Position numbers and translations under genes: made by a program
Shown here: positions 1-64,000 of the stretch, one piece after another
How positions within the stretch are numbered: position 1 is the stretch's first letter
Layout of the letters: every line of letters begins with the position of its first letter
The notes under the pieces: model-generated
What the model was told of the DNA's origin: nothing
Database searches by the model: none
The model's input: only the letters and a program-made list of their open reading frames with translations
Assembly: GCF_002845275.2 (NCBI RefSeq)
Contig: NZ_CP088149.1
Span: 3,778,501-3,842,500 of the forward strand
Direction of reading: 5' to 3'
Length of the DNA stretch: 64,000 bases
Source: Pseudomonas sp. S06B 330
Lineage (GTDB): Bacteria; Pseudomonadota; Gammaproteobacteria; Pseudomonadales; Pseudomonadaceae

Positions 1-274
1 TCTTCTGCCATTCGAAGATCTGGCGCGAGCTGAGCGCCCATTTGAACTGACGCACGAACTCTTCCAGGTGGTTCTGCACCACCCGATAGAGTGTAACCAG
101 GTCGCCGTTTAGATCATTGAGCACCTCCACCGGCGCGGGCTACGGACGCATGAAGAACAGCGCAGCGCCACCGGCGAAGACTTCGACGTAGCATTCATGA
201 GGGGGAAAAAGGGGGATAAGGCGGTCGACCAAGCGGCGCTTGCCACCCATCCAGGGAATAATTGGAGTCGTCAT
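1..274 (-). pseudogene. Phage D12-class DNA adenine methylase, nonsense-interrupted and cut by the window edge
   Basis: Read on the minus strand from the ATG at 274, the product begins [19 protein letters not shown] and continues through the AdoMet-binding region ([13 protein letters not shown]), typical of D12-class N6-adenine methyltransferases from phages. Residue 45 is a TAG stop (140-142), directly after FFMRP. The same frame stays open beyond it with family-like sequence (PAPVEVLNDLNGD) to base 1. A CAG-to-TAG change would explain this. The rest of the gene lies outside the window. It follows the lysis genes of the prophage remnant, a common place for such a methylase. I infer it is inactive unless the stop is a sequencing error or is suppressed. 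Confidence 0.8.
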
Positions 275-453
275 TTGATAGCAAGTCTTTACTGTATGGA
301 TAAACAGGTGTTAGGCTCGCCGTGCTTTGTGCACAAGGCAGGGGCCACGGCTGGACTTGCAGGAAGGGTCTTGCTGGTTCGGCGGGCCGGGGTGGATGTT
401 AGCGCATCCCCTTGGCCCGCTCCTTTCATGTCTTAGATCATGGATTTCTCCGC

Positions 454-1002
454 ATGGAAAACACAGTCAGAAAAAACTTGAATAAAACCAAGATCGAGTG
501 CTACGAATTCCTGAGCAAGCTTAAAACAGAAATACCTCTTCCTATTCTGCAAGGCTCCCTGCCTGTTATCATATTTAGCAGAAAAGAAAGTGACGTTGAT
601 GCGATCTTGGGAGGTCTCCTTGCCGGTGACCAGCTGATAAAATATTCTTTCTACTTGCTAATTCCTTACGCAATAGTTTTATTAGTGAAGTGGGGAATCC
701 GACTAAGCTTTGACTCTAGCCGGGAAAAATTCGAATATCTTCACTTACTAATCAGCGAGGTGGGGACTGGGTTTCTCACGATTTCTAGAACTGGTCTAGG
801 AGCAACCATCGGGTGTTTATATCTCGTTCACACAACTCAAATTATTACTGCGAGCCCAAGAGAGATACTTGGAGCATACATAGGAGTCATTTCCCTCCTA
901 CATGTAAACTGCATGGTCGTTTTTTTAAAAGATCGTGCCATGAAAAGCATCAACCATAAGTCGCCTCCAAATCCTTATAGACTCGACAAGAATTTAAGGT
1001 AA
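454..1002 (+). CDS. Small A+T-rich membrane protein, possible prophage moron
   Basis: The product is about 182 residues and I do not recognise its family. Two or three hydrophobic stretches look membrane-spanning: around residues 67-85 (KYSFYLLIPYAIVLLVKWG) and two in the last third (IGCLYLVHTTQIIT and GAYIGVISLLHVNCMVVF). The N-terminus is charged (MENTVRKNLNKTK). Codon use is strikingly A+T-rich compared with every neighbour, which suggests separate acquisition. It is transcribed against the phage late genes and its 3' end overlaps that of Rz by 9 nt. Such genes at the ends of phage lysis modules are often morons expressed from the lysogen. The start at 454 was preferred to the longer reading from 412; neither has a strong Shine-Dalgarno. 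Confidence 0.6.
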   Translation: MENTVRKNLNKTKIECYEFLSKLKTEIPLPILQGSLPVIIFSRKESDVDAILGGLLAGDQLIKYSFYLLIPYAIVLLVKWGIRLSFDSSREKFEYLHLLISEVGTGFLTISRTGLGATIGCLYLVHTTQIITASPREILGAYIGVISLLHVNCMVVFLKDRAMKSINHKSPPNPYRLDKNLR

Positions 1003-1569
1003 TGTTCCAAACTGCCGCCCTAGTATTTCAGATACATAATTCTGACAAGCTCTAAGAGCAATTATTCCTCGCTCTCCTTCATCAGTAATGGCGAAAATTC
1101 GTTGAGCATGCGTTCGGTCAAGGTCGGCGCGTAAGGCTGCATGTACCAAGCCTCCGGTGCCGGCGGCTTCTCGCACCTTACCGTCACAACCCTGGGCGGC
1201 AACGGATCCGGCGTCGATAATGACTGACAACCGCAAGTCAGCAGTAGCAAGCCTGTCACGCAGGCGAGCCTGATTTTGTTGAGCATCGCCCATCTCCTTC
1301 CAGTGTGTTTTTGCCTGCTCCTGCAGACGGTCTTCCAGGCCGCGGCGAGCATCCTGCTGTGCCGCCAATTGATCGAGCGCAGCTGCAGCCGCAGCCTCGC
1401 GCTCGCGGCCATGCGCTCGATCTTTCGCTGCCAGCTGCCGGTCGTAGTCCGTAGCCTGATCGGAAAGCTGCTTGCCGTAGTCATTCGTCTGCCACAACCA
1501 TGCCCCACGCCCACCCAAAACCAGCCCGAGCAGCAGGGCGAGCGCCGCAAAGACGCCAACCCAAGGCAT
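994..1569 (-). CDS. Rz: Rz-type inner-membrane spanin
   Basis: The protein has 191 residues. An N-terminal signal anchor (VGVFAALALLLGLVLGG) is followed by a long charged, coiled-coil-prone periplasmic region rich in Ala, Asp, Arg and Gln, the usual shape of a phage i-spanin. With Rz1 it disrupts the outer membrane in the last step of lysis. Its start follows the endolysin stop immediately, giving the standard order endolysin-Rz-Rz1. A complete o-spanin gene is nested inside it in another frame, which strongly supports the call. It appears intact although neighbouring phage genes are broken. Confidence 0.8.
   Translation of the reverse strand: MPWVGVFAALALLLGLVLGGRGAWLWQTNDYGKQLSDQATDYDRQLAAKDRAHGREREAAAAAALDQLAAQQDARRGLEDRLQEQAKTHWKEMGDAQQNQARLRDRLATADLRLSVIIDAGSVAAQGCDGKVREAAGTGGLVHAALRADLDRTHAQRIFAITDEGERGIIALRACQNYVSEILGRQFGTLP
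1062..1286 (-). CDS. Rz1: Rz1-type outer-membrane spanin lipoprotein, nested within Rz
   Basis: The product is 74 residues from the ATG at 1286. It starts MLNKIRLACVTGLLLLTCGC, a lipoprotein signal with the lipidated Cys at about position 20, followed by a Pro-rich segment (STPDPLPPRVV) as in known Rz1 proteins. It lies wholly inside Rz in a different frame. Lipidation would place it on the inner face of the outer membrane, where it binds Rz. The longer open frame upstream in this phase is only a shadow of Rz. Confidence 0.8.
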   Translation of the reverse strand: MLNKIRLACVTGLLLLTCGCQSLSTPDPLPPRVVTVRCEKPPAPEAWYMQPYAPTLTERMLNEFSPLLMKESEE

Positions 1570-2121
1570 TCATTGCAGAACCTCTAGCGCCCGCTTGTAG
1601 ATCGCCTTGCGATCCTCCAGACCGTTGGTACCACCATTGATACGCTTGGTGATAGTGAGGAAGTCGCCCTTATCGGCCAGGGTGTTCAGACCGGCGCGAT
1701 GCCAGAACCAACCCGCCGACATTGAGGCATACACCGGCTGCTCCAGCAGTTCAGGGGTGGCAAGCAATCGGCTGTCGCCGAACAAAGCCTCACTGCAGGC
1801 CTCATAGTTGGCCCGCCCGGTCACTTGAATCAGCCCCCGACCGCGATACTTTTGCCCGTCGCCATCGGCCTCGGGGGTGTTGCCCAGGCGCTGGGCAAGT
1901 TTGCCGGTGTCGTACTTGGCCAGGTAGGCATCCCCACCCAGCTCGCGGACATAACGAAACTGGCCGGACTCATGTCCGATCTGGGCGATGAACGCAGCCA
2001 TGCGCAGGCGGGTGATGATGGCGTACTTGCCCATGGTGGCATTGAGGCCAGGAACAAAAACGCCGGCGTTGCGGCCGGCGTGAGGAAGGATCTGCAGCAG
2101 CTGCTGCGCACTGATAGACAT
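1570..2121 (-). CDS. Phage endolysin, glycoside hydrolase family 19
   Basis: The product is 183 residues. It matches phage GH19 lysozyme/chitinase-like muramidases: the catalytic-glutamate region reads FIAQIGHESGQFRYVREL, followed by YRGRGLIQVTGRANYEA and a C-terminal INGGTNGLEDRKAIYKRAL. There is no obvious signal peptide, so release would need a holin, which I do not see nearby. The start at 2121 (MSISAQQLL) was chosen because GGAGAAG lies just upstream; the frame extends further 5' but overlaps gpD with non-family sequence. It degrades peptidoglycan at lysis and looks intact. Confidence 0.88.
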   Translation of the reverse strand: MSISAQQLLQILPHAGRNAGVFVPGLNATMGKYAIITRLRMAAFIAQIGHESGQFRYVRELGGDAYLAKYDTGKLAQRLGNTPEADGDGQKYRGRGLIQVTGRANYEACSEALFGDSRLLATPELLEQPVYASMSAGWFWHRAGLNTLADKGDFLTITKRINGGTNGLEDRKAIYKRALEVLQ

Positions 2122-2143
2122 AGGACTTCTCCGAGTGCGGCTG

Positions 2144-3198
2144 TCAGGCCGGTTTTGATGGGTCAACCACTTGCAGTGGCTTGGTTTCTTTCGTTTTCTT
2201 GGACTTGGCTTTGGCCTTGCCCTTCTTGCCGCCGTTGCACTCGACCGTGGTGGTCCAACCGGACTGGGTAAAAACCTGCTCGACTGAATCCACCAGGTAC
2301 TCGCCATCGAGGCCGCCCTTGAAGCCCTGGGCGCTGATCATGCGCTCGGCAAACAAGTCAGTACGCCCCGCCATCTCCAGGCGCACGCTGGCCGTGCTGC
2401 GGTTGAACGCGGCCAAGCGCGCCTTGGCGGCCTGCTGAGCGGCGGACTTGTTCGGGTAGATATGTCGGTCGGTATGCACCGGCGGCAGGCCATCAGGTGC
2501 ATCCTCGTTGCCCAGATCAACCGTCTGCAGCGAACCGCTCTTCTTGTCCTGATGCCTGGCCTGCACAGCCTCTGACTGGACTTGTCGCTCAACCGGAACT
2601 GGTAGCGGCTGACGTCCTGGCGAGTAATGGTGACCATGCCCAGGGCTTTGCCGCTCGCGCTCTGCCCGCCCTGACGCGGCAGCACCAGCAACTTGCCGTC
2701 GCCGACCTTGGCCGTGCAGTCGTACTGCTTGGCCAGGCGCGTGATGAAGTTGAAATCGGACTCGTTGAGTTGGTCGATGCGGGGCACCTTGGTGGCCACC
2801 GGGCATACCGGTTGCCAACCATTGCGGGCTGCGAGGTCACCAACGATCTGCTGCAGGGGGACGCCCTCCCAACTGCCGCTGCGCGTGGTCTTGCCACTGC
2901 CACGCATGTCGCTGGCCTTGCCGCGAATCACCAGCGTGTCAGGTGGGCCAGACAACTCGACCTCATCGACGGTGTATCGACCCAACCGGGCAAGGGCCTT
3001 GCCGGAGTAGCCAAGTAGAACCTCGATATGAGCGCCGCGACTGGGTAGTGCTACGGCCTGGTCACGGTCATCAATGCGCAACTCGAACTCATCCGACTCC
3101 ATGCCCGGCTTATCCGATGTACGCAGCATCAACAGACGGTCATTGATCAGTGCGGTGATGTCCTTGCCATCAGCGACAAGGCGAAAAACAGGTCTCAT
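2144..3198 (-). pseudogene. D: Phage late control protein gpD (tail hub), frameshifted
   Basis: The N-terminal 208 residues (MRPVFRLVADGKDITALIND onward, start 3198) are a normal P2 gpD-type tail protein, including SDFNFITRLAKQYDC. Near 2575 the frame ends in non-family sequence. The expected continuation (EAVQARHQDKKSGSLQTVD to the C-terminus KPLQVVDPSKPA) is in the next frame, ending at 2144. A one-base loss or a two-base gain would account for it. Restored, the protein would be about 351 residues, normal for gpD. It lies between gpX and the endolysin as in P2-like phages and R-type tailocins. I see no slippery heptamer, so decay or a sequencing error is more likely than programmed frameshifting. 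Confidence 0.85.
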
Positions 3199-3264
3199 GG
3201 TGCCTGCTCCAGAAATGCAAAACCCCGCACGGGGCGGGGCTTTGTGGTTGGGTGTAGTGCGGGA

Positions 3265-3471
3265 TCAATCCCACAATTGAAACAGCGCCTCGGTCGGTGC
3301 TGGCAGATCCGGTAGCACGATCAATACGCCCGCCCGGTAGGGCTGCGACTCATCGGCTAGCCCCTGATTGGCACCCAGAACCGCCTCGACCGTACCGTTG
3401 AGGTGGCCGTAATAATGCTGACAGAGGATGTCGAGCAGATCCCCGTCAGACGTTCTGCAGGTCGTTGCCAT
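3265..3471 (-). CDS. X: Phage tail protein X (gpX family)
   Basis: The product is 68 residues. It matches the small P2 gpX family, which contains a LysM-like fold: GDLLDILCQHYYGHLNGTVE and the C-terminal VLIVLPDLPAP are typical. The protein contributes to tail assembly near the baseplate hub. The start at 3471 overlaps the 3' end of gpU by 26 nt, as often happens in these compact modules. Gene order U-X-D is conserved in P2-like phages and in R-type pyocins. It appears intact but is probably non-functional in a module without head or sheath genes. Confidence 0.85.
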   Translation of the reverse strand: MATTCRTSDGDLLDILCQHYYGHLNGTVEAVLGANQGLADESQPYRAGVLIVLPDLPAPTEALFQLWD

Positions 3472-4291
3472 AGCTCACAAACTCCAAACTAAAGCCTTGC
3501 TTGCGCGGGATACCACCGGCCAACAGGCTGCTTTGTTCCTCGTCCAGGCTCAGCAGGCACCAGTTACCCAGCACCTCGCCATAGCCGGTGGTAAGGCTCA
3601 GTGGCTGCAGGCGACGGCCCATGCTGCGCAGGGTGTCCAGTTGCTTGAGGCCACCCTTGTGCCCTGGGAAGATCGCTCCCTTGAGGCTCAGCTTGTCCTC
3701 ACCCTGGCCGATGGCCTGCTGGGCAATGCTCCGACTTAGCCGCTCCTGCCCTGCCCATCTGAACGCGGTCTGCCTACGCAGCTCATCGAACGCCGCCGTG
3801 TCGAGGTTGAAGTAATAGGGCTGGGCGTTCGGTTCCAGCGGCTGCACGATCAGCAGATGCGGGAACGGTTTCACTGCCTCGGCCGCAGGGGTCAGCTCTG
3901 GTGCAAAGTCGCCCGTTGGCATGATGTTGCCCAGGGATGGGCTGATCTTACCAGCGATACGGTTGATCGCAGCGCCCGCCTTACCAGCCTGTTCCTTCAG
4001 CGACCCCAGGCGCTCCTGCACCTGACTGGCAGCACTCACCGCCTGGTTGTACTTGGCTGCGGCCTCGCCAACCATGGATTGCGCGGCGTTGACCGCACGC
4101 ATAGTCCGCTGCAGCTTCTCGCCGACCATCGGCCCCACGAAGGGCAAACTCTCCAGCTCAGAGGCGGCGCCGGTCATGTCGCCAATGGCGCCATTGAGCG
4201 GCCCCAGCATGCCGTCGAGACTGGTTCGCCCAGCCTCCCCTGCTTTCACGATGTACTTGAGCCCCGATTGCAACTGCTCCATGTAGGCCAT
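3446..4291 (-). CDS. U: Phage tail protein U (gpU family) with an N-terminal extension
   Basis: The product is 281 residues. The C-terminal half (from about residue 145, FPHLLIVQPLEPNAQPYYF, through GNWCLLSLDEEQSSLLAGG to SLEFVSYGND) is the P2 gpU-type domain. The first 140 residues are Ala-rich and helical and resemble the longer gpU proteins of Pseudomonas phages. GpU acts in completing the tail at the tape-measure stage. It lies directly downstream of the tape-measure fragment (10 nt gap) and upstream of gpX. The reading frame is complete. Confidence 0.82.
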   Translation of the reverse strand: MAYMEQLQSGLKYIVKAGEAGRTSLDGMLGPLNGAIGDMTGAASELESLPFVGPMVGEKLQRTMRAVNAAQSMVGEAAAKYNQAVSAASQVQERLGSLKEQAGKAGAAINRIAGKISPSLGNIMPTGDFAPELTPAAEAVKPFPHLLIVQPLEPNAQPYYFNLDTAAFDELRRQTAFRWAGQERLSRSIAQQAIGQGEDKLSLKGAIFPGHKGGLKQLDTLRSMGRRLQPLSLTTGYGEVLGNWCLLSLDEEQSSLLAGGIPRKQGFSLEFVSYGNDLQNV

Positions 4292-4300
4292 GGCACCTCC

Positions 4301-5116
4301 TTAAACGTGTGGCGCATCAAACAACTGGATTGAGGACTGACGGGCAAGCGCCTCCCGCATGAAAGCCTCAAACGGCTGCTGGAGAAGCGGGGTCAACTCG
4401 CGGACCAGTTGCGCGGGATCTTTCACATCCCCTTGCACCGTGATGGGTATGTTCGGTGCAAAGGTGAAAGTCTGGTCAACCTTCGGAGGCACAGGCTTGC
4501 TCGCCTCAACCACCTTGGCGGCAGCTGGCAACGACACCGGCGGCGGCTTGGCAGAATCGACCAAGGAACGCACCACATCGCCCATACCGTTGGCCTGGTT
4601 CGAGGTGTCACCCTGCCCCACTCTCAGCGCCTCGGGCTTGCTGCGTTCAATGACCTTGGCCACTACTGGAGCAGCCACCCCAGCCTGCTGGGTAACTCCG
4701 TCCAGGGCGCGCATGGCCATACCTAAATCAGCCTGCGAAAGCTGCGTCGGCGCCTGAGCCCGCTCCACGGGTTTGTGAACCGTATCAAGCGATAGGGTCG
4801 GGGAAAAACCTTCTCCAAGGCCAGGCACCGCAATACCAAGTAGGCTCCGCTCGCCGATTGGCTTTCGCCGGGCAAACGCTGGCAGTTCATTCCACTGCTT
4901 TTCCACCTCCTCGTCGCTCATCGAGTCAACTGACGTCGGTGCTACCGAGGTCGGACGGGCCAAGGTCGATACCGGCACCGGCGCCGAGGGTGCAGGCACC
5001 GCCGCACCGACCACTACGGGGGAGACTGCCGGGGGTGCGTGGGCATTCTTCTCGGCGCTGGCCTCACTGCTTTCAGCGACTTGCTCGGGCTTGTCTTCCC
5101 CGCCAAACCACGACTT
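4301..5116 (-). pseudogene. T: 3' fragment of phage tail tape-measure gene
   Basis: About 270 C-terminal residues remain, from roughly KSWFGGEDKPEQVAES to the end QSSIQLFDAPHV. Ala/Pro/Val-rich low-complexity sequence is followed by NIPITVQGDVKDPAQLVREL, which recalls the C-terminus of phage tape-measure proteins. Tape-measure proteins usually exceed 700 residues, so most of the gene is missing. Upstream of about 5116 the same frame runs antisense through an integrase gene, so no native start exists. The truncation coincides with the integrase junction, indicating one deletion event. Confidence 0.8.
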
Positions 5117-5863
5117 GCCGATGCACCGATTGATGCCATCACCCCTCAGATAATCGCTCAGTACCGAGATAAACGAACAGGAAAGGTGCGGGCGAACCGC
5201 GAAATCGCCCTGCTCTCCCATATCTACAACATGGCCCGAGAGTGGGGAATTACCGAAAAAGAGAACCCTGCGACCGGTGTGCGAAAAAACAAAGAACGGC
5301 CGCGCGATTTTTATGCCGGGCCAGAGATTTGGGATGCGGTCTATCGAGGGGCAGCATCTGAGTTGCGGGACGCTATGGACCTGGCATATCTGACAGGGCA
5401 ACGCCCTGCCGATGTGCTCTCGATGCGAGCAACTGATTGCGTAGATGGCCACCTTCAGGTGGCCCAGGGTAAGACATCTAAAAAACTGAGGATACAATTA
5501 GAAACTAATAACCAGATGAAGGAGTTAGGACTGCTTTTAAGACGTTTATTGCAGCAACGTAAAGACCGCGGTGTCCGCAATCCCTACCTCATCACCACTG
5601 AAGATGGAAGGAATGTAACTGCATTGATGTTACGCCTCCGGTTCGATGGGGCCAGGAAATCAGCCGCTGAACAGGCACTCGGAAGCCAGGACAAACTGCT
5701 GGCCGAGCAAATCCGACTCTTTCAATTTAGAGATATCCGGCCTAAAGCAGCCAGCGAAATCCTGGACCTGGCGCACGCGAGTCGCCTGCTCGGGCATACC
5801 GACAAGAGAATCACTGAGACTGTCTATCGCCGGGTTGGCGAGGTGGTGAAGCCGACCCGATAG
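5110..5863 (+). pseudogene. int: Tyrosine integrase, N-terminally truncated remnant
   Basis: Family sequence begins near LADAPIDAITPQIIAQYRD, so the N-terminal arm-binding domain is absent, but part of the core-binding domain (VRANREIALLSHIYN) and the whole catalytic domain remain. Visible catalytic residues are the first Arg in LTGQRPADVL, the second in FRDIRPKAASE, His in LLGHTDK and the nucleophilic Tyr in ETVYRR. The 5' boundary abuts the tape-measure fragment on the opposite strand. An ATG at 5039 would give a chimeric product, but it lies in antisense tape-measure sequence with no evidence of expression. It probably once integrated the prophage at the nearby tRNA-Ser gene, although no att duplication is visible here. 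Confidence 0.82.
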
Positions 5864-6211
5864 TTGAATCAGCTACCTGCACAAGAGCCGCTAGCGCATT
5901 GGACATCATTGAAGTCCACTCCCCAGCACATCGCATTCGATGGCATTGTCGTTGATATTAAAAGGATGGCATGATCGGCCTCAACGGACACCATTGGAGC
6001 TGATACGCTTTGCTCAGGCCAGACGACATCAATGACTCATTGACCCGCCTGAGATGCCTCTGGCCGCCGTTTGAGCCGTCTGGCCAAGACACAGGCCATA
6101 ACATCCTGGCAAAGCCCCCGAGTGATGCAGCATCCCTTTGCTCGACAACCTTCTCTGTGGCCCCGAACCTCACCTCCCCCTTTCAACACTCCTTTTTCTT
6201 TTGGGGCATAC
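5864..6211 (+). other. Intergenic stretch between integrase remnant and ParB-like gene
   Basis: There are 348 bases without a credible gene. An open frame on the plus strand runs in from upstream of the ParB-like gene, but its predicted residues (for example PRTSPPPFNTPFSF) look like translated non-coding DNA. I found no repeat of the tRNA-Ser 3' end, no clear terminator and no strong promoter. Base composition moves from mixed to A+T-rich toward the ParB-like gene. Confidence 0.5.
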
Positions 6212-7597
6212 ATGTCATCTAGAAAGAATATTTCCATAAACAGTATCTTATTGGACACTGAGAATGCTCGCCATGGAGATAAAGAGTCACAGCGTGAAAT
6301 ATATGCTTGGATGTGTAGCGGTGAAATCGCCCCAAAGGTGATGCGATTAGCTACTGAAATAGCAAAAAAAGGTATAAGCCCGCTTGAAACTCCTGCAGTA
6401 GTACCTTCTCCTGATGGGGAACGTAAGCCTTGGATTGTCGTCGAGGGCAATCGACGAGTTGCCGCACTTAAATTTTTGAACGACCCAAAGCTATGCCCAG
6501 ATCAAAAGTTACGCAAACAATATGAACGTTTGAAAGCAAATGCCGCAACCCCAATAAAAAGCAAATTTGAGTTTGTTACTTTCGACAGTATTGATATTGC
6601 TAGTTATTGGATTGATCTGCGCCACGGCGGGGAGAATGGCGGCGCAGGCATTATTTCTTGGGGGCCGATGGAGGTAGACAATTTTGCTGCACGACTAGGC
6701 AAAAAAACCACCAATCGACCAGCAGTAGAGATTCTTAGCTATGCACTTAAGAAAGAGCTGATCAGCCAAAAAGAATTTAAATCCGTGCCGGTCACGACTT
6801 TATTTCGACTCGTATCTACTCCTGTAGCCCGTAAAGATTTGGGTTTTGACCTAATAAAAGGAAAGATACACAGAGTAGCAAGCGAAGCTTATTTCGACCA
6901 AGCAATCGAAAGAGTCCTAAAAATCCTCGCCTCTGGCGAAAAAACTGTTACCGATTTAAAAACTAAAGAGCTGCGTGAAGGTTTCACAAAAACACTTCGC
7001 ACGGAAAATAATTGGCCGGAGTACGAAGTAGAGACGCCTATCCCAATCGATGAGTCCGCAAATGATAATTGGGAACCCGTAGAAGATACCTCTGAGGGTG
7101 ACGAGGCGGAATCCAATACAACCAAACCTCGAAAACCTCGCACTCCCCAAACGCCGTCTTGGGATCGGAAGTCCCTATTCGCACGAGGCAGAGATGGGCT
7201 CTCAATTCCTGAGGAGAACTCCAAAGCATGGAACATTGTTGCCGAGCTGCGCCGCCTAAAAACAGGCGGCAACACAGGCACACCAATAGCCGTTGCCATG
7301 TTGCTCCGAGCGCTAATTGAGATCAGCACCAATCGCTACCGAGACGTCTATGCCGTTAAAGCCGACCAAGACTTCACTCGCCAGGTCGCTATAATAGCGG
7401 ATCACATGCGTGGTAATTCTCGAATCACCGTTGATCAACACACACTGATCAACCGCATGACACGAGATGCCGAAAGCATGCTCCACGTCAAGACGTTACA
7501 AAAGTACGTGCACTCTGAGGCATTCCATCCCACGGCAGACGTCCTAAACTCACTCTGGGACCAGATATCATTTTTCGTAGGCGAGTGCTGGAAGTAA
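6212..7597 (+). CDS. ParB/Srx-domain protein, island cargo, possible defence component
   Basis: From the ATG at 6212 (MSSRKNISINSILLD) the product has 461 residues. Residues 1-100 form a ParB/sulfiredoxin-like N-terminal domain with the hallmark EGNRRVAALKFL at about 88-99. After a middle region of no recognised fold comes an acidic then basic, Pro-rich linker (DTSEGDEAES, KPRKPRTPQTP), and then a C-terminal domain of about 130 residues (AWNIVAELRRLKTGG onward) that I do not recognise. It is not a chromosome-partition ParB: there is no parA beside it and no typical central HTH. Codon use is A+T-rich, unlike the core genome. It ends 2 nt from the end of a convergent D12 adenine methylase gene, which suggests a functional pair. 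The role is unproven. Confidence 0.65.
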   Translation: MSSRKNISINSILLDTENARHGDKESQREIYAWMCSGEIAPKVMRLATEIAKKGISPLETPAVVPSPDGERKPWIVVEGNRRVAALKFLNDPKLCPDQKLRKQYERLKANAATPIKSKFEFVTFDSIDIASYWIDLRHGGENGGAGIISWGPMEVDNFAARLGKKTTNRPAVEILSYALKKELISQKEFKSVPVTTLFRLVSTPVARKDLGFDLIKGKIHRVASEAYFDQAIERVLKILASGEKTVTDLKTKELREGFTKTLRTENNWPEYEVETPIPIDESANDNWEPVEDTSEGDEAESNTTKPRKPRTPQTPSWDRKSLFARGRDGLSIPEENSKAWNIVAELRRLKTGGNTGTPIAVAMLLRALIEISTNRYRDVYAVKADQDFTRQVAIIADHMRGNSRITVDQHTLINRMTRDAESMLHVKTLQKYVHSEAFHPTADVLNSLWDQISFFVGECWK

Positions 7598-7599
7598 CA

Positions 7600-8460
7600 T
7601 TAACGCCTTAGGACTGGAGAAGTGTGAAGCTCCAAGTTTCCATAGAACATTGCCTCAGTCGCTTTTGGCCTGAGCATATGAGTTGAGTAGTGGAGAGAAA
7701 ACTCCACTACTTGCGCATCTTCGTAGAGGTCTTTGATTTCTGTACAGTTATCGTAGGTCACCAACCAAGGAGTACCTATCCCCATAACAGCCTCTGCAAT
7801 TCGCTGGTGATCCTGCGGCTGATAGTGATTACGATAGAGCTGCCCGCCCTTTTCATAATATGGCGGATCCAAATATATCAAAGACTGCTCATTCATATTA
7901 ATATCTGGATGCACAATCAACTCCAGCGCATCCATATTGAACAACTGGATACGTTCGCTCAGCGAGCCAATCCTGACCACGCGCTCGATAAGCTTTTCTT
8001 TATTGTAACGGGCATCAATTAGATAATTACCAGTCTGTTTCTGGCCGCCAATAACGCCGCCTTTAATAATACCTGACCGATTGGTTCTATTAAGAAAAAA
8101 TGCGGCAAACCCCAGCGTAGTCAAATCCAAGCCAGTGGGATCAGCGATGACAGCACGCTGATCGTGCCAAGTTTCCATGGTGACGGGCGTATCACGAATC
8201 ATGGCTACGAAACGGTCGGTGTCGTTAAGCACTGCCCACCAGAATGCATGCACCACCGGGTCGATATCGTTTATAGCAATCCGGTCGACAAAATTATTGC
8301 TGAGGAGGTACATCGCCGCCCCAGCCCCCCCGGCATAGGGCTCAACATACGTCCCACCCTCCAGCCCGTTATGCTTGATGAGATCAGACAACCAAGCCCC
8401 CAATCGACCTTTGCCTCCGGGGTAACGCAGCGGTGTAACGAATGAAGGGGCGGTGGACAT
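7600..8460 (-). CDS. D12-class DNA N6-adenine methyltransferase
   Basis: The product is 286 residues and full length for the family. The N-terminal AdoMet motif reads TPLRYPGGKGRLGAW, motif I YVEPYAGGAGAAMYL, and the catalytic motif IV is DPPY in SLIYLDPPYYEKGG. It transfers a methyl group to adenine N6 in DNA, as Dam and phage modification enzymes do; the target sequence cannot be read from the protein. The start at 8460 is preceded by TTACAATGT-like A+T-rich DNA with no strong Shine-Dalgarno. It converges on the ParB-like gene and lies between the prophage scar and the tRNA-Ser terminator. I see no cognate endonuclease apart from the possible role of the ParB-like partner. It differs from the broken methylase at the left edge. 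Confidence 0.88.
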   Translation of the reverse strand: MSTAPSFVTPLRYPGGKGRLGAWLSDLIKHNGLEGGTYVEPYAGGAGAAMYLLSNNFVDRIAINDIDPVVHAFWWAVLNDTDRFVAMIRDTPVTMETWHDQRAVIADPTGLDLTTLGFAAFFLNRTNRSGIIKGGVIGGQKQTGNYLIDARYNKEKLIERVVRIGSLSERIQLFNMDALELIVHPDINMNEQSLIYLDPPYYEKGGQLYRNHYQPQDHQRIAEAVMGIGTPWLVTYDNCTEIKDLYEDAQVVEFSLHYSTHMLRPKATEAMFYGNLELHTSPVLRR

Positions 8461-8598
8461 TGTAACTCCATGGGTTAGCAGGCACGTAGCCTACCGGAAT
8501 TCAAGGTAGATGGCCATCCCTGCGCAACCGGAATCAGCCTGCCCAGCGCGCGCAACCAATAATGCTCATGCGTTCCAAATTGAAATATCTCAACTGGT

Positions 8599-8632
8599 TG
8601 CGGAAACGATCACAAAAATGCGGAAACGATCA
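8599..8632. repeat. 14-bp direct repeat, possible IS end
   Basis: TGCGGAAACGATCA occurs at 8599-8612 and again, identically, at 8619-8632, a 20-bp period. It sits in the 210-bp gap between the methylase start and the tRNA terminator. Short tandem repeats of this kind occur at the ends of IS21-family elements, and the sequence reminds me of such ends in Pseudomonas, but no transposase is present here. It could also be a protein-binding site in the methylase promoter region. Confidence 0.55.
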
Positions 8633-8670
8633 GGTCTGAGAATGAGACAAAACAGCTGCCCCAGAAACGC

Positions 8671-8696
8671 AAAAAGCCCTGAATAATCAGGGCTTT
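8671..8696 (-). terminator. Rho-independent terminator of tRNA-Ser
   Basis: A 10-bp stem (AAAGCCCTGA pairing with TCAGGGCTTT) with a 4-nt loop is followed on the minus strand by a T run. It starts 6 nt after the 3' CCA of the tRNA gene. Confidence 0.85.
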
Positions 8697-8701
8697 GAAT
8701 A

Positions 8702-8789
8702 TGGCGGAAGCGTAGAGATTCGAACTCTAGGATAGTTGCCCATCGACGGTTTTCAAGACCGTTGCCTTAAACCACTCGGCCACGCTTCC
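8702..8789 (-). tRNA. serT: tRNA-Ser, anticodon UGA
   Basis: The gene is 88 nt on the minus strand, beginning GGAAGCG and ending CGCTTCCGCCA, so the acceptor stem pairs and CCA is encoded. The anticodon loop CTTGAAA between ACGGT and ACCGT gives TGA. The long variable arm (CGATGGGCAACTATCCT region) and T-loop GTTCGAATC are normal for tRNA-Ser. tRNA-Ser genes are frequent integration sites, and the prophage remnant lies on its 3' side. Confidence 0.95.
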
Positions 8790-8805
8790 TCGTATTGCGG
8801 GCGCC

Positions 8806-8833
8806 ATAATACCGAAATGAAACAAGCTGTCAA
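8806..8833 (-). promoter_or_regulatory. Sigma-70 promoter of tRNA-Ser
   Basis: On the minus strand TTGACA (8833-8828) and TATTAT (8811-8806) are separated by 16 bp. A G+C-rich discriminator (GGCGCCCGC) follows, as expected for a stringently controlled stable-RNA promoter. The tRNA begins at 8789. Confidence 0.8.
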
Positions 8834-8910
8834 ACTCTCTGTGTAGCTGGTTTGCCAGGCTCTGTTATTATCTTTGCATCTGAACGTTTCAAACCCACAG
8901 GAGTGTCGCC

Positions 8911-9582
8911 ATGCGCGAACAGGATTACGCCGTCAATCACGGCCAGCAGGTCGAGCAGCAGGAGGTCAGCAAAGTCCTGCGCAATACGTACGGTTTGCTG
9001 GCTATCACCCTCGCCTTCAGTGGCGTCATGGCCTTCGTCGCGCAACAAATGCGCGTCGGCTACCCGAACGTTTTCGTGGTGCTGATCGGTTTCTACGGCC
9101 TGTTCTTCCTCACCAACAAGCTGCGTGATTCGGTCTGGGGCCTGGTGTCTACCTTTGCCCTCACCGGTTTCATGGGCTTTATCCTCGGCCCGATCCTCAA
9201 CCGTTACCTGGGCATGGCCGGTGGCGCTGAGGTGGTGAGCTCGGCCTTCGCGATGACCGCGCTGGTGTTCGGTGGTCTGTCGGCCTATGTGCTGATTACC
9301 CGCAAGGACATGAGCTTCCTCGGTGGCTTCATCACCGCCGGTTTCTTCGTGCTGATGGGCGCCGTGCTGGCTAGCCTGTTCTTCCAGATCAGCGGCCTGC
9401 AACTGGCGATCAGCGCCGGCTTCGTGCTGTTCTCGTCGGTGTGCATTCTGTTCCAGACCAGCGCGATCATTCACGGTGGCGAGCGCAACTACATCATGGC
9501 GACCGTCAGCCTGTATGTGTCGATCTACAACCTGTTCGTCAGCCTGCTGCAGTTGTTCGGCCTGATGGGTCGGGATGACTGA
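8911..9582 (+). CDS. yccA: Bax inhibitor-1/YccA family inner-membrane protein
   Basis: The product is 223 residues with seven predicted membrane segments after a short cytosolic start (MREQDYAVNHGQQVEQQE). The family signature is visible in ALTGFMGFILGPILNRY and the C-terminal LYVSIYNLFVSLLQLFG. E. coli YccA interacts with the FtsH protease and protects SecY, and the wider family includes proton-sensitive calcium leak channels; the role here is inferred from family. CAGGAG lies just upstream of the start. A terminator follows, so it is probably monocistronic. Confidence 0.9.
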   Translation: MREQDYAVNHGQQVEQQEVSKVLRNTYGLLAITLAFSGVMAFVAQQMRVGYPNVFVVLIGFYGLFFLTNKLRDSVWGLVSTFALTGFMGFILGPILNRYLGMAGGAEVVSSAFAMTALVFGGLSAYVLITRKDMSFLGGFITAGFFVLMGAVLASLFFQISGLQLAISAGFVLFSSVCILFQTSAIIHGGERNYIMATVSLYVSIYNLFVSLLQLFGLMGRDD

Positions 9583-9607
9583 TCTGGTTTGTGTTGGATA
9601 GATTGTG

Positions 9608-9634
9608 AAAAAGCCCGCTTCGGCGGGCTTTTTT
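9608..9634 (+). terminator. Terminator after yccA
   Basis: AAGCCCGC, a TTCG tetraloop and GCGGGCTT are followed by a T run, about 26 nt past the yccA stop. Confidence 0.9.
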
Positions 9635-9752
9635 GTGGGTGAGTTTTTTGGCAAGGTCCGCCCCTACATAGACGGTGGACGCCGTAATTACTACCGCAAA
9701 TGGCCACAGCCCCGTAGAATGCGCTCCTTTTTTCTTCCGGGGCAGCATTCCC

Positions 9753-11132
9753 ATGAGTTCAATCGAGCAAGGGCCCGGCGCACCTGCGCAGGTCAATGAA
9801 CTGGTTCTCGGCCTTGAGGATCGGCCGCGGCCGCTGATTGCCATGCTGGCCGCGCTGCAACATCTGCTGGCGATCATTGTGCCGATTGTGACGCCGGGGC
9901 TGCTGATCTGTCAGGCGCTCGGGGTGTCGGCGCGCGATACCAACCTGATTGTATCGATGTCATTGGTGATTTCCGGGATCGCTACCTTTGTTCAATGCCG
10001 ACGCTTCGGGCCGTTCGGCGCCGGGCTGCTGATTGTTCAGGGCACCAGCTTCAACTTTGTCGGGCCGCTGATCGCCGGTGGCGCGCTGATGGTCAAGCAA
10101 GGTACGCCGGTGGAAGCGGTCATGGCGGCGATTTTCGGTGTGGTGATTGCCGGCTCGTTCGTCGAGATGGGCATTTCGCGCATTCTGCCGTTCGTTAAAC
10201 GCCTGATCACGCCGCTGGTGACCGGTATCGTGGTGCTGATGATCGGCCTGACCCTGATCAAGGTCGGCCTGATCAGCATGGGCGGTGGTTTTGGCGCCAT
10301 GAGCAACGGCACATTCGCCAATGGCGAGAACCTGCTGCTGTCGGGTGTGGTGCTGGCAATTATCGTGGTGCTTAACCGTGTTCCGGTGGTGTGGATGCGC
10401 AGCTGCGCGATTGTCATCGCGCTGGCGGTCGGTTATGCCCTGGCCGGCTATCTGGGCCGCCTGGACTTCACCGGTATGCACCAGGCCGAGCTGTTTCAGG
10501 TGCCGATGCCGCTGCATTTCGGCTTGGGCTTCTCCTGGGCGCTGTTCATTCCCATGCTGGTGATCTATCTGGTGACGTCGCTGGAAGCCATTGGTGACGT
10601 TACCGCCACCAGTAAGGTTTCGCGCCAGCCGGTCGAAGGCCCACTGTGGATGCAGCGGATCAAGGGCGGAGTCTTGGTCAACGGTGCCAACTCGCTGTTG
10701 GCCGGGGTATTCAATACCTTCCCAAGCTCGATCTTTGCCCAGAACAACGGGGTTATTCAGCTGACCGGTATCGCCAGCCGTCACATCGGCGTATGGATTG
10801 CGGCCATGCTGGTGATCCTCGGCCTGTTCCCCACTGTTGCGGGGGTAATCCAGGCTGTGCCGGAACCGGTGCTCGGTGGCGCGGCGATGGTGATGTTCGG
10901 CGCGGTGGCCGCTTCCGGGATCAATATCCTGGCCAGCATCAGCCTGGATCGTCGGGCGCTGTTGATTATTGCAGTGTCACTGGCGTTGGGCCTGGGTGTG
11001 GCACAGGTGCCCGAGTTCCTCGCGCATATGCCAGCGGCGCTGCGCAATGTGCTGGAATCAGGGGTGGCTACCGGTGGGATTTGTGCGTTGGTGTTGAATT
11101 GGTTCTTGCCGGAGCATAAAGAGAACGCTTGA
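9753..11132 (+). CDS. NCS2-family uracil/xanthine permease
   Basis: The product is 459 residues from the ATG at 9753 (MSSIEQGPG), with about 14 hydrophobic segments. NCS2 signatures include the first-helix region ALQHLLAIIVPIVTPGLLIC, QGTSFNFVGPL, and the conserved NGANSLLAGVFNTFPSS with FAQNNGVIQLTG. This family imports purine or pyrimidine bases with protons. The NTFP..FAQNNG pattern is more like xanthine/urate permeases than UraA, but substrate cannot be fixed by eye. Just upstream is a TAGAAT -10-like box (9715-9720). It stands alone between two terminators. Confidence 0.85.
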   Translation: MSSIEQGPGAPAQVNELVLGLEDRPRPLIAMLAALQHLLAIIVPIVTPGLLICQALGVSARDTNLIVSMSLVISGIATFVQCRRFGPFGAGLLIVQGTSFNFVGPLIAGGALMVKQGTPVEAVMAAIFGVVIAGSFVEMGISRILPFVKRLITPLVTGIVVLMIGLTLIKVGLISMGGGFGAMSNGTFANGENLLLSGVVLAIIVVLNRVPVVWMRSCAIVIALAVGYALAGYLGRLDFTGMHQAELFQVPMPLHFGLGFSWALFIPMLVIYLVTSLEAIGDVTATSKVSRQPVEGPLWMQRIKGGVLVNGANSLLAGVFNTFPSSIFAQNNGVIQLTGIASRHIGVWIAAMLVILGLFPTVAGVIQAVPEPVLGGAAMVMFGAVAASGINILASISLDRRALLIIAVSLALGLGVAQVPEFLAHMPAALRNVLESGVATGGICALVLNWFLPEHKENA

Positions 11133-11151
11133 TTGCGCGGGCGCTCGTTGC

Positions 11152-11185
11152 GGCCCATCGCTGGCAATGCCAGCTCCCACAAGGG
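11152..11185 (+). repeat. REP element
   Basis: GGCCCATCGCTGGCAATGCC followed by AGCTCCCACAAGGG is a copy of the pseudomonad extragenic palindrome. It lies between the permease stop and its terminator. Confidence 0.75.
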
Positions 11186-11212
11186 TTGCAAGGCATTCGC
11201 TAATCCCCCTGA

Positions 11213-11243
11213 AAAGCCCGCAGCATGTTGCTGCGGGCTTTTT
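11213..11243 (+). terminator. Terminator between the permease gene and tusD
   Basis: AAAGCCCGCAGCA and its complement TGCTGCGGGCTTT form a long stem around a short TGT loop and are followed by T residues. Confidence 0.85.
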
Positions 11244-11281
11244 GCTTTATTATTGGCGCAGTTTTGCTGAATGAGCCTTCC

Positions 11282-11674
11282 ATGAAGTTCGCCATCGCGG
11301 TTTTTTCTCCGGCCCATGCGCCCTCCTCGCGCCGCGCCTTGCTGTTCGCTCAGGCGGCGCTGGCCGCTGGCCATGAGATTGTCCGGCTGTTTTTCTATCA
11401 AGACGGTGTACACAGCGCCTCCAGCAACGTGGTCACGCCGCAGGATGAGCTGGACGTCGCTGCGCAGTGGCGCAGCTTTATCAGCGAGCACAGCCTCGAT
11501 GCCGTGGTGTGTATTGCCGCCGCCTTGCGCCGTGGCGTGCTCAACGCCGAAGAAGCCCAACGCTATCAGCGCCCGGCGGTAAACCTGCCAGCCCCTTGGG
11601 AACTGTCCGGGCTCGGCCAACTGCACGAAGGTGCGCAAAGCGCCGACCGCTTGCTGTGCTTTGGAGGCGATTGA
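11282..11674 (+). CDS. tusD: Sulfurtransferase complex subunit TusD
   Basis: The product is 130 residues (MKFAIAVFSPAHAPSSRRAL), DsrE-like fold. The conserved acceptor cysteine is in LDAVVCIAAALRRGV. TusD accepts persulfide sulfur from TusA and passes it to TusE within a TusBCD hetero-hexamer, feeding MnmA for 2-thiouridine in tRNA; mnmA is also in this window. The start at 11282 follows a leader that still contains the terminator T-run, so the upstream in-frame residues are not coding. It heads a tight operon tusD-C-B-E-ybiB; the tusC ATG is one base beyond this stop. Confidence 0.92.
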   Translation: MKFAIAVFSPAHAPSSRRALLFAQAALAAGHEIVRLFFYQDGVHSASSNVVTPQDELDVAAQWRSFISEHSLDAVVCIAAALRRGVLNAEEAQRYQRPAVNLPAPWELSGLGQLHEGAQSADRLLCFGGD

Positions 11675-11675
11675 G

Positions 11676-12035
11676 ATGGCCAAATCTTTGCTGATTATCA
11701 GCCGCCAAGCCCCATGGGCCGGACCATCGGCGCGCGAAGCGCTAGATATCGCCTTGGCCGGAGGTGCCTTCGACCTGCCGCTGGGCATGCTGTTTCTCGA
11801 TGATGGGGTGTTCCAGCTCGCACCCGGGCAACAACCTGCGCACCTGCAGCAAAAGAACCTCGCCGCCAACCTGCAGGCTCTGCCGATGTTCGGCGTCGAA
11901 GCGCTGTTTGCCGCCAGCAGCAGTTTGCAGGAACGCGGCCTGGCCGCCGACGGCCTGAGCCTGCCGGTGCAGGTACTGGATGACGCCGCGCTAGCCGCGT
12001 TGATCGACCGTTTCGACCAGGTGGTAACCCTCTGA
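11676..12035 (+). CDS. tusC: Sulfurtransferase complex subunit TusC
   Basis: The product is 119 residues (MAKSLLIISRQAPWAGPSA), DsrF-like. TusC is a structural partner of TusD in the TusBCD relay. The ATG was chosen at 11676, right after tusD, with GGAGG in the tusD 3' end as Shine-Dalgarno. Its stop overlaps the tusB start by one base (TGATG). No redox-active cysteine is expected in this subunit, and none is conserved here. Confidence 0.9.
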   Translation: MAKSLLIISRQAPWAGPSAREALDIALAGGAFDLPLGMLFLDDGVFQLAPGQQPAHLQQKNLAANLQALPMFGVEALFAASSSLQERGLAADGLSLPVQVLDDAALAALIDRFDQVVTL

Positions 12036-12334
12036 TGAGCACCTTGCACGTTATTGCCCACTCCCCCTTCGGCGACAATCGCCTGAGCAGTTGTCTACGC
12101 CTACTCGGCAGCGCAGATGGCCTGTTGCTCTGCGGCGATGCGGTCTATGCCCTGCAACCTGGCAGCGCACCGCTGGCCAGCTTGCAAGCGAGCAGCCTGC
12201 AAGGTCGGCTGTTCGCCCTTGAAGAAGACCTGCAAGCCCGCGCCATCAGCGTTGGCAATGACACTCAGGTGATCGACTATCCGGCGTTTGTCGCACTGTC
12301 GCTGAACTACGACAAGGTCAACAGCTGGCTATGA
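12035..12334 (+). CDS. tusB: Sulfurtransferase complex subunit TusB
   Basis: The product is 99 residues (MSTLHVIAHSPFGDNRLSSC), DsrH-like and of normal length. The family hallmark is a short beta-alpha sandwich with LLLCGDAVYAL around residues 30-40. TusB completes the TusBCD complex in the cytoplasm. The start overlaps the tusC stop, and the stop overlaps the tusE start by 4 nt, indicating translational coupling. Confidence 0.9.
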   Translation: MSTLHVIAHSPFGDNRLSSCLRLLGSADGLLLCGDAVYALQPGSAPLASLQASSLQGRLFALEEDLQARAISVGNDTQVIDYPAFVALSLNYDKVNSWL

Positions 12335-12666
12335 CGACCTTGATCGTGGGCGAACGCCCTATTGCCCTGGACAAGGACGGCTACCTGGTCGACCTTGCAG
12401 ACTGGTCCGACGAAGTCGCCCAAGCCTTGGCAGCCCAGGAGCAACTGGAGCTGACCCCTGAACACTGGGAAGTGCTGACCCTGCTGCGCGCTTTTTATCA
12501 GGAGTTCGAGCTGTCACCAGCAACCCGCCCACTGATCAAGTACACCGCTCTCAAGCTGGGCCCGGAAAAAGGCAACAGCATGCACCTGAACCGCCTGTTC
12601 AAAGGCACTCCCGCCAAACTTGCCGCAAAGCTTGCGGGCCTGCCGAAGCCGACCAATTGCATATGA
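12331..12666 (+). CDS. tusE: Sulfur relay protein TusE (DsrC family)
   Basis: The product is 111 residues (MTTLIVGERPIALDKDGYLV). The DsrC/TusE C-terminal arm is intact, ending in GLPKPTNCI with the penultimate cysteine that carries sulfur from TusD to MnmA. The other landmark, GPEKGNSMHLNRLF, is also present. Its TGA overlaps the ATG of the next gene (ATGA). Confidence 0.93.
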   Translation: MTTLIVGERPIALDKDGYLVDLADWSDEVAQALAAQEQLELTPEHWEVLTLLRAFYQEFELSPATRPLIKYTALKLGPEKGNSMHLNRLFKGTPAKLAAKLAGLPKPTNCI

Positions 12667-13658
12667 CCGACCCTCGCCCGCTGACCCTGGAAACCCCGGC
12701 CGAACACCCCTTTGCCCAGTTCGTGCGCATCCTTGGCAAGGGCAAGCGCGGTGCCCGCGGCCTGAGCCGTGAGGAGGCTCGCCAAGCCATGGGCATGCTG
12801 CTCGACGGCGAAGTCGAGGAAACCCAGCTGGGCGCCTTCCTGATGCTGCTGCGGCACAAGGAGGAAAGTCCGGAGGAACTGGCCGGTTTCACCGAGGCCT
12901 TACGTCAGCGCGTGCAGGCTCCGCCGATTGCTGTAGACCTGGACTGGCCAACCTATGCCGGCAAGAAGCGTCATCTGCCCTGGTACCTGCTCGCAGCCAA
13001 ATGCCTGGCCGCCAACGGCGTGCGCATCCTGATGCATGGCGGTGGCGCACACACCGCCGGGCGACTGTATAGCGAACAGGTCCTGACGCTGCTGCAGATC
13101 CCGCTGTGCCGTGATTGGGATACCGTCGCGCACGCCCTGGACAGCCAACAGCTGGCATTTATTCCGCTGCACGACTGGGCACCGCGCCTGCAACGGATGA
13201 TCGACCTGCGTAACACCTTGGGCCTGCGCTCGCCCATTCACTCCCTGGCCCGGGTGCTGAATCCGCTCGGCGCCCGCTGCGGCCTGCAGAGCATCTTCCA
13301 CCCCGGGTACCAGGCGGTGCACCGCGAAGCCAGTCGCCTGCTTGGCGACACCGCGATTGTGGTCAAGGGCGATGGCGGTGAAATCGAGATCAACCCGGAC
13401 AGCAACAGCCATCTGTATGGCACCGCCCACGGCATTGACTGGGACGAAGAATGGCCAGCACTGGCCGCGCAACGCCACGTCAAACCGGCGAGCCTTGAGC
13501 CTCAACACTTGCTGACGGTATGGCGCGGCGAAGCCCGCGATAGCTACGGCGAGCTTGCCGTGGTTGCCACCATGGCCCTGGCTTTGCGTGGACTGGGTCG
13601 CAACCGTGACGATGCATTCGCAGCGGCACAAGGGTACTGGGATCAACGTCAGGCATAA
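12663..13658 (+). CDS. ybiB: YbiB-like protein of the anthranilate phosphoribosyltransferase fold
   Basis: The product is 331 residues from the ATG at 12663. It has the TrpD2/YbiB fold: an N-terminal helical domain (PFAQFVRILGKGKRGARGLS, EEARQAMGMLLDGEVEETQLGAF) and a phosphoribosyltransferase-like core. It lacks the usual glycine-rich PRPP loop of TrpD, which suggests it does not make phosphoribosyl-anthranilate. E. coli YbiB is a dimer that binds nucleic acids, with a basic surface. Co-location with tus genes in pseudomonads hints at a link to RNA metabolism, but this is only context. Confidence 0.8.
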   Translation: MTDPRPLTLETPAEHPFAQFVRILGKGKRGARGLSREEARQAMGMLLDGEVEETQLGAFLMLLRHKEESPEELAGFTEALRQRVQAPPIAVDLDWPTYAGKKRHLPWYLLAAKCLAANGVRILMHGGGAHTAGRLYSEQVLTLLQIPLCRDWDTVAHALDSQQLAFIPLHDWAPRLQRMIDLRNTLGLRSPIHSLARVLNPLGARCGLQSIFHPGYQAVHREASRLLGDTAIVVKGDGGEIEINPDSNSHLYGTAHGIDWDEEWPALAAQRHVKPASLEPQHLLTVWRGEARDSYGELAVVATMALALRGLGRNRDDAFAAAQGYWDQRQA

Positions 13659-13703
13659 GGCAAACATCAAAAAAGTCGATTAAACAGGCGTAGACTTTGC
13701 GCT

Positions 13704-13751
13704 ATTCGTTCGAACTCAAGCCCGTACACTGGGTTCTATATTCGAACGAAT
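13704..13751. promoter_or_regulatory. Perfect inverted repeat upstream of glutathionyl-hydroquinone reductase gene
   Basis: ATTCGTTCGAA (13704-13714) and TTCGAACGAAT (13741-13751) are exact reverse complements, 26 bp apart. Each arm contains the palindrome TTCGAA. The right arm ends 16 bp before the ATG. The arrangement is typical of an operator bound by a repressor, and the spacing between arm centres is close to 3.5 helical turns. No regulator gene adjoins it. Confidence 0.65.
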
Positions 13752-13767
13752 CGCCAAGGAGCTCACC

Positions 13768-14736
13768 ATGGGCCTGTTGATCGACGGACGCTGGCATGAC
13801 CAGTGGTATGAAAGCAGCAAAGACGGCGCCTTCCAGCGCGAAAGCTCGCAACGTCACAATCAGCTGCCAGCCGCTGAAGCAGGACGCTATCACCTGTATG
13901 TATCCCTGGCCTGCCCCTGGGCCCATCGCACCCTGATCTTTCGCAAGCTCAAGGGCCTGGAAAACCTGATCGACGTGTCGGTGGTCAGCTGGCTGATGGG
14001 TGAAAACGGCTGGACCTTCGACCAGAGCAAAGGCTCCAGCGGCGACAAGGTCGATCACCTGGACTTTCTCCATCAACGCTACACCCGTGATGACCCGCAC
14101 TACAGTGGTCGAGTCACGGTGCCCGTGCTGTGGGACAAGCAGGAACAGCGCATCATCAACAATGAATCCGCAGAGATCATCCGTATCTTCAACCGGGCGT
14201 TCGACGACTTGACCGGCAATCAGCTGGACCTCTATCCCGCGCCACTGCAAGCCCAGATTGAGACGCTCAACGAGCGGATCTACCCGGCGATCAACAACGG
14301 TGTGTACCGCGCAGGCTTCGCCACCTCACAGCAGGCCTACGAGCAGGCCTTTGATGAAGTGTTTGCCGAACTGGACTGCCTGGAGAGCCATCTGAGCGAG
14401 CAACGTTACTTGGCCGGTGAGTTCTTGACCGAGGCCGACTGGCGGTTGTTTACCACGCTGATTCGCTTCGATGCCGTGTATCACGGGCACTTCAAGTGCA
14501 ACCTGCGACGCCTGGCCGACTATCCGAACCTGTCGAACTGGCTACACGAGCTGTATCAGTGGCCGGGGGTGGCCGAGACGGTGAATTTCGAGCATATCCA
14601 GAAGCACTATTACATGAGCCACAAGACCATCAACCCGAACGGGATTGTGCCTAAAGGGCCCTTGCAGGACTTTGCTGTGGCGCATGATCGGGAGAGGTTG
14701 GTGGGGCGCGGGATCTGGAACAAGAGCGAGGCCTGA
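13768..14736 (+). CDS. yqjG: Glutathionyl-hydroquinone reductase (YqjG/ECM4-type GST)
   Basis: The product is 322 residues, the usual length for the Xi-class glutathione transferases. The catalytic Cys-Pro-Trp is in VSLACPWAHRTLIFRKLKGL near residue 50. An N-terminal thioredoxin-like domain (VPVLWDKQEQRIINNESAEI) is followed by an all-helical domain (AGEFLTEADWRLFTTLIRFD). The enzyme uses glutathione to reduce glutathionyl-hydroquinones such as those formed from quinones and chlorinated phenols. GGAG precedes the start. Expression may respond to electrophiles through the inverted repeat upstream. A REP pair follows. Confidence 0.92.
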   Translation: MGLLIDGRWHDQWYESSKDGAFQRESSQRHNQLPAAEAGRYHLYVSLACPWAHRTLIFRKLKGLENLIDVSVVSWLMGENGWTFDQSKGSSGDKVDHLDFLHQRYTRDDPHYSGRVTVPVLWDKQEQRIINNESAEIIRIFNRAFDDLTGNQLDLYPAPLQAQIETLNERIYPAINNGVYRAGFATSQQAYEQAFDEVFAELDCLESHLSEQRYLAGEFLTEADWRLFTTLIRFDAVYHGHFKCNLRRLADYPNLSNWLHELYQWPGVAETVNFEHIQKHYYMSHKTINPNGIVPKGPLQDFAVAHDRERLVGRGIWNKSEA

Positions 14737-14756
14737 AGTAGCGCTTGTTGACCACG

Positions 14757-14830
14757 TTGCCGGCAAGGCCGGCTCCCACAAGGGTCGGTGTGACGCACAA
14801 CCTCTGTGGGAGCCGGCCTTGTCGGCGATG
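14757..14830. repeat. REP elements, inverted pair
   Basis: GTTGCCGGCAAGGCCGGCTC plus CCACAAGGG on the plus strand is followed after about 16 bp by its inverted partner CCTCTGTGGGAGCCGGCCTT plus GTCGGCGATG. The pair sits between the convergent ends of yqjG and cysG and could act as a bidirectional transcript end. Confidence 0.85.
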
Positions 14831-14834
14831 CTCT

Positions 14835-16223
14835 TCAGCCTTGAGAACCTTCGAACCAGGCTAGTTTTTCACGTAACTGAACCACTTCGCCGACGATCAC
14901 CAAGGTTGGCGCATGCACTTCGTGCTCGGCCACCAAGGTCGGCAGATCAGCCAAGGTGCCGGTAAACACCCGCTGATTCCGCGTAGTGCCCTGCTGCACC
15001 AACGCAGCTGGCGTATCAGCAGCACGACCATGACGAATCAGTTCCGCACAGATAGTCGGCAAACCGACCAGCCCCATATAGAACACCAACGTCTGCGCCG
15101 GGGCGACCAGATCATTCCACGGCAGGTTGCTGGTACCGTCCTTGAGGTGGCCCGTGACAAAGCGCACCGATTGGGCGTAATCACGATGGGTCAGCGGGAT
15201 CCCGGCGTAGGCCGAGCAACCACTGGCAGCGGTGATCCCCGGTACCACCTGAAACGGAATGCCCTGCTCGGCCAGCTCTTCGATCTCTTCGCCACCACGG
15301 CCAAAGATAAACGGATCACCGCCCTTGAGACGCAGCACACGCTTGCCCTGACGGGCCAGGGTAACCAGCAGCTGATTGATTTGCTCCTGCGGCACGGCAT
15401 GGTCGGCACGGCGCTTGCCGACATAAATGCGTTCGGCATCACGGCGGCACAACTCGATTATCGCCGGCGCAACCAGACGGTCGTAGAGCACCACATCAGC
15501 CTGCTGCATCAAGCGCAAGGCGCGAAAGGTCAGCAGGTCTGGGTCACCCGGACCCGCCCCCACCAGATACACCTCGCCCGGCGCCTGATAGCTGGCACCC
15601 TCGATCTTGGCCTGCAGCAAGCGCTCGGCTTCAGCACCCTGCCCGGCCAGTTGCCGCTCGGCGATCGGGCCCTGAAAGACATCCTCCCAGAAGCCGCGAC
15701 GCTGATTGACGTCCGGGTAGAGCGCCTTGACCTTGTCGCGAAAACGCGCGCCGAGCCCGGCCAGTTCGCCATAGGCGGCCGGAATCCAGGTTTCCAGCTT
15801 GGCCCGGATCAGCCGCGCCAGCACCGGCGCATCGCCGCCGCTGGACACCGCAACCACCAAGGGCGAGCGGTCGACGATAGCCGGGAAGATCACCGAGCAC
15901 AGGGCCGGCGCGTCAACCACATTGACCGGTACGCAGCGCTGGTGAGCATCCGCCGAGACTTGAGCATTGAGCGCCTGGTCATCGGTAGCGGCAATGATCA
16001 GCTGGCAACCGTCGAGGTCACCGGGCTGATAGCCACGGCTAAGGATTTCACCACCGCTGTGCCGAACCAACTCGGCCAGTTGCGCTTCGATCTCGGGCGC
16101 GACCACCCGCAGCACCGCGCCGGCATCGGCCAGCAGACGCGATTTGCGCAGGGCAATCTCGCCGCCGCCGACAACCAGCACACGGCTGCCGCGTAGTTTG
16201 TGGAACAGCGGCAGAAATTCCAT
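14835..16223 (-). CDS. cysG: Siroheme synthase (uroporphyrinogen methyltransferase / precorrin-2 dehydrogenase-ferrochelatase)
   Basis: The product is 462 residues. The N-terminal CysG-B module has the NAD-binding start [18 protein letters not shown] and [19 protein letters not shown], the region holding the serine that is phosphorylated in Salmonella. From about residue 218 the CysG-A module reads [19 protein letters not shown], with [20 protein letters not shown]. It turns uroporphyrinogen III into siroheme for sulfite and nitrite reductases. It lies directly downstream of serS on the same strand, with no intergenic space. Confidence 0.96.
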
Positions 16224-17892
<1,669 letters not shown>

Positions 17893-17896
<4 letters not shown>

Positions 17897-19218
17897 GGCT
17901 TTCTCCGTTGCCGTGGGCTTTTGCGGTCCAGTTCGGCCAGGTGCTTGAGCTTCTCGCCGATCTTCAGTTCCAGGCCGCGCGGTACCGGTTGATAGTAGTT
18001 TCGCGGCGCCAGGTTGTCGGGGAAGTAGTCTTCGCCAGCAGCATAAGCATCGGGTTCATCGTGGGCATAGCGGTATTCGTCGCCATAACCCAGTTGCTTC
18101 ATCAGCTTGGTCGGCGCATTGCGCAGGTGCAACGGCACTTCCAGCGAACCATGCTCGCCAGCTTCGCGCAGGGCGGTTTTGAACCCCATGTACACGGCGT
18201 TACTCTTCGGCGCACAGGCCAGGTAAGTAATGGCCTGGGCCACTGCCAGTTCACCTTCGGGACTGCCCAGGCGTTCCTGCACGTCCCACGCGGCCAGGCA
18301 CAGGCTCAGGGCGCGCGGGTCGGCGTTGCCGATGTCTTCACTGGCCATGCGCACGACACGGCGGGCGATGTACAGCGGATCGCAGCCACCGTCGAGCATG
18401 CGCGCGAACCAGTACAGCGCACCATCGGGGTTGGAGCCGCGCACCGATTTGTGCAGTGCCGAAATCTGGTCGTAAAACGCTTCTCCGCCTTTGTCGAAAC
18501 GCCGGCGGCTGTCGCCGAGCAGGCTTTGCAGGAGCTCGACGTCAATTTCACCGCCATCTTCGGCCAGGTCCGAGGCATTTTCCAGAAAGTTGAGCATGCG
18601 CCGACCGTCACCGTCGGCAGCGGCCATGAGCATCTGGAAGGCTTCGTCACCGACCCGCAATTGGCGCTTGCCGAGGCCACGCTCTTCAGTCAGGGCACGG
18701 TTGACCAACTTGCGCAGGGCCATCTCGTCCAGACTTTTGAGTACATAGACCCGTGCGCGCGAGAGCAATGCATTGTTCAGTTCGAACGAAGGGTTTTCGG
18801 TAGTGGCACCAATGAAAATCAGCGTGCCGTCTTCAACGTACGGCAGGAACGCGTCTTGCTGTGACTTGTTGAAGCGGTGCACTTCATCGACAAACAGGAT
18901 GGTGCGCTTGCCGTATTGCCCGGCCTGCTGCTTGGCGATCTCCACCGCATGGCGGATTTCCTTGACCCCCGCCAGTACCGCCGAGACAGTTTCGAAGTGC
19001 GCGTCGCAAAATTGTGCCAGCAGCCGCGCCAGGGTGGTCTTGCCGACCCCGGGCGGGCCCCAGAATATCATCGAGTGCAGCGCGCCCTGCTCCAGCGCCT
19101 CACGCAGCGGCTTGCCGCGGGCCAGCAGATGCTCCTGGCCGACGTACTCGTCCAGGTTGGCCGGGCGCAGGCGCGCGGCCAGAGGCTGGGCTACAGGATC
19201 GCTACGAAACAGGTCCAT
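17893..19218 (-). CDS. rarA: Replication-associated recombination protein RarA (MgsA)
   Basis: The product is 441 residues, a clamp-loader-like AAA+ ATPase. Walker A is [16 protein letters not shown], Walker B is [16 protein letters not shown], and sensor 1 is [14 protein letters not shown]. The C-terminal MgsA region ([36 protein letters not shown]) mediates tetramerisation and SSB contact. It works at stalled replication forks. The start lies 18 nt downstream of the lolA stop, so the genes are probably in the same operon as in other pseudomonads. Confidence 0.95.
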
Positions 19219-19236
19219 GGACGGCGCTACTACCTC

Positions 19237-19860
19237 TTACTCAGAAATGACATCCGCGCCTTTGGGGATATCGAACTTGAATGTGCTCGCAGGGATCGTG
19301 CCGTTGGCCTTGACCCCGGTAAACAGAATATTGGTGCGCTGGCCGACGCTGTCGATCAGCTGCATATCATTGACCAGGCCCTTACGGAACGATAGACGCA
19401 GCGAGTCGAACAGCGTGTCTTTGGTTTTCGGCTTGAGGGTGAAGTCCATGACATCACCCTGCTCCTTGGAGCTGATATCGAAGCTCTGGCTGATCTTCGA
19501 AACGTCACCGGACAGCAGCAGTGCCGGCGTCTCGGTCAGGCGCTGGTCGAGCTTCTTGATGGTCGCCTGCTCCAGGTCCGGGTCCCACAGGGTGACAGTC
19601 TTGCCGTCGGAAACCACCACCTGCTCCTGTGGCGCATCGGTGTGCCAGTAGAACAGGCCAGGACGCTGAACCGCCATTTGCCCTGCCGTTTCCTGAAGCT
19701 GGGTGCCGCTACCATCCAGGGTCAGCTGGGAGAAACGGGCCTCAATGGTCCTGGACTTTTCCAGCAACTGGGTCAGACGCGCCACATCCTGCTCACCGGC
19801 AAATGCGGCGGTGCTGGACAGGGTCAAGGCAGAAACCAACATCATGCGAATCAGGCGCAT
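19237..19860 (-). CDS. lolA: Outer-membrane lipoprotein carrier protein LolA
   Basis: The product is 207 residues from the ATG at 19860 ([20 protein letters not shown]), with a Sec signal peptide cleaved after about AAFA. The mature protein ([40 protein letters not shown]) has the LolA beta-barrel sequence pattern. It shuttles lipoproteins across the periplasm from LolCDE to LolB. This start was chosen because AGGA lies 9 nt upstream; an ATG at 19872 is possible. It lies 63 nt downstream of ftsK. Confidence 0.93.
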
Positions 19861-19923
19861 GGCAATCCTCATTGCAGTAAGAATGGGCCTGTGGCCGTTA
19901 CGGGCCACAGGCTGAGTAATTCA

Positions 19924-22332
19924 TCAGTCGCGGGACGGCCCAGGAGCAATCACTTCGCGCGAGCCGTTGGTGTTCATGGCGGTGACTACACCGGCCATCT
20001 CCATCGCCTCGATCATCCGCGCAGCGCGGTTGTAGCCGATCTTCAGCTTGCGCTGTACGGCGGAGATGGAGGCGCGGCGACTTTCCAGGACGAACTGGAC
20101 GGCTTCGTCGTACAACGCGTCGGTTTCGGCATCATCGTCACCGCCACCACTGCCGCCTTCAAAGCCGCTGCCCGCCTCTTCGACACCGTTGAGGATGTCG
20201 TCGTTGTAGTCCGGCGCGCCGCGCTGCTTCCACGCCTCGACCACACGGTGGACCTCTTCATCAGAAACGAAGGCGCCGTGTACGCGGATCGGCAGGCTGG
20301 TGCCAGGCGGCATGTAGAGCATGTCACCGTGACCGAGCAACTGCTCGGCGCCACCCTGGTCGATGATGGTCCGCGAATCGATCTTGCTCGACACCTGGAA
20401 CGCCATACGGGTCGGGATGTTGGCCTTGATCAGGCCGGTGATGACGTCTACCGACGGCCGCTGGGTCGCCAGGATCAAGTGGATCCCGGCGGCACGGGCC
20501 TTTTGGGCGATACGGGCGATCAGCTCTTCGACCTTCTTGCCGACGATCATCATCATGTCGGCAAACTCGTCGACCACCACAACGATGGTCGGTAGGGTTT
20601 TCAGCAGCGGCGGCACGTCGTCCATGCTTTCGCGCTTGAACATCGGGTCGTAGATTGGCTCGCCCGCTTCTTCAGCGTCTTTGACCTTGCGGTTGAAGCC
20701 CGCCAGGTTACGTACACCCATGGCCGCCATCAGTTTGTAGCGCCGCTCCATCTCGGCAACGCTCCAGCGCAGGGCGTTGGCAGCGTCCTTCATGTCGGTC
20801 ACCACTGGGCACAGCAGGTGCGGAATGCCTTCGTAGATCGACAGCTCGAGCATTTTCGGGTCAATCATGATCAGCTTGGCGTCTTCCGGACCCGACTTGA
20901 ACAGGATCGACAGAATCATCGCGTTGACACCTACCGACTTACCGGAACCGGTGGTACCGGCTACCAGCAGGTGCGGCATCTTCGCCAGGTCAGTGATCAC
21001 CGGCTTACCGCCGATATCGTGCCCCAGGGCCATGGTGACTGGCGATTTGGCTTCGTCGTATTGCGGCGACGACAGCACTTCGGAGAAGCGCACGATCTGC
21101 CGGTCTTCGTTGGGGATTTCGATACCGACGGTGGTCTTGCCAGGAATCACTTCAACCACACGCACGCTGGTCACTGCCAAGGAGCGGGCCAAGTCTTTGG
21201 CCAGGTTGGCGATACGGCTGACCTTGACGCCTGCGGCCGGCTGGATTTCGTAACGCGTAATCACCGGGCCGGGGTGAATGGAGTCCACCGACACTTCAAC
21301 GCCGAATTCTTTCAGTTTGATTTCCAGCAGGTGACCGACACCGGCCAGGGATTCAGGTGAGTAATTGACCTGCTTTTTCTCGGCAGGGTCGAGGATCGAG
21401 ATCGGTGGCAAGGTGCCTTCGATGGCGCTATCGACAAACAGCGGCGCCTGTTTTTCTTTCTGCACACGCTTGCTCGGCTCAGGCGCCTTGACCGGCGCTG
21501 GCATGATCACCGGCGCCGGCTGCTGCGCGCGCTCGGCCACATGCTTGCTCAGGGCCTGGTCACGCTCGATGATGCGTTCCTTGGCCTTGGCCTGCTCACG
21601 GCGATCCGGCACCGCCGGGGCGACTACGTCATGGACCTGGTCATCGACCTCGCGCAGCTGGGCCACCAGGCGCTTGCGCTCATTACGCGCGGCCCACCAA
21701 CGATTGGCGGCGCCCTGGAACAACTCAAACAGGTCGAGCGTGATCTTGCCGGTAATGTCCATGACCTTGAACCAGGACAGGTCGGTAAACACCGTCAGGC
21801 CGAACAGGAACAGGGCGATAAACATCAGGGTGCTGCCCTGCACGTTCAGGGCGTTCTTGGCCAGGTCACCAAGGCTTTCACCCAGCGCGCCACCGGCCGA
21901 AGCTGGCAGGCTGGCAGCGGAATGAAAGTGGATATGCGCCAGCGCCGCGCCCGACAGCACCAGGAACACCAGACCGATCAGGCGCCAGGAGAACAGCCAG
22001 CCGCTCCACTGCCAGGGCTGGTGACGCTCACGGAAGATCTGCCAGGTCTTGATCGCCAGCAGCAACGGGAAAATATAGGCGAAATAGCCCAACACCATGA
22101 ACAGGACATCAGCGAAGTAAGCACCCGCACGTCCGGCGGCATTTTGCACCTGCTCGACGTTGCTGGTGTGGCTGAAACCCGGATCAGCCTGGTCGTAGGT
22201 CAGCAGCGCCATCCACAGGTACAGGCACAGCGCCCCCATGGCGATCAGCGCACCTTCCTTGAGGCGATAATGCAGCTGCTGGCGCCAGAGCGGCACAGGC
22301 AAGGGATTCGATGTTGCGGTGGATTTCTTCAA
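19924..22332 (-). CDS. ftsK: DNA translocase FtsK
   Basis: The product is 802 residues. Four N-terminal membrane helices (residues about 25-190) anchor it at the septum. A short linker replaces the very long one of E. coli. The motor has Walker [16 protein letters not shown] and Walker [17 protein letters not shown]. The C-terminal winged-helix gamma domain ([20 protein letters not shown]) reads KOPS and activates XerCD at dif. It couples division to chromosome segregation. It is divergent from aat across a 327-bp region. Confidence 0.97.
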
Positions 22333-22659
22333 AACGCTTCTATTCCTGCGCTCAATGCGCGTCCAACAGTGTGTGACCTAATTGAACAGTCAATAAACCA
22401 CTACTTTTAACATTACTGCCCGCCTACCGCCATGGCGGCACGCCAGAAACAAGCGTAAACGGGGGCCAATTTCCTATATCGCAATTTGAGCACGCATTTT
22501 CTTTTGTGACAAAGGCTTATGCGCTGTTTTTATCCAAGTGTGACAACAAAGCCGGTTGCAAGTTGCTTGAAGGGTTCACACCCTGCAGATGCAGGCTTGC
22601 CCCACGACACCCTTTCAGGCAATGCTGACCGCCCTCCCCTCCTCCATCACTGAACGACG
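22333..22659. promoter_or_regulatory. Divergent ftsK/aat intergenic region
   Basis: The region is A+T-rich near ftsK (AATTTCCTATATCGCAATTT and CATTACTGCCC) and G+C-rich near aat. It must hold promoters for both genes, but no pair of -35/-10 boxes is clear enough to fix. I see no gene or terminator. Confidence 0.5.
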
Positions 22660-23340
22660 ATGCTGACCTGGTTGAGCCGCGACACCCTTACATTCCCCCC
22701 GTTGGACAAAGCCATGCGCGACCCCAACGGCCTGCTTGCCGCCGGCGGCGACCTCAGCGCCGAACGCCTGGTACAGGCCTACCGCCACGGCTGCTTCCCC
22801 TGGTATCAGGACGGCCAGCCGATCCTCTGGTGGTCGCCCGACCCACGCACGGTGCTGTTTCCCGACGAACTGCACGTGTCGCGCTCGCTGCGTAAATTCA
22901 TCCGCCAAGGTCACTATCAGGTCAGCTTCGACCAGGATTTTGCCGCGGTCATCGCCGCTTGCGCCGCGCCTCGCGACTACGCTGATGGCACCTGGATTAC
23001 CGACAATATGCAGGCCGCCTACCTGAAGCTGCATCAACAGGGCTTTGCCCATTCAGTGGAGGTGCGTCAGGACGGTGAACTGGTCGGCGGCCTGTACGGC
23101 CTGGCCATGGGTCGATTGTTTTTCGGCGAATCCATGTTCAGCCGCGCCGACAATGCCTCAAAGGTCGGCTTCGTCACCCTGGTCGAGCACCTGCAACAGG
23201 CCGGTTTTGTCCTGATTGACTGCCAGATGCCGACCGATCACCTGCACAGCCTCGGTGCCCGAGCCATTGCGCGCGCAAGCTTTGCCGACTACCTGCAGCG
23301 TTATGTCGAGCAACCCAACAGCGCCAGCTGGGTTTGCTAG
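22660..23340 (+). CDS. aat: Leucyl/phenylalanyl-tRNA-protein transferase
   Basis: The product is 226 residues. The family signature is continuous: [57 protein letters not shown] and [15 protein letters not shown]. The enzyme adds Leu or Phe from tRNA to proteins with N-terminal Lys or Arg, making primary N-degrons that ClpS delivers to ClpAP. Both clpS and clpA lie 3.5 kb downstream on the other strand. bpt follows after 57 nt and is probably co-transcribed. Confidence 0.97.
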
Positions 23341-23397
23341 GCGAGTTTTTCCAGCTGGCTTACACTTAATTCTAAAGCACCTCCCGAGGGGTTGATC

Positions 23398-24105
23398 ATG
23401 ACAGAGCTGGCGCGGTTGAAGTTTTATGCCACTCAACCCCATTCCTGCAGCTACCTGCCAGACGAGCAAGCCACCACGCTGTTTCTCGACCCGAGCCAGC
23501 CGATGGATGTAAATGTCTACGCAGACCTGTCGGAAATGGGCTTTCGGCGCAGCGGCGATCACCTGTATCGCCCGCACTGCCAGAACTGCAATGCCTGTGT
23601 GCCGGCACGGATCCCGGCTGCGCGCTTTTTGCCTAATCGCCAGCAAAAACGCATCCTCAAGCGCAATGCCGACCTCACGGTCACCGCTGCCCGCCCGGCA
23701 TTCAAAGAGGAACATTTCGAGCTGTACCGGCGTTACATCGAACAACGACACGCCGACGGCGACATGTACCCGCCCAGCCGTGACCAGTTCGCCACCTTCC
23801 TGGTCCGCGACCTGCCGTTTTCACGTTTTTATGAGTTTCGCCTAAATGGGAGACTGCTCGCTGTCGCAGTCACTGACCTGCTGCCCAACGGCCTGTCAGC
23901 GGTCTATACCTTCTACGATCCCGACGAGGAGCGCCGCAGCCTCGGCCGCTTCGCCATCCTCTGGCAGATCACCGAAGCCCTGCGCCAGGAACTGGACGCG
24001 GTCTACCTCGGCTACTGGATCAAAAACTGCAAAAAGATGAACTACAAGACCCAGTACCGCCCCATTGAGCTACTGATCAATCAACGTTGGGTGACCCTGA
24101 ACTGA
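23398..24105 (+). CDS. bpt: Aspartate/glutamate leucyltransferase
   Basis: The product is 235 residues from the ATG at 23398. The N-terminal cysteine cluster typical of ATE-type transferases is visible ([28 protein letters not shown]). The C-terminal core has [20 protein letters not shown] and [20 protein letters not shown]. Bpt adds Leu to N-terminal Asp or Glu, a second route to ClpS substrates beside Aat. CCCGAGGGG lies upstream as a Shine-Dalgarno. infA follows after a 104-bp gap. Confidence 0.95.
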
Positions 24106-24209
24106 AATCATTGGCTTAAAGTCCATTTTTTGGGCACAATGCACGCCACTTTTTTTGCCTGGCGCAGTTGTGCACCGGGCCATTAACTGGACACCGAGGG
24201 CTTTACTGC

Positions 24210-24428
24210 ATGTCGAAAGAAGACAGCTTCGAAATGGAAGGCACTGTCGTCGACACCCTGCCCAACACCATGTTCCGTGTGGAGTTGGAAAATGGGCACG
24301 TCGTTACCGCGCATATCTCCGGAAAAATGCGCAAGAACTACATTCGTATTCTGACCGGTGACAAGGTCCGCGTCGAACTGACGCCTTATGACCTGAGCAA
24401 GGGGCGCATCACCTACCGCGCCCGCTAA
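24210..24428 (+). CDS. infA: Translation initiation factor IF-1
   Basis: The product is 72 residues, [20 protein letters not shown] through GRITYRAR, the standard S1/OB-fold protein. It binds the ribosomal A site during initiation. CACCGAGGG is upstream and a strong terminator lies 11 nt after the stop. Linkage to aat and bpt is common in gammaproteobacteria. Confidence 0.98.
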
Positions 24429-24439
24429 GCGACACCAAC

Positions 24440-24470
24440 AAAAACGCCCGGCTATATGCCGGGCGTTTTT
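24440..24470 (+). terminator. Terminator after infA
   Basis: A stem of AAAAACGCCCGGC and GCCGGGCGTTTTT surrounds a short TATAT loop. It is symmetrical enough to work in both directions. Confidence 0.9.
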
Positions 24471-24486
24471 GTTGGCCTTTGAAAAG

Positions 24487-24558
24487 TATCGCCCGGCAAG
24501 TCCAGCCCCCACACTGTCACATTGAAACCCTTGTGGGAGCCGGCGTTACCGGCGATGA
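24487..24558. repeat. REP elements, inverted pair
   Basis: A degenerate arm (ATCGCCCGGCAAGTCCAGCC) is followed by a clearer inverted arm (TTGTGGGAGCCGGCGTTACC plus GGCGATG). They lie between the convergent ends of infA and clpA. Confidence 0.7.
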
Positions 24559-24579
24559 GCCGCAGCGGCCCGACCTTTC

Positions 24580-26850
24580 TTATGCCATCTCAGCGGTAGT
24601 TTCGAAGTCGAACACCAACTCGCCATCGCGAATATCGATGTGCACCACTCCGCCATGCTCAGCCAGCTCGCCAAACAGGATCTCTTCAGCCAGAGGCCGC
24701 TTGATCTTGTCCTGAATCAGCCGCGCCATTGGCCGTGCGCCCATCTGCGCATCGTAACCACCGGCAGCCAGCCAACTGCGCGCCGCATCGCTCACCTCCA
24801 GCAGAACACGCTTGTCTTCCAACTGCGCCTGCAGCTCGGTGAGGAACTTGTCCACCACACTCTTGATCACGTCGTGACTGAGGCGACCAAACTGGATGAT
24901 CGTGTCCAGACGGTTGCGGAACTCCGGCGTGAAGCTCTTCTTGATCACTTCCATGGCGTCGGAGGAGTGATCCTGCTGAGTGAAGCCGATCGAGGCTCGC
25001 GCAGCAGTTTCAGCACCGGCGTTGGTGGTCATGATGACGATGACGTTACGGAAATCCGCCTTGCGCCCGTTGTTGTCGGTCAGGGTACCGTGGTCCATCA
25101 CCTGCAGCAGCAGGTTGAAGACTTCCGGATGGGCCTTCTCGATTTCATCGAGCAACAGTACGCAATGCGGCTGCTTGGTGATGGCCTCGGTGAGCAAACC
25201 GCCCTGATCGAAACCAACATAGCCTGGAGGCGCACCGATCAGGCGCGAAACGGTATGACGCTCCATGTACTCGGACATGTCGAAGCGTACCAGCTCGACG
25301 CCCAAGGCCTTGGCCAACTGGCGCGCTGCTTCGGTTTTACCGACACCCGTGGGGCCAGCAAACAGGAACGAACCAACCGGCTTATCAGGCGCCTTCAACC
25401 CGGCACGCGACAGCTTGATGGCAGTGGCCAGCGAATCGATCGCCGCATCCTGGCCGAACACCGTCAGCTTCAGGTCACGCTCAAGGTTACGCAGCAGCTC
25501 CTTGTCGGAACTGGTCACGTGTTTTGGCGGTATCCGCGCGATTTTCGCGACGATGTCTTCGACTTGCGGTACTTCGATACGCTTGACGCGCATTTCGACC
25601 GGCTGCAGACGCTGGTAGGCACCCGCTTCGTCGATGACATCGATAGCCTTGTCAGGCATGTGGCGATCATTGATGTAACGGGCTGCCAACTCGGCAGCAG
25701 CGCGCAGGGCCTCATCACTGTATTCGATATTGTGATGCGACTCGAAACGCCCCTTGAGCCCACGCAAGATGCCCACAGTGTCTTCCACCGAGGGCTCGCT
25801 GACATCGACCTTCTGGAAGCGCCGCGCCAAGGCCCGGTCCTTCTCGAAGATGCCACGAAACTCCTGAAACGTGGTCGATCCGATGCAACGGATATCACCC
25901 GAAGACAGCAACGGCTTGAGCAGGTTGGAAGCGTCCATGACGCCACCTGAGGCCGCACCGGCACCGATGATGGTGTGGATCTCGTCAATGAACAGGATCG
26001 CCTGTGGCCGTTTACGCAATTCGTTCAGCAGCGCCTTGAAGCGCTTCTCGAAGTCACCACGGTACTTGGTGCCGGCCAACAGCGCACCGAGGTCCAGGGA
26101 GTAGACCACGCTTTGCGCCAGCAGGTCAGGCACCTGGCCATCGACGATTCGCTTGGCCAAGCCTTCCGCAATGGCCGTCTTGCCGACACCGGCCTCACCG
26201 ACCAGCAACGGGTTATTCTTGCGGCGACGCGCAAGGATCTGCGCCACACGCTCGACTTCCAGCTCACGACCGACCAGCGGATCAATCCGCCCTTGACGGG
26301 CTTGTTCGTTGAGGTTGCTGGCATAGGCATCCAGCGGATTGCCCGACGATGACGTTTCGCCGCCATCCTCGTCCTGCATATCTTGCTCGCCGTCGGAGTG
26401 CTCACCATGGCCCGGCACCTTGGAGATACCATGGGCGATGTAGTTGACCACATCGATACGCGCCACGCTCTGCTGCTTGAGCAGAAACACCGCCTGGCTT
26501 TCCTGTTCGCTGAAAATCGCAACCAGCACATTGGCGCCGGTGACTTCACGCTTGCCCGAGCTCTGGACATGAAAGACTGCGCGCTGCAATACACGCTGGA
26601 AGCCCAGGGTTGGCTGGGTTTCACGGTCCTCGTCATGCACGGGGATCAATGGCGTGGTGGAGTCGATAAACTCCTGCAGGTCGTGTTTGAGTTTGTCGAG
26701 GTTCGCGCCGCAGGCGCGCAGAACGGTCGCGGCGGCCTCATTATCCAATAGTGCCAGCAGCAGGTGCTCGACGGTCATGAACTCATGACGCTTCGAACGT
26801 GCCTCCTTGAAGGCCAGATTGAGGGTGACTTCGAGCTCGCGGTTTAACAT
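24580..26850 (-). CDS. clpA: ATP-dependent Clp protease ATP-binding subunit ClpA
   Basis: The product is 756 residues. The N-domain ([20 protein letters not shown]), which docks ClpS, is followed by two AAA+ modules with Walker A motifs [18 protein letters not shown] and [18 protein letters not shown], each with Walker B ([21 protein letters not shown]). It unfolds substrates for ClpP. The linker between N-domain and D1 is acidic and Ser/Gly-rich. The order clpS-clpA on the minus strand, facing cspD, is the usual pseudomonad arrangement. Confidence 0.97.
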
Positions 26851-26880
26851 AGCTTCACCTCATACCCAAGTGGTCGGCGA

Positions 26881-27243
26881 TTAACCGTCCTTCTCGATTT
26901 CACAGAGTAGCGGATGCTGGCTTTCCCTTGCGTATTGGTTGACCTGCATGGCCTTGGTTTCGGCGATGTCGCGGGTAAACAATCCGCATACTGCCCGTCC
27001 TTCTGTATGGACGGCTAGCATGACCTTGGTCGCCAGCTCGCGATTCAGGTTAAAAAACACCTCGAGCACTTCGACGACGAAATCCATCGGTGTGTAGTCA
27101 TCGTTGAACAAAACCACCTTATACATGGGTGGTGCCTGCAGGGCCGGCTTGGCCTCCTGTACCGCCAGGCCAGCACCATCGTCCTCATGCGATTGCGGGC
27201 GATCCTGATTGAATGTTAGTCGAATCTGGCTATGTGCATGCAT
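26881..27243 (-). CDS. clpS: Clp protease adaptor ClpS
   Basis: The product is 120 residues from the ATG at 27243 ([17 protein letters not shown]). The N-degron-binding core is complete: [20 protein letters not shown] with the NDDYTPMD signature, and [20 protein letters not shown]. It delivers proteins with N-terminal Leu, Phe, Trp or Tyr to ClpA. The long flexible N-terminal tail matches ClpS's role as a partial threading lure. It lies 30 nt before clpA and is divergent from cspD. Confidence 0.96.
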
Positions 27244-27467
27244 GGAAAGAATTTCATCATTTCGGCAAGTTGGTTTATGGGTTGACCGCACAGGCGACGC
27301 GGGATTGCCGTCACCTCACCTTGACTATCGGCAAAACGGTGTTACAACCAATAAGAACCCACCGTGGTCGATAAAGATCCGCGCAGTCAACCAGAATTTT
27401 CGCAGGTTCATATGCGGATGGAGTGGATGATACTCCAGTGATGGAGTCCTTTGCAGAGGGAATGAGG

Positions 27468-27722
27468 ATGGCAAGCGGTAAAGTCAAGTGGTTCAACAAT
27501 GCCAAGGGCTATGGATTCATCAATGAAGATGGCAAAACAGAGGATCTGTTTGCTCATTACTCGGCCATTCAAATGGAAGGTTATAAAACATTGAAGGCCG
27601 GCCAACCTGTCAGCTTCGAGATCATCCAGGGCCCCAAAGGACTGCACGCGGTAAATATCTCCAATGCCGCGACGCAAATCACTGCCTCGCCCACCAGCAA
27701 CCCGGTAACGGCCGACGCCTGA
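27468..27722 (+). CDS. cspD: Cold-shock-domain protein CspD
   Basis: The product is 84 residues from the ATG at 27468 ([20 protein letters not shown]). RNP1 is KGYGFI and RNP2-like is DLFAHYS. A short tail ([12 protein letters not shown]) follows the OB fold. E. coli CspD is a single-strand DNA binder that inhibits replication in stationary phase; the linkage to clpS-clpA is conserved. A strong terminator follows. Confidence 0.95.
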
Positions 27723-27740
27723 CCCACCCCGGCAGACAAT

Positions 27741-27778
27741 AAAAAACCGGCCAACCCATGAGAGTTGGCCGGTTTTTT
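27741..27778 (+). terminator. Bidirectional terminator between cspD and icd
   Basis: AAAAAACCGGCCAAC and GTTGGCCGGTTTTTT form a 15-bp stem with an 8-nt loop, A-tract on one side and T-tract on the other. It separates two convergent genes. Confidence 0.92.
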
Positions 27779-27786
27779 GTGACGTT

Positions 27787-29043
27787 TTACATGTGCTTGA
27801 TCAGGGCCTCACCGAAACCGGAACTGGTGACCAGGGTTGCGCCATCCATCAGACGCTCGAAGTCATAGGTCACCGTCTTGGCAGCAATAGCGCCATTGGT
27901 ACCTTTGATAATCAGATCCGCCGCCTCAGTCCAGCCCAGGTGACGCAGCATCATCTCAGCCGAGAGAATCACTGAACCGGGGTTTACCTGGTCCTTGCCA
28001 GCGTATTTTGGCGCGGTACCGTGCGTGGCTTCGAACATTGCCACGGTATCAGACAGGTTGGCACCCGGCGCAATACCGATACCACCAACTTCCGCCGCCA
28101 GGGCGTCAGAAAGGTAGTCACCGTTGAGGTTGAGAGTGGCAATCACGTCGTATTCAGCCGGACGCAGGAGGATCTGCTGGAGCATGGCGTCAGCGATGGC
28201 ATCTTTGACAATCACTTCACGACCGGTTTTCGGGTTCTTGAACTTCATCCACGGGCCGCCGTCGAGCAGCTCGGCGCCGAATTCGTTCTTGGCGATCTCG
28301 TAGCCCCAATCTTTGAAGGCACCTTCGGTGAACTTCATGATGTTGCCTTTGTGCACGATGGTCAGCGACTTGCGGTCGTTATCCACTACATACTGCAGGG
28401 CTTTACGCACCAGGCGCTGAGTACCCTCTTTGGACACCGGCTTGATGCCGATACCGCAATCCTGGTCGAAACGGATCTTGGTAACGCCCATTTCTTCTTT
28501 GAGGAACTTGATGACCTTGTTCGCCTCGGGCGAACCGGCTTTCCATTCGATACCGGCATAAATGTCTTCGGAGTTTTCCCGGAAGATCACCATATCGACG
28601 TCGCCAGGCTTTTTCACCGGGCTGGGCACACCCTGGAACCACACCACAGGACGCAGGCAGACATACAGGTCCAGCTGCTGGCGCAGGGCCACGTTGAGAG
28701 AGCGAATACCGCCACCGACCGGGGTGGTCAGCGGGCCTTTGATGGAGACGACGTAATCTTTGACCGCGTCCAGGGTTTCCTGAGGCAGCCAGGTATCCTG
28801 GTCATACACCTGGGTGGCCTTTTCACCGGCATAGACTTCCATCCAGGAAATCTTGCGCTTGCCCCCATAGGCTTTTTCTACAGCAGCATCGACCACTTTG
28901 ATCATGACGGGACTGACGTCTACGCCAATGCCGTCGCCTTCGATGAACGGGATGATCGGATTATCAGGAACATTGAGAGAATGGTCCGCATTGACGGTGA
29001 TTTTGTCGCCGACTGCCGGAACCTTGATTTTCTGGTATCCCAT
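27787..29043 (-). CDS. icd: NADP-dependent isocitrate dehydrogenase, dimeric type
   Basis: The product is 418 residues ([20 protein letters not shown]). The isocitrate-binding region [20 protein letters not shown] contains the serine that AceK phosphorylates in enterics, and [16 protein letters not shown] is conserved. The enzyme oxidises isocitrate to 2-oxoglutarate in the TCA cycle. It stands divergent from the monomeric idh, which catalyses the same reaction. About 115 bp upstream is a 17-bp sequence found again before aceA, the competing enzyme. Confidence 0.97.
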
Positions 29044-31675
<2,632 letters not shown>

Positions 31676-31696
31676 GGTTCACTTGACGTAACATCA

Positions 31697-31732
31697 GAAG
31701 CCCCGGCCACGCACCGGGGCTTCTGCTTTTTC
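31697..31732 (+). terminator. Terminator after idh
   Basis: AGAAGCCCCGG and CCGGGGCTTCT form an 11-bp stem with a 7-nt loop, followed by GCTTTTTC. Confidence 0.85.
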
Positions 31733-31749
31733 GGACTACAGCAGCGCCC

Positions 31750-31817
31750 CTATCACTGGCAAGCCAGCTCCCAGAGGTCAGCGGTGATCCCGTGGGAGCT
31801 GGCTTGCCAGCGATAGG
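31750..31817. repeat. REP elements, inverted pair
   Basis: CTATCACTGGCAAGCCAGCT plus CCCAG and the inverted GTGGGAGCTGGCTTGCCAGC plus GATAGG face each other across about 16 bp. Confidence 0.85.
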
Positions 31818-31846
31818 GCCCTAGAGATCACCCAAGGACCTCGCAC

Positions 31847-32287
31847 ATGACCTGGCAACCGCATATCACTGTCGCCACCCTCATCGAAGACCAGGGCCGC
31901 TTCCTCATGGTCGAAGAATTCAAAGCCGGCAAGCATGTCTTCAATCAGCCCGCCGGCCACCTGGAGGCCAACGAAAGCCTGCTCGACGCAGCCCTGCGCG
32001 AAACCCTCGAAGAAACCGCCTGGGAGGTCGAGCTGACAGGGGTTGTCGGCATCTATCTCTATACTGCCCCCAGTAACGGCGTGACCTACCAGCGCATCTG
32101 CTTTGCCGCCCGCCCGCTCAAACACCACCCTGAGCGCGCTCTGGACAGCGACATCGTCCGCGCCGTGTGGCTGACCCGCGAGGAGCTGCTGGCCGACCCC
32201 GCACGCTGGCGCAGCGAGCTGGTGCCACGCTGCATTGACGATTACCTGACCGGGCCGCTGCACAGCCTGGCCTTAATCCGCGACTGA
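31847..32287 (+). CDS. nudJ: Nudix hydrolase NudJ-like
   Basis: The product is 146 residues. The Nudix box is GHLEANESLLDAALRETLEE followed by TAWEVEL. NudJ-type enzymes hydrolyse pyrimidine and thiamine pyrophosphates. Location directly before mnmA is conserved with E. coli (nudJ-mnmA-hflD-purB), which supports the assignment. The stop is 70 nt before the mnmA start. Confidence 0.9.
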   Translation: MTWQPHITVATLIEDQGRFLMVEEFKAGKHVFNQPAGHLEANESLLDAALRETLEETAWEVELTGVVGIYLYTAPSNGVTYQRICFAARPLKHHPERALDSDIVRAVWLTREELLADPARWRSELVPRCIDDYLTGPLHSLALIRD

Positions 32288-32357
32288 CAGCGACGATGCC
32301 TTGCGGCCCACAGCCTGATAGAATCGTTGTCTTTTTCCAGATACACAGCCGGTACCT

Positions 32358-33479
32358 ATGATCAGTCCAGCACTTTACGAACCCGAAAAGACACGCGTTA
32401 TCGTCGGCATGTCCGGCGGCGTGGACTCTTCCGTCTCCGCCCTCCTGCTGATGGAGCAGGGCTATCAGGTGGAAGGCCTGTTCATGAAGAACTGGGAAGA
32501 GGACGACGGCACCGAATATTGCACCGCCCGCGAAGACCTGGCCGATGCCCAGGCCGTGTGCGACCGCATCGGCATCAAGCTGCACACTGCCAACTTTGCC
32601 GCCGAGTACTGGGATCACGTCTTTGAACATTTCCTCGAAGAGTACAAAGCCGGTCGCACGCCGAACCCGGACATCCTCTGCAACCGCGAAATCAAGTTCA
32701 AGGCGTTCCTCGACTACGCCCTGATGCTCGGCGCCGACCTGATCGCCACCGGCCACTACGTGCGCCGCCGCGACACCGACGGGCGCACTGAGCTGCTCAA
32801 GGGCCTGGATCCGAACAAGGACCAGAGCTACTTCCTCCACGCCGTCGGCGGCGAGCAGATTGCCCGCACCCTGTTCCCGGTCGGCGAGCTGGAAAAGCCT
32901 GAAGTACGTGCTATTGCCGAGAAACACGGCCTGGCCACCGCGAAGAAGAAAGACTCCACCGGCATCTGCTTTATTGGCGAACGTCGCTTCAGCGATTTCC
33001 TCAAGCAATACCTGCCGGCGCAACCCGGCGAGATCCAGACCACCGACGGTGAAGTGATCGGCCGTCATCACGGCCTGATGTATCACACCATCGGCCAACG
33101 CCAGGGCCTGGGCATCGGCGGCCTCAAGGACGCCAGCGACGAGCCGTGGTATGTCCTGGAAAAAGACCTCAGCCGTAACGTGCTGGTGGTCGGCCAGGGC
33201 AACGAGCACCCGTGGCTGTTCTCCCGCGCCTTGCTGGCCTCGGAGATTTTCTGGGTCAACCCGATCGACCTGTCCAACCCGCGCCAGCTGACGGCCAAAG
33301 TACGCTATCGCCAGAGCGACCAGACCTGCACCCTGGAGCGCACCGAAGGTGGCTACCGCGCAGTCTTCGACGAACCGCAGCGCGCGGTGACGCCGGGGCA
33401 GTCCGTGGTGTTCTACGACGGTGAAATCTGCCTCGGTGGCGGCGTAATCGAAACGGCCGAGCCGTGGAGCGCCCACTGA
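32358..33479 (+). CDS. mnmA: tRNA-specific 2-thiouridylase MnmA
   Basis: The product is 373 residues. The ATP-binding PP-loop is [15 protein letters not shown]. The two catalytic cysteines lie in [15 protein letters not shown] and [13 protein letters not shown]. It thiolates U34 of Lys, Glu and Gln tRNAs with sulfur from TusE; the tusDCBE operon is 20 kb upstream. Its TGA overlaps the hflD ATG by one base (TGATG). Confidence 0.97.
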
Positions 33480-34099
33480 TGAGCTCGATTCAAGAGCAGT
33501 TGATCGCCCTTGGCGGTGTCTTTCAGGCCGCGGTGCTGGTTGACCGCATCGCTCGCACCGGCCAGGCCAGCGAGGCCAATCTGGGCTGCATGCTCGGCAG
33601 CCTGCTGGTGCGTGATCCGCAAAACACCCTGGAAGTGTTCGGCGGTGACGACCTCAACCTGCGCGACGGGTACCGCGCCCTGGCCAGCGCCCTGGAGCGC
33701 GACCCGGGCAGCCTGCAGCGCGAGCCGCTGCGTTATGCCTTGTCGATGCTAGGCCTTGAGCGCCAGCTGGCCAAACGCGGCGATATGCTCGATGTGATCG
33801 GCAATCGCCTGCCGCAGATCCAGTCCCAGGCTGAGCATTTTGGCCTGGTGCACGAGAACGTCATTGCCTCCAGCGGCGCCCTGTACCAGGACACTTTGAG
33901 CACCCTGCGCCAGCGCATTCAGGTACACGGCGACATGCGCCACCTGCAACAGCCGAGCAACGCCTCGAAGATCCGCGCCCTGCTGCTGGCCGGCATTCGT
34001 GCTGCGCGCCTGTGGCGTCAGCTGGGCGGACATCGCTGGCAGTTGGTGATCAGCCGGCGCAAACTGCTCAAAGAGCTGTATCCGATGCTGCGCGGCTGA
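33479..34099 (+). CDS. hflD: HflD-like lysogenization regulator homologue
   Basis: The product is 206 residues from the ATG at 33479 ([20 protein letters not shown]). It is all-helical, of normal family length. In E. coli HflD is a peripheral membrane protein that binds phage lambda CII; its native role is uncertain. Translational coupling with mnmA and position before purB match E. coli. Confidence 0.92.
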
Positions 34100-34102
34100 C
34101 TG

Positions 34103-34178
34103 CCCCATCACCGGCAAGACCGGCTCCCACAGTGGTTCGGTGTACACCGAAACCTTGTGGTGGCCGACCTTGCCGGCC
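34103..34178. repeat. REP elements, inverted pair
   Basis: CCCATCACCGGCAAGACCGG plus CTCCCAC is followed by the inverted, partly degenerate CTTGTGGTGGCCGACCTTGC plus CGGCCG. They separate hflD from the purB promoter region. Confidence 0.75.
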
Positions 34179-34193
34179 GTATTTTTTGATTGA

Positions 34194-35660
<1,467 letters not shown>

Positions 35661-35676
35661 TCTGCGCCCTGCGCGA

Positions 35677-35704
35677 AAACGCCCGGCTCAGCCGGGCGTT
35701 TTTA
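35677..35704 (+). terminator. Terminator after purB
   Basis: AAAACGCCCGGCT and AGCCGGGCGTTTT surround a minimal loop and run into T residues. Confidence 0.9.
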
Positions 35705-35742
35705 TTAGCGAAAGAAAATTACTTTTTTTCAATAGGTTACAC

Positions 35743-36909
35743 ATGAATCCTGATACTCCACTGCAGCTGCTGGGCGGCCTCACAGCCCGTGAATTCATGC
35801 GCGACTACTGGCAGAAAAAACCTCTGCTGGTACGCCAGGCCTTTACCGACTTCGAAAGCCCGATCGATGCCGACGAACTGGCCGGCCTGGCCCTGGAAGA
35901 AGAAGTCGAATCGCGCCTGGTGATCGAGCACGGCGAGCGTCCGTGGGAACTGCGCCGCGGCCCGTTCGAAGAAGACACGTTCAGCACCCTGCCTGAACGT
36001 GACTGGACCCTGCTGGTACAAGCGGTCGACCAGTTCGTGCCAGAAGTCCATGAGTTGCTGGAGCACTTTCGCTTCCTGCCAAGCTGGCGCATCGACGATG
36101 TGATGATCAGCTTTGCCGCCCCAGGTGGCAGCGTCGGTCCGCACTTCGATAACTACGACGTGTTCCTGCTGCAAGGCGAAGGCAAGCGCAACTGGAAGAT
36201 CGGCCAAATGTGCGACAGCGACAGCCCGCTGCTCGAGCATGCCGACCTGCGCATCCTGGCCGAGTTCGAGCAGAGCGAGGAGTGGACCCTGGAACCGGGC
36301 GACATGCTCTACCTGCCGCCGCGCCTGGCACATTACGGCATTGCCGAAGACAACTGCCTGACCTACTCGGTGGGTTTCCGTGCGCCAAGTGCCGCCGAAG
36401 TACTGACCCACTTCACCGACTTCCTCAGCCAGTTCCTGCCGGACGAAGAGCGCTACAGCGACGCCGACGCTCAGCCGGTCAGCGATCCACACCAGATCCA
36501 GCACGACGCCCTCGGCCGCCTGAAGAGCCTGCTGACCGAGCACATGGGCGACGAGCGCCTGCTGCTGACCTGGTTCGGCCAGTTCATGACCGAGCCACGC
36601 TATCCGGAAATGGTCGCCGGCGAGCCGCTGGACGAAGCCGACCTGATCGAAAGCCTGGCCCAAGGTGCGATCCTGATTCGCAATCCAAGTGCTCGCCTGG
36701 CCTGGTCGGAAGTCGACGACAACCTGTTGCTGTTCGCCAGCGGCCAAAGCCGCTTGCTGCCAGGCGATCTGCGCGAACTGCTGAAACTGATCTGCGCCGC
36801 CGATGCGTTGCACATCGAAAACCTCGAAGAGTGGCTTGAAAGCGATCAAGGCCTTACATTGATCTGCGAACTGGTCAAACAAGGAAGCTTGGGGTTTGCC
36901 AATGAATAA
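35743..36909 (+). CDS. roxA: Ribosomal protein uL16 arginine hydroxylase (YcfD/RoxA)
   Basis: The product is 388 residues. The JmjC-type cupin has the iron ligands HxD in GSVGPHFDNYDVFLLQGEGK and the distal His in LPPRLAHYGIAEDN, with a C-terminal winged-helix-like dimer region. It uses 2-oxoglutarate, oxygen and iron to hydroxylate an arginine of L16. AATAGGTTACAC gives a weak Shine-Dalgarno. The GNAT gene overlaps its stop by 8 nt. Confidence 0.94.
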   Translation: MNPDTPLQLLGGLTAREFMRDYWQKKPLLVRQAFTDFESPIDADELAGLALEEEVESRLVIEHGERPWELRRGPFEEDTFSTLPERDWTLLVQAVDQFVPEVHELLEHFRFLPSWRIDDVMISFAAPGGSVGPHFDNYDVFLLQGEGKRNWKIGQMCDSDSPLLEHADLRILAEFEQSEEWTLEPGDMLYLPPRLAHYGIAEDNCLTYSVGFRAPSAAEVLTHFTDFLSQFLPDEERYSDADAQPVSDPHQIQHDALGRLKSLLTEHMGDERLLLTWFGQFMTEPRYPEMVAGEPLDEADLIESLAQGAILIRNPSARLAWSEVDDNLLLFASGQSRLLPGDLRELLKLICAADALHIENLEEWLESDQGLTLICELVKQGSLGFANE

Positions 36910-37336
36910 AATCCGCGTTCGCCTCGCCGACTGGCACAAAGACAACGCCGACATTCGCCGTATCCGTGAAGCCGTATTCATCGCCGAACAATGCGTGCCG
37001 CCTGAACTGGAGTGGGATGCCGACGACGATAGCGCCGTGCATTTCCTTGCCATGGAAGGTGATTACGCCATCGGTACCGCCCGCCTGCTCGGCGACGGTC
37101 AGATCGGTCGCGTCTCGGTGCTCAAGGATTGGCGCGGCCTGAAAGTCGGCGATGCACTGATGCAGGCGGTTATCGTCGAAGCGCAGAACCGCGACCTCAA
37201 GCAGCAGATGCTCAGCGCACAGGTGCATGCCACACCGTTCTATGAGCGCCTTGGCTTCAAGGTGGTCAGCGAAGAGTTCCTCGAAGCGGGGATTCCGCAC
37301 GTGGACATGGTTCGCGAGTCGCGGGAACTGGTCTGA
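36902..37336 (+). CDS. GNAT-family N-acetyltransferase
   Basis: The product is 144 residues from the ATG at 36902 (MNKIRVRLADWHKDNADIRR). The acetyl-CoA site follows the pattern GRVSVLKDWRGLKVGDALMQ, and AQVHATPFYERLGFKVVSEE is the usual fourth motif. The substrate is unknown. Overlap with roxA suggests coupled translation and perhaps a shared role in ribosome or protein modification, but this is only inference. GGAAG lies in roxA just before the start. Confidence 0.85.
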   Translation: MNKIRVRLADWHKDNADIRRIREAVFIAEQCVPPELEWDADDDSAVHFLAMEGDYAIGTARLLGDGQIGRVSVLKDWRGLKVGDALMQAVIVEAQNRDLKQQMLSAQVHATPFYERLGFKVVSEEFLEAGIPHVDMVRESRELV

Positions 37337-37340
37337 CTTC

Positions 37341-37425
37341 TTGCTGGCGAGGCCCGGCATTGCCGGGCCAGGGGCACTGCACACTGAATGCGGACCGCCC
37401 CATCGCTGGCAAGGCCGGCCCTTAT
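37341..37425. repeat. REP-like elements
   Basis: TTGCTGGCGAGGCCCGGCAT plus TGCCGGGCC and CCCATCGCTGGCAAGGCCGG plus CCC lie between the GNAT gene and the secretin-domain gene. The first is also a strong hairpin that could terminate transcription. Confidence 0.65.
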
Positions 37426-37512
37426 TAACCAAGTGCAAGTGCGCTGCGCCACCGGGGTCACTCCCATAACCCCTGCAAATTTGCCATCATGTCCACTCCA
37501 CCCGCGGAGATC

Positions 37513-38253
37513 ATGGACATGCCGCTACGCCCCCTACTCGCCTCCCTGCTTCTGACGTTCAGCCTGAATGCGCTGGCCGCCACTGAAGTCCTGCCACTGA
37601 ACCACCGCACCAGCGCCGAATTACTCCCCACCGCACAATCTTTTATCGGCAAGAACGGCACGGTGAGCGCCTTCGAGAACAAGCTTATCGTCAATGCCGA
37701 CCCTGAACGGATCGACGACCTGCGCACCCTCCTGCAACAACTGGACACCGCGCCGCGGCGCCTGATGATCAGCGTCGACAACAACGACAGCAACTTCCAG
37801 GACAACCGTGGCAACGCCCGGGTGATTCGCTACGGCACCGCCAACCGCGAAGGCGGGATGCAGCAAGTACAGGCCAGCGAAGGCAGCCCGGCGCTGATTC
37901 AGGTGGGCCAGAGCGTTCCGATCACCAGCACCAGTACTGATGGCTACGGCCGCCTGCAGAGTGATACCGAATACCGTAACGTCACCCAGGGTTTCTACGT
38001 CACGGCAAACGTCAGCGGCGACAACGTGACCCTAAGCATCAGCACCAACAATGACCGGATGAGCCAGGAACGTCCTGATGTAGTGAAGGTACAAAGCACC
38101 GACACAAAGGTCAGCGGCAAGCTCGGTGAGTGGATCACTCTGGCCGGTGTCAACCAGCAGAGCCAAGCCGAACGCAGCGCCTCAACCCTCTCCTACAGCA
38201 CTCAACGCGGAGAAAACATGACTTTACGGGTGAAAGTCGACGCTTTGGACTGA
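37513..38253 (+). CDS. Small periplasmic secretin-domain protein
   Basis: The product is 246 residues from the ATG at 37513 (MDMPLRPLLASLLLTFSLNA), with a signal peptide ending near LAA. Residues about 30-85 resemble an N1/NolW-type secretin repeat (HRTSAELLPTAQSFIGKNGT, ADPERIDDLRTLLQQLDTAP). The rest resembles secretin barrel strands (ALIQVGQSVPITSTSTDGYG, GFYVTANVSGDNVTLSISTN, GKLGEWITLAGVNQQSQAER), but it is much shorter than PilQ or GspD. No secretion genes adjoin it. GGAG precedes the start. It may be a single-domain relic or a free-standing channel accessory; function is unknown. Confidence 0.7.
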   Translation: MDMPLRPLLASLLLTFSLNALAATEVLPLNHRTSAELLPTAQSFIGKNGTVSAFENKLIVNADPERIDDLRTLLQQLDTAPRRLMISVDNNDSNFQDNRGNARVIRYGTANREGGMQQVQASEGSPALIQVGQSVPITSTSTDGYGRLQSDTEYRNVTQGFYVTANVSGDNVTLSISTNNDRMSQERPDVVKVQSTDTKVSGKLGEWITLAGVNQQSQAERSASTLSYSTQRGENMTLRVKVDALD

Positions 38254-38308
38254 ACCCAGGCAAATCAAGGTCTCGACCAAAGGCCTCGAAACTGACTGAA
38301 GAGTCGCA

Positions 38309-38381
38309 TTAGACCAAAGATGTAGTGGAATGAAAAAAGCACTACAAAACATTTGACGACCTCAAATCGTCGAGGCATGAT
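38309..38381 (+). promoter_or_regulatory. aceA promoter with shared 17-mer and palindromic operator
   Basis: TTGACG (38353-38358) and CATGAT (38376-38381), 17 bp apart, form a plausible sigma-70 promoter. Just upstream is the palindrome TGTAGT-N14-ACTACA (38321-38346). The shared icd/aceA 17-mer (38309-38325) overlaps its left arm. TGTAGT/ACTACA half-sites recall those reported for the RpiR-family regulator RccR of pseudomonad glyoxylate metabolism, though the exact spacing should be compared. Confidence 0.65.
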
Positions 38382-38387
38382 GGCCCC

Positions 38388-38741
38388 GCTCCCGCTAATC
38401 AGAGGCCCTGGCAAGGGCCTTCGAGCCGCGCTCTAACTTACCCACCTGAGCCGACTCGTGTCTGTACAGCCCACAAGGCAGTTTGACGAGGTTGCGACTG
38501 GAACGAAGTTGTCCCGAGGGACGGAAGCGCATCATGAGGCACCCGGCAGCACTGTCACTGCAGCTCGGCAACCACGAGCCACCCTGCAGCGAACACCTCG
38601 CCTACGCCTGCTCACTTCCCCTCTTCGAGCCCCATCGTTCGACCGTCGCAACGTTCGCTGAACATGACTTACGCCAGGCTTCTGATCTGCGCTGTGTGAG
38701 CGAGAATTTTTTCCAAGACCGATGCGACGAGGTTTATTTCC
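38388..38741 (+). other. Long aceA leader
   Basis: If the promoter above is used, about 350 nt precede the aceA start. A hairpin AGGCCC-N6-GGGCCT lies at 38403-38420. A purine-rich stretch with GGA motifs (near 38517-38526) could be a CsrA/RsmA-type site. Short open frames in this leader lack recognisable products and Shine-Dalgarno sequences. I see no known riboswitch. Confidence 0.45.
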
Positions 38742-40067
38742 ATGGCACTGACACGCGAACAGCAAATTGCAGCCCTCGAAAAAGACTGGGCCGAGAACCC
38801 GCGCTGGAAAGGCGTGACCCGTACCTACACCGCCGCCGATGTCGTACGTCTGCGTGGCTCGGTCCAGCCTGAGCACACCCTGGCCCGCATGGGTGCCGAG
38901 AAGCTGTGGAAGCTGGTCACCCAGGGTGCCCACCCGGCCTTCCGCCCGGAAAAAGATTTCGTCAACTGCATGGGCGCCCTGACCGGTGGCCAGGCCGTTC
39001 AACAGGTTAAAGCCGGCATTCAGGCGATCTACCTGTCCGGCTGGCAAGTGGCTGCCGACAACAACTCGGCTGAGTCCATGTACCCAGACCAATCGCTGTA
39101 CCCGGTGGACTCGGTTCCAACCGTGGTCAAGCGCATCAACAACTCGTTCCGTCGCGCCGACCAGATCCAGTGGAAAGCCGGCAAGAACCCAGGTGACGAC
39201 GGTTACATCGACTACTTCGCACCGATCGTGGCTGACGCTGAAGCCGGCTTCGGCGGCGTTCTCAACGCCTACGAACTGATGAAGAACATGATCGAAGCAG
39301 GCGCCGCCGGCGTTCACTTCGAAGACCAACTGGCCTCGGTGAAAAAATGCGGCCACATGGGCGGCAAGGTACTGGTACCGACCCAGGAAGCCGTTCAGAA
39401 GCTCAGCGCTGCCCGTCTGGCTGCCGACGTTGCTGGCGTACCGACCATCATCCTGGCCCGTACCGACGCCAACGCCGCTGACCTGCTGACCAGCGACTGC
39501 GACCCGTACGACCAGCCATTCGTGATTGGCGAGCGCACTCAGGAAGGTTTCTACAAGGTACGTGCTGGCCTGGACCAAGCCATTGCCCGCGGCCTGGCTT
39601 ACGCGCCTTACGCCGACCTGATCTGGTGTGAAACCGCCAAACCGGACCTGGACGAAGCCCGTCGCTTCGCCGAAGCGATCAAGAAGGAATACCCGGACCA
39701 GATCCTGTCCTACAACTGCTCGCCTTCTTTCAACTGGAAGAAGAACCTGGACGACGCGACCATCGCCAAGTTCCAGCGCGAACTGTCGGCCATGGGCTAC
39801 AAGCACCAGTTCATCACCCTGGCTGGCATCCACAACATGTGGCACGGCATGTTCAACCTGGCGCACGACTACGCACGCAACGACATGACCGCCTACGTGA
39901 AACTGCAGGAACAAGAGTTCGCTGACGCCTCGAAAGGCTACACCTTCGTGGCCCACCAGCAAGAAGTCGGCACCGGCTACTTCGACGACATGACCACCGT
40001 CATCCAAGGTGGCAAGTCTTCGGTTACCGCTCTGACCGGTTCGACTGAAGAAGAGCAGTTCCACTGA
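38742..40067 (+). CDS. aceA: Isocitrate lyase
   Basis: The product is 441 residues ([20 protein letters not shown]). The active-site motif [16 protein letters not shown] holds the catalytic Cys, with [20 protein letters not shown] and [16 protein letters not shown] also conserved. It splits isocitrate into glyoxylate and succinate, competing with Icd and Idh, both encoded 7-11 kb away. ACGAGG precedes the start. It has its own promoter region and a terminator. Confidence 0.97.
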
Positions 40068-40093
40068 TAGGCAGCTAACGCCTAAGCAGCATC

Positions 40094-40127
40094 AAAACCC
40101 GGAGAAGCCCTGCTCTCCGGGTTTTTT
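40094..40127 (+). terminator. Terminator between aceA and the MFS gene
   Basis: AAAACCCGGAGA and TCTCCGGGTTTT with an 8-nt loop and flanking T run. It probably serves both convergent transcripts. Confidence 0.85.
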
Positions 40128-40138
40128 CATTTCATGTG

Positions 40139-41320
40139 TCATCGACTGTTGCTGACGTCAGTCGGCGAACCCGCTCTGCCCCGGCCCAGCAACAGACAGG
40201 TCACGCCAAACACCACGCCTGTACTACCAAACACTGCCCAGGTCGCGTTGAAACCAAGGCTGTCCAGCATCGGTACAGCCATCGCCACGCAAAGCACCTT
40301 CGCTCCTGCCTGCACCACGGGTATCAGCGAGAACAGCAGCCCCTGGCGCGACTTTGGCGCATACCGGGCAATCAGAGCAGCCATGTAGGTTATGCCAATG
40401 ATCTCGCTCAGGGTCCAGATACCCACCAGCAGCAGTATCGTCAGCCACGTATCGACGAAGGCATAGGCGCCGAAGCCAATGCCATAGCAGATGGCCGCAA
40501 GCGCCAGATTACTCATGGCTGACCAGCGTCGGGTCAAGACAATCAGCGGTCGCGTCAAGGCAATGACCAGCAGCCCGTTGACGATACCGGCCATCCCGAA
40601 CAAACGTGCAGCATCACCTATACCTAGCGCTGCCAGCCAGAGGGGGAACTGGTATTCGCGCTGCCCATCGAGCAACGACAGCACGAAGAACATCGCACCG
40701 GCCAGGATCACCACCACGGGTATCGGCGCGCGCCTTGCGCTACGTTGCGTTACCCGCTCATCGGGCACATGTTCAGGCGCAGGCAGGGTCAGCACGGCAC
40801 TAGCGACCAGGCAGACCAGGCAAATTGCAGCGTTGAACCACAACAGATACTGGCTTTGCCAGCTCAACAGGAGGCTGCCGACCACGAACAGCAGAACACC
40901 ACCGGCATTGCTGGCCAGGTGCAGGTAAGCAAAGGCACCCACATGGTCGCCCGGCGGAGCAGCCTGGGCTGCCATGACACTGAACAACGGCGTGATGGCG
41001 CCCGCACTGAACATAAACAGCAACACCATCGCGATAGCGATCGGCGAGGCCAGCACCAGGCCTGCCAGCAGTGCCAGCAGCGCCCCCACCGAGCAGACCA
41101 ACAACAGGGCCCGGCTGCCCACCCGGCCGGTCAGTTGACCGCCAAGCAAATTACCCGCCAGGTAACTGGTGATCATCAACGCCACAGTAGTCGCAAGCCC
41201 GGCATCCGTCAGCCCGAAGTGTCGATGCATGAACAACGCCGCAAACGATCCTACGCCGTTAGCCATGACGAACAATAACTTGAGCAGTGCCACCTTGTGC
41301 ATCAGTGGACTCATGCGCAT
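40139..41320 (-). CDS. Major facilitator superfamily transporter, likely exporter of the cluster product
   Basis: The product is about 393 residues with 12 predicted membrane helices. Sequence such as LLGGQLTGRVGSRALLLVCS matches the MFS loop 2-3 region and KSRQGLLFSLIPVVQAGAKV the loop 10-11 region; it resembles sugar-efflux or drug:H+ antiporters in general shape. It is the last gene of the minus-strand cluster, 20 nt or less after the AbiEi-like gene, so export of the pathway product is a reasonable inference. The start at 41320 (MRMSPLMHKVALLKLLF) is uncertain; ATGs at 41314 and 41302 are alternatives. The substrate is unknown. Confidence 0.75.
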   Translation of the reverse strand: MRMSPLMHKVALLKLLFVMANGVGSFAALFMHRHFGLTDAGLATTVALMITSYLAGNLLGGQLTGRVGSRALLLVCSVGALLALLAGLVLASPIAIAMVLLFMFSAGAITPLFSVMAAQAAPPGDHVGAFAYLHLASNAGGVLLFVVGSLLLSWQSQYLLWFNAAICLVCLVASAVLTLPAPEHVPDERVTQRSARRAPIPVVVILAGAMFFVLSLLDGQREYQFPLWLAALGIGDAARLFGMAGIVNGLLVIALTRPLIVLTRRWSAMSNLALAAICYGIGFGAYAFVDTWLTILLLVGIWTLSEIIGITYMAALIARYAPKSRQGLLFSLIPVVQAGAKVLCVAMAVPMLDSLGFNATWAVFGSTGVVFGVTCLLLGRGRAGSPTDVSNSR

Positions 41321-41339
41321 GAAACCGCGGGGCACTGCA

Positions 41340-42074
41340 CTATCCACGAGGGCCGAGGCACAGGGTCGTGCCATCCTTGAGCCGTGCAATCCAGCGCCGC
41401 TCGCTACCGGTGTGCACCCGCCAGCGCCCAAGCAACTCATCGACGTCCAGCGACTGCGCCTGGCGCGCCAGACGCAGGAACAGGCGAACAGCCTTCACAC
41501 TGGTACAGTGCTGGAGCAATCGCCCGCTGGTCAGGGAGCAGACGTCACCGACAGCGCAGAACCGATCCCTGGCCTTGAGTAGATCATGACTACAACTCAC
41601 CTCGTAAAGCATCTCCAGCAACGCACGCTCGCGCGTTGACCTGAGCAAACCTGCCTGCCGTTCAAGCGTCGCTGTACCTAGCGTCGGTGCGCCGCTCCAG
41701 TCGAACAATCGGGCATGCACGTAACGCACCGGATAACGTTCGACAAACCAGCGGGGCAATGAGGCGCGACTATCACCCCACAACACCAGCGGTGCGACAT
41801 CATCTTCACAGACGGTCCCCAGCACACTGTCACCCCCGATATGCAAGCCAGCAATCTGCCGTGTCAGGTAGGAGAAACCAGCGCACAGGCTCGGTTCGGT
41901 CTCTGGAAAGGCATACAGCCCGTGGGCGATACGGTTCAGCCAGCCATTCTTTGCGTAGCTCGCAGCCCGCTGACTCGAGATACCGATGCGCTGCAACGCG
42001 CTGAGATCGAGCAGCATCTCTCTGGGCTGGGAGATATAGAGCTTTCTGATCAATGAATATTGTTGTGTTGACAT
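41340..42074 (-). CDS. AbiEi-type (type IV antitoxin family) winged-helix protein without a toxin partner
   Basis: The product is 244 residues from the ATG at 42074 (MSTQQYSLIRKLYISQPREM). Residues about 20-65 form the AbiEi N-terminal winged helix (LSALQRIGISSQRAASYAKN, GWLNRIAHGLYAFPET). The C-terminal domain carries the family hallmark RSTRERALLEMLYEV near residue 140. In type IV systems AbiEi is a DNA-binding repressor and antitoxin for the nucleotidyltransferase AbiEii, which is absent here: the next gene is a transporter. Embedded at the end of a metabolic operon, it may act as the cluster's transcriptional regulator. Upstream is a 79-bp gap after the aminotransferase. Confidence 0.75.
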   Translation of the reverse strand: MSTQQYSLIRKLYISQPREMLLDLSALQRIGISSQRAASYAKNGWLNRIAHGLYAFPETEPSLCAGFSYLTRQIAGLHIGGDSVLGTVCEDDVAPLVLWGDSRASLPRWFVERYPVRYVHARLFDWSGAPTLGTATLERQAGLLRSTRERALLEMLYEVSCSHDLLKARDRFCAVGDVCSLTSGRLLQHCTSVKAVRLFLRLARQAQSLDVDELLGRWRVHTGSERRWIARLKDGTTLCLGPRG

Positions 42075-42153
42075 AGCCCGCACTCCGCTGTTTCTGGTCG
42101 GCCAGCGTCGATGACTGTGGGTGCGCAGCCCCCCACGACCCCGACGGATGACT

Positions 42154-43212
42154 TCAAGCCTCATGTAGAGCCTGGATGAGCGTATGCAGGTCGGCGCTCC
42201 CCGGTATCGCCACACGCAGGACATTAGCGAGCAGAGCACCGGCATGGGGATACCCCGAACAATCGGCGAAGCGGATTCCAGCCCTGTGCAGGGCCTTGGT
42301 CAGACGCTGCTCATTGCAATCATCGAGTAGCACGAAGTTCGCGTGGGTATCGATGACACCGACCCCCAGGCCCTGACAGCACTCGATGAGCTGCGTCCGT
42401 ACGTGATCCTGGCGACCATGTGCCGACGCCAAAGCCGGCAGGTTGGACAGGCAGTGCAGGGCCGCCTTCACTGCGGCATGGTTGATATCCCAAGGGCCAC
42501 GCACCTTGAGTAATTGCCTGACGGCATGGGCACCGGCAACGACATAACCCAACCTCAAGCCTGCCAGGCCAAAGTACTTGGAAAAAGAGCGGATCACGAA
42601 CACCTGCTCAAGGCCGCTGAAAGCCGGAAGGCAGGAGTGGCGCAGATACTCGTAATAACATTCATCCACGATCACCGGCTTGTTCAGCCCTACACAGTGA
42701 TTGATCAACCGATGAAGATCGCCAGGTTCAATCTGCACCCCCAACGGATTATTCGGATTGCACAGGATCAGCCCATCGCTACCGGGCAAGGCATCGAGCA
42801 CCGCATCGCATGGCAAGCGGAATGACTGTCCGTGGCGCTCATAGGGCACGACGACCGACGTCACCCCGTTGACGTCGAGCATCTGGTAGTAGAACGAAAA
42901 CACCGGCGACGGAATGACCACCCGCGCGCCTGGCGCGAAGACCAGCCGCACCACCAGATCGATGGCCTGGTCGGCACCATTGGTCAGGAGCAGATGCTGC
43001 CTGGGGACCTGGCAATAATCAGCGAGCGCATCAAGCAATAGCCTGTAGTTGGGGTAGGTGTACAAGTCCCTCGGGCTCAATGCACCGGTAAGGAATGTAT
43101 CCAGGAAGGATTCGAGAAACTGGTTCTCATTGAGATCAAGCAATACCGAAGAGAAATCACGCTCCGGTGCTCTCCATTGCCCGGCCGCCAAGGTGTGCGG
43201 ATGCAGTTTCAC
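42154..43212 (-). CDS. HisC/CobD-like PLP-dependent aminotransferase (fold type I)
   Basis: The product is 352 residues. Fold-type-I aminotransferase landmarks are clear: TNGADQAIDLVVRLVF, LCNPNNPLGVQIEPG, VDECYYEYLRHSCLP and the PLP-lysine in RSFSKYFGLAGLRLGYVVAG. It is closest in look to histidinol-phosphate aminotransferases and threonine-phosphate decarboxylases. A separate role from histidine synthesis is implied by its position in the cluster. Its ATG overlaps the aldolase TGA by 4 nt. Substrate is unknown; a 2-oxo acid or amino-phosphate intermediate of the pathway is likely. Confidence 0.8.
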   Translation of the reverse strand: MKLHPHTLAAGQWRAPERDFSSVLLDLNENQFLESFLDTFLTGALSPRDLYTYPNYRLLLDALADYCQVPRQHLLLTNGADQAIDLVVRLVFAPGARVVIPSPVFSFYYQMLDVNGVTSVVVPYERHGQSFRLPCDAVLDALPGSDGLILCNPNNPLGVQIEPGDLHRLINHCVGLNKPVIVDECYYEYLRHSCLPAFSGLEQVFVIRSFSKYFGLAGLRLGYVVAGAHAVRQLLKVRGPWDINHAAVKAALHCLSNLPALASAHGRQDHVRTQLIECCQGLGVGVIDTHANFVLLDDCNEQRLTKALHRAGIRFADCSGYPHAGALLANVLRVAIPGSADLHTLIQALHEA

Positions 43213-43952
43213 CGGCCTGCCCCTCCATAGATGATTTCCTCGCCCTGCCGGTACATCTGCTGTACATCAGCCTCGTCGACGTAAACCACCGGGAAGCCAC
43301 TGGCAGCAGCCAGCTGTTGACTGACGATCAAGCGCCCGACCTCTGCGGTGAAGGCCAGGGCACGATGAAACGCCTCCGAGAGGTTGCGCCCCAAGGTGGT
43401 GATACCGTGGCCGGGCATGACGATGCAATTGGTATCGGACACACATCGGGCAATGGCCTGGATATCCAGTTCGATGTTCACACCTTCGCCCAAAATGCAG
43501 GGCGGCTTGCCCATCACCAGGGCCGTGTCGGTGGAAACGTACTTCATCGCCCGCCAGCGCAAGACCGAAAAGAACGCGATGACGTCATTGGGATGCAAGT
43601 GCACGGTGGCATTGATGTCAGGGCGGCGGCAGAGGATCTCCCGGTGCATCCGATGCCCCAGGCTCGGCCTTGTAGTGCCATGCAACAACTCATTCGAAAG
43701 CAGGTCCAGCACGACGATGTGTTCCAATTCGCACTCTTCGAGCGACAGGCCAAGGTGCTTGGTATAGACGACATCGCACCGCCAGTGCGGGCAATGGCGG
43801 CGCACGGCGATATTGCCCAAGGTATTCATCAGCAGACGCCTGGCAGCCAGGCGTTGCCCGTAGAGCAGAATGCCTTGAGCCGTCGCGCGGTCGAACCACT
43901 CGGGAATCTCACACCGCTGCGCAGGCCAAGCCTTGATGGTCGATTCAAACAT
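43209..43952 (-). CDS. Class II aldolase/adducin-family protein
   Basis: The product is 247 residues from the ATG at 43952 (MFESTIKAWPAQRCEIPEWF). Zinc-ligand candidates are the two His of NATVHLHPNDVIAFF and the His of VMPGHGITTLGRNLSEAF, the standard class II aldolase pattern of fuculose-phosphate aldolase relatives. Such enzymes cleave or form hydroxy-ketone or hydroxy-acid C-C bonds, and some members decarboxylate. It overlaps the dehydrogenase stop by 8 nt and the aminotransferase start by 4 nt, so translation is tightly coupled. Confidence 0.8.
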   Translation of the reverse strand: MFESTIKAWPAQRCEIPEWFDRATAQGILLYGQRLAARRLLMNTLGNIAVRRHCPHWRCDVVYTKHLGLSLEECELEHIVVLDLLSNELLHGTTRPSLGHRMHREILCRRPDINATVHLHPNDVIAFFSVLRWRAMKYVSTDTALVMGKPPCILGEGVNIELDIQAIARCVSDTNCIVMPGHGITTLGRNLSEAFHRALAFTAEVGRLIVSQQLAAASGFPVVYVDEADVQQMYRQGEEIIYGGAGR

Positions 43953-44934
43953 GGACCTTGCCCTCCCTGCCTTGCAGCCTGCACTGATCGGCCCCGATTG
44001 CCGCATCTTCTTCCAACATCGCCAGCAGGGTCTGCAGCGCCTTTGCCTTCAGTGTCGATAATGACCGATGGCTGTAAAACGCCGCGTGAGGTGTCATTGC
44101 CACGCGTTCATGTTCGCGAAGTGCGCGCGGTACATCCGGCTCGTGCTCGACGACATCGAGCAGGGCCTGCCCTACACGCCCGCTGTCCAGTGCCCGCAAC
44201 AGGCTGTCGTTATCGATGAGCGCACCGCGAGACGTGTTGATCAACGCAGCGCCAGGCTTGATCCGGGCGAAACTGCGATCGTTGAGCAAGTGACGGGTAG
44301 CCGGCGACAGCGGCAAATGCAATGACAAAATATCGGCCTGTGCCAGCAAAGTCTCGAACGAACAGGCCTGCGCTGCTTCGTCCGGACAGCGTGTCAGCGC
44401 TGGATCGTGAAACTTCACTCTATAACCGAACGCGGCTGCGCGCCGGGCCACAGTCTGACCGATGGCCCCATACCCCAGCAGCCCGAGCACCGTCTCGCGG
44501 CAGGGTTTCACCCCACCTTCGCCTACCTCGCCACCGTGGTCGCGCCAGCGCCACCCACCCTGGCGGGTGTGCCTGAAATAATCGAGCAGCCTGCGCTGGG
44601 CGAGCAGCACCAGGGCGAAGCTATGCTCGGCAACTTCATCCACCCCCACCTGGCCTATGTTGGCAAAGCGCACAGCCCGTTTTTGCAGGGCCGCCATATC
44701 AACGTCATCCACACCCGTGGTCGCCTTTACCAGCGCTCGACACCGCGATGCCCGGGCCAGCAGCGCTTCGTCAACCACCACAGAATGAAAGGCAACGATA
44801 CCGTCGGCCCATGCCAGTTGCCTGAACGTCGGGGTGCAGGTCACCTTGATCTCAGTCCCGTCATCACGCTGGCCATCAAACTCGCCATGCTCGACATAGT
44901 TCACCCGCAGCGAATCAATCATCAGAATATTCAC
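43945..44934 (-). CDS. D-isomer-specific 2-hydroxyacid dehydrogenase
   Basis: The product is 329 residues. The NAD-binding motif is VLGLLGYGAIGQTVARRAAA. Catalytic Arg is in NTSRGALIDNDSLLRAL, Glu in DVVEHEPDVPRAL and His in MTPHAAFYSHRSL, so the active site looks complete. It would reduce a 2-oxo acid to the D-hydroxy acid or the reverse. I prefer the GTG start at 44934 (VNILMIDSLRVNYVEHG) because GGAGAAGGA lies just upstream; an ATG at 44952 lacks a Shine-Dalgarno. It starts 4 nt after the preceding gene's stop. Confidence 0.82.
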   Translation of the reverse strand: MNILMIDSLRVNYVEHGEFDGQRDDGTEIKVTCTPTFRQLAWADGIVAFHSVVVDEALLARASRCRALVKATTGVDDVDMAALQKRAVRFANIGQVGVDEVAEHSFALVLLAQRRLLDYFRHTRQGGWRWRDHGGEVGEGGVKPCRETVLGLLGYGAIGQTVARRAAAFGYRVKFHDPALTRCPDEAAQACSFETLLAQADILSLHLPLSPATRHLLNDRSFARIKPGAALINTSRGALIDNDSLLRALDSGRVGQALLDVVEHEPDVPRALREHERVAMTPHAAFYSHRSLSTLKAKALQTLLAMLEEDAAIGADQCRLQGREGKVHV

Positions 44935-44938
44935 GTGG

Positions 44939-45976
44939 TCATCCTTCTCCATTTGGCGCTGGTTGCCTGTGCCCCTGGGTATGATTCTTCGTCGAACCGC
45001 TGAGGTAATCGCACCACCGCCCCAACTGTCGCTCAAGCGCAGTGGTATATAGATGCCTGGCGACAAGCATGTCCTGGCTGGCGTGGCCAACGCAGCGAAA
45101 GTAGCTGATTGCCGCGTGCCGAGGTGACGGGGGCTTGTGTAGCAATGCATCGAGGGCGGTAATCTGCCGGGGCGTAATCAGCGAACGAGCCAGGGCCTGG
45201 CTGACTTCCCCCGATTCACGCATCGCCGCCTGCGGGTCATCGACGTGGATAAGCGCATGGCCGAGTAAGCCGGGATCGACTTCGCAGGCTTGCAAAGTAC
45301 TGCCCCCTATAGCGTTGATATGCACGCCCGGCTTGAGCTGATGGGCCAGGACCAGAGGTTCTTCCCGGTCGTGGGATGTGGTGGTGCAGACGATGTCCGC
45401 ATCCGCCAGTGCTTGCCCGACAGAACTGACGGCTTCCACTGGCACACCGATCTGCGCACTCAGCGCGGTGGCAAAGGCACGACAGCGGTCAATGCTCCTG
45501 GACACCACCTTGATCCGGCGCAGCTTCCGGATCGCGGCGATGGCCCGTATGTGCGCGCCGGCCTGGACCCCCGCTCCGAGCACGGCCAGCGTCGGTTGCG
45601 TCATTGGGCAGAGTCGGTCGGTAACCAGGGCGCTCATGGCGGCGGTTCGAAGTGCAGTCAGGGCGCCACTGTCGAGCATGGCCTGCAGACGTCCCGTCTC
45701 GGGATCGAGAAGCAGCACCGCACCATTGATCGCCGCAAGCCCTCGGCGGGGATTGGCCGGAAAGAAAGACGACACCTTGATGCCCATCACCTGGCTCTCC
45801 GGTAGAGACGCAGGCATGAACAGTGAGAACGCCCGATGCGAGCGATGCTCGATGATTTGCCGCGCGGGCACCTTGTCCAGCATACGCACACTGGCTCGGT
45901 AGTCCCGCGCCAGGATCGCGAGAATTCCCGCGATATCGGTGCACTGGTGGATATCCTGTTCGTTGAGTAAAAGCAT
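44939..45976 (-). CDS. Ornithine cyclodeaminase/mu-crystallin-family enzyme
   Basis: The product is 345 residues from the ATG at 45976 (MLLLNEQDIHQCTDIAGILA). The NAD-binding motif LAVLGAGVQAGAHIRAIAAI and the active-site stretches GIKVSSFFPANPRRGLAAIN and LLDPETGRLQAMLDSGALTA are typical. Members cyclise ornithine, reduce ketimines, make alanine or (SbnB) help form 2,3-diaminopropionate. GAGG lies 8 nt before this start; an ATG at 45997 is an alternative. It lies between the MaoC and dehydrogenase genes. The product could be an imine-derived amino acid used by the pathway. Confidence 0.8.
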   Translation of the reverse strand: MLLLNEQDIHQCTDIAGILAILARDYRASVRMLDKVPARQIIEHRSHRAFSLFMPASLPESQVMGIKVSSFFPANPRRGLAAINGAVLLLDPETGRLQAMLDSGALTALRTAAMSALVTDRLCPMTQPTLAVLGAGVQAGAHIRAIAAIRKLRRIKVVSRSIDRCRAFATALSAQIGVPVEAVSSVGQALADADIVCTTTSHDREEPLVLAHQLKPGVHINAIGGSTLQACEVDPGLLGHALIHVDDPQAAMRESGEVSQALARSLITPRQITALDALLHKPPSPRHAAISYFRCVGHASQDMLVARHLYTTALERQLGRWCDYLSGSTKNHTQGHRQPAPNGEG

Positions 45977-46001
45977 GTCCGAAGCCTCGATTGCCATGCG
46001 C

Positions 46002-46526
46002 TCAACCAATCGGATAGTCCTGCGAACATTCTTCGCAGGGCACCAGAAAGGTTCGTCGATAGGTAATGACAGGCAAGCCGTCCTGATTGCGACCCATCAC
46101 TCCAACGGTGACGATGCCCTGCCCCGGTCGGGATCTGGACAGGCGCTTGGCCAGCACCTCGCTCTCGGCATACAACGTATCGCCTGCAAACACGGGATTC
46201 GGCAGGCGGATTTCATCCCAACCCAGGTTGGCAATAGCACGCGCACTCAGGGTGGCGACCGTCATGCCACTGACGATGGCCAGGGTCACCGAGCTGTTGA
46301 CCAGCAGGCGACCGAATTCGGTACGCTGCGCATAATGCGCGTCGATATGGGCGGGGTGATTGTTCATGTTGATCAGCGACTGCCACAGGTTGTCCAACTC
46401 GCTGACAGTCCGCCCGGGACGGTGCTCGAACACATCGCCGACAACGAATGCTTCGTAGGACAAACCGGGCGTTTCACGATAGCGGCTCGGCGTAATGCGC
46501 TGATAGCCAGTAATCATCGGTTCCAT
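46002..46526 (-). CDS. MaoC-family hydratase/dehydratase
   Basis: The product is 174 residues from the ATG at 46526 (MEPMITGYQRITPSRYRETP). The hot-dog hydratase signature is NPVFAGDTLYAESEVLAKRL, and the catalytic region reads NNHPAHIDAHYAQRTEFGR with Asp/His. It resembles mesaconyl-CoA and beta-hydroxyacyl-CoA hydratases. A strong Shine-Dalgarno (GAGGAGG) precedes the start. Directly upstream is a CitE-like lyase; the same pair of activities makes and dehydrates beta-methylmalyl-CoA in the ethylmalonyl-CoA and 3-hydroxypropionate pathways. Confidence 0.82.
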   Translation of the reverse strand: MEPMITGYQRITPSRYRETPGLSYEAFVVGDVFEHRPGRTVSELDNLWQSLINMNNHPAHIDAHYAQRTEFGRLLVNSSVTLAIVSGMTVATLSARAIANLGWDEIRLPNPVFAGDTLYAESEVLAKRLSRSRPGQGIVTVGVMGRNQDGLPVITYRRTFLVPCEECSQDYPIG

Positions 46527-46537
46527 CGTCAACCTCC

Positions 46538-47365
46538 TCAGAGTCCCAGCTCCTGGGCACGCTGCATGACTTTCATGGCTTGTTTGACGAACGGCGGCCC
46601 GATCATCAGCGCGTTCAATCGGGTGATCTTGCTGCCGCTGCCCTGAGAAGCCTCGATAATCGCGTGGGCCTTTTCGCGCGCCTCCACCGAAGGTGTGAAT
46701 GCCTGATTGATGATCTCCACTTGACGTGGGTGGATGGCCGTCTTGCCACTGAAGCCCAGATCTCGGGCGGCCAGACTCTCATCCCGCAGGCCCGACTCGT
46801 CATCCAGGTGGAAGTAAGCGGTATCGAATGCCGGAATCCCCGACGCCGCAGCGGCAGCGACGATGCTTGAGCGGGCATGCAGCATGTTCTGCCAGCCGCC
46901 AATGTCTACGCCCAGACTGGCGGCATAATCCGCGGAGCCAAAGATCAGCCCGTCGGCACTACGCGCCACCGCGTGGATGTCACCTAGACACGACGGGGTT
47001 TCCACGGTGACGAACAGCAAGGGAGATATGCCGTCGCGGGCCAGATTGGCGCGCACAATATCGACCTCGCTGGCACACTGGACCATGGTCATGACCACAT
47101 GAGCCGGCCGTTGCCGCATTCGCTGGAGCAGCAGAAGATCCTGCAACCCCTCGTTGCTACGCAGGGGATTGATGCGTACCGCCATGCTGACCGGTGACTG
47201 TTCAACAAAGAACAACTCCAGGTTCAGGCGAGCTGCGGCCTTCTGCCCGGCTGGCACGCCATCCTCAAGGTCCAGGACCATGACATCGCTCAGTTCGCTC
47301 TTGCAGTACTGCCCTGGATGCAGAGCAGAACAGTAGAGCAGGCTTCTCGGTACGAACGGACTCAT
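46538..47365 (-). CDS. CitE-like acyl-CoA lyase (malyl-CoA/citramalyl-CoA lyase family)
   Basis: The product is 275 residues. HpcH/HpaI-CitE family residues are visible: metal and substrate sites in VMVLDLEDGVPAGQKAA, Arg in AVRINPLRS, Glu in VTVETPSCLGD and Asp in FGSADYAASLGVDIGG, plus GKTAIHPRQVEIIN near the C-terminus. Members cleave or form beta-hydroxyacyl-CoA bonds with glyoxylate, pyruvate or acetyl-CoA. GAGGAGG precedes the start, and the ATG overlaps the upstream stop (ATGA). The neighbouring aceA makes glyoxylate, a natural co-substrate. Confidence 0.85.
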   Translation of the reverse strand: MSPFVPRSLLYCSALHPGQYCKSELSDVMVLDLEDGVPAGQKAAARLNLELFFVEQSPVSMAVRINPLRSNEGLQDLLLLQRMRQRPAHVVMTMVQCASEVDIVRANLARDGISPLLFVTVETPSCLGDIHAVARSADGLIFGSADYAASLGVDIGGWQNMLHARSSIVAAAAASGIPAFDTAYFHLDDESGLRDESLAARDLGFSGKTAIHPRQVEIINQAFTPSVEAREKAHAIIEASQGSGSKITRLNALMIGPPFVKQAMKVMQRAQELGL

Positions 47366-48609
47366 GGACGCGCCTCCTCATTCCCTGTGAGCGACCCGCC
47401 GCAGCGCTGTACCTGCTGGGCGACGATCGAGCAGAAGCTGCGGATATCTTCCTCGGTCATGTCTGCACGCAGCATCACGCGCAGGCCGGACTTGTCACGG
47501 GCAACAATCGGAAAGAACACTGCCGAGGTGTAGAAACCCTCCCTGAACACCGCCCCGGAAACACTGACCGCCATGTCCGGGCTAGCCATGGGCACGACAC
47601 GAATCGGCGACGGTGTACCAGCATGTTCGGTCGGCATCAGTTGATCGAACAATGCGATATTGCGCATCAGCCTGCCCTGCAAGGTGGCCAGTTCGGCAGA
47701 ACGATGGATCTCCAACGATGCCATTGCCGCCCCGATCGCCGCAGGATTCAGGTATTGCGAATAAGACATCGGACCGCCGAAGCGTCGAAATACCTTGTGA
47801 TAAGACGCCTGCCTGGACATGAATATGCCGCCGCCATTCGCAGCAAATGCCTTCGCCAGCGAATAAACCAGTATGGTTCTGCTGTTTATCTCAGGCATCA
47901 AACTACGGACATATCCCTCACCCTTTCTGCCATAAGCACTAAGTGAATGGGAATCATCGAAATAAAGAAACAATCCGTACTTTTCCTGCAATGCCAGCAA
48001 GCGCTCGATCGGTGCACTTCCTCCCATGCTGTAGGCACCATCTGCAACATAGGCCACCTGACGATGGCGCTTGCACATATCTTCGATGAATTCCACATCA
48101 TTATGCGCACAGGTAGTCACCTGAGTTTCATCACCACAGATTGCCTTGACCTGGTTCAATGCAAAGTGCGCGTGCTTGTCAAAGACCAGATAGGGCCGCA
48201 CGCCATCAGTGAAAATGCCGGCAGCCAACAGCGGCAATGAAGCGACAATGCCGGCACTGCAGGATGTCGCGGTAAAAGCCTGACAGTCGAAGTGAGCCGA
48301 CAGCGCGTCCTCCAACTCATCCAGTTCGCGCAGGCGAATACGGATGCGCGACGTCGGCAGGTTGACGGTGCCACTGTCCAAGACATACCGCGCAGCCCGC
48401 TGGACCAGCCGCTCATCGGTCTCCAGCCCCAGGTAGGAGCAGGAGCACATATTCATGAAGGTATGACCGTCCTGATCGCGCAGCCGGCTGGGATGACATT
48501 GAACAACGCTGCGATCGGTCAGGCCGGACTCCTGGGCAAGCTGCCAAGAGGTATTACCCAGTTCGATAGTACGGGCAGTGTTGATGAACATATTTCTTTT
48601 TTCGGACAT
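47362..48609 (-). CDS. Alpha-oxoamine synthase family enzyme (KBL/BioF/ALAS/CqsA type)
   Basis: The product is 415 residues from the ATG at 48609 (MSEKRNMFINTARTIELGNT), preceded by GGGGA; an ATG at 48621 is possible. PLP-site features fit the family: VADGAYSMGGSAPIERLLAL, FDDSHSLSAYGRKGEGYV and the Schiff-base lysine in VYSLAKAFAANGGGIFM. These enzymes condense an amino acid with an acyl-CoA, usually with loss of CO2, to an alpha-aminoketone. bioF and kbl normally sit in other contexts, so a dedicated role in this pathway is likely. It is the first gene of the minus-strand operon. CqsA-type signal synthases are the closest functional analogy I can offer; the acyl donor is unknown. Confidence 0.8.
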   Translation of the reverse strand: MSEKRNMFINTARTIELGNTSWQLAQESGLTDRSVVQCHPSRLRDQDGHTFMNMCSCSYLGLETDERLVQRAARYVLDSGTVNLPTSRIRIRLRELDELEDALSAHFDCQAFTATSCSAGIVASLPLLAAGIFTDGVRPYLVFDKHAHFALNQVKAICGDETQVTTCAHNDVEFIEDMCKRHRQVAYVADGAYSMGGSAPIERLLALQEKYGLFLYFDDSHSLSAYGRKGEGYVRSLMPEINSRTILVYSLAKAFAANGGGIFMSRQASYHKVFRRFGGPMSYSQYLNPAAIGAAMASLEIHRSAELATLQGRLMRNIALFDQLMPTEHAGTPSPIRVVPMASPDMAVSVSGAVFREGFYTSAVFFPIVARDKSGLRVMLRADMTEEDIRSFCSIVAQQVQRCGGSLTGNEEARP

Positions 48610-49007
48610 GGTATTCCCCATAAACCTTATTAAGAAGTTCACACGTATAAAGCTAACGAATACAACAGGAAATTTCTTACAGCGGAATACAACATATGTA
48701 ACCTTTGTGAGCCCTCAGTAAAAATCACCGAGCAACAATACCAACACCATTTGAAACGACAGGTCAAGCAACAGACCAGAGAAGAGCAACTGAAGCATCA
48801 GAAAGTCGCGCGCAGGATTAATTAAGGCGCTATTTTCAAACAAAGCACCCGCTCACTTACCGACACATTCAACGAGAACAAGACACACCAACATAACTTA
48901 GAAAATATTTGTGACATTTTCTGCAGGAAATTACCCGGATACGCCCTAGCCTTTATTTGCGAACTACTTGTCCGCTACCAACTTTGCAAACCGGAGAACA
49001 TCCACCA
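48610..49007. promoter_or_regulatory. A+T-rich divergent control region of the metabolite cluster
   Basis: The region is 398 bp between the oxoamine synthase and SDR starts, far richer in A+T than the genes. GAATACAAC is repeated directly at 48658-48666 and 48685-48693, a 27-bp period. GAAAAT-N9-ATTTTC lies at 48901-48921 on the SDR side. No small gene with a recognisable product is visible. Confidence 0.55.
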
Positions 49008-49766
49008 ATGGGCAGACTCAAGGGCAAGCGCGCACTGATCACCGGAGCCTCCAACGGCATTGGCCGAGCCATCGCCGAGTCGTTCATAGCCGAAGGGGCC
49101 GATATCTTCGTCACCGCCTACACCGACACCAGGGCGATCGAAGCGCTCGTGGCAGCGGCACACGACAGCGGTCGACGCGCCGAATCGGCACGCGTCGATC
49201 TGGCCGAAGCCGATGTCGACACGCTGTTCGACCAGGCTCATGACGCACTAGGCGGCCTCGACGTACTGGTGAATGGACCGGCATTCGTCTCGCGCACACC
49301 GTTTCTGCACTTCAGCGAACAGGAGTACCAACGTACCCTGGCAGTGAACCTGCGGTTTCCGTTCTTTGCCATCCAGCGCTTCGCCAGGGACTGCATTGCC
49401 CAGGGCCGCGCCGGCAGCATCATCAACCTGTCATCGGTGAGCGCCTTCCGGGCGTTGAGCCGCATGGCCGCCTACCAGGCCAGCAAGGCCGGGCTGTCGA
49501 TGCTCACGCGCAGTTGTGCTCTGGAGCTGGCGGTCCACGGCATTCGGGTCAACACCTTGTCTCCTGGGCTGACCGCCACCCAAGGCAACGCCGATCAATG
49601 GCGCGACGCCCCGGACGTCTGGCAGGCACGAAAAAAGGACATCCCCCTGCAGCGTTGCGGCATGCCTGCTGACATGGTCGGCGCAGCTATCCTCCTCGCT
49701 TCAGACGAATCGGCCTGGATGACCGGGGCAGATCTGGTGATCGATGGCGGACTCAGCTGTATATAG
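49008..49766 (+). CDS. Short-chain dehydrogenase/reductase
   Basis: The product is 252 residues from the ATG at 49008 (MGRLKGKRALITGASNGIGR). The cofactor motif is TGASNGIG; catalytic residues are Ser in INLSSVSAFRALSRM and Tyr/Lys in AAYQASKAGLSML. It resembles classical 3-oxoacyl or keto-alcohol reductases. It is divergent from the cluster and shares its control region, so I infer it belongs to the pathway, perhaps reducing the aminoketone made by the oxoamine synthase. CGGAG lies 13 nt upstream. A REP follows. Confidence 0.82.
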   Translation: MGRLKGKRALITGASNGIGRAIAESFIAEGADIFVTAYTDTRAIEALVAAAHDSGRRAESARVDLAEADVDTLFDQAHDALGGLDVLVNGPAFVSRTPFLHFSEQEYQRTLAVNLRFPFFAIQRFARDCIAQGRAGSIINLSSVSAFRALSRMAAYQASKAGLSMLTRSCALELAVHGIRVNTLSPGLTATQGNADQWRDAPDVWQARKKDIPLQRCGMPADMVGAAILLASDESAWMTGADLVIDGGLSCI

Positions 49767-49770
49767 CGCC

Positions 49771-49800
49771 GCCTGTGGGCTGGCCTTGCCAGTGATCGAG
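49771..49800 (-). repeat. REP element
   Basis: GCCTGTGGGCTGGCCTTGCC plus AGTGATCGAG is a single REP on the minus strand, marking the right end of the accessory cluster. Confidence 0.65.
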
Positions 49801-49948
49801 CGCGAAGCGCTGGCAATCAAGTCGCGGCCAGTATGCCGCCAGTAATGACCCAATCATCGGCAACGTCGACTGCCACAGAGCCATTGAAGTACTTCCTTAT
49901 TATTTTCCATTGGCTATGCTGGGTGCACAACAACACCAAGGATTGGCC

Positions 49949-50611
49949 ATGCTCCGCCCATTTACCCTGCTCTGCCTGGCGCTGCTCGGCACAGCTTTCT
50001 ATATATACGCACTGGCCGGCCAGAATGCGCTGCTTGGCCTTGCCGTCAAACCGATCCCGGTACTGGCCCTGATCGCCTGGCTGAAGGCCGCCGAACCATC
50101 CCCCTACCGACGTTGGATCACCATTGGCCTGGGCTTCTCAGTACTGGGCGACATCCTTTTGGCTGTGCCTGGCGATCTGTTCGTATTTGGCCTGGCAGCG
50201 TTTCTTTGCGCCCATCTGGCCTACCTGCGCGGATACCTGAGCGAAACACGCGAGCGGGCAGCCTCGGCACTGGTAATCTCGGCGCTTGTCGGCACCACGC
50301 TGCTGGCCATACTGATCAGCCGTGGCCTGGGCGATCTGCTGATCCCGGTGACGGTGTACGCCCTGGCCATCAGCGCCATGCTCTGGCGCGCCCTGGCCTG
50401 TGGGGGTGTCGCCGCACTGGGCGCTATCGCCTTCGTATTTTCCGACAGCCTGATCGGCATTGACCGCTTTGTCGCACATTTTCAGGCGGCCCCGTACCTG
50501 ATCATCCTCGCTTACTGGCTAGGGCAGTGGGCGATTGCCGCGTCGGTCTACACCAGACGCTCAGCAAAAACCTTGATCCAGACCGCGGCACGGCAGAATA
50601 AATTCGGTTAA
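49949..50611 (+). CDS. YhhN/TMEM86-family membrane protein, putative lysoplasmalogenase
   Basis: The product is 220 residues from the ATG at 49949 (MLRPFTLLCLALLGTAFYIY), with about eight membrane helices. The family signature is visible in KPIPVLALIAWLKA, GLGFSVLGDILLAV and FVFSDSLIGIDRF, with conserved acidic residues in the membrane. Eukaryotic TMEM86B hydrolyses lysoplasmalogens; the bacterial role is unclear. AAGGA precedes the start. It lies upstream of nuoA but is separated by 358 bp. Confidence 0.85.
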   Translation: MLRPFTLLCLALLGTAFYIYALAGQNALLGLAVKPIPVLALIAWLKAAEPSPYRRWITIGLGFSVLGDILLAVPGDLFVFGLAAFLCAHLAYLRGYLSETRERAASALVISALVGTTLLAILISRGLGDLLIPVTVYALAISAMLWRALACGGVAALGAIAFVFSDSLIGIDRFVAHFQAAPYLIILAYWLGQWAIAASVYTRRSAKTLIQTAARQNKFG

Positions 50612-50700
50612 AACACGGGGTGTGGAAACTTGCAGATGAAGCCTATGCCACACAACTTTGTAGTTGACCTGAACAGTAGGACGAATTACACAGCTTCAAA

Positions 50701-50715
50701 TGATATTAATTATCA
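50701..50715. promoter_or_regulatory. Putative Fur box
   Basis: TGATATTAATTATCA matches the 7-1-7 Fur consensus TGATAAT-N-ATTATCA with one mismatch. It is flanked by AAA and TTT, extending the symmetry to 21 bp. It lies about 255 bp upstream of nuoA and just downstream of a TTGACC hexamer. Confidence 0.7.
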
Positions 50716-50937
50716 TTTCTAATCTACAGCTTCATTACGCTTTGCAAGAAACATAATTAACAAAACCCGAGACAATGCCCGTCCCATGCGGCCTGCAGCG
50801 AGTTACGAAAGATTTTTGTTCTTAATCCTACGAATAAATTTGCTGCAGAAATTTTACTTGCACCGGGTTTACCCATAAAATCAGCACGATAGATTCCGCT
50901 GCGACATATCGTCACTGCTCCACTACTTTCCAAACCG

Positions 50938-50953
50938 CAGAGACTGGTCTCTG
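50938..50953. promoter_or_regulatory. Palindrome beside the nuoA Shine-Dalgarno
   Basis: CAGAGACTGGTCTCTG is a 16-bp sequence with 7-bp perfect arms. In RNA it can form a 6-bp stem with a CUGG loop ending 4 nt before AAGGA of nuoA. It may be an operator or an mRNA hairpin affecting stability or initiation. Confidence 0.5.
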
Positions 50954-50969
50954 TATAAGGATTTTCAGC

Positions 50970-51383
50970 ATGCCCGATTCGACAGGACTCATCGCCCACA
51001 ACTGGGGCTTTGCCATTTTCCTTTTGGGTGTCGTCGGCCTCTGTGCCTTCATGCTCGGCCTGTCCGCCCTGCTCGGTAGCAAGGCCTGGGGCCGCAGCAA
51101 GAACGAACCCTTCGAGTCCGGCATGCTGCCTACTGGCGGCGCCCGCTTGCGCTTGTCAGCCAAATTCTATCTGGTCGCGATGCTGTTCGTGATCTTCGAT
51201 ATCGAAGCCCTCTTTCTCTTTGCATGGTCTGTGTCCGTCCGCGAAAGCGGCTGGACCGGATTCGTCGAAGCTCTCGTTTTCATAGCAATTCTGTTGGCAG
51301 GCCTTGTCTACCTATTCCGAGTGGGCGCCCTTGACTGGGCTCCGGAAGCTCGTCGTAAGCGGCAAGCGAAGCTGAAACAATGA
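50970..51383 (+). CDS. nuoA: NADH:quinone oxidoreductase subunit A
   Basis: The product is 137 residues with three membrane helices. The family landmark is [20 protein letters not shown] followed by [20 protein letters not shown]. NuoA is part of the membrane arm near the quinone site of complex I. AAGGA precedes the start. It leads the nuo operon nuoA-M, all on the plus strand. Confidence 0.97.
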
Positions 51384-51393
51384 GGCTTTGGCA

Positions 51394-52071
51394 ATGCAAT
51401 ACAATCTCACCAGAATCGACCCGGATGCTCCCAACGAGCAATATCCAATCGGAGAGCGGGAAACCGTCTCCGATTCGCTGCTAGAGGACCAGGTCCACAA
51501 GAACATCTTCATGGGCAAACTTGAAGATGTGCTCAGTGGCGCGGTCAACTGGGGACGTAAGAACTCCCTGTGGCCGTACAACTTCGGCCTCTCCTGCTGC
51601 TACGTGGAAATGACCACAGCCTTCACGGCGCCCCACGACATCGCCCGCTTCGGCGCCGAAGTCATCCGGGCATCGCCGCGTCAGGCCGACTTCATGGTTA
51701 TCGCCGGCACCTGCTTCATCAAGATGGCGCCGATCATCCAGCGCCTGTACGAGCAGATGCTCGAACCCAAGTGGGTCATCTCCATGGGTTCGTGCGCCAA
51801 CTCCGGCGGCATGTACGACATTTACTCGGTCGTTCAGGGGGTCGACAAGTTCCTCCCCGTGGATGTCTATGTCCCTGGTTGCCCGCCTCGCCCTGAAGCC
51901 TTCCTGCAAGGCTTGATGCTGTTGCAGGAGTCGATTGGCCAGGAGCGTCGTCCTCTTTCCTGGGTTGTCGGCGATCAAGGCATTTACCGTGCCGAGATGC
52001 CGTCGCAGAAAGAGCAACGCCGTGAACAGCGCATCCAGGTCACCAACCTGCGCAGCCCCGACGAAGTCTGA
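51394..52071 (+). CDS. nuoB: NADH:quinone oxidoreductase subunit B
   Basis: The product is 225 residues from the ATG at 51394. Ligands of the N2 cluster are visible: Cys-Cys in GLSCCYVEM, Cys in [11 protein letters not shown] and Cys in [15 protein letters not shown]. NuoB passes electrons to quinone. It begins 10 nt after the nuoA stop with GAGG upstream. The C-terminus ([19 protein letters not shown]) is typical of gammaproteobacteria. Confidence 0.97.
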
Positions 52072-52131
52072 TCCAGCTATCAGTTGCCTGCGCGTGCGCG
52101 ACAGGCAGCCTGGCTTCATTCTCTACGTTGA

Positions 52132-53931
<1,800 letters not shown>

Positions 53932-53933
53932 GC

Positions 53934-54431
53934 ATGAATAACACGCTTATCCAAACCGACCGTTTCGCTCTGAGCGAAACCGAGCGCTCGGCCATCGAGC
54001 ACGAGATGCATCACTACGAGGACCCGCGCGCGGCGTCCATCGAAGCCCTGAAGATCGTTCAGAAGGAACGCGGCTGGGTGCCGGACGGCGCCATCTATGC
54101 CATCGGCGAAGTGCTCGGCATCCCTGCCAGCGACGTTGAAGGCGTGGCCACCTTCTATAGCCAGATCTTCCGTCAGCCGGTTGGCCGACACATCATCCGC
54201 GTGTGCGACAGCATGGTCTGCTACATCGGTGGCCACGAGTCCGTGGTCAGCCAGATCCAGAGCGAGCTGGGGATTGGCCTGGGCCAGACCACCGCCGACG
54301 GCCGTTTCACCCTGCTGCCAGTGTGCTGCCTGGGTAACTGCGACAAGGCCCCGGCACTGATGATCGACGACGACACCTTTGGCGATGTCCAGCCTGCTGG
54401 CGTCTCCAAGCTGCTTGAGGGTTACGTATGA
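53934..54431 (+). CDS. nuoE: NADH:quinone oxidoreductase subunit E
   Basis: The product is 165 residues, a thioredoxin-like 2Fe-2S subunit (cluster N1a). The ligands are Cys in [14 protein letters not shown] and Cys in [17 protein letters not shown]. It works with NuoF in NADH oxidation. Its stop overlaps the nuoF start by 4 nt (ATGA). Confidence 0.97.
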
Positions 54432-55795
54432 CCATCACCTCCTTTGGTCCAGCCAACCGCATTGCCCGCAGCGCCGAGACCCACCCGCTGACCTGGCGCC
54501 TGCGTGACGACGGCGAGCCGATCTGGCTTGACGAGTACCAGGCCAAGGACGGCTACGCCGCTGCCCGCAAGGCACTGGCGCAAATGTCCCAGGACGATAT
54601 CGTCCAGACCGTAAAAGACTCCGGCCTCAAGGGCCGGGGCGGTGCGGGCTTCCCGACGGGCGTCAAGTGGGGCCTGATGCCCAAAGACGAATCCATGAAC
54701 ATCCGCTACCTGCTGTGCAACGCGGATGAAATGGAGCCCAACACCTGGAAAGACCGCATGCTGATGGAGCAACAGCCCCATCTGCTGATCGAAGGCATGC
54801 TGATCAGCGCCCGTGCGCTGAAAGCCTACCGCGGCTACATCTTCCTGCGTGGCGAGTACACCACCGCAGCGCGCAACCTCAACCGTGCGGTCGAGGAAGC
54901 CAAAGCAGCAGGCCTGCTGGGCAAGAACATTCTCGGTAGCGGTTTCGACTTCGAGCTGTTTGTCCACACCGGTGCCGGTCGCTACATCTGTGGTGAAGAA
55001 ACCGCACTGATCAACTCCCTCGAAGGTCGCCGCGCCAACCCGCGCTCCAAGCCGCCCTTCCCTGCCGCCGTGGGCGTCTGGGGCAAGCCGACTTGCGTGA
55101 ACAACGTCGAGACCCTGTGCAACGTACCGGCGATCGTCGGCAACGGCATCGACTGGTACAAGTCGCTGGCCCGCGAAGGCTCTGAAGACCACGGCACCAA
55201 GCTGATGGGCTTCTCCGGCAAGGTCAAGAACCCTGGCCTGTGGGAACTGCCCTTCGGTGTCAGCGCCCGCGAGCTGTTCGAAGACTACGCCGGCGGCATG
55301 CGCGATGGCTTCAAGCTCAAGTGCTGGCAGCCTGGCGGCGCTGGCACCGGTTTCCTGCTGCCCGAGCACCTGGACGCGCAAATGTACGCCGGCGGCATCG
55401 CCAAGGTTGGCACCCGTATGGGTACTGGTCTGGCCATGGCCGTAGACGACAGCGTCAACATGGTCTCGCTGCTGCGCAACATGGAAGAGTTCTTTGCCCG
55501 AGAATCCTGTGGCTTCTGCACCCCGTGCCGCGACGGCCTGCCGTGGAGCGTCAAGCTCCTGCGTGCCCTCGAGAAAGGCCAGGGCCAGCAGGGCGACATC
55601 GAGACCCTGCTGGGTCTGGTCGGTTTCCTCGGCCCAGGCAAGACCTTCTGTGCGCACGCACCGGGCGCGGTAGAGCCGCTGGGCAGCGCGATCAAGTACT
55701 TCCGCCCTGAGTTCGAGGCTGGCATTGCTTCGGCTGCACCTGCAGCTGCTGCCCTGCGCCCGGACCTGGCGAAGCCGATCGTCGTCGGCGCATAA
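54428..55795 (+). CDS. nuoF: NADH:quinone oxidoreductase subunit F, NADH/FMN-binding
   Basis: The product is 455 residues. The NADH and FMN sites are in [18 protein letters not shown] and [20 protein letters not shown]. The 4Fe-4S cluster N3 is bound by [15 protein letters not shown] and a later Cys ([11 protein letters not shown]). NuoF takes hydride from NADH and feeds the cluster chain. The C-terminal tail is Ala-rich. Confidence 0.97.
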
Positions 55796-55929
55796 CGAAT
55801 AAAAATGCGAACGGTCCGTGCCGTTCGCTGCTTGCCCAGCTCGCCCCGGGGATACCTGTAGCGGGCTGCAGGCACACAGATTTCCATTAGCCACGCCCGC
55901 AGACGCGGGCCAACGAAGAACTTTGAACC

Positions 55930-58644
55930 ATGGCCACTATCCACGTAGACGGCAAAGAGCTCGAAGTCAACGGCGCAGACAACCTGTTACAGGCGTGTCT
56001 GTCGCTCGGCCTCGACATCCCCTATTTCTGCTGGCACCCGGCGCTCGGTAGCGTCGGTGCCTGCCGCCAGTGCGCGGTCAAGCAGTACACCGACGAGAAC
56101 GACACCCGCGGTCGTATCGTCATGTCCTGCATGACCCCTGCCACCGATGGCAGCTGGATTTCCATCGAAGACGAAGAAGCCAAGGTATTCCGTGCCAGCG
56201 TCGTCGAATGGCTGATGACCAACCACCCGCACGACTGCCCGGTCTGCGAGGAAGGCGGTCACTGCCACCTGCAAGACATGACGGTAATGACCGGCCACAA
56301 CGAGCGCCGCTACCGCTTCACCAAGCGTACTCACCAGAACCAGGAGCTCGGCCCGTTCATCGCTCACGAGATGAACCGCTGCATCGCCTGCTACCGTTGT
56401 GTGCGTTACTACAAGGACTACGCCGGCGGTACTGACCTGGGCGTGTTCGGTGCCCACGACAACGTCTACTTCGGTCGCGTTGAAGACGGCACCCTCGAGA
56501 GCGAATTCTCCGGCAACCTCACCGAGGTCTGCCCGACCGGTGTGTTCACCGACAAGACCCACTCCGAGCGCTACAACCGTAAGTGGGACATGCAGTTTGC
56601 CCCGAGCATCTGTCATGGCTGCTCCAGCGGTTGCAACATCAGCCCGGGTGAGCGCTACGGCGAACTGCGCCGGATCGAAAACCGCTTCAACGGTTCGGTC
56701 AACCAGTACTTCCTCTGCGACCGTGGCCGCTTCGGTTATGGCTACGTCAACCGCGAAGACCGTCCACGTCAGCCTCTGCTGGCCGACGGCAGCAAGCTGA
56801 GCCTGGATGCGGCGCTGGACAAGGCCGCCGACATGCTGCGCGGCCGCAACATCGTCGGTATCGGTTCGCCACGTGCCAGCCTGGAAAGCAACTACGGTCT
56901 GCGCGAGCTGGTCGGTGCCGAGCACTTCTATTCGGGTATGGAAGCCGGTGAACTGGCCCGCGTGCGCCTGGCCCTGCAAGTGCTGAACGACAGCCCGCTG
57001 CCAGTACCGACCCTGCGTGACATGGAAGACCATGACGCGGTGTTCGTACTGGGTGAAGACTTGACCCAAACCGCTGCCCGCGTTGCCCTGGCCCTGCGCC
57101 AGTCGGTCAAGGGCAAGGCTGAAGCGATGGCCGACGCCATGCGCGTACAGCCATGGCTCGATGCTGCGGTGAAGAACATCGGTCAACACGCCATGTACCC
57201 GCTGTTCATTGCCAGCCTGGCCGAAACCAAGCTCGATGACGTCGCCGAAGAATGCGTACACGCAGCACCGGACGACCTGGCCCGTATCGGTTTCGCCGTG
57301 GCCCACGCCATCGACCCGAGCGCGCCTGCTGTCGAAGGCCTGGATACCGAAGCCCTGGCCCTGGCCAAGCGCATCGCCGATGCCCTGGTTGCCGCTAACC
57401 GTCCATTGGTAGTTGCCGGTACTTCGCTGGGTTCCAACGCGCTGATCGAAGCGGCTGCCAACATCGCTAAAGCCCTGAAGCTGCGCGAGAAGAACGGCTC
57501 GCTGAGCCTGGTAGTGCCTGAAGCCAACAGCCTCGGTATGGCCATGCTCGGTGGCGAGTCCGTCGACGCCGCCCTGGACGCCGTGATTTCCGGCAAGGCC
57601 GACGCCATCGTCGTCCTTGAAAACGACCTGTACAGCCGTGTGCCTGCGGCCAAGGTTGACGCGGCCCTGGCTGCAGCCAAGGTCGTGATCGTCGCCGATC
57701 ACCAGAAAACCCCGACCGTCGAGCGCGCTCACCTGGTCTTGCCTGCGGCCACCTTCGCCGAAGGCGACGGTACCCTGGTCAGCCAGGAAGGCCGTGCCCA
57801 GCGTTTCTTCCAGGTGTTCGATCCAACCTACCTGGACAGCAGCATCCTGGTTCACGAAGGCTGGCGCTGGATGCACGCCCTGCGTGCGACCCTGCTCAAC
57901 AAGCCGGTGGACTGGACCCAACTGGACCACGTCACCAGCGCTTGCGCCAATGTTGCGCCGCAGCTGTCGGGTATCGTCAACGCCGCACCGTCCGCTTCGT
58001 TCCGCATCAAGGGCATGAAGCTTGCGCGTGAGCCGCTGCGTTACTCCGGTCGTACCGCCATGCGCGCCAATATCAGCGTCCATGAACCACGTACCCCGCA
58101 AGACAAAGACAGCGCCTTCGCCTTCTCCATGGAAGGTTACTCGGGCTCGGCCGAACCACGCTCGCAAGTGCCGTTTGCCTGGTCTCCAGGCTGGAACTCG
58201 CCACAGGCCTGGAACAAGTTCCAGGACGAGGTCGGTGGTCACCTGCGCGCTGGCGACCCAGGCACCCGCCTGATCGAAACCCAGGGCGACAAGCTCAATT
58301 GGTTCGCCAACATCCCGGCGGCCTTCTCCCCAGCCCGTGGCACCTGGCAGGTTGTGCCGTTCTACCACCTGTTCGGTAGCGAAGAGAACTCCTCGCGCGC
58401 CGCGCCGGTACAAGAGCGTATCCCGCAGGCTTACATTGGCCTGGCCAAGTCCGAAGCCGATCGCCTGGGCGTCAACGACGGTGCGATGCTCAACGTCAAC
58501 GTAGCGGGTCAGACCCTGCGTCTGCCATTGCGTATCAATGAAGAACTGGGCGCAGGCCTGGTTGCCCTGCCCAAAGGCCTGGCTGGCATTCCGCCTGCCA
58601 TCTTCGGTGCATCCGTCGAAGGCTTGCAGGAGGCAGCACAATGA
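55930..58644 (+). CDS. nuoG: NADH:quinone oxidoreductase subunit G
   Basis: The product is 904 residues. N-terminal ferredoxin ligands lie in [12 protein letters not shown], then [17 protein letters not shown] and [36 protein letters not shown] holds the extra N7 cluster kept by enterics and pseudomonads. The rest is a molybdopterin-oxidoreductase-like domain without catalytic role. A 134-nt gap precedes it, in which I see no gene. The stop overlaps nuoH (ATGA). Confidence 0.96.
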
Positions 58645-59648
58645 CCTGGTTCACCCCTGAAGTGATCGAAGTGATCATTACCGTCGTCAAAGCCATCGTC
58701 ATCCTGCTGGCCGTGGTGGTCTGCGGTGCGCTGCTCAGCTTTGTCGAGCGGCGTCTGCTGGGCTGGTGGCAGGACCGTTACGGTCCGAACCGCGTCGGCC
58801 CGTTCGGTATGTTCCAGATCGCAGCCGACATGCTGAAGATGTTCTTCAAGGAAGACTGGAACCCACCCTTCGTCGACAAGATGATCTTCACCCTGGCGCC
58901 GGTCGTGGCCATGAGTGCCTTGCTGATCGCTTTCGCCATCATCCCGATCACCCCGACCTGGGGTGTCGCGGACCTGAACATCGGCCTGCTGTTCTTCTTC
59001 GCCATGGCCGGTCTGTCGGTGTATGCCGTGCTGTTCGCCGGTTGGTCGTCGAACAACAAGTACGCCCTGCTCGGCAGCCTGCGGGCCTCGGCGCAGACCG
59101 TGTCGTACGAAGTGTTCATGGGCCTGGCGCTGATGGGTATTGTTGCCCAGGTCGGCTCGTTCAACATGCGCGATATCGTTGACTACCAGGCTCAGAACCT
59201 GTGGTTCATCATTCCGCAGTTCTTCGGCTTCTGCACCTTCTTCATCGCTGGCGTCGCCGTGACTCACCGTCACCCGTTCGACCAGCCGGAAGCGGAACAG
59301 GAACTGGCCGACGGTTACCACATTGAATATGCCGGCATGAAATGGGGCATGTTCTTCGTCGGTGAGTACATCGGCATCATCCTGATCTCAGCGCTGCTGG
59401 TAACCCTGTTTTTCGGTGGCTGGCACGGACCGTTCGGCATTCTGCCGCAAGTACCGTTCCTGTGGTTCGCCCTGAAGACCGCGTTCTTCATCATGCTGTT
59501 CATCCTGCTGCGTGCCTCGATCCCGCGCCCGCGCTATGACCAGGTGATGGACTTCGGCTGGAAGTTCTGCCTGCCGCTGACCCTGATCAATTTGCTGGTG
59601 ACCGCTGCGCTCGTGTTGCTCAACACGCCAGCTGTTGCGGCCCAGTGA
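58641..59648 (+). CDS. nuoH: NADH:quinone oxidoreductase subunit H
   Basis: The product is 335 residues with eight membrane helices. Family signatures are [37 protein letters not shown] and [19 protein letters not shown]. NuoH joins the membrane and peripheral arms and lines the quinone tunnel; the acidic residues of that funnel are present. nuoI starts 11 nt later. Confidence 0.97.
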
Positions 59649-59659
59649 GGATTTGACCC

Positions 59660-60208
59660 ATGTTCAAATATATTGGCGACATCGTTAAGGGCACTGGCAC
59701 CCAGCTGCGCAGCCTGGTGATGGTGTTTTCTCACGGTTTTCGCAAACGTGACACCCTGCAGTACCCCGAAGAGCCGGTCTACCTGCCGCCACGCTACCGT
59801 GGCCGCATTGTCCTGACCCGCGACCCGGATGGCGAAGAGCGCTGTGTAGCGTGCAACCTGTGTGCTGTGGCCTGCCCGGTTGGTTGCATCTCGCTGCAGA
59901 AAGCCGAAACAGAAGACGGTCGTTGGTACCCGGAATTCTTCCGCATCAACTTCTCCCGTTGCATTTTCTGCGGCCTCTGCGAGGAAGCCTGCCCGACCAC
60001 CGCGATCCAGCTGACGCCGGATTTCGAAATGGCCGAGTTCAAACGTCAGGATCTGGTGTACGAGAAAGAAGATCTGCTGATCTCCGGTCCCGGCAAGAAC
60101 CCTGACTACAACTTCTACCGTGTTGCAGGTATGGCTGTTGCCGGCAAGCCGAAAGGCGCCGCGCAGAACGAAGCCGAGCCGATCAACGTGAAGAGCTTGC
60201 TCCCTTAA
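59660..60208 (+). CDS. nuoI: NADH:quinone oxidoreductase subunit I
   Basis: The product is 182 residues. Two 4Fe-4S motifs (clusters N6a and N6b) are [15 protein letters not shown] and [15 protein letters not shown]. The C-terminal tail ([17 protein letters not shown]) is normal for Pseudomonas. GAGGATTTG precedes the start. It sits 9 nt before nuoJ. Confidence 0.97.
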
Positions 60209-60217
60209 GGAAGAAAG

Positions 60218-60718
60218 ATGGAATTCGCTTTCTATTTCGCATCCGGTGTCGCTGTGGTGTCCACCCTTAGGGTGATCACCAACACCAACCCCGTGCACGC
60301 CCTGCTCTACCTGATCATTTCGCTGATCTCCGTGGCAATGACCTTCTTCGCCCTCGGTGCTCCGTTCGCCGGCGTCCTGGAAGTGATCGCTTACGCTGGC
60401 GCCATCATGGTGCTTTTCGTCTTCGTGGTGATGATGCTCAACCTCGGGCCGGCTTCGGTCGCCCAGGAACGTGGCTGGCTCAAGCCGGGCATCTGGTTGG
60501 GGCCTGTGGTCCTCGCTGCGCTGCTGCTGCTTGAACTGCTGTACGTGCTGTTCGCCAATGAAAGCGGCGCCGGCATCGGCCACACCACGGTCGACGCCAA
60601 AGCTGTCGGCATCAGCCTGTATGGTCCTTACCTGCTGGTGGTGGAACTGGCCTCGATGCTGCTGCTCGCCGCAGCGGTGACGGCATTCCACCTCGGCCGC
60701 AACGAGGCGAAGGAGTAA
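60218..60718 (+). CDS. nuoJ: NADH:quinone oxidoreductase subunit J
   Basis: The product is 166 residues with five membrane helices. [20 protein letters not shown] is the conserved third helix whose pi-bulge moves during the catalytic cycle. AAGGAAG precedes the start. nuoK begins 4 nt after the stop. Confidence 0.96.
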
Positions 60719-60722
60719 TCAC

Positions 60723-61027
60723 ATGCCAGCTATCCCTCTCGAGCACGGTCTGGCAGTCGCCGGCATCCTGTTCTGCCTCGGTCTTGTCGGCCTGATGGTG
60801 CGCCGCAACATTCTTTTCGTGTTGATGAGCCTGGAAATCATGATGAACGCCTCGGCACTGGCGTTCATCGTCGCCGGCAGCCGCTGGGCACAGCCGGATG
60901 GACAGATCATGTTCATCCTGGTGATCAGCCTGGCAGCCGCCGAGGCCAGTATTGGCCTGGCGATCCTGCTGCAGCTGTATCGCCGCTTCCACACTCTCGA
61001 CATCGATGCAGCCAGTGAGATGCGCGG

Positions 61028-61031
<4 letters not shown>
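60723..61031 (+). CDS. nuoK: NADH:quinone oxidoreductase subunit K
   Basis: The product is 102 residues with three helices. The two membrane glutamates lie in [15 protein letters not shown] and [16 protein letters not shown]. NuoK is an MrpC-like antiporter element. Its stop overlaps the nuoL start by 4 nt (ATGA). Confidence 0.97.
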
Positions 61032-62881
<1,850 letters not shown>

Positions 62882-62920
62882 TATGAACCTTGCGACTTTG
62901 CGAAAGGAATTGAGCCCGTC

Positions 62921-64000
62921 ATGATTTTGCCTTGGCTGATCCTGATCCCCTTTATCGGCGGCCTGCTGTGCTGGCTGGGTGAGCGCTTCGGCGCCACCCT
63001 GCCGCGCTGGATTGCGCTGCTGACCATGTCCCTGCTGCTTGGTATCGGCCTTTGGCTGTGGGCCAACGGGGACTACACCCTGGCCCCTGCACCGGGCGCT
63101 GCGCCTGAGTGGGCGGTCGAATTCAAAGTGCTGTGGATCGAGCGCTTCGGCATCAGCCTGCACCTGGCCCTCGACGGCCTGTCGCTGCTGATGATCCTGC
63201 TCACCGGCCTGCTCGGTGTGCTGTCGGTACTGTGTTCCTGGAAAGAGATCCAGCGTCACGTCGGCTTCTTCCACCTCAACCTGATGTGGATCCTTGGCGG
63301 CGTGGTCGGTGTGTTCCTGGCCCTGGACCTGTTCCTGTTCTTCTTCTTCTGGGAAATGATGCTGGTGCCGATGTATTTCCTCATCGCGCTCTGGGGTCAC
63401 AGCTCTTCAGACGGCAAGAAGACCCGGATCTACGCTGCGACCAAGTTCTTCATCTTCACTCAGGCCAGCGGCCTGATCATGCTGGTGGCGATCCTCGGTC
63501 TGGTACTGGTCAACTACAGCAACACCGGTGTGATCACCTTCGACTACACCCAGTTGCTCAAGGCCGACCTGCCAGCGGGCACCGAATACCTGCTGATGCT
63601 GGGCTTCTTCATCGCCTTTGCGGTCAAGCTGCCGGTGGTACCGTTCCACTCCTGGCTGCCTGATGCGCACGCCCAGGCGCCAACCGCAGGTTCCGTTGAC
63701 CTGGCGGGTATCTTGCTGAAGACCGCTGCCTACGGCCTGCTGCGTTTTGCCCTGCCGCTGTTCCCGAACGCTTCGGCCGAGTTTGCGCCGATTGCCATGA
63801 CCCTGGGTCTGATCGGGATTTTCTACGGTGCCTTCCTGGCGTTCGCTCAGACCGACATCAAGCGTCTGGTCGCCTTCTCCAGCGTTTCGCACATGGGTTT
63901 CGTACTGATCGGTATCTACTCCGGCAGCCAGCAAGCACTGCAAGGCGCGGTGATCCAGATGTTGGCTCACGGTCTGTCGGCGGCGGCACTGTTTATCCTC
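62921..64000 (+). CDS. nuoM: NADH:quinone oxidoreductase subunit M, cut by the window end
   Basis: The frame opens at the ATG at 62921 ([20 protein letters not shown]), preceded by AAAGGA, and stays open for 360 codons to base 64000. Seen motifs are [40 protein letters not shown] and [20 protein letters not shown], typical of this antiporter-like subunit. Full-length NuoM is about 510 residues, so roughly 150 residues and nuoN lie outside. Confidence 0.95.

Follow-up and report, generated by a model that had tools for sequence, protein, structure and literature searches.

A ketomemicin-related gene cluster of Pseudomonas and its possible link to leucyl-tRNA synthetase

The window analyzed here is a stretch of 64,000 nucleotides from Pseudomonas sp. 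S06B 330. At positions 40139-49766 nine packed minus-strand genes, from AOS (α-oxoamine synthase) to MFS, and a divergent SDR gene had been predicted; all of them were found, and the families assigned by Pfam are those named in the original prediction. The locus comprises the following features:

47365..48609, minus strand: AOS, KtmB-family PLP-dependent C-acyltransferase, 415 aa (Pfam PF00155; NF005697 above cut-off)
46541..47365, minus strand: CitE/RipC-like lyase, proposed 2-oxo acid + acyl-CoA aldolase, i.e. the KtmA role (PF03328, HpcH_HpaI)
46005..46532, minus strand: MaoC/RipB-like dehydratase, proposed KtmC role (PF19315/PF01575)
44942..45997, minus strand: ornithine-cyclodeaminase/mu-crystallin (OCD) family reductase (PF02423, OCD_Mu_crystall)
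43948..44952, minus strand: D-2-hydroxyacid dehydrogenase, D-2-HADH (PF02826/PF00389, 2-Hacid_dh)
43212..43952, minus strand: class II aldolase/adducin-fold protein, AldII (PF00596, Aldolase_II)
42157..43212, minus strand: HisC/CobD-like PLP enzyme (PF00155, Aminotran_1_2)
41343..42074, minus strand: AbiEi-type transcriptional regulator (PF11459 and PF17194, AbiEi_3 and AbiEi_3_N)
40142..41320, minus strand: predicted MFS exporter (PF07690, MFS_1)
40094..40125, scan match on the plus strand only: terminator-like hairpin between MFS and aceA
48610..49007, no strand: divergent intergenic gap between AOS and SDR
49008..49766, plus strand: divergent SDR (PF13561)

The overlaps of 4-8 nt expected between genes are present at four junctions, namely AOS/CitE and AldII/HisC (4 nt each), D-2-HADH/AldII (8 nt, with an ATG at 43952) and MaoC/OCD (8 nt, provided that OCD begins at its TTG). 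They do not extend to AbiEi, whose ATG at 42074 lies 79 nt past HisC, so that this gene is near the others without overlapping them. AOS (ATG 48609) and SDR (ATG 49008) are divergent, as predicted, with about 400 nt between them; the promoter region that they were thought to share received no support, because the scan found no sigma-70-like site in this gap. Terminator-like sites are not in excess across the 10 kb scanned (6 against a shuffle mean of 8.3). As anticipated, the cluster is compact and Pfam detects neither NRPS nor PKS among its ten proteins.

The gene combination had been described as unrecognized. This no longer applies to AOS, the CitE-like lyase and MaoC, which constitute the core of the pathway that produces ketomemicins (ktm), a group of carbonylmethylene pseudopeptides, and recur in distant phyla, whereas the remaining set does differ from ktm. 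According to PMC11943689, KtmB, KtmA and KtmC (of the AOS, CitE and MaoC types, respectively) represent the carbon-carbon-forming core of ketomemicin biosynthesis. The window AOS scores 483 bits against NF005697, its best subfamily (cut-off 342), and about 310 bits against PDB entries 8xha, 8xhd, 8xhk and 8i7u. AOS, CitE and MaoC lie in one locus in 35 of the 39 AOS-related loci, distributed over four phyla. The more detailed gene maps of related loci display a single match, the best of those that overlap, at each place, and this hides MaoC in some loci in which it was otherwise listed. The locus L151 resembles ktm in having AOS, CitE, MaoC, MDR and PGM1-type ATP-grasp genes, and its candidate amidinotransferase ORF has no Pfam match. 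The window AOS is 43% identical to that of L151, and CitE (40%) and MaoC (55%) likewise match their L151 counterparts, which places them with KtmA and KtmC, respectively. In a tree of 42 loci plus the window (43 rows) and four distant AOS-superfamily rows, none of which was removed by the 300-residue filter, the window and L151 AOS fall into a clade supported by 100/100 against the distant rows, where the tool warns of long branches. No ktm locus was detected in 394 actinomycete-class genomes, which yielded three AOS matches, and protein searches with a Streptomyces AOS and a mycobacterial-looking AOS retrieved nothing nameable as ktm among the 120 matches listed for each.

Membership of AOS in the same broad superfamily as CqsA and LqsA raises the question of an aminoketone or hydroxyketone signal, one of the products first envisaged. 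This is not supported, because AOS reaches only 81 bits against the CqsA/LqsA family NF005526 (cut-off 428), its best subfamily being NF005697. In addition, the ten proteins include no sensor kinase, and CitE and MaoC would not supply fatty-acyl chemistry. We therefore consider signaling of this kind very improbable. Alternatively, the operon might be catabolic and serve the breakdown of a compound resembling itaconate or citramalate, with MFS acting as importer; indeed, MaoC and CitE score best in NCBIfam with RipB and RipC, respectively. However, both scores are well below the equivalog cut-offs (223 bits against 340 for RipB, 176 against 375 for RipC), the window's genome contains no RipC match above the cut-off, and a CoA transferase is missing from the ten proteins. 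The AOS condensation is, moreover, described as irreversible in PMC11906848, and catabolism leaves unexplained the second synthetase described below. Itaconate degradation was thus rejected, and a catabolic role in general appears highly unlikely.

Three ktm functions have no counterpart among the ten window proteins: the dehydrogenase KtmF (present in L151 as an MDR type), the ATP-grasp ligase KtmD and the amidinotransferase KtmE. Among window-type clusters an ATP-grasp protein, of another type, was seen only in G211, the remaining clusters having been screened in part. The place held elsewhere by MDR is occupied by OCD, whose best solved match is delta1-pyrroline-2-carboxylate reductase (6t3e). 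In 4 of 21 MDR loci the other strand also carries an OCD-like gene, which counts against OCD substituting for MDR. The best solved matches of D-2-HADH are phosphoglycerate dehydrogenases and CtBP. The HisC-like enzyme is about equally close to TIGR01141 (191 bits) and TIGR01140, CobD (190 bits), both below their cut-offs, and matches PDB entries 7szp and 1lc5. For AldII, a PDB search at E 1e-8 gave no match. Alignment to 6btd and to beta-adducin places a Gly, as in adducin, at the Glu position of fuculose-phosphate aldolase, a residue that we take to be catalytic in the latter, and true aldolase chemistry is therefore doubtful. This Gly is invariant across ten aligned rows including the window's (first HSP per orthologue only, the second piece of the L006 protein being omitted). 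AbiEi is flanked by HisC and MFS without an adjoining AbiEii, and thus the locus does not encode an AbiE toxin-antitoxin pair.

The HisC-like, OCD and D-2-HADH families work on amino and oxo acids, and no ligase is encoded among the ten proteins. Both observations would suit a product that is not a dipeptide isostere but a free non-proteinogenic amino acid, such as an analogue of leucine that is charged by or blocks leucyl-tRNA synthetase (LeuRS); a second LeuRS could then discriminate against the analogue. Yet an AOS of the KtmB type converts an amino acid and acyl-CoA into an aminoketone and not into an alpha-amino acid, and we find this alternative unlikely.

Co-occurrence in other genomes, proposed as a check on the cluster, was confirmed: the genes stay together in the same order and on the same strand in ten Pseudomonas genomes including the window's. 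Among 398 genomes of the genus, all seven with CitE at E <= 1e-60 have the full window set in the same order. MFS is present in 10/10 full clusters and AbiEi in three (window, L001 and G211). An SDR orthologue (70-71%) occupies the same divergent place in five of the nine other full clusters (L002, L004, L005, G322 and G370), and a truncated SDR is found there in the reduced cluster L031.

Clusters of relatives often contain an additional gene, for a second, divergent LeuRS (LeuRS2). It is present in five of the ten full clusters, two of which (L004 and G370) differ very little, as well as in the two reduced clusters found via AOS (L007 and L031), where it adjoins MFS or lies next but one to it, past a desaturase gene. 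LeuRS2 shares about 51% identity with housekeeping LeuRS, compared with 60% between the LeuRS of Erwinia and of the window genome, and HMGH and KMSKS are retained in all seven LeuRS2 examined. In the genus sample, taken as the same 398 genomes, 10 genomes encode LeuRS2, 7 have the cluster and 3 have both (Fisher p 0.0004, ignoring kinship). Identities of AOS and LeuRS2 correlate across five loci (r 0.89; exact permutation p 0.03, ignoring phylogeny). Two genomes found via LeuRS2 have it at the same aceA-nuoA site as the cluster: in G273 it stands alone, and in G264 it is accompanied by no more than MFS and an SDR remnant, as expected of immunity retained by non-producers. We read LeuRS2 as a putative self-resistance copy, and its location beside relatives' clusters points to a product that blocks protein synthesis. 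Because of this linkage, we regard an aminoketone antimetabolite directed against LeuRS as the probable product; of the products originally suggested, such an antimetabolite fits best. For the complete reading, in which an aminoketone (carbonylmethylene) antimetabolite resembling a pseudodipeptide is synthesized and exported by the cluster and inhibits LeuRS, we estimate a probability of roughly 0.5.

Several observations weigh against this reading. The window genome itself encodes a single LeuRS, and LeuRS2 is missing from the other five full clusters, which counts against LeuRS as the target. In the genus sample a full cluster is lacking in seven of the ten genomes with LeuRS2, and in three the copy sits elsewhere, at unrelated sites that bear no trace of the cluster, which argues against self-resistance. 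Resistance through an altered housekeeping LeuRS was considered for the LeuRS2-less producers and rejected: no LeuRS column separates these five cluster genomes from ten others, and thus their protection is unexplained. The LeuRS2 pocket motif has Leu in place of Phe, but we discarded this as a clue because Leu also occupies the position in the Erwinia housekeeping LeuRS.

The incomplete distribution of LeuRS2, missing from half of the full clusters including the window's, may also be viewed as favoring a pseudodipeptide or aminoketone made as proposed but directed at an aminopeptidase or protease, with LeuRS2 a passenger or serving another compound. Other OCD-type clusters contain an M28 peptidase downstream (L009 by Pfam; L012, L015 and L037 by 55-57% matches) or aminopeptidase P (L139 and L152), and arphamenines inhibit aminopeptidase B (PMC11943689). 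In the window cluster, however, none of the ten proteins is a peptidase, and the linkage of LeuRS2, its correlation with AOS and the shared aceA-nuoA site speak for LeuRS. A peptidase target thus seems rather unlikely, although it is the alternative that we take most seriously.

Assuming a LeuRS-directed aminoketone, we infer from the gene families the reactions, substrates and tailoring steps as well as the product, target and mode of inhibition. The HisC-like enzyme, perhaps with D-2-HADH and the aldolase-fold protein, would provide an unusual 2-oxo acid. The CitE-like enzyme, operating in reverse of the lyase direction, would join it to an acyl-CoA, and MaoC would dehydrate the resulting malyl-CoA analogue. 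The reduction performed by the MDR dehydrogenase in the ktm type is assigned to the OCD-family enzyme, because it stands where MDR stands elsewhere. AOS would then condense the acyl-CoA with an amino acid (leucine is our guess), with loss of CO2, yielding an alpha-aminoketone whose keto group may be reduced by the divergent SDR. MFS presumably exports the product and, in many relatives, the second LeuRS would shield the producer.

More generally, KtmB-type cassettes could represent a largely NRPS-free source of aminoketone mimics of aminoacyl-adenylates and dipeptides, each cluster targeting a different enzyme, of which it carries a copy. The targets would be LeuRS in Pseudomonas, MetRS in Erwinia mallotivora, aminopeptidase P in actinomycetes and an M28 peptidase in Massilia and related bacteria. 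We put this forward tentatively, as possible but on balance doubtful. If it is true, the window cluster would be among the first to yield natural leucyl-ketone LeuRS inhibitors. A LeuRS inhibitor built in this way would offer a new antibacterial scaffold, and the ketomethylene pseudopeptide class would be broadened by a Pseudomonas branch that has tailoring genes of its own. The linked spare LeuRS provides a testable target before the structure is known, and the target-copy idea could be used for sorting the many other cassettes. Neither this gene set nor a Pseudomonas cluster with LeuRS2 was the subject of any paper found in the open-licence PMC literature, which was surveyed mostly by titles and the beginnings of abstracts.

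Self-resistance by means of a synthetase copy is known from MupM, ObaO and the like. As in those systems, a second, divergent synthetase lies beside biosynthetic genes, here in relatives, but it is a LeuRS and is missing from the window genome. With itaconate degradation (RipA-RipB-RipC) the locus has in common a MaoC hydratase and a CitE-type lyase, but differs in their sub-cut-off scores and the lack of a CoA transferase among the ten proteins. The arphamenines of Chromobacterium violaceum are carbonylmethylene dipeptide isosteres, the product class expected here, although their known target is aminopeptidase B and not a synthetase; no natural ketomethylene pseudopeptides other than arphamenines and ketomemicins are known (PMC11943689, 2025). 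The ktm clusters of Salinispora, Micromonospora and Streptomyces share with the window the aldolase, PLP C-acyltransferase and dehydratase families and the absence of NRPS (PMC11943689). The window differs in having OCD in place of MDR and neither ATP-grasp ligase nor amidinotransferase among its ten proteins, and it adds D-2-HADH, the aldolase-fold protein, the HisC-like enzyme, SDR, MFS and AbiEi. The window set combines the ktm-type core with OCD, D-2-HADH, aldolase-fold and HisC-like genes in place of three other ktm genes.

Between aceA and nuoA, the window, part of a 5.64-Mb chromosome (G000:C1:3778501-3842500), carries nine minus-strand genes for an alpha-oxoamine synthase of the KtmB family (AOS), a CitE-like protein, MaoC, an ornithine-cyclodeaminase/mu-crystallin family protein (OCD), a D-2-hydroxyacid dehydrogenase, a class II aldolase-fold protein (AldII), a HisC-like protein, AbiEi and an MFS protein, together with a divergent SDR gene.

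38742-40067, aceA, one flank of the cluster
50970-51383, nuoA, the other flank of the cluster

Several neighbouring genes overlap, by 4 or 8 nt, and the HisC-AbiEi gap is 79 nt if the ATG at 42074 is the AbiEi start. A GC scan of the window found no sharp GC shift at the cluster. Elsewhere, a low-GC stretch (6001-8000; 0.474) with a 508-aa ORF that is ParB-like by eye (6071-7597) lies near a tRNA-Ser gene (8702-8789), possibly forming a small mobile island. The original prediction of a metabolite cluster without NRPS was borne out: the cluster is real and conserved, with the full set in the same order in ten genomes. The claim that the combination was unrecognised did not survive for the core, AOS/CitE/MaoC being families of the ketomemicin (ktm) pathway; the tailoring genes are new. 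A search of titles and abstract beginnings in open-licence PMC found no paper on this cluster.

The nearest named relatives of the cluster are in Pseudomonas. Searching genome contigs with AOS yielded 39 loci, six of which (L001-L006) contain the whole set in window order. Two Pseudomonas loci are reduced: L007 retains AOS, MFS, a desaturase and a second, divergent leucyl-tRNA synthetase (LeuRS2), and in L031 a truncated AOS reads into HisC, with MFS and LeuRS2 after it. Within a sample of 57 genomes chosen as relatives, the top AOS match beyond the window genome (G000) was 46%. A CitE search (E <= 1e-60) matched 7 of 398 genomes of the genus, all seven with the full set. Counting once those reached by both routes (L001=G210, L002=G229, L003=G251), ten genomes have the full set (G000, L001, L002, L003, L004, L005, L006, G211, G322 and G370), L004 and G370 being almost identical. 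AldII of L006 may be broken, because its match comes in two pieces. Both aceA and nuoA flank the cluster in seven of the ten (G000, L001, L003, L004, L005, G322 and G370); the stretch compared from L002 covers the nuo side only, and those from L006 and G211 cover neither flank. Beside nuoA, L001 (9120-9579) and L129 (10081-10209) have an incomplete repeat of the aceA 3' end, with the complete aceA across the cluster or LeuRS2, which suggests that recombination has left scars at an insertion hotspot between aceA and nuoA. In G211, AbiEi and MFS are separated by an ATP-grasp ligase that weakly matches an L-amino-acid-ligase C-domain (L112 12948-14231). Further Pseudomonas AOS homologues (L060-L064 and L067; 42-46%) are without CitE or MaoC matches; their neighbourhoods include a DUF4917 protein in L061 (Pfam) and a class II aldolase in L063 (Pfam) and L067 (29% match).

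L002, L004, L007 and L031 each have, after MFS, a long ORF (866-897 aa), which comes directly or beyond a desaturase gene. That of L002 is a leucyl-tRNA synthetase by Pfam and scores 978 bits against NCBIfam TIGR00396 (cut-off 548). LeuRS genes were counted by a PF13603 search of 20 genomes, a profile that also matches 14 of 14 control genomes; weak extra matches were attributed to other class I synthetases. A second copy beside the normal LeuRS was found in L002, L004, L006, L007, L031, G211 and G370; the window genome, L001, L003, L005 and G322 have only one. LeuRS2 copies share 73-95% identity with the L002 copy and ~51% with housekeeping LeuRS, with HMGH and KMSKS intact in all seven examined; 81 alignment columns (some with gaps) are invariant across 13 housekeeping LeuRS and fixed differently in the seven LeuRS2. 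A LeuRS2-specific piece (E <= 1e-40) matched 10 of the 398 genomes, three of them with the full cluster (G211, G229 and G370). The others are as follows.

G058, AOS-MFS-desaturase remnant with LeuRS2, on a contig equal in length to that of L007
G264, SDR and MFS remnant with LeuRS2
G392, desaturase fragment with LeuRS2
G273, LeuRS2 alone, between aceA and nuoA
G098, G225 and G385, LeuRS2 with no cluster trace nearby; copies in G225 and G385 interrupted or shortened

Co-occurrence (three genomes common to the 7 and the 10 in 398) gives a Fisher p of 0.0004, uncorrected for kinship. No common change was found in the housekeeping LeuRS of full-cluster genomes without LeuRS2; the window LeuRS has seven private changes among 15 LeuRS compared. 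LeuRS is a probable, though unproved, target of the cluster product. The reaction order would follow ktm logic. If leucine, a guess, were the amino acid used by AOS, the resulting alpha-aminoketone would mimic leucyl-adenylate, a likeness that would explain LeuRS as the target. In an alignment, AldII has Gly at the position of the fuculose-phosphate aldolase Glu and retains the HxH motif.

Other clusters carry genes that would fit as target copies, a fit short of proof. In Erwinia mallotivora (L033), AOS, CitE, MaoC, OCD and ATP-grasp are accompanied by a MetRS-like gene (TIGR00398, 433 bits, above the cut-off of 336; NF008900, 577, below the cut-off of 598), and the genome has two more strong PF09334 matches. 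Aminopeptidase P occurs within clusters L139 and L152, in genomes with three and two AMP_N matches, respectively, cluster copy included, and an M28 peptidase in L009, L012, L015 and L037.

AOS, CitE and MaoC occur together in 35 of the 39 AOS loci (6 window-type and 29 others), from Myxococcota, Acidobacteriota, Actinomycetota and Pseudomonadota; the remaining four loci are L007, L031, L008 (MaoC not found) and L039 (distant AOS only). In 21 of the 29, the AOS strand also carries an MDR dehydrogenase (identity set by Pfam in L026); seven have an OCD-family gene in its place on that strand (L009, L012, L015, L027, L033, L037 and L038) and L011 has neither. An OCD-like gene is present in addition, on the strand opposite AOS, in four MDR loci (L013, L019, L020 and L034). 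The four Dyella loci have an extra arginine-deiminase-fold gene (PF02274 in L025) and NRPS-like stretches. In the AOS tree, which carries a long-branch warning, 43 KtmB-type rows form a single clade (100/100); OCD-type rows group weakly (80/80), and OCD loci L139 and L156 (OCD by a 36% match) are placed among MDR types. A Holophagales locus (L016 10001-15700) has two or three AOS matches, and OCD-type actinomycete clusters (L155 3420-6500; L027 12029-15062) contain DmpF/DmpG-like acetaldehyde dehydrogenase and aldolase genes.

According to PMC11943689, the ktm pathway is NRPS-independent and comprises ktmA (aldolase), ktmB (PLP C-acyltransferase), ktmC (dehydratase), ktmD (ATP-grasp ligase), ktmE (amidinotransferase) and ktmF (dehydrogenase), arphamenines and ketomemicins being the only natural ketomethylene pseudopeptides known. 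A ktm-like locus, L151 (genome G1006), encodes AOS, CitE, MaoC, MDR and a PGM1-type ATP-grasp protein. It also has a divergent ORF of 384 aa that matches nothing in Pfam but whose N-terminus looks, by eye, like an amidinotransferase. The same genome has a second KtmB-type cluster (L152 6949-13680) with OCD and aminopeptidase P. Identity between the window and L151 is 43% for AOS, 40% for CitE and 55% for MaoC. Although the window cluster has the same three core families as ktm, three defining ktm features are missing, and for this reason we do not class it as ktm; it is a conserved NRPS-free metabolite cluster in which the core is known and the tailoring new.
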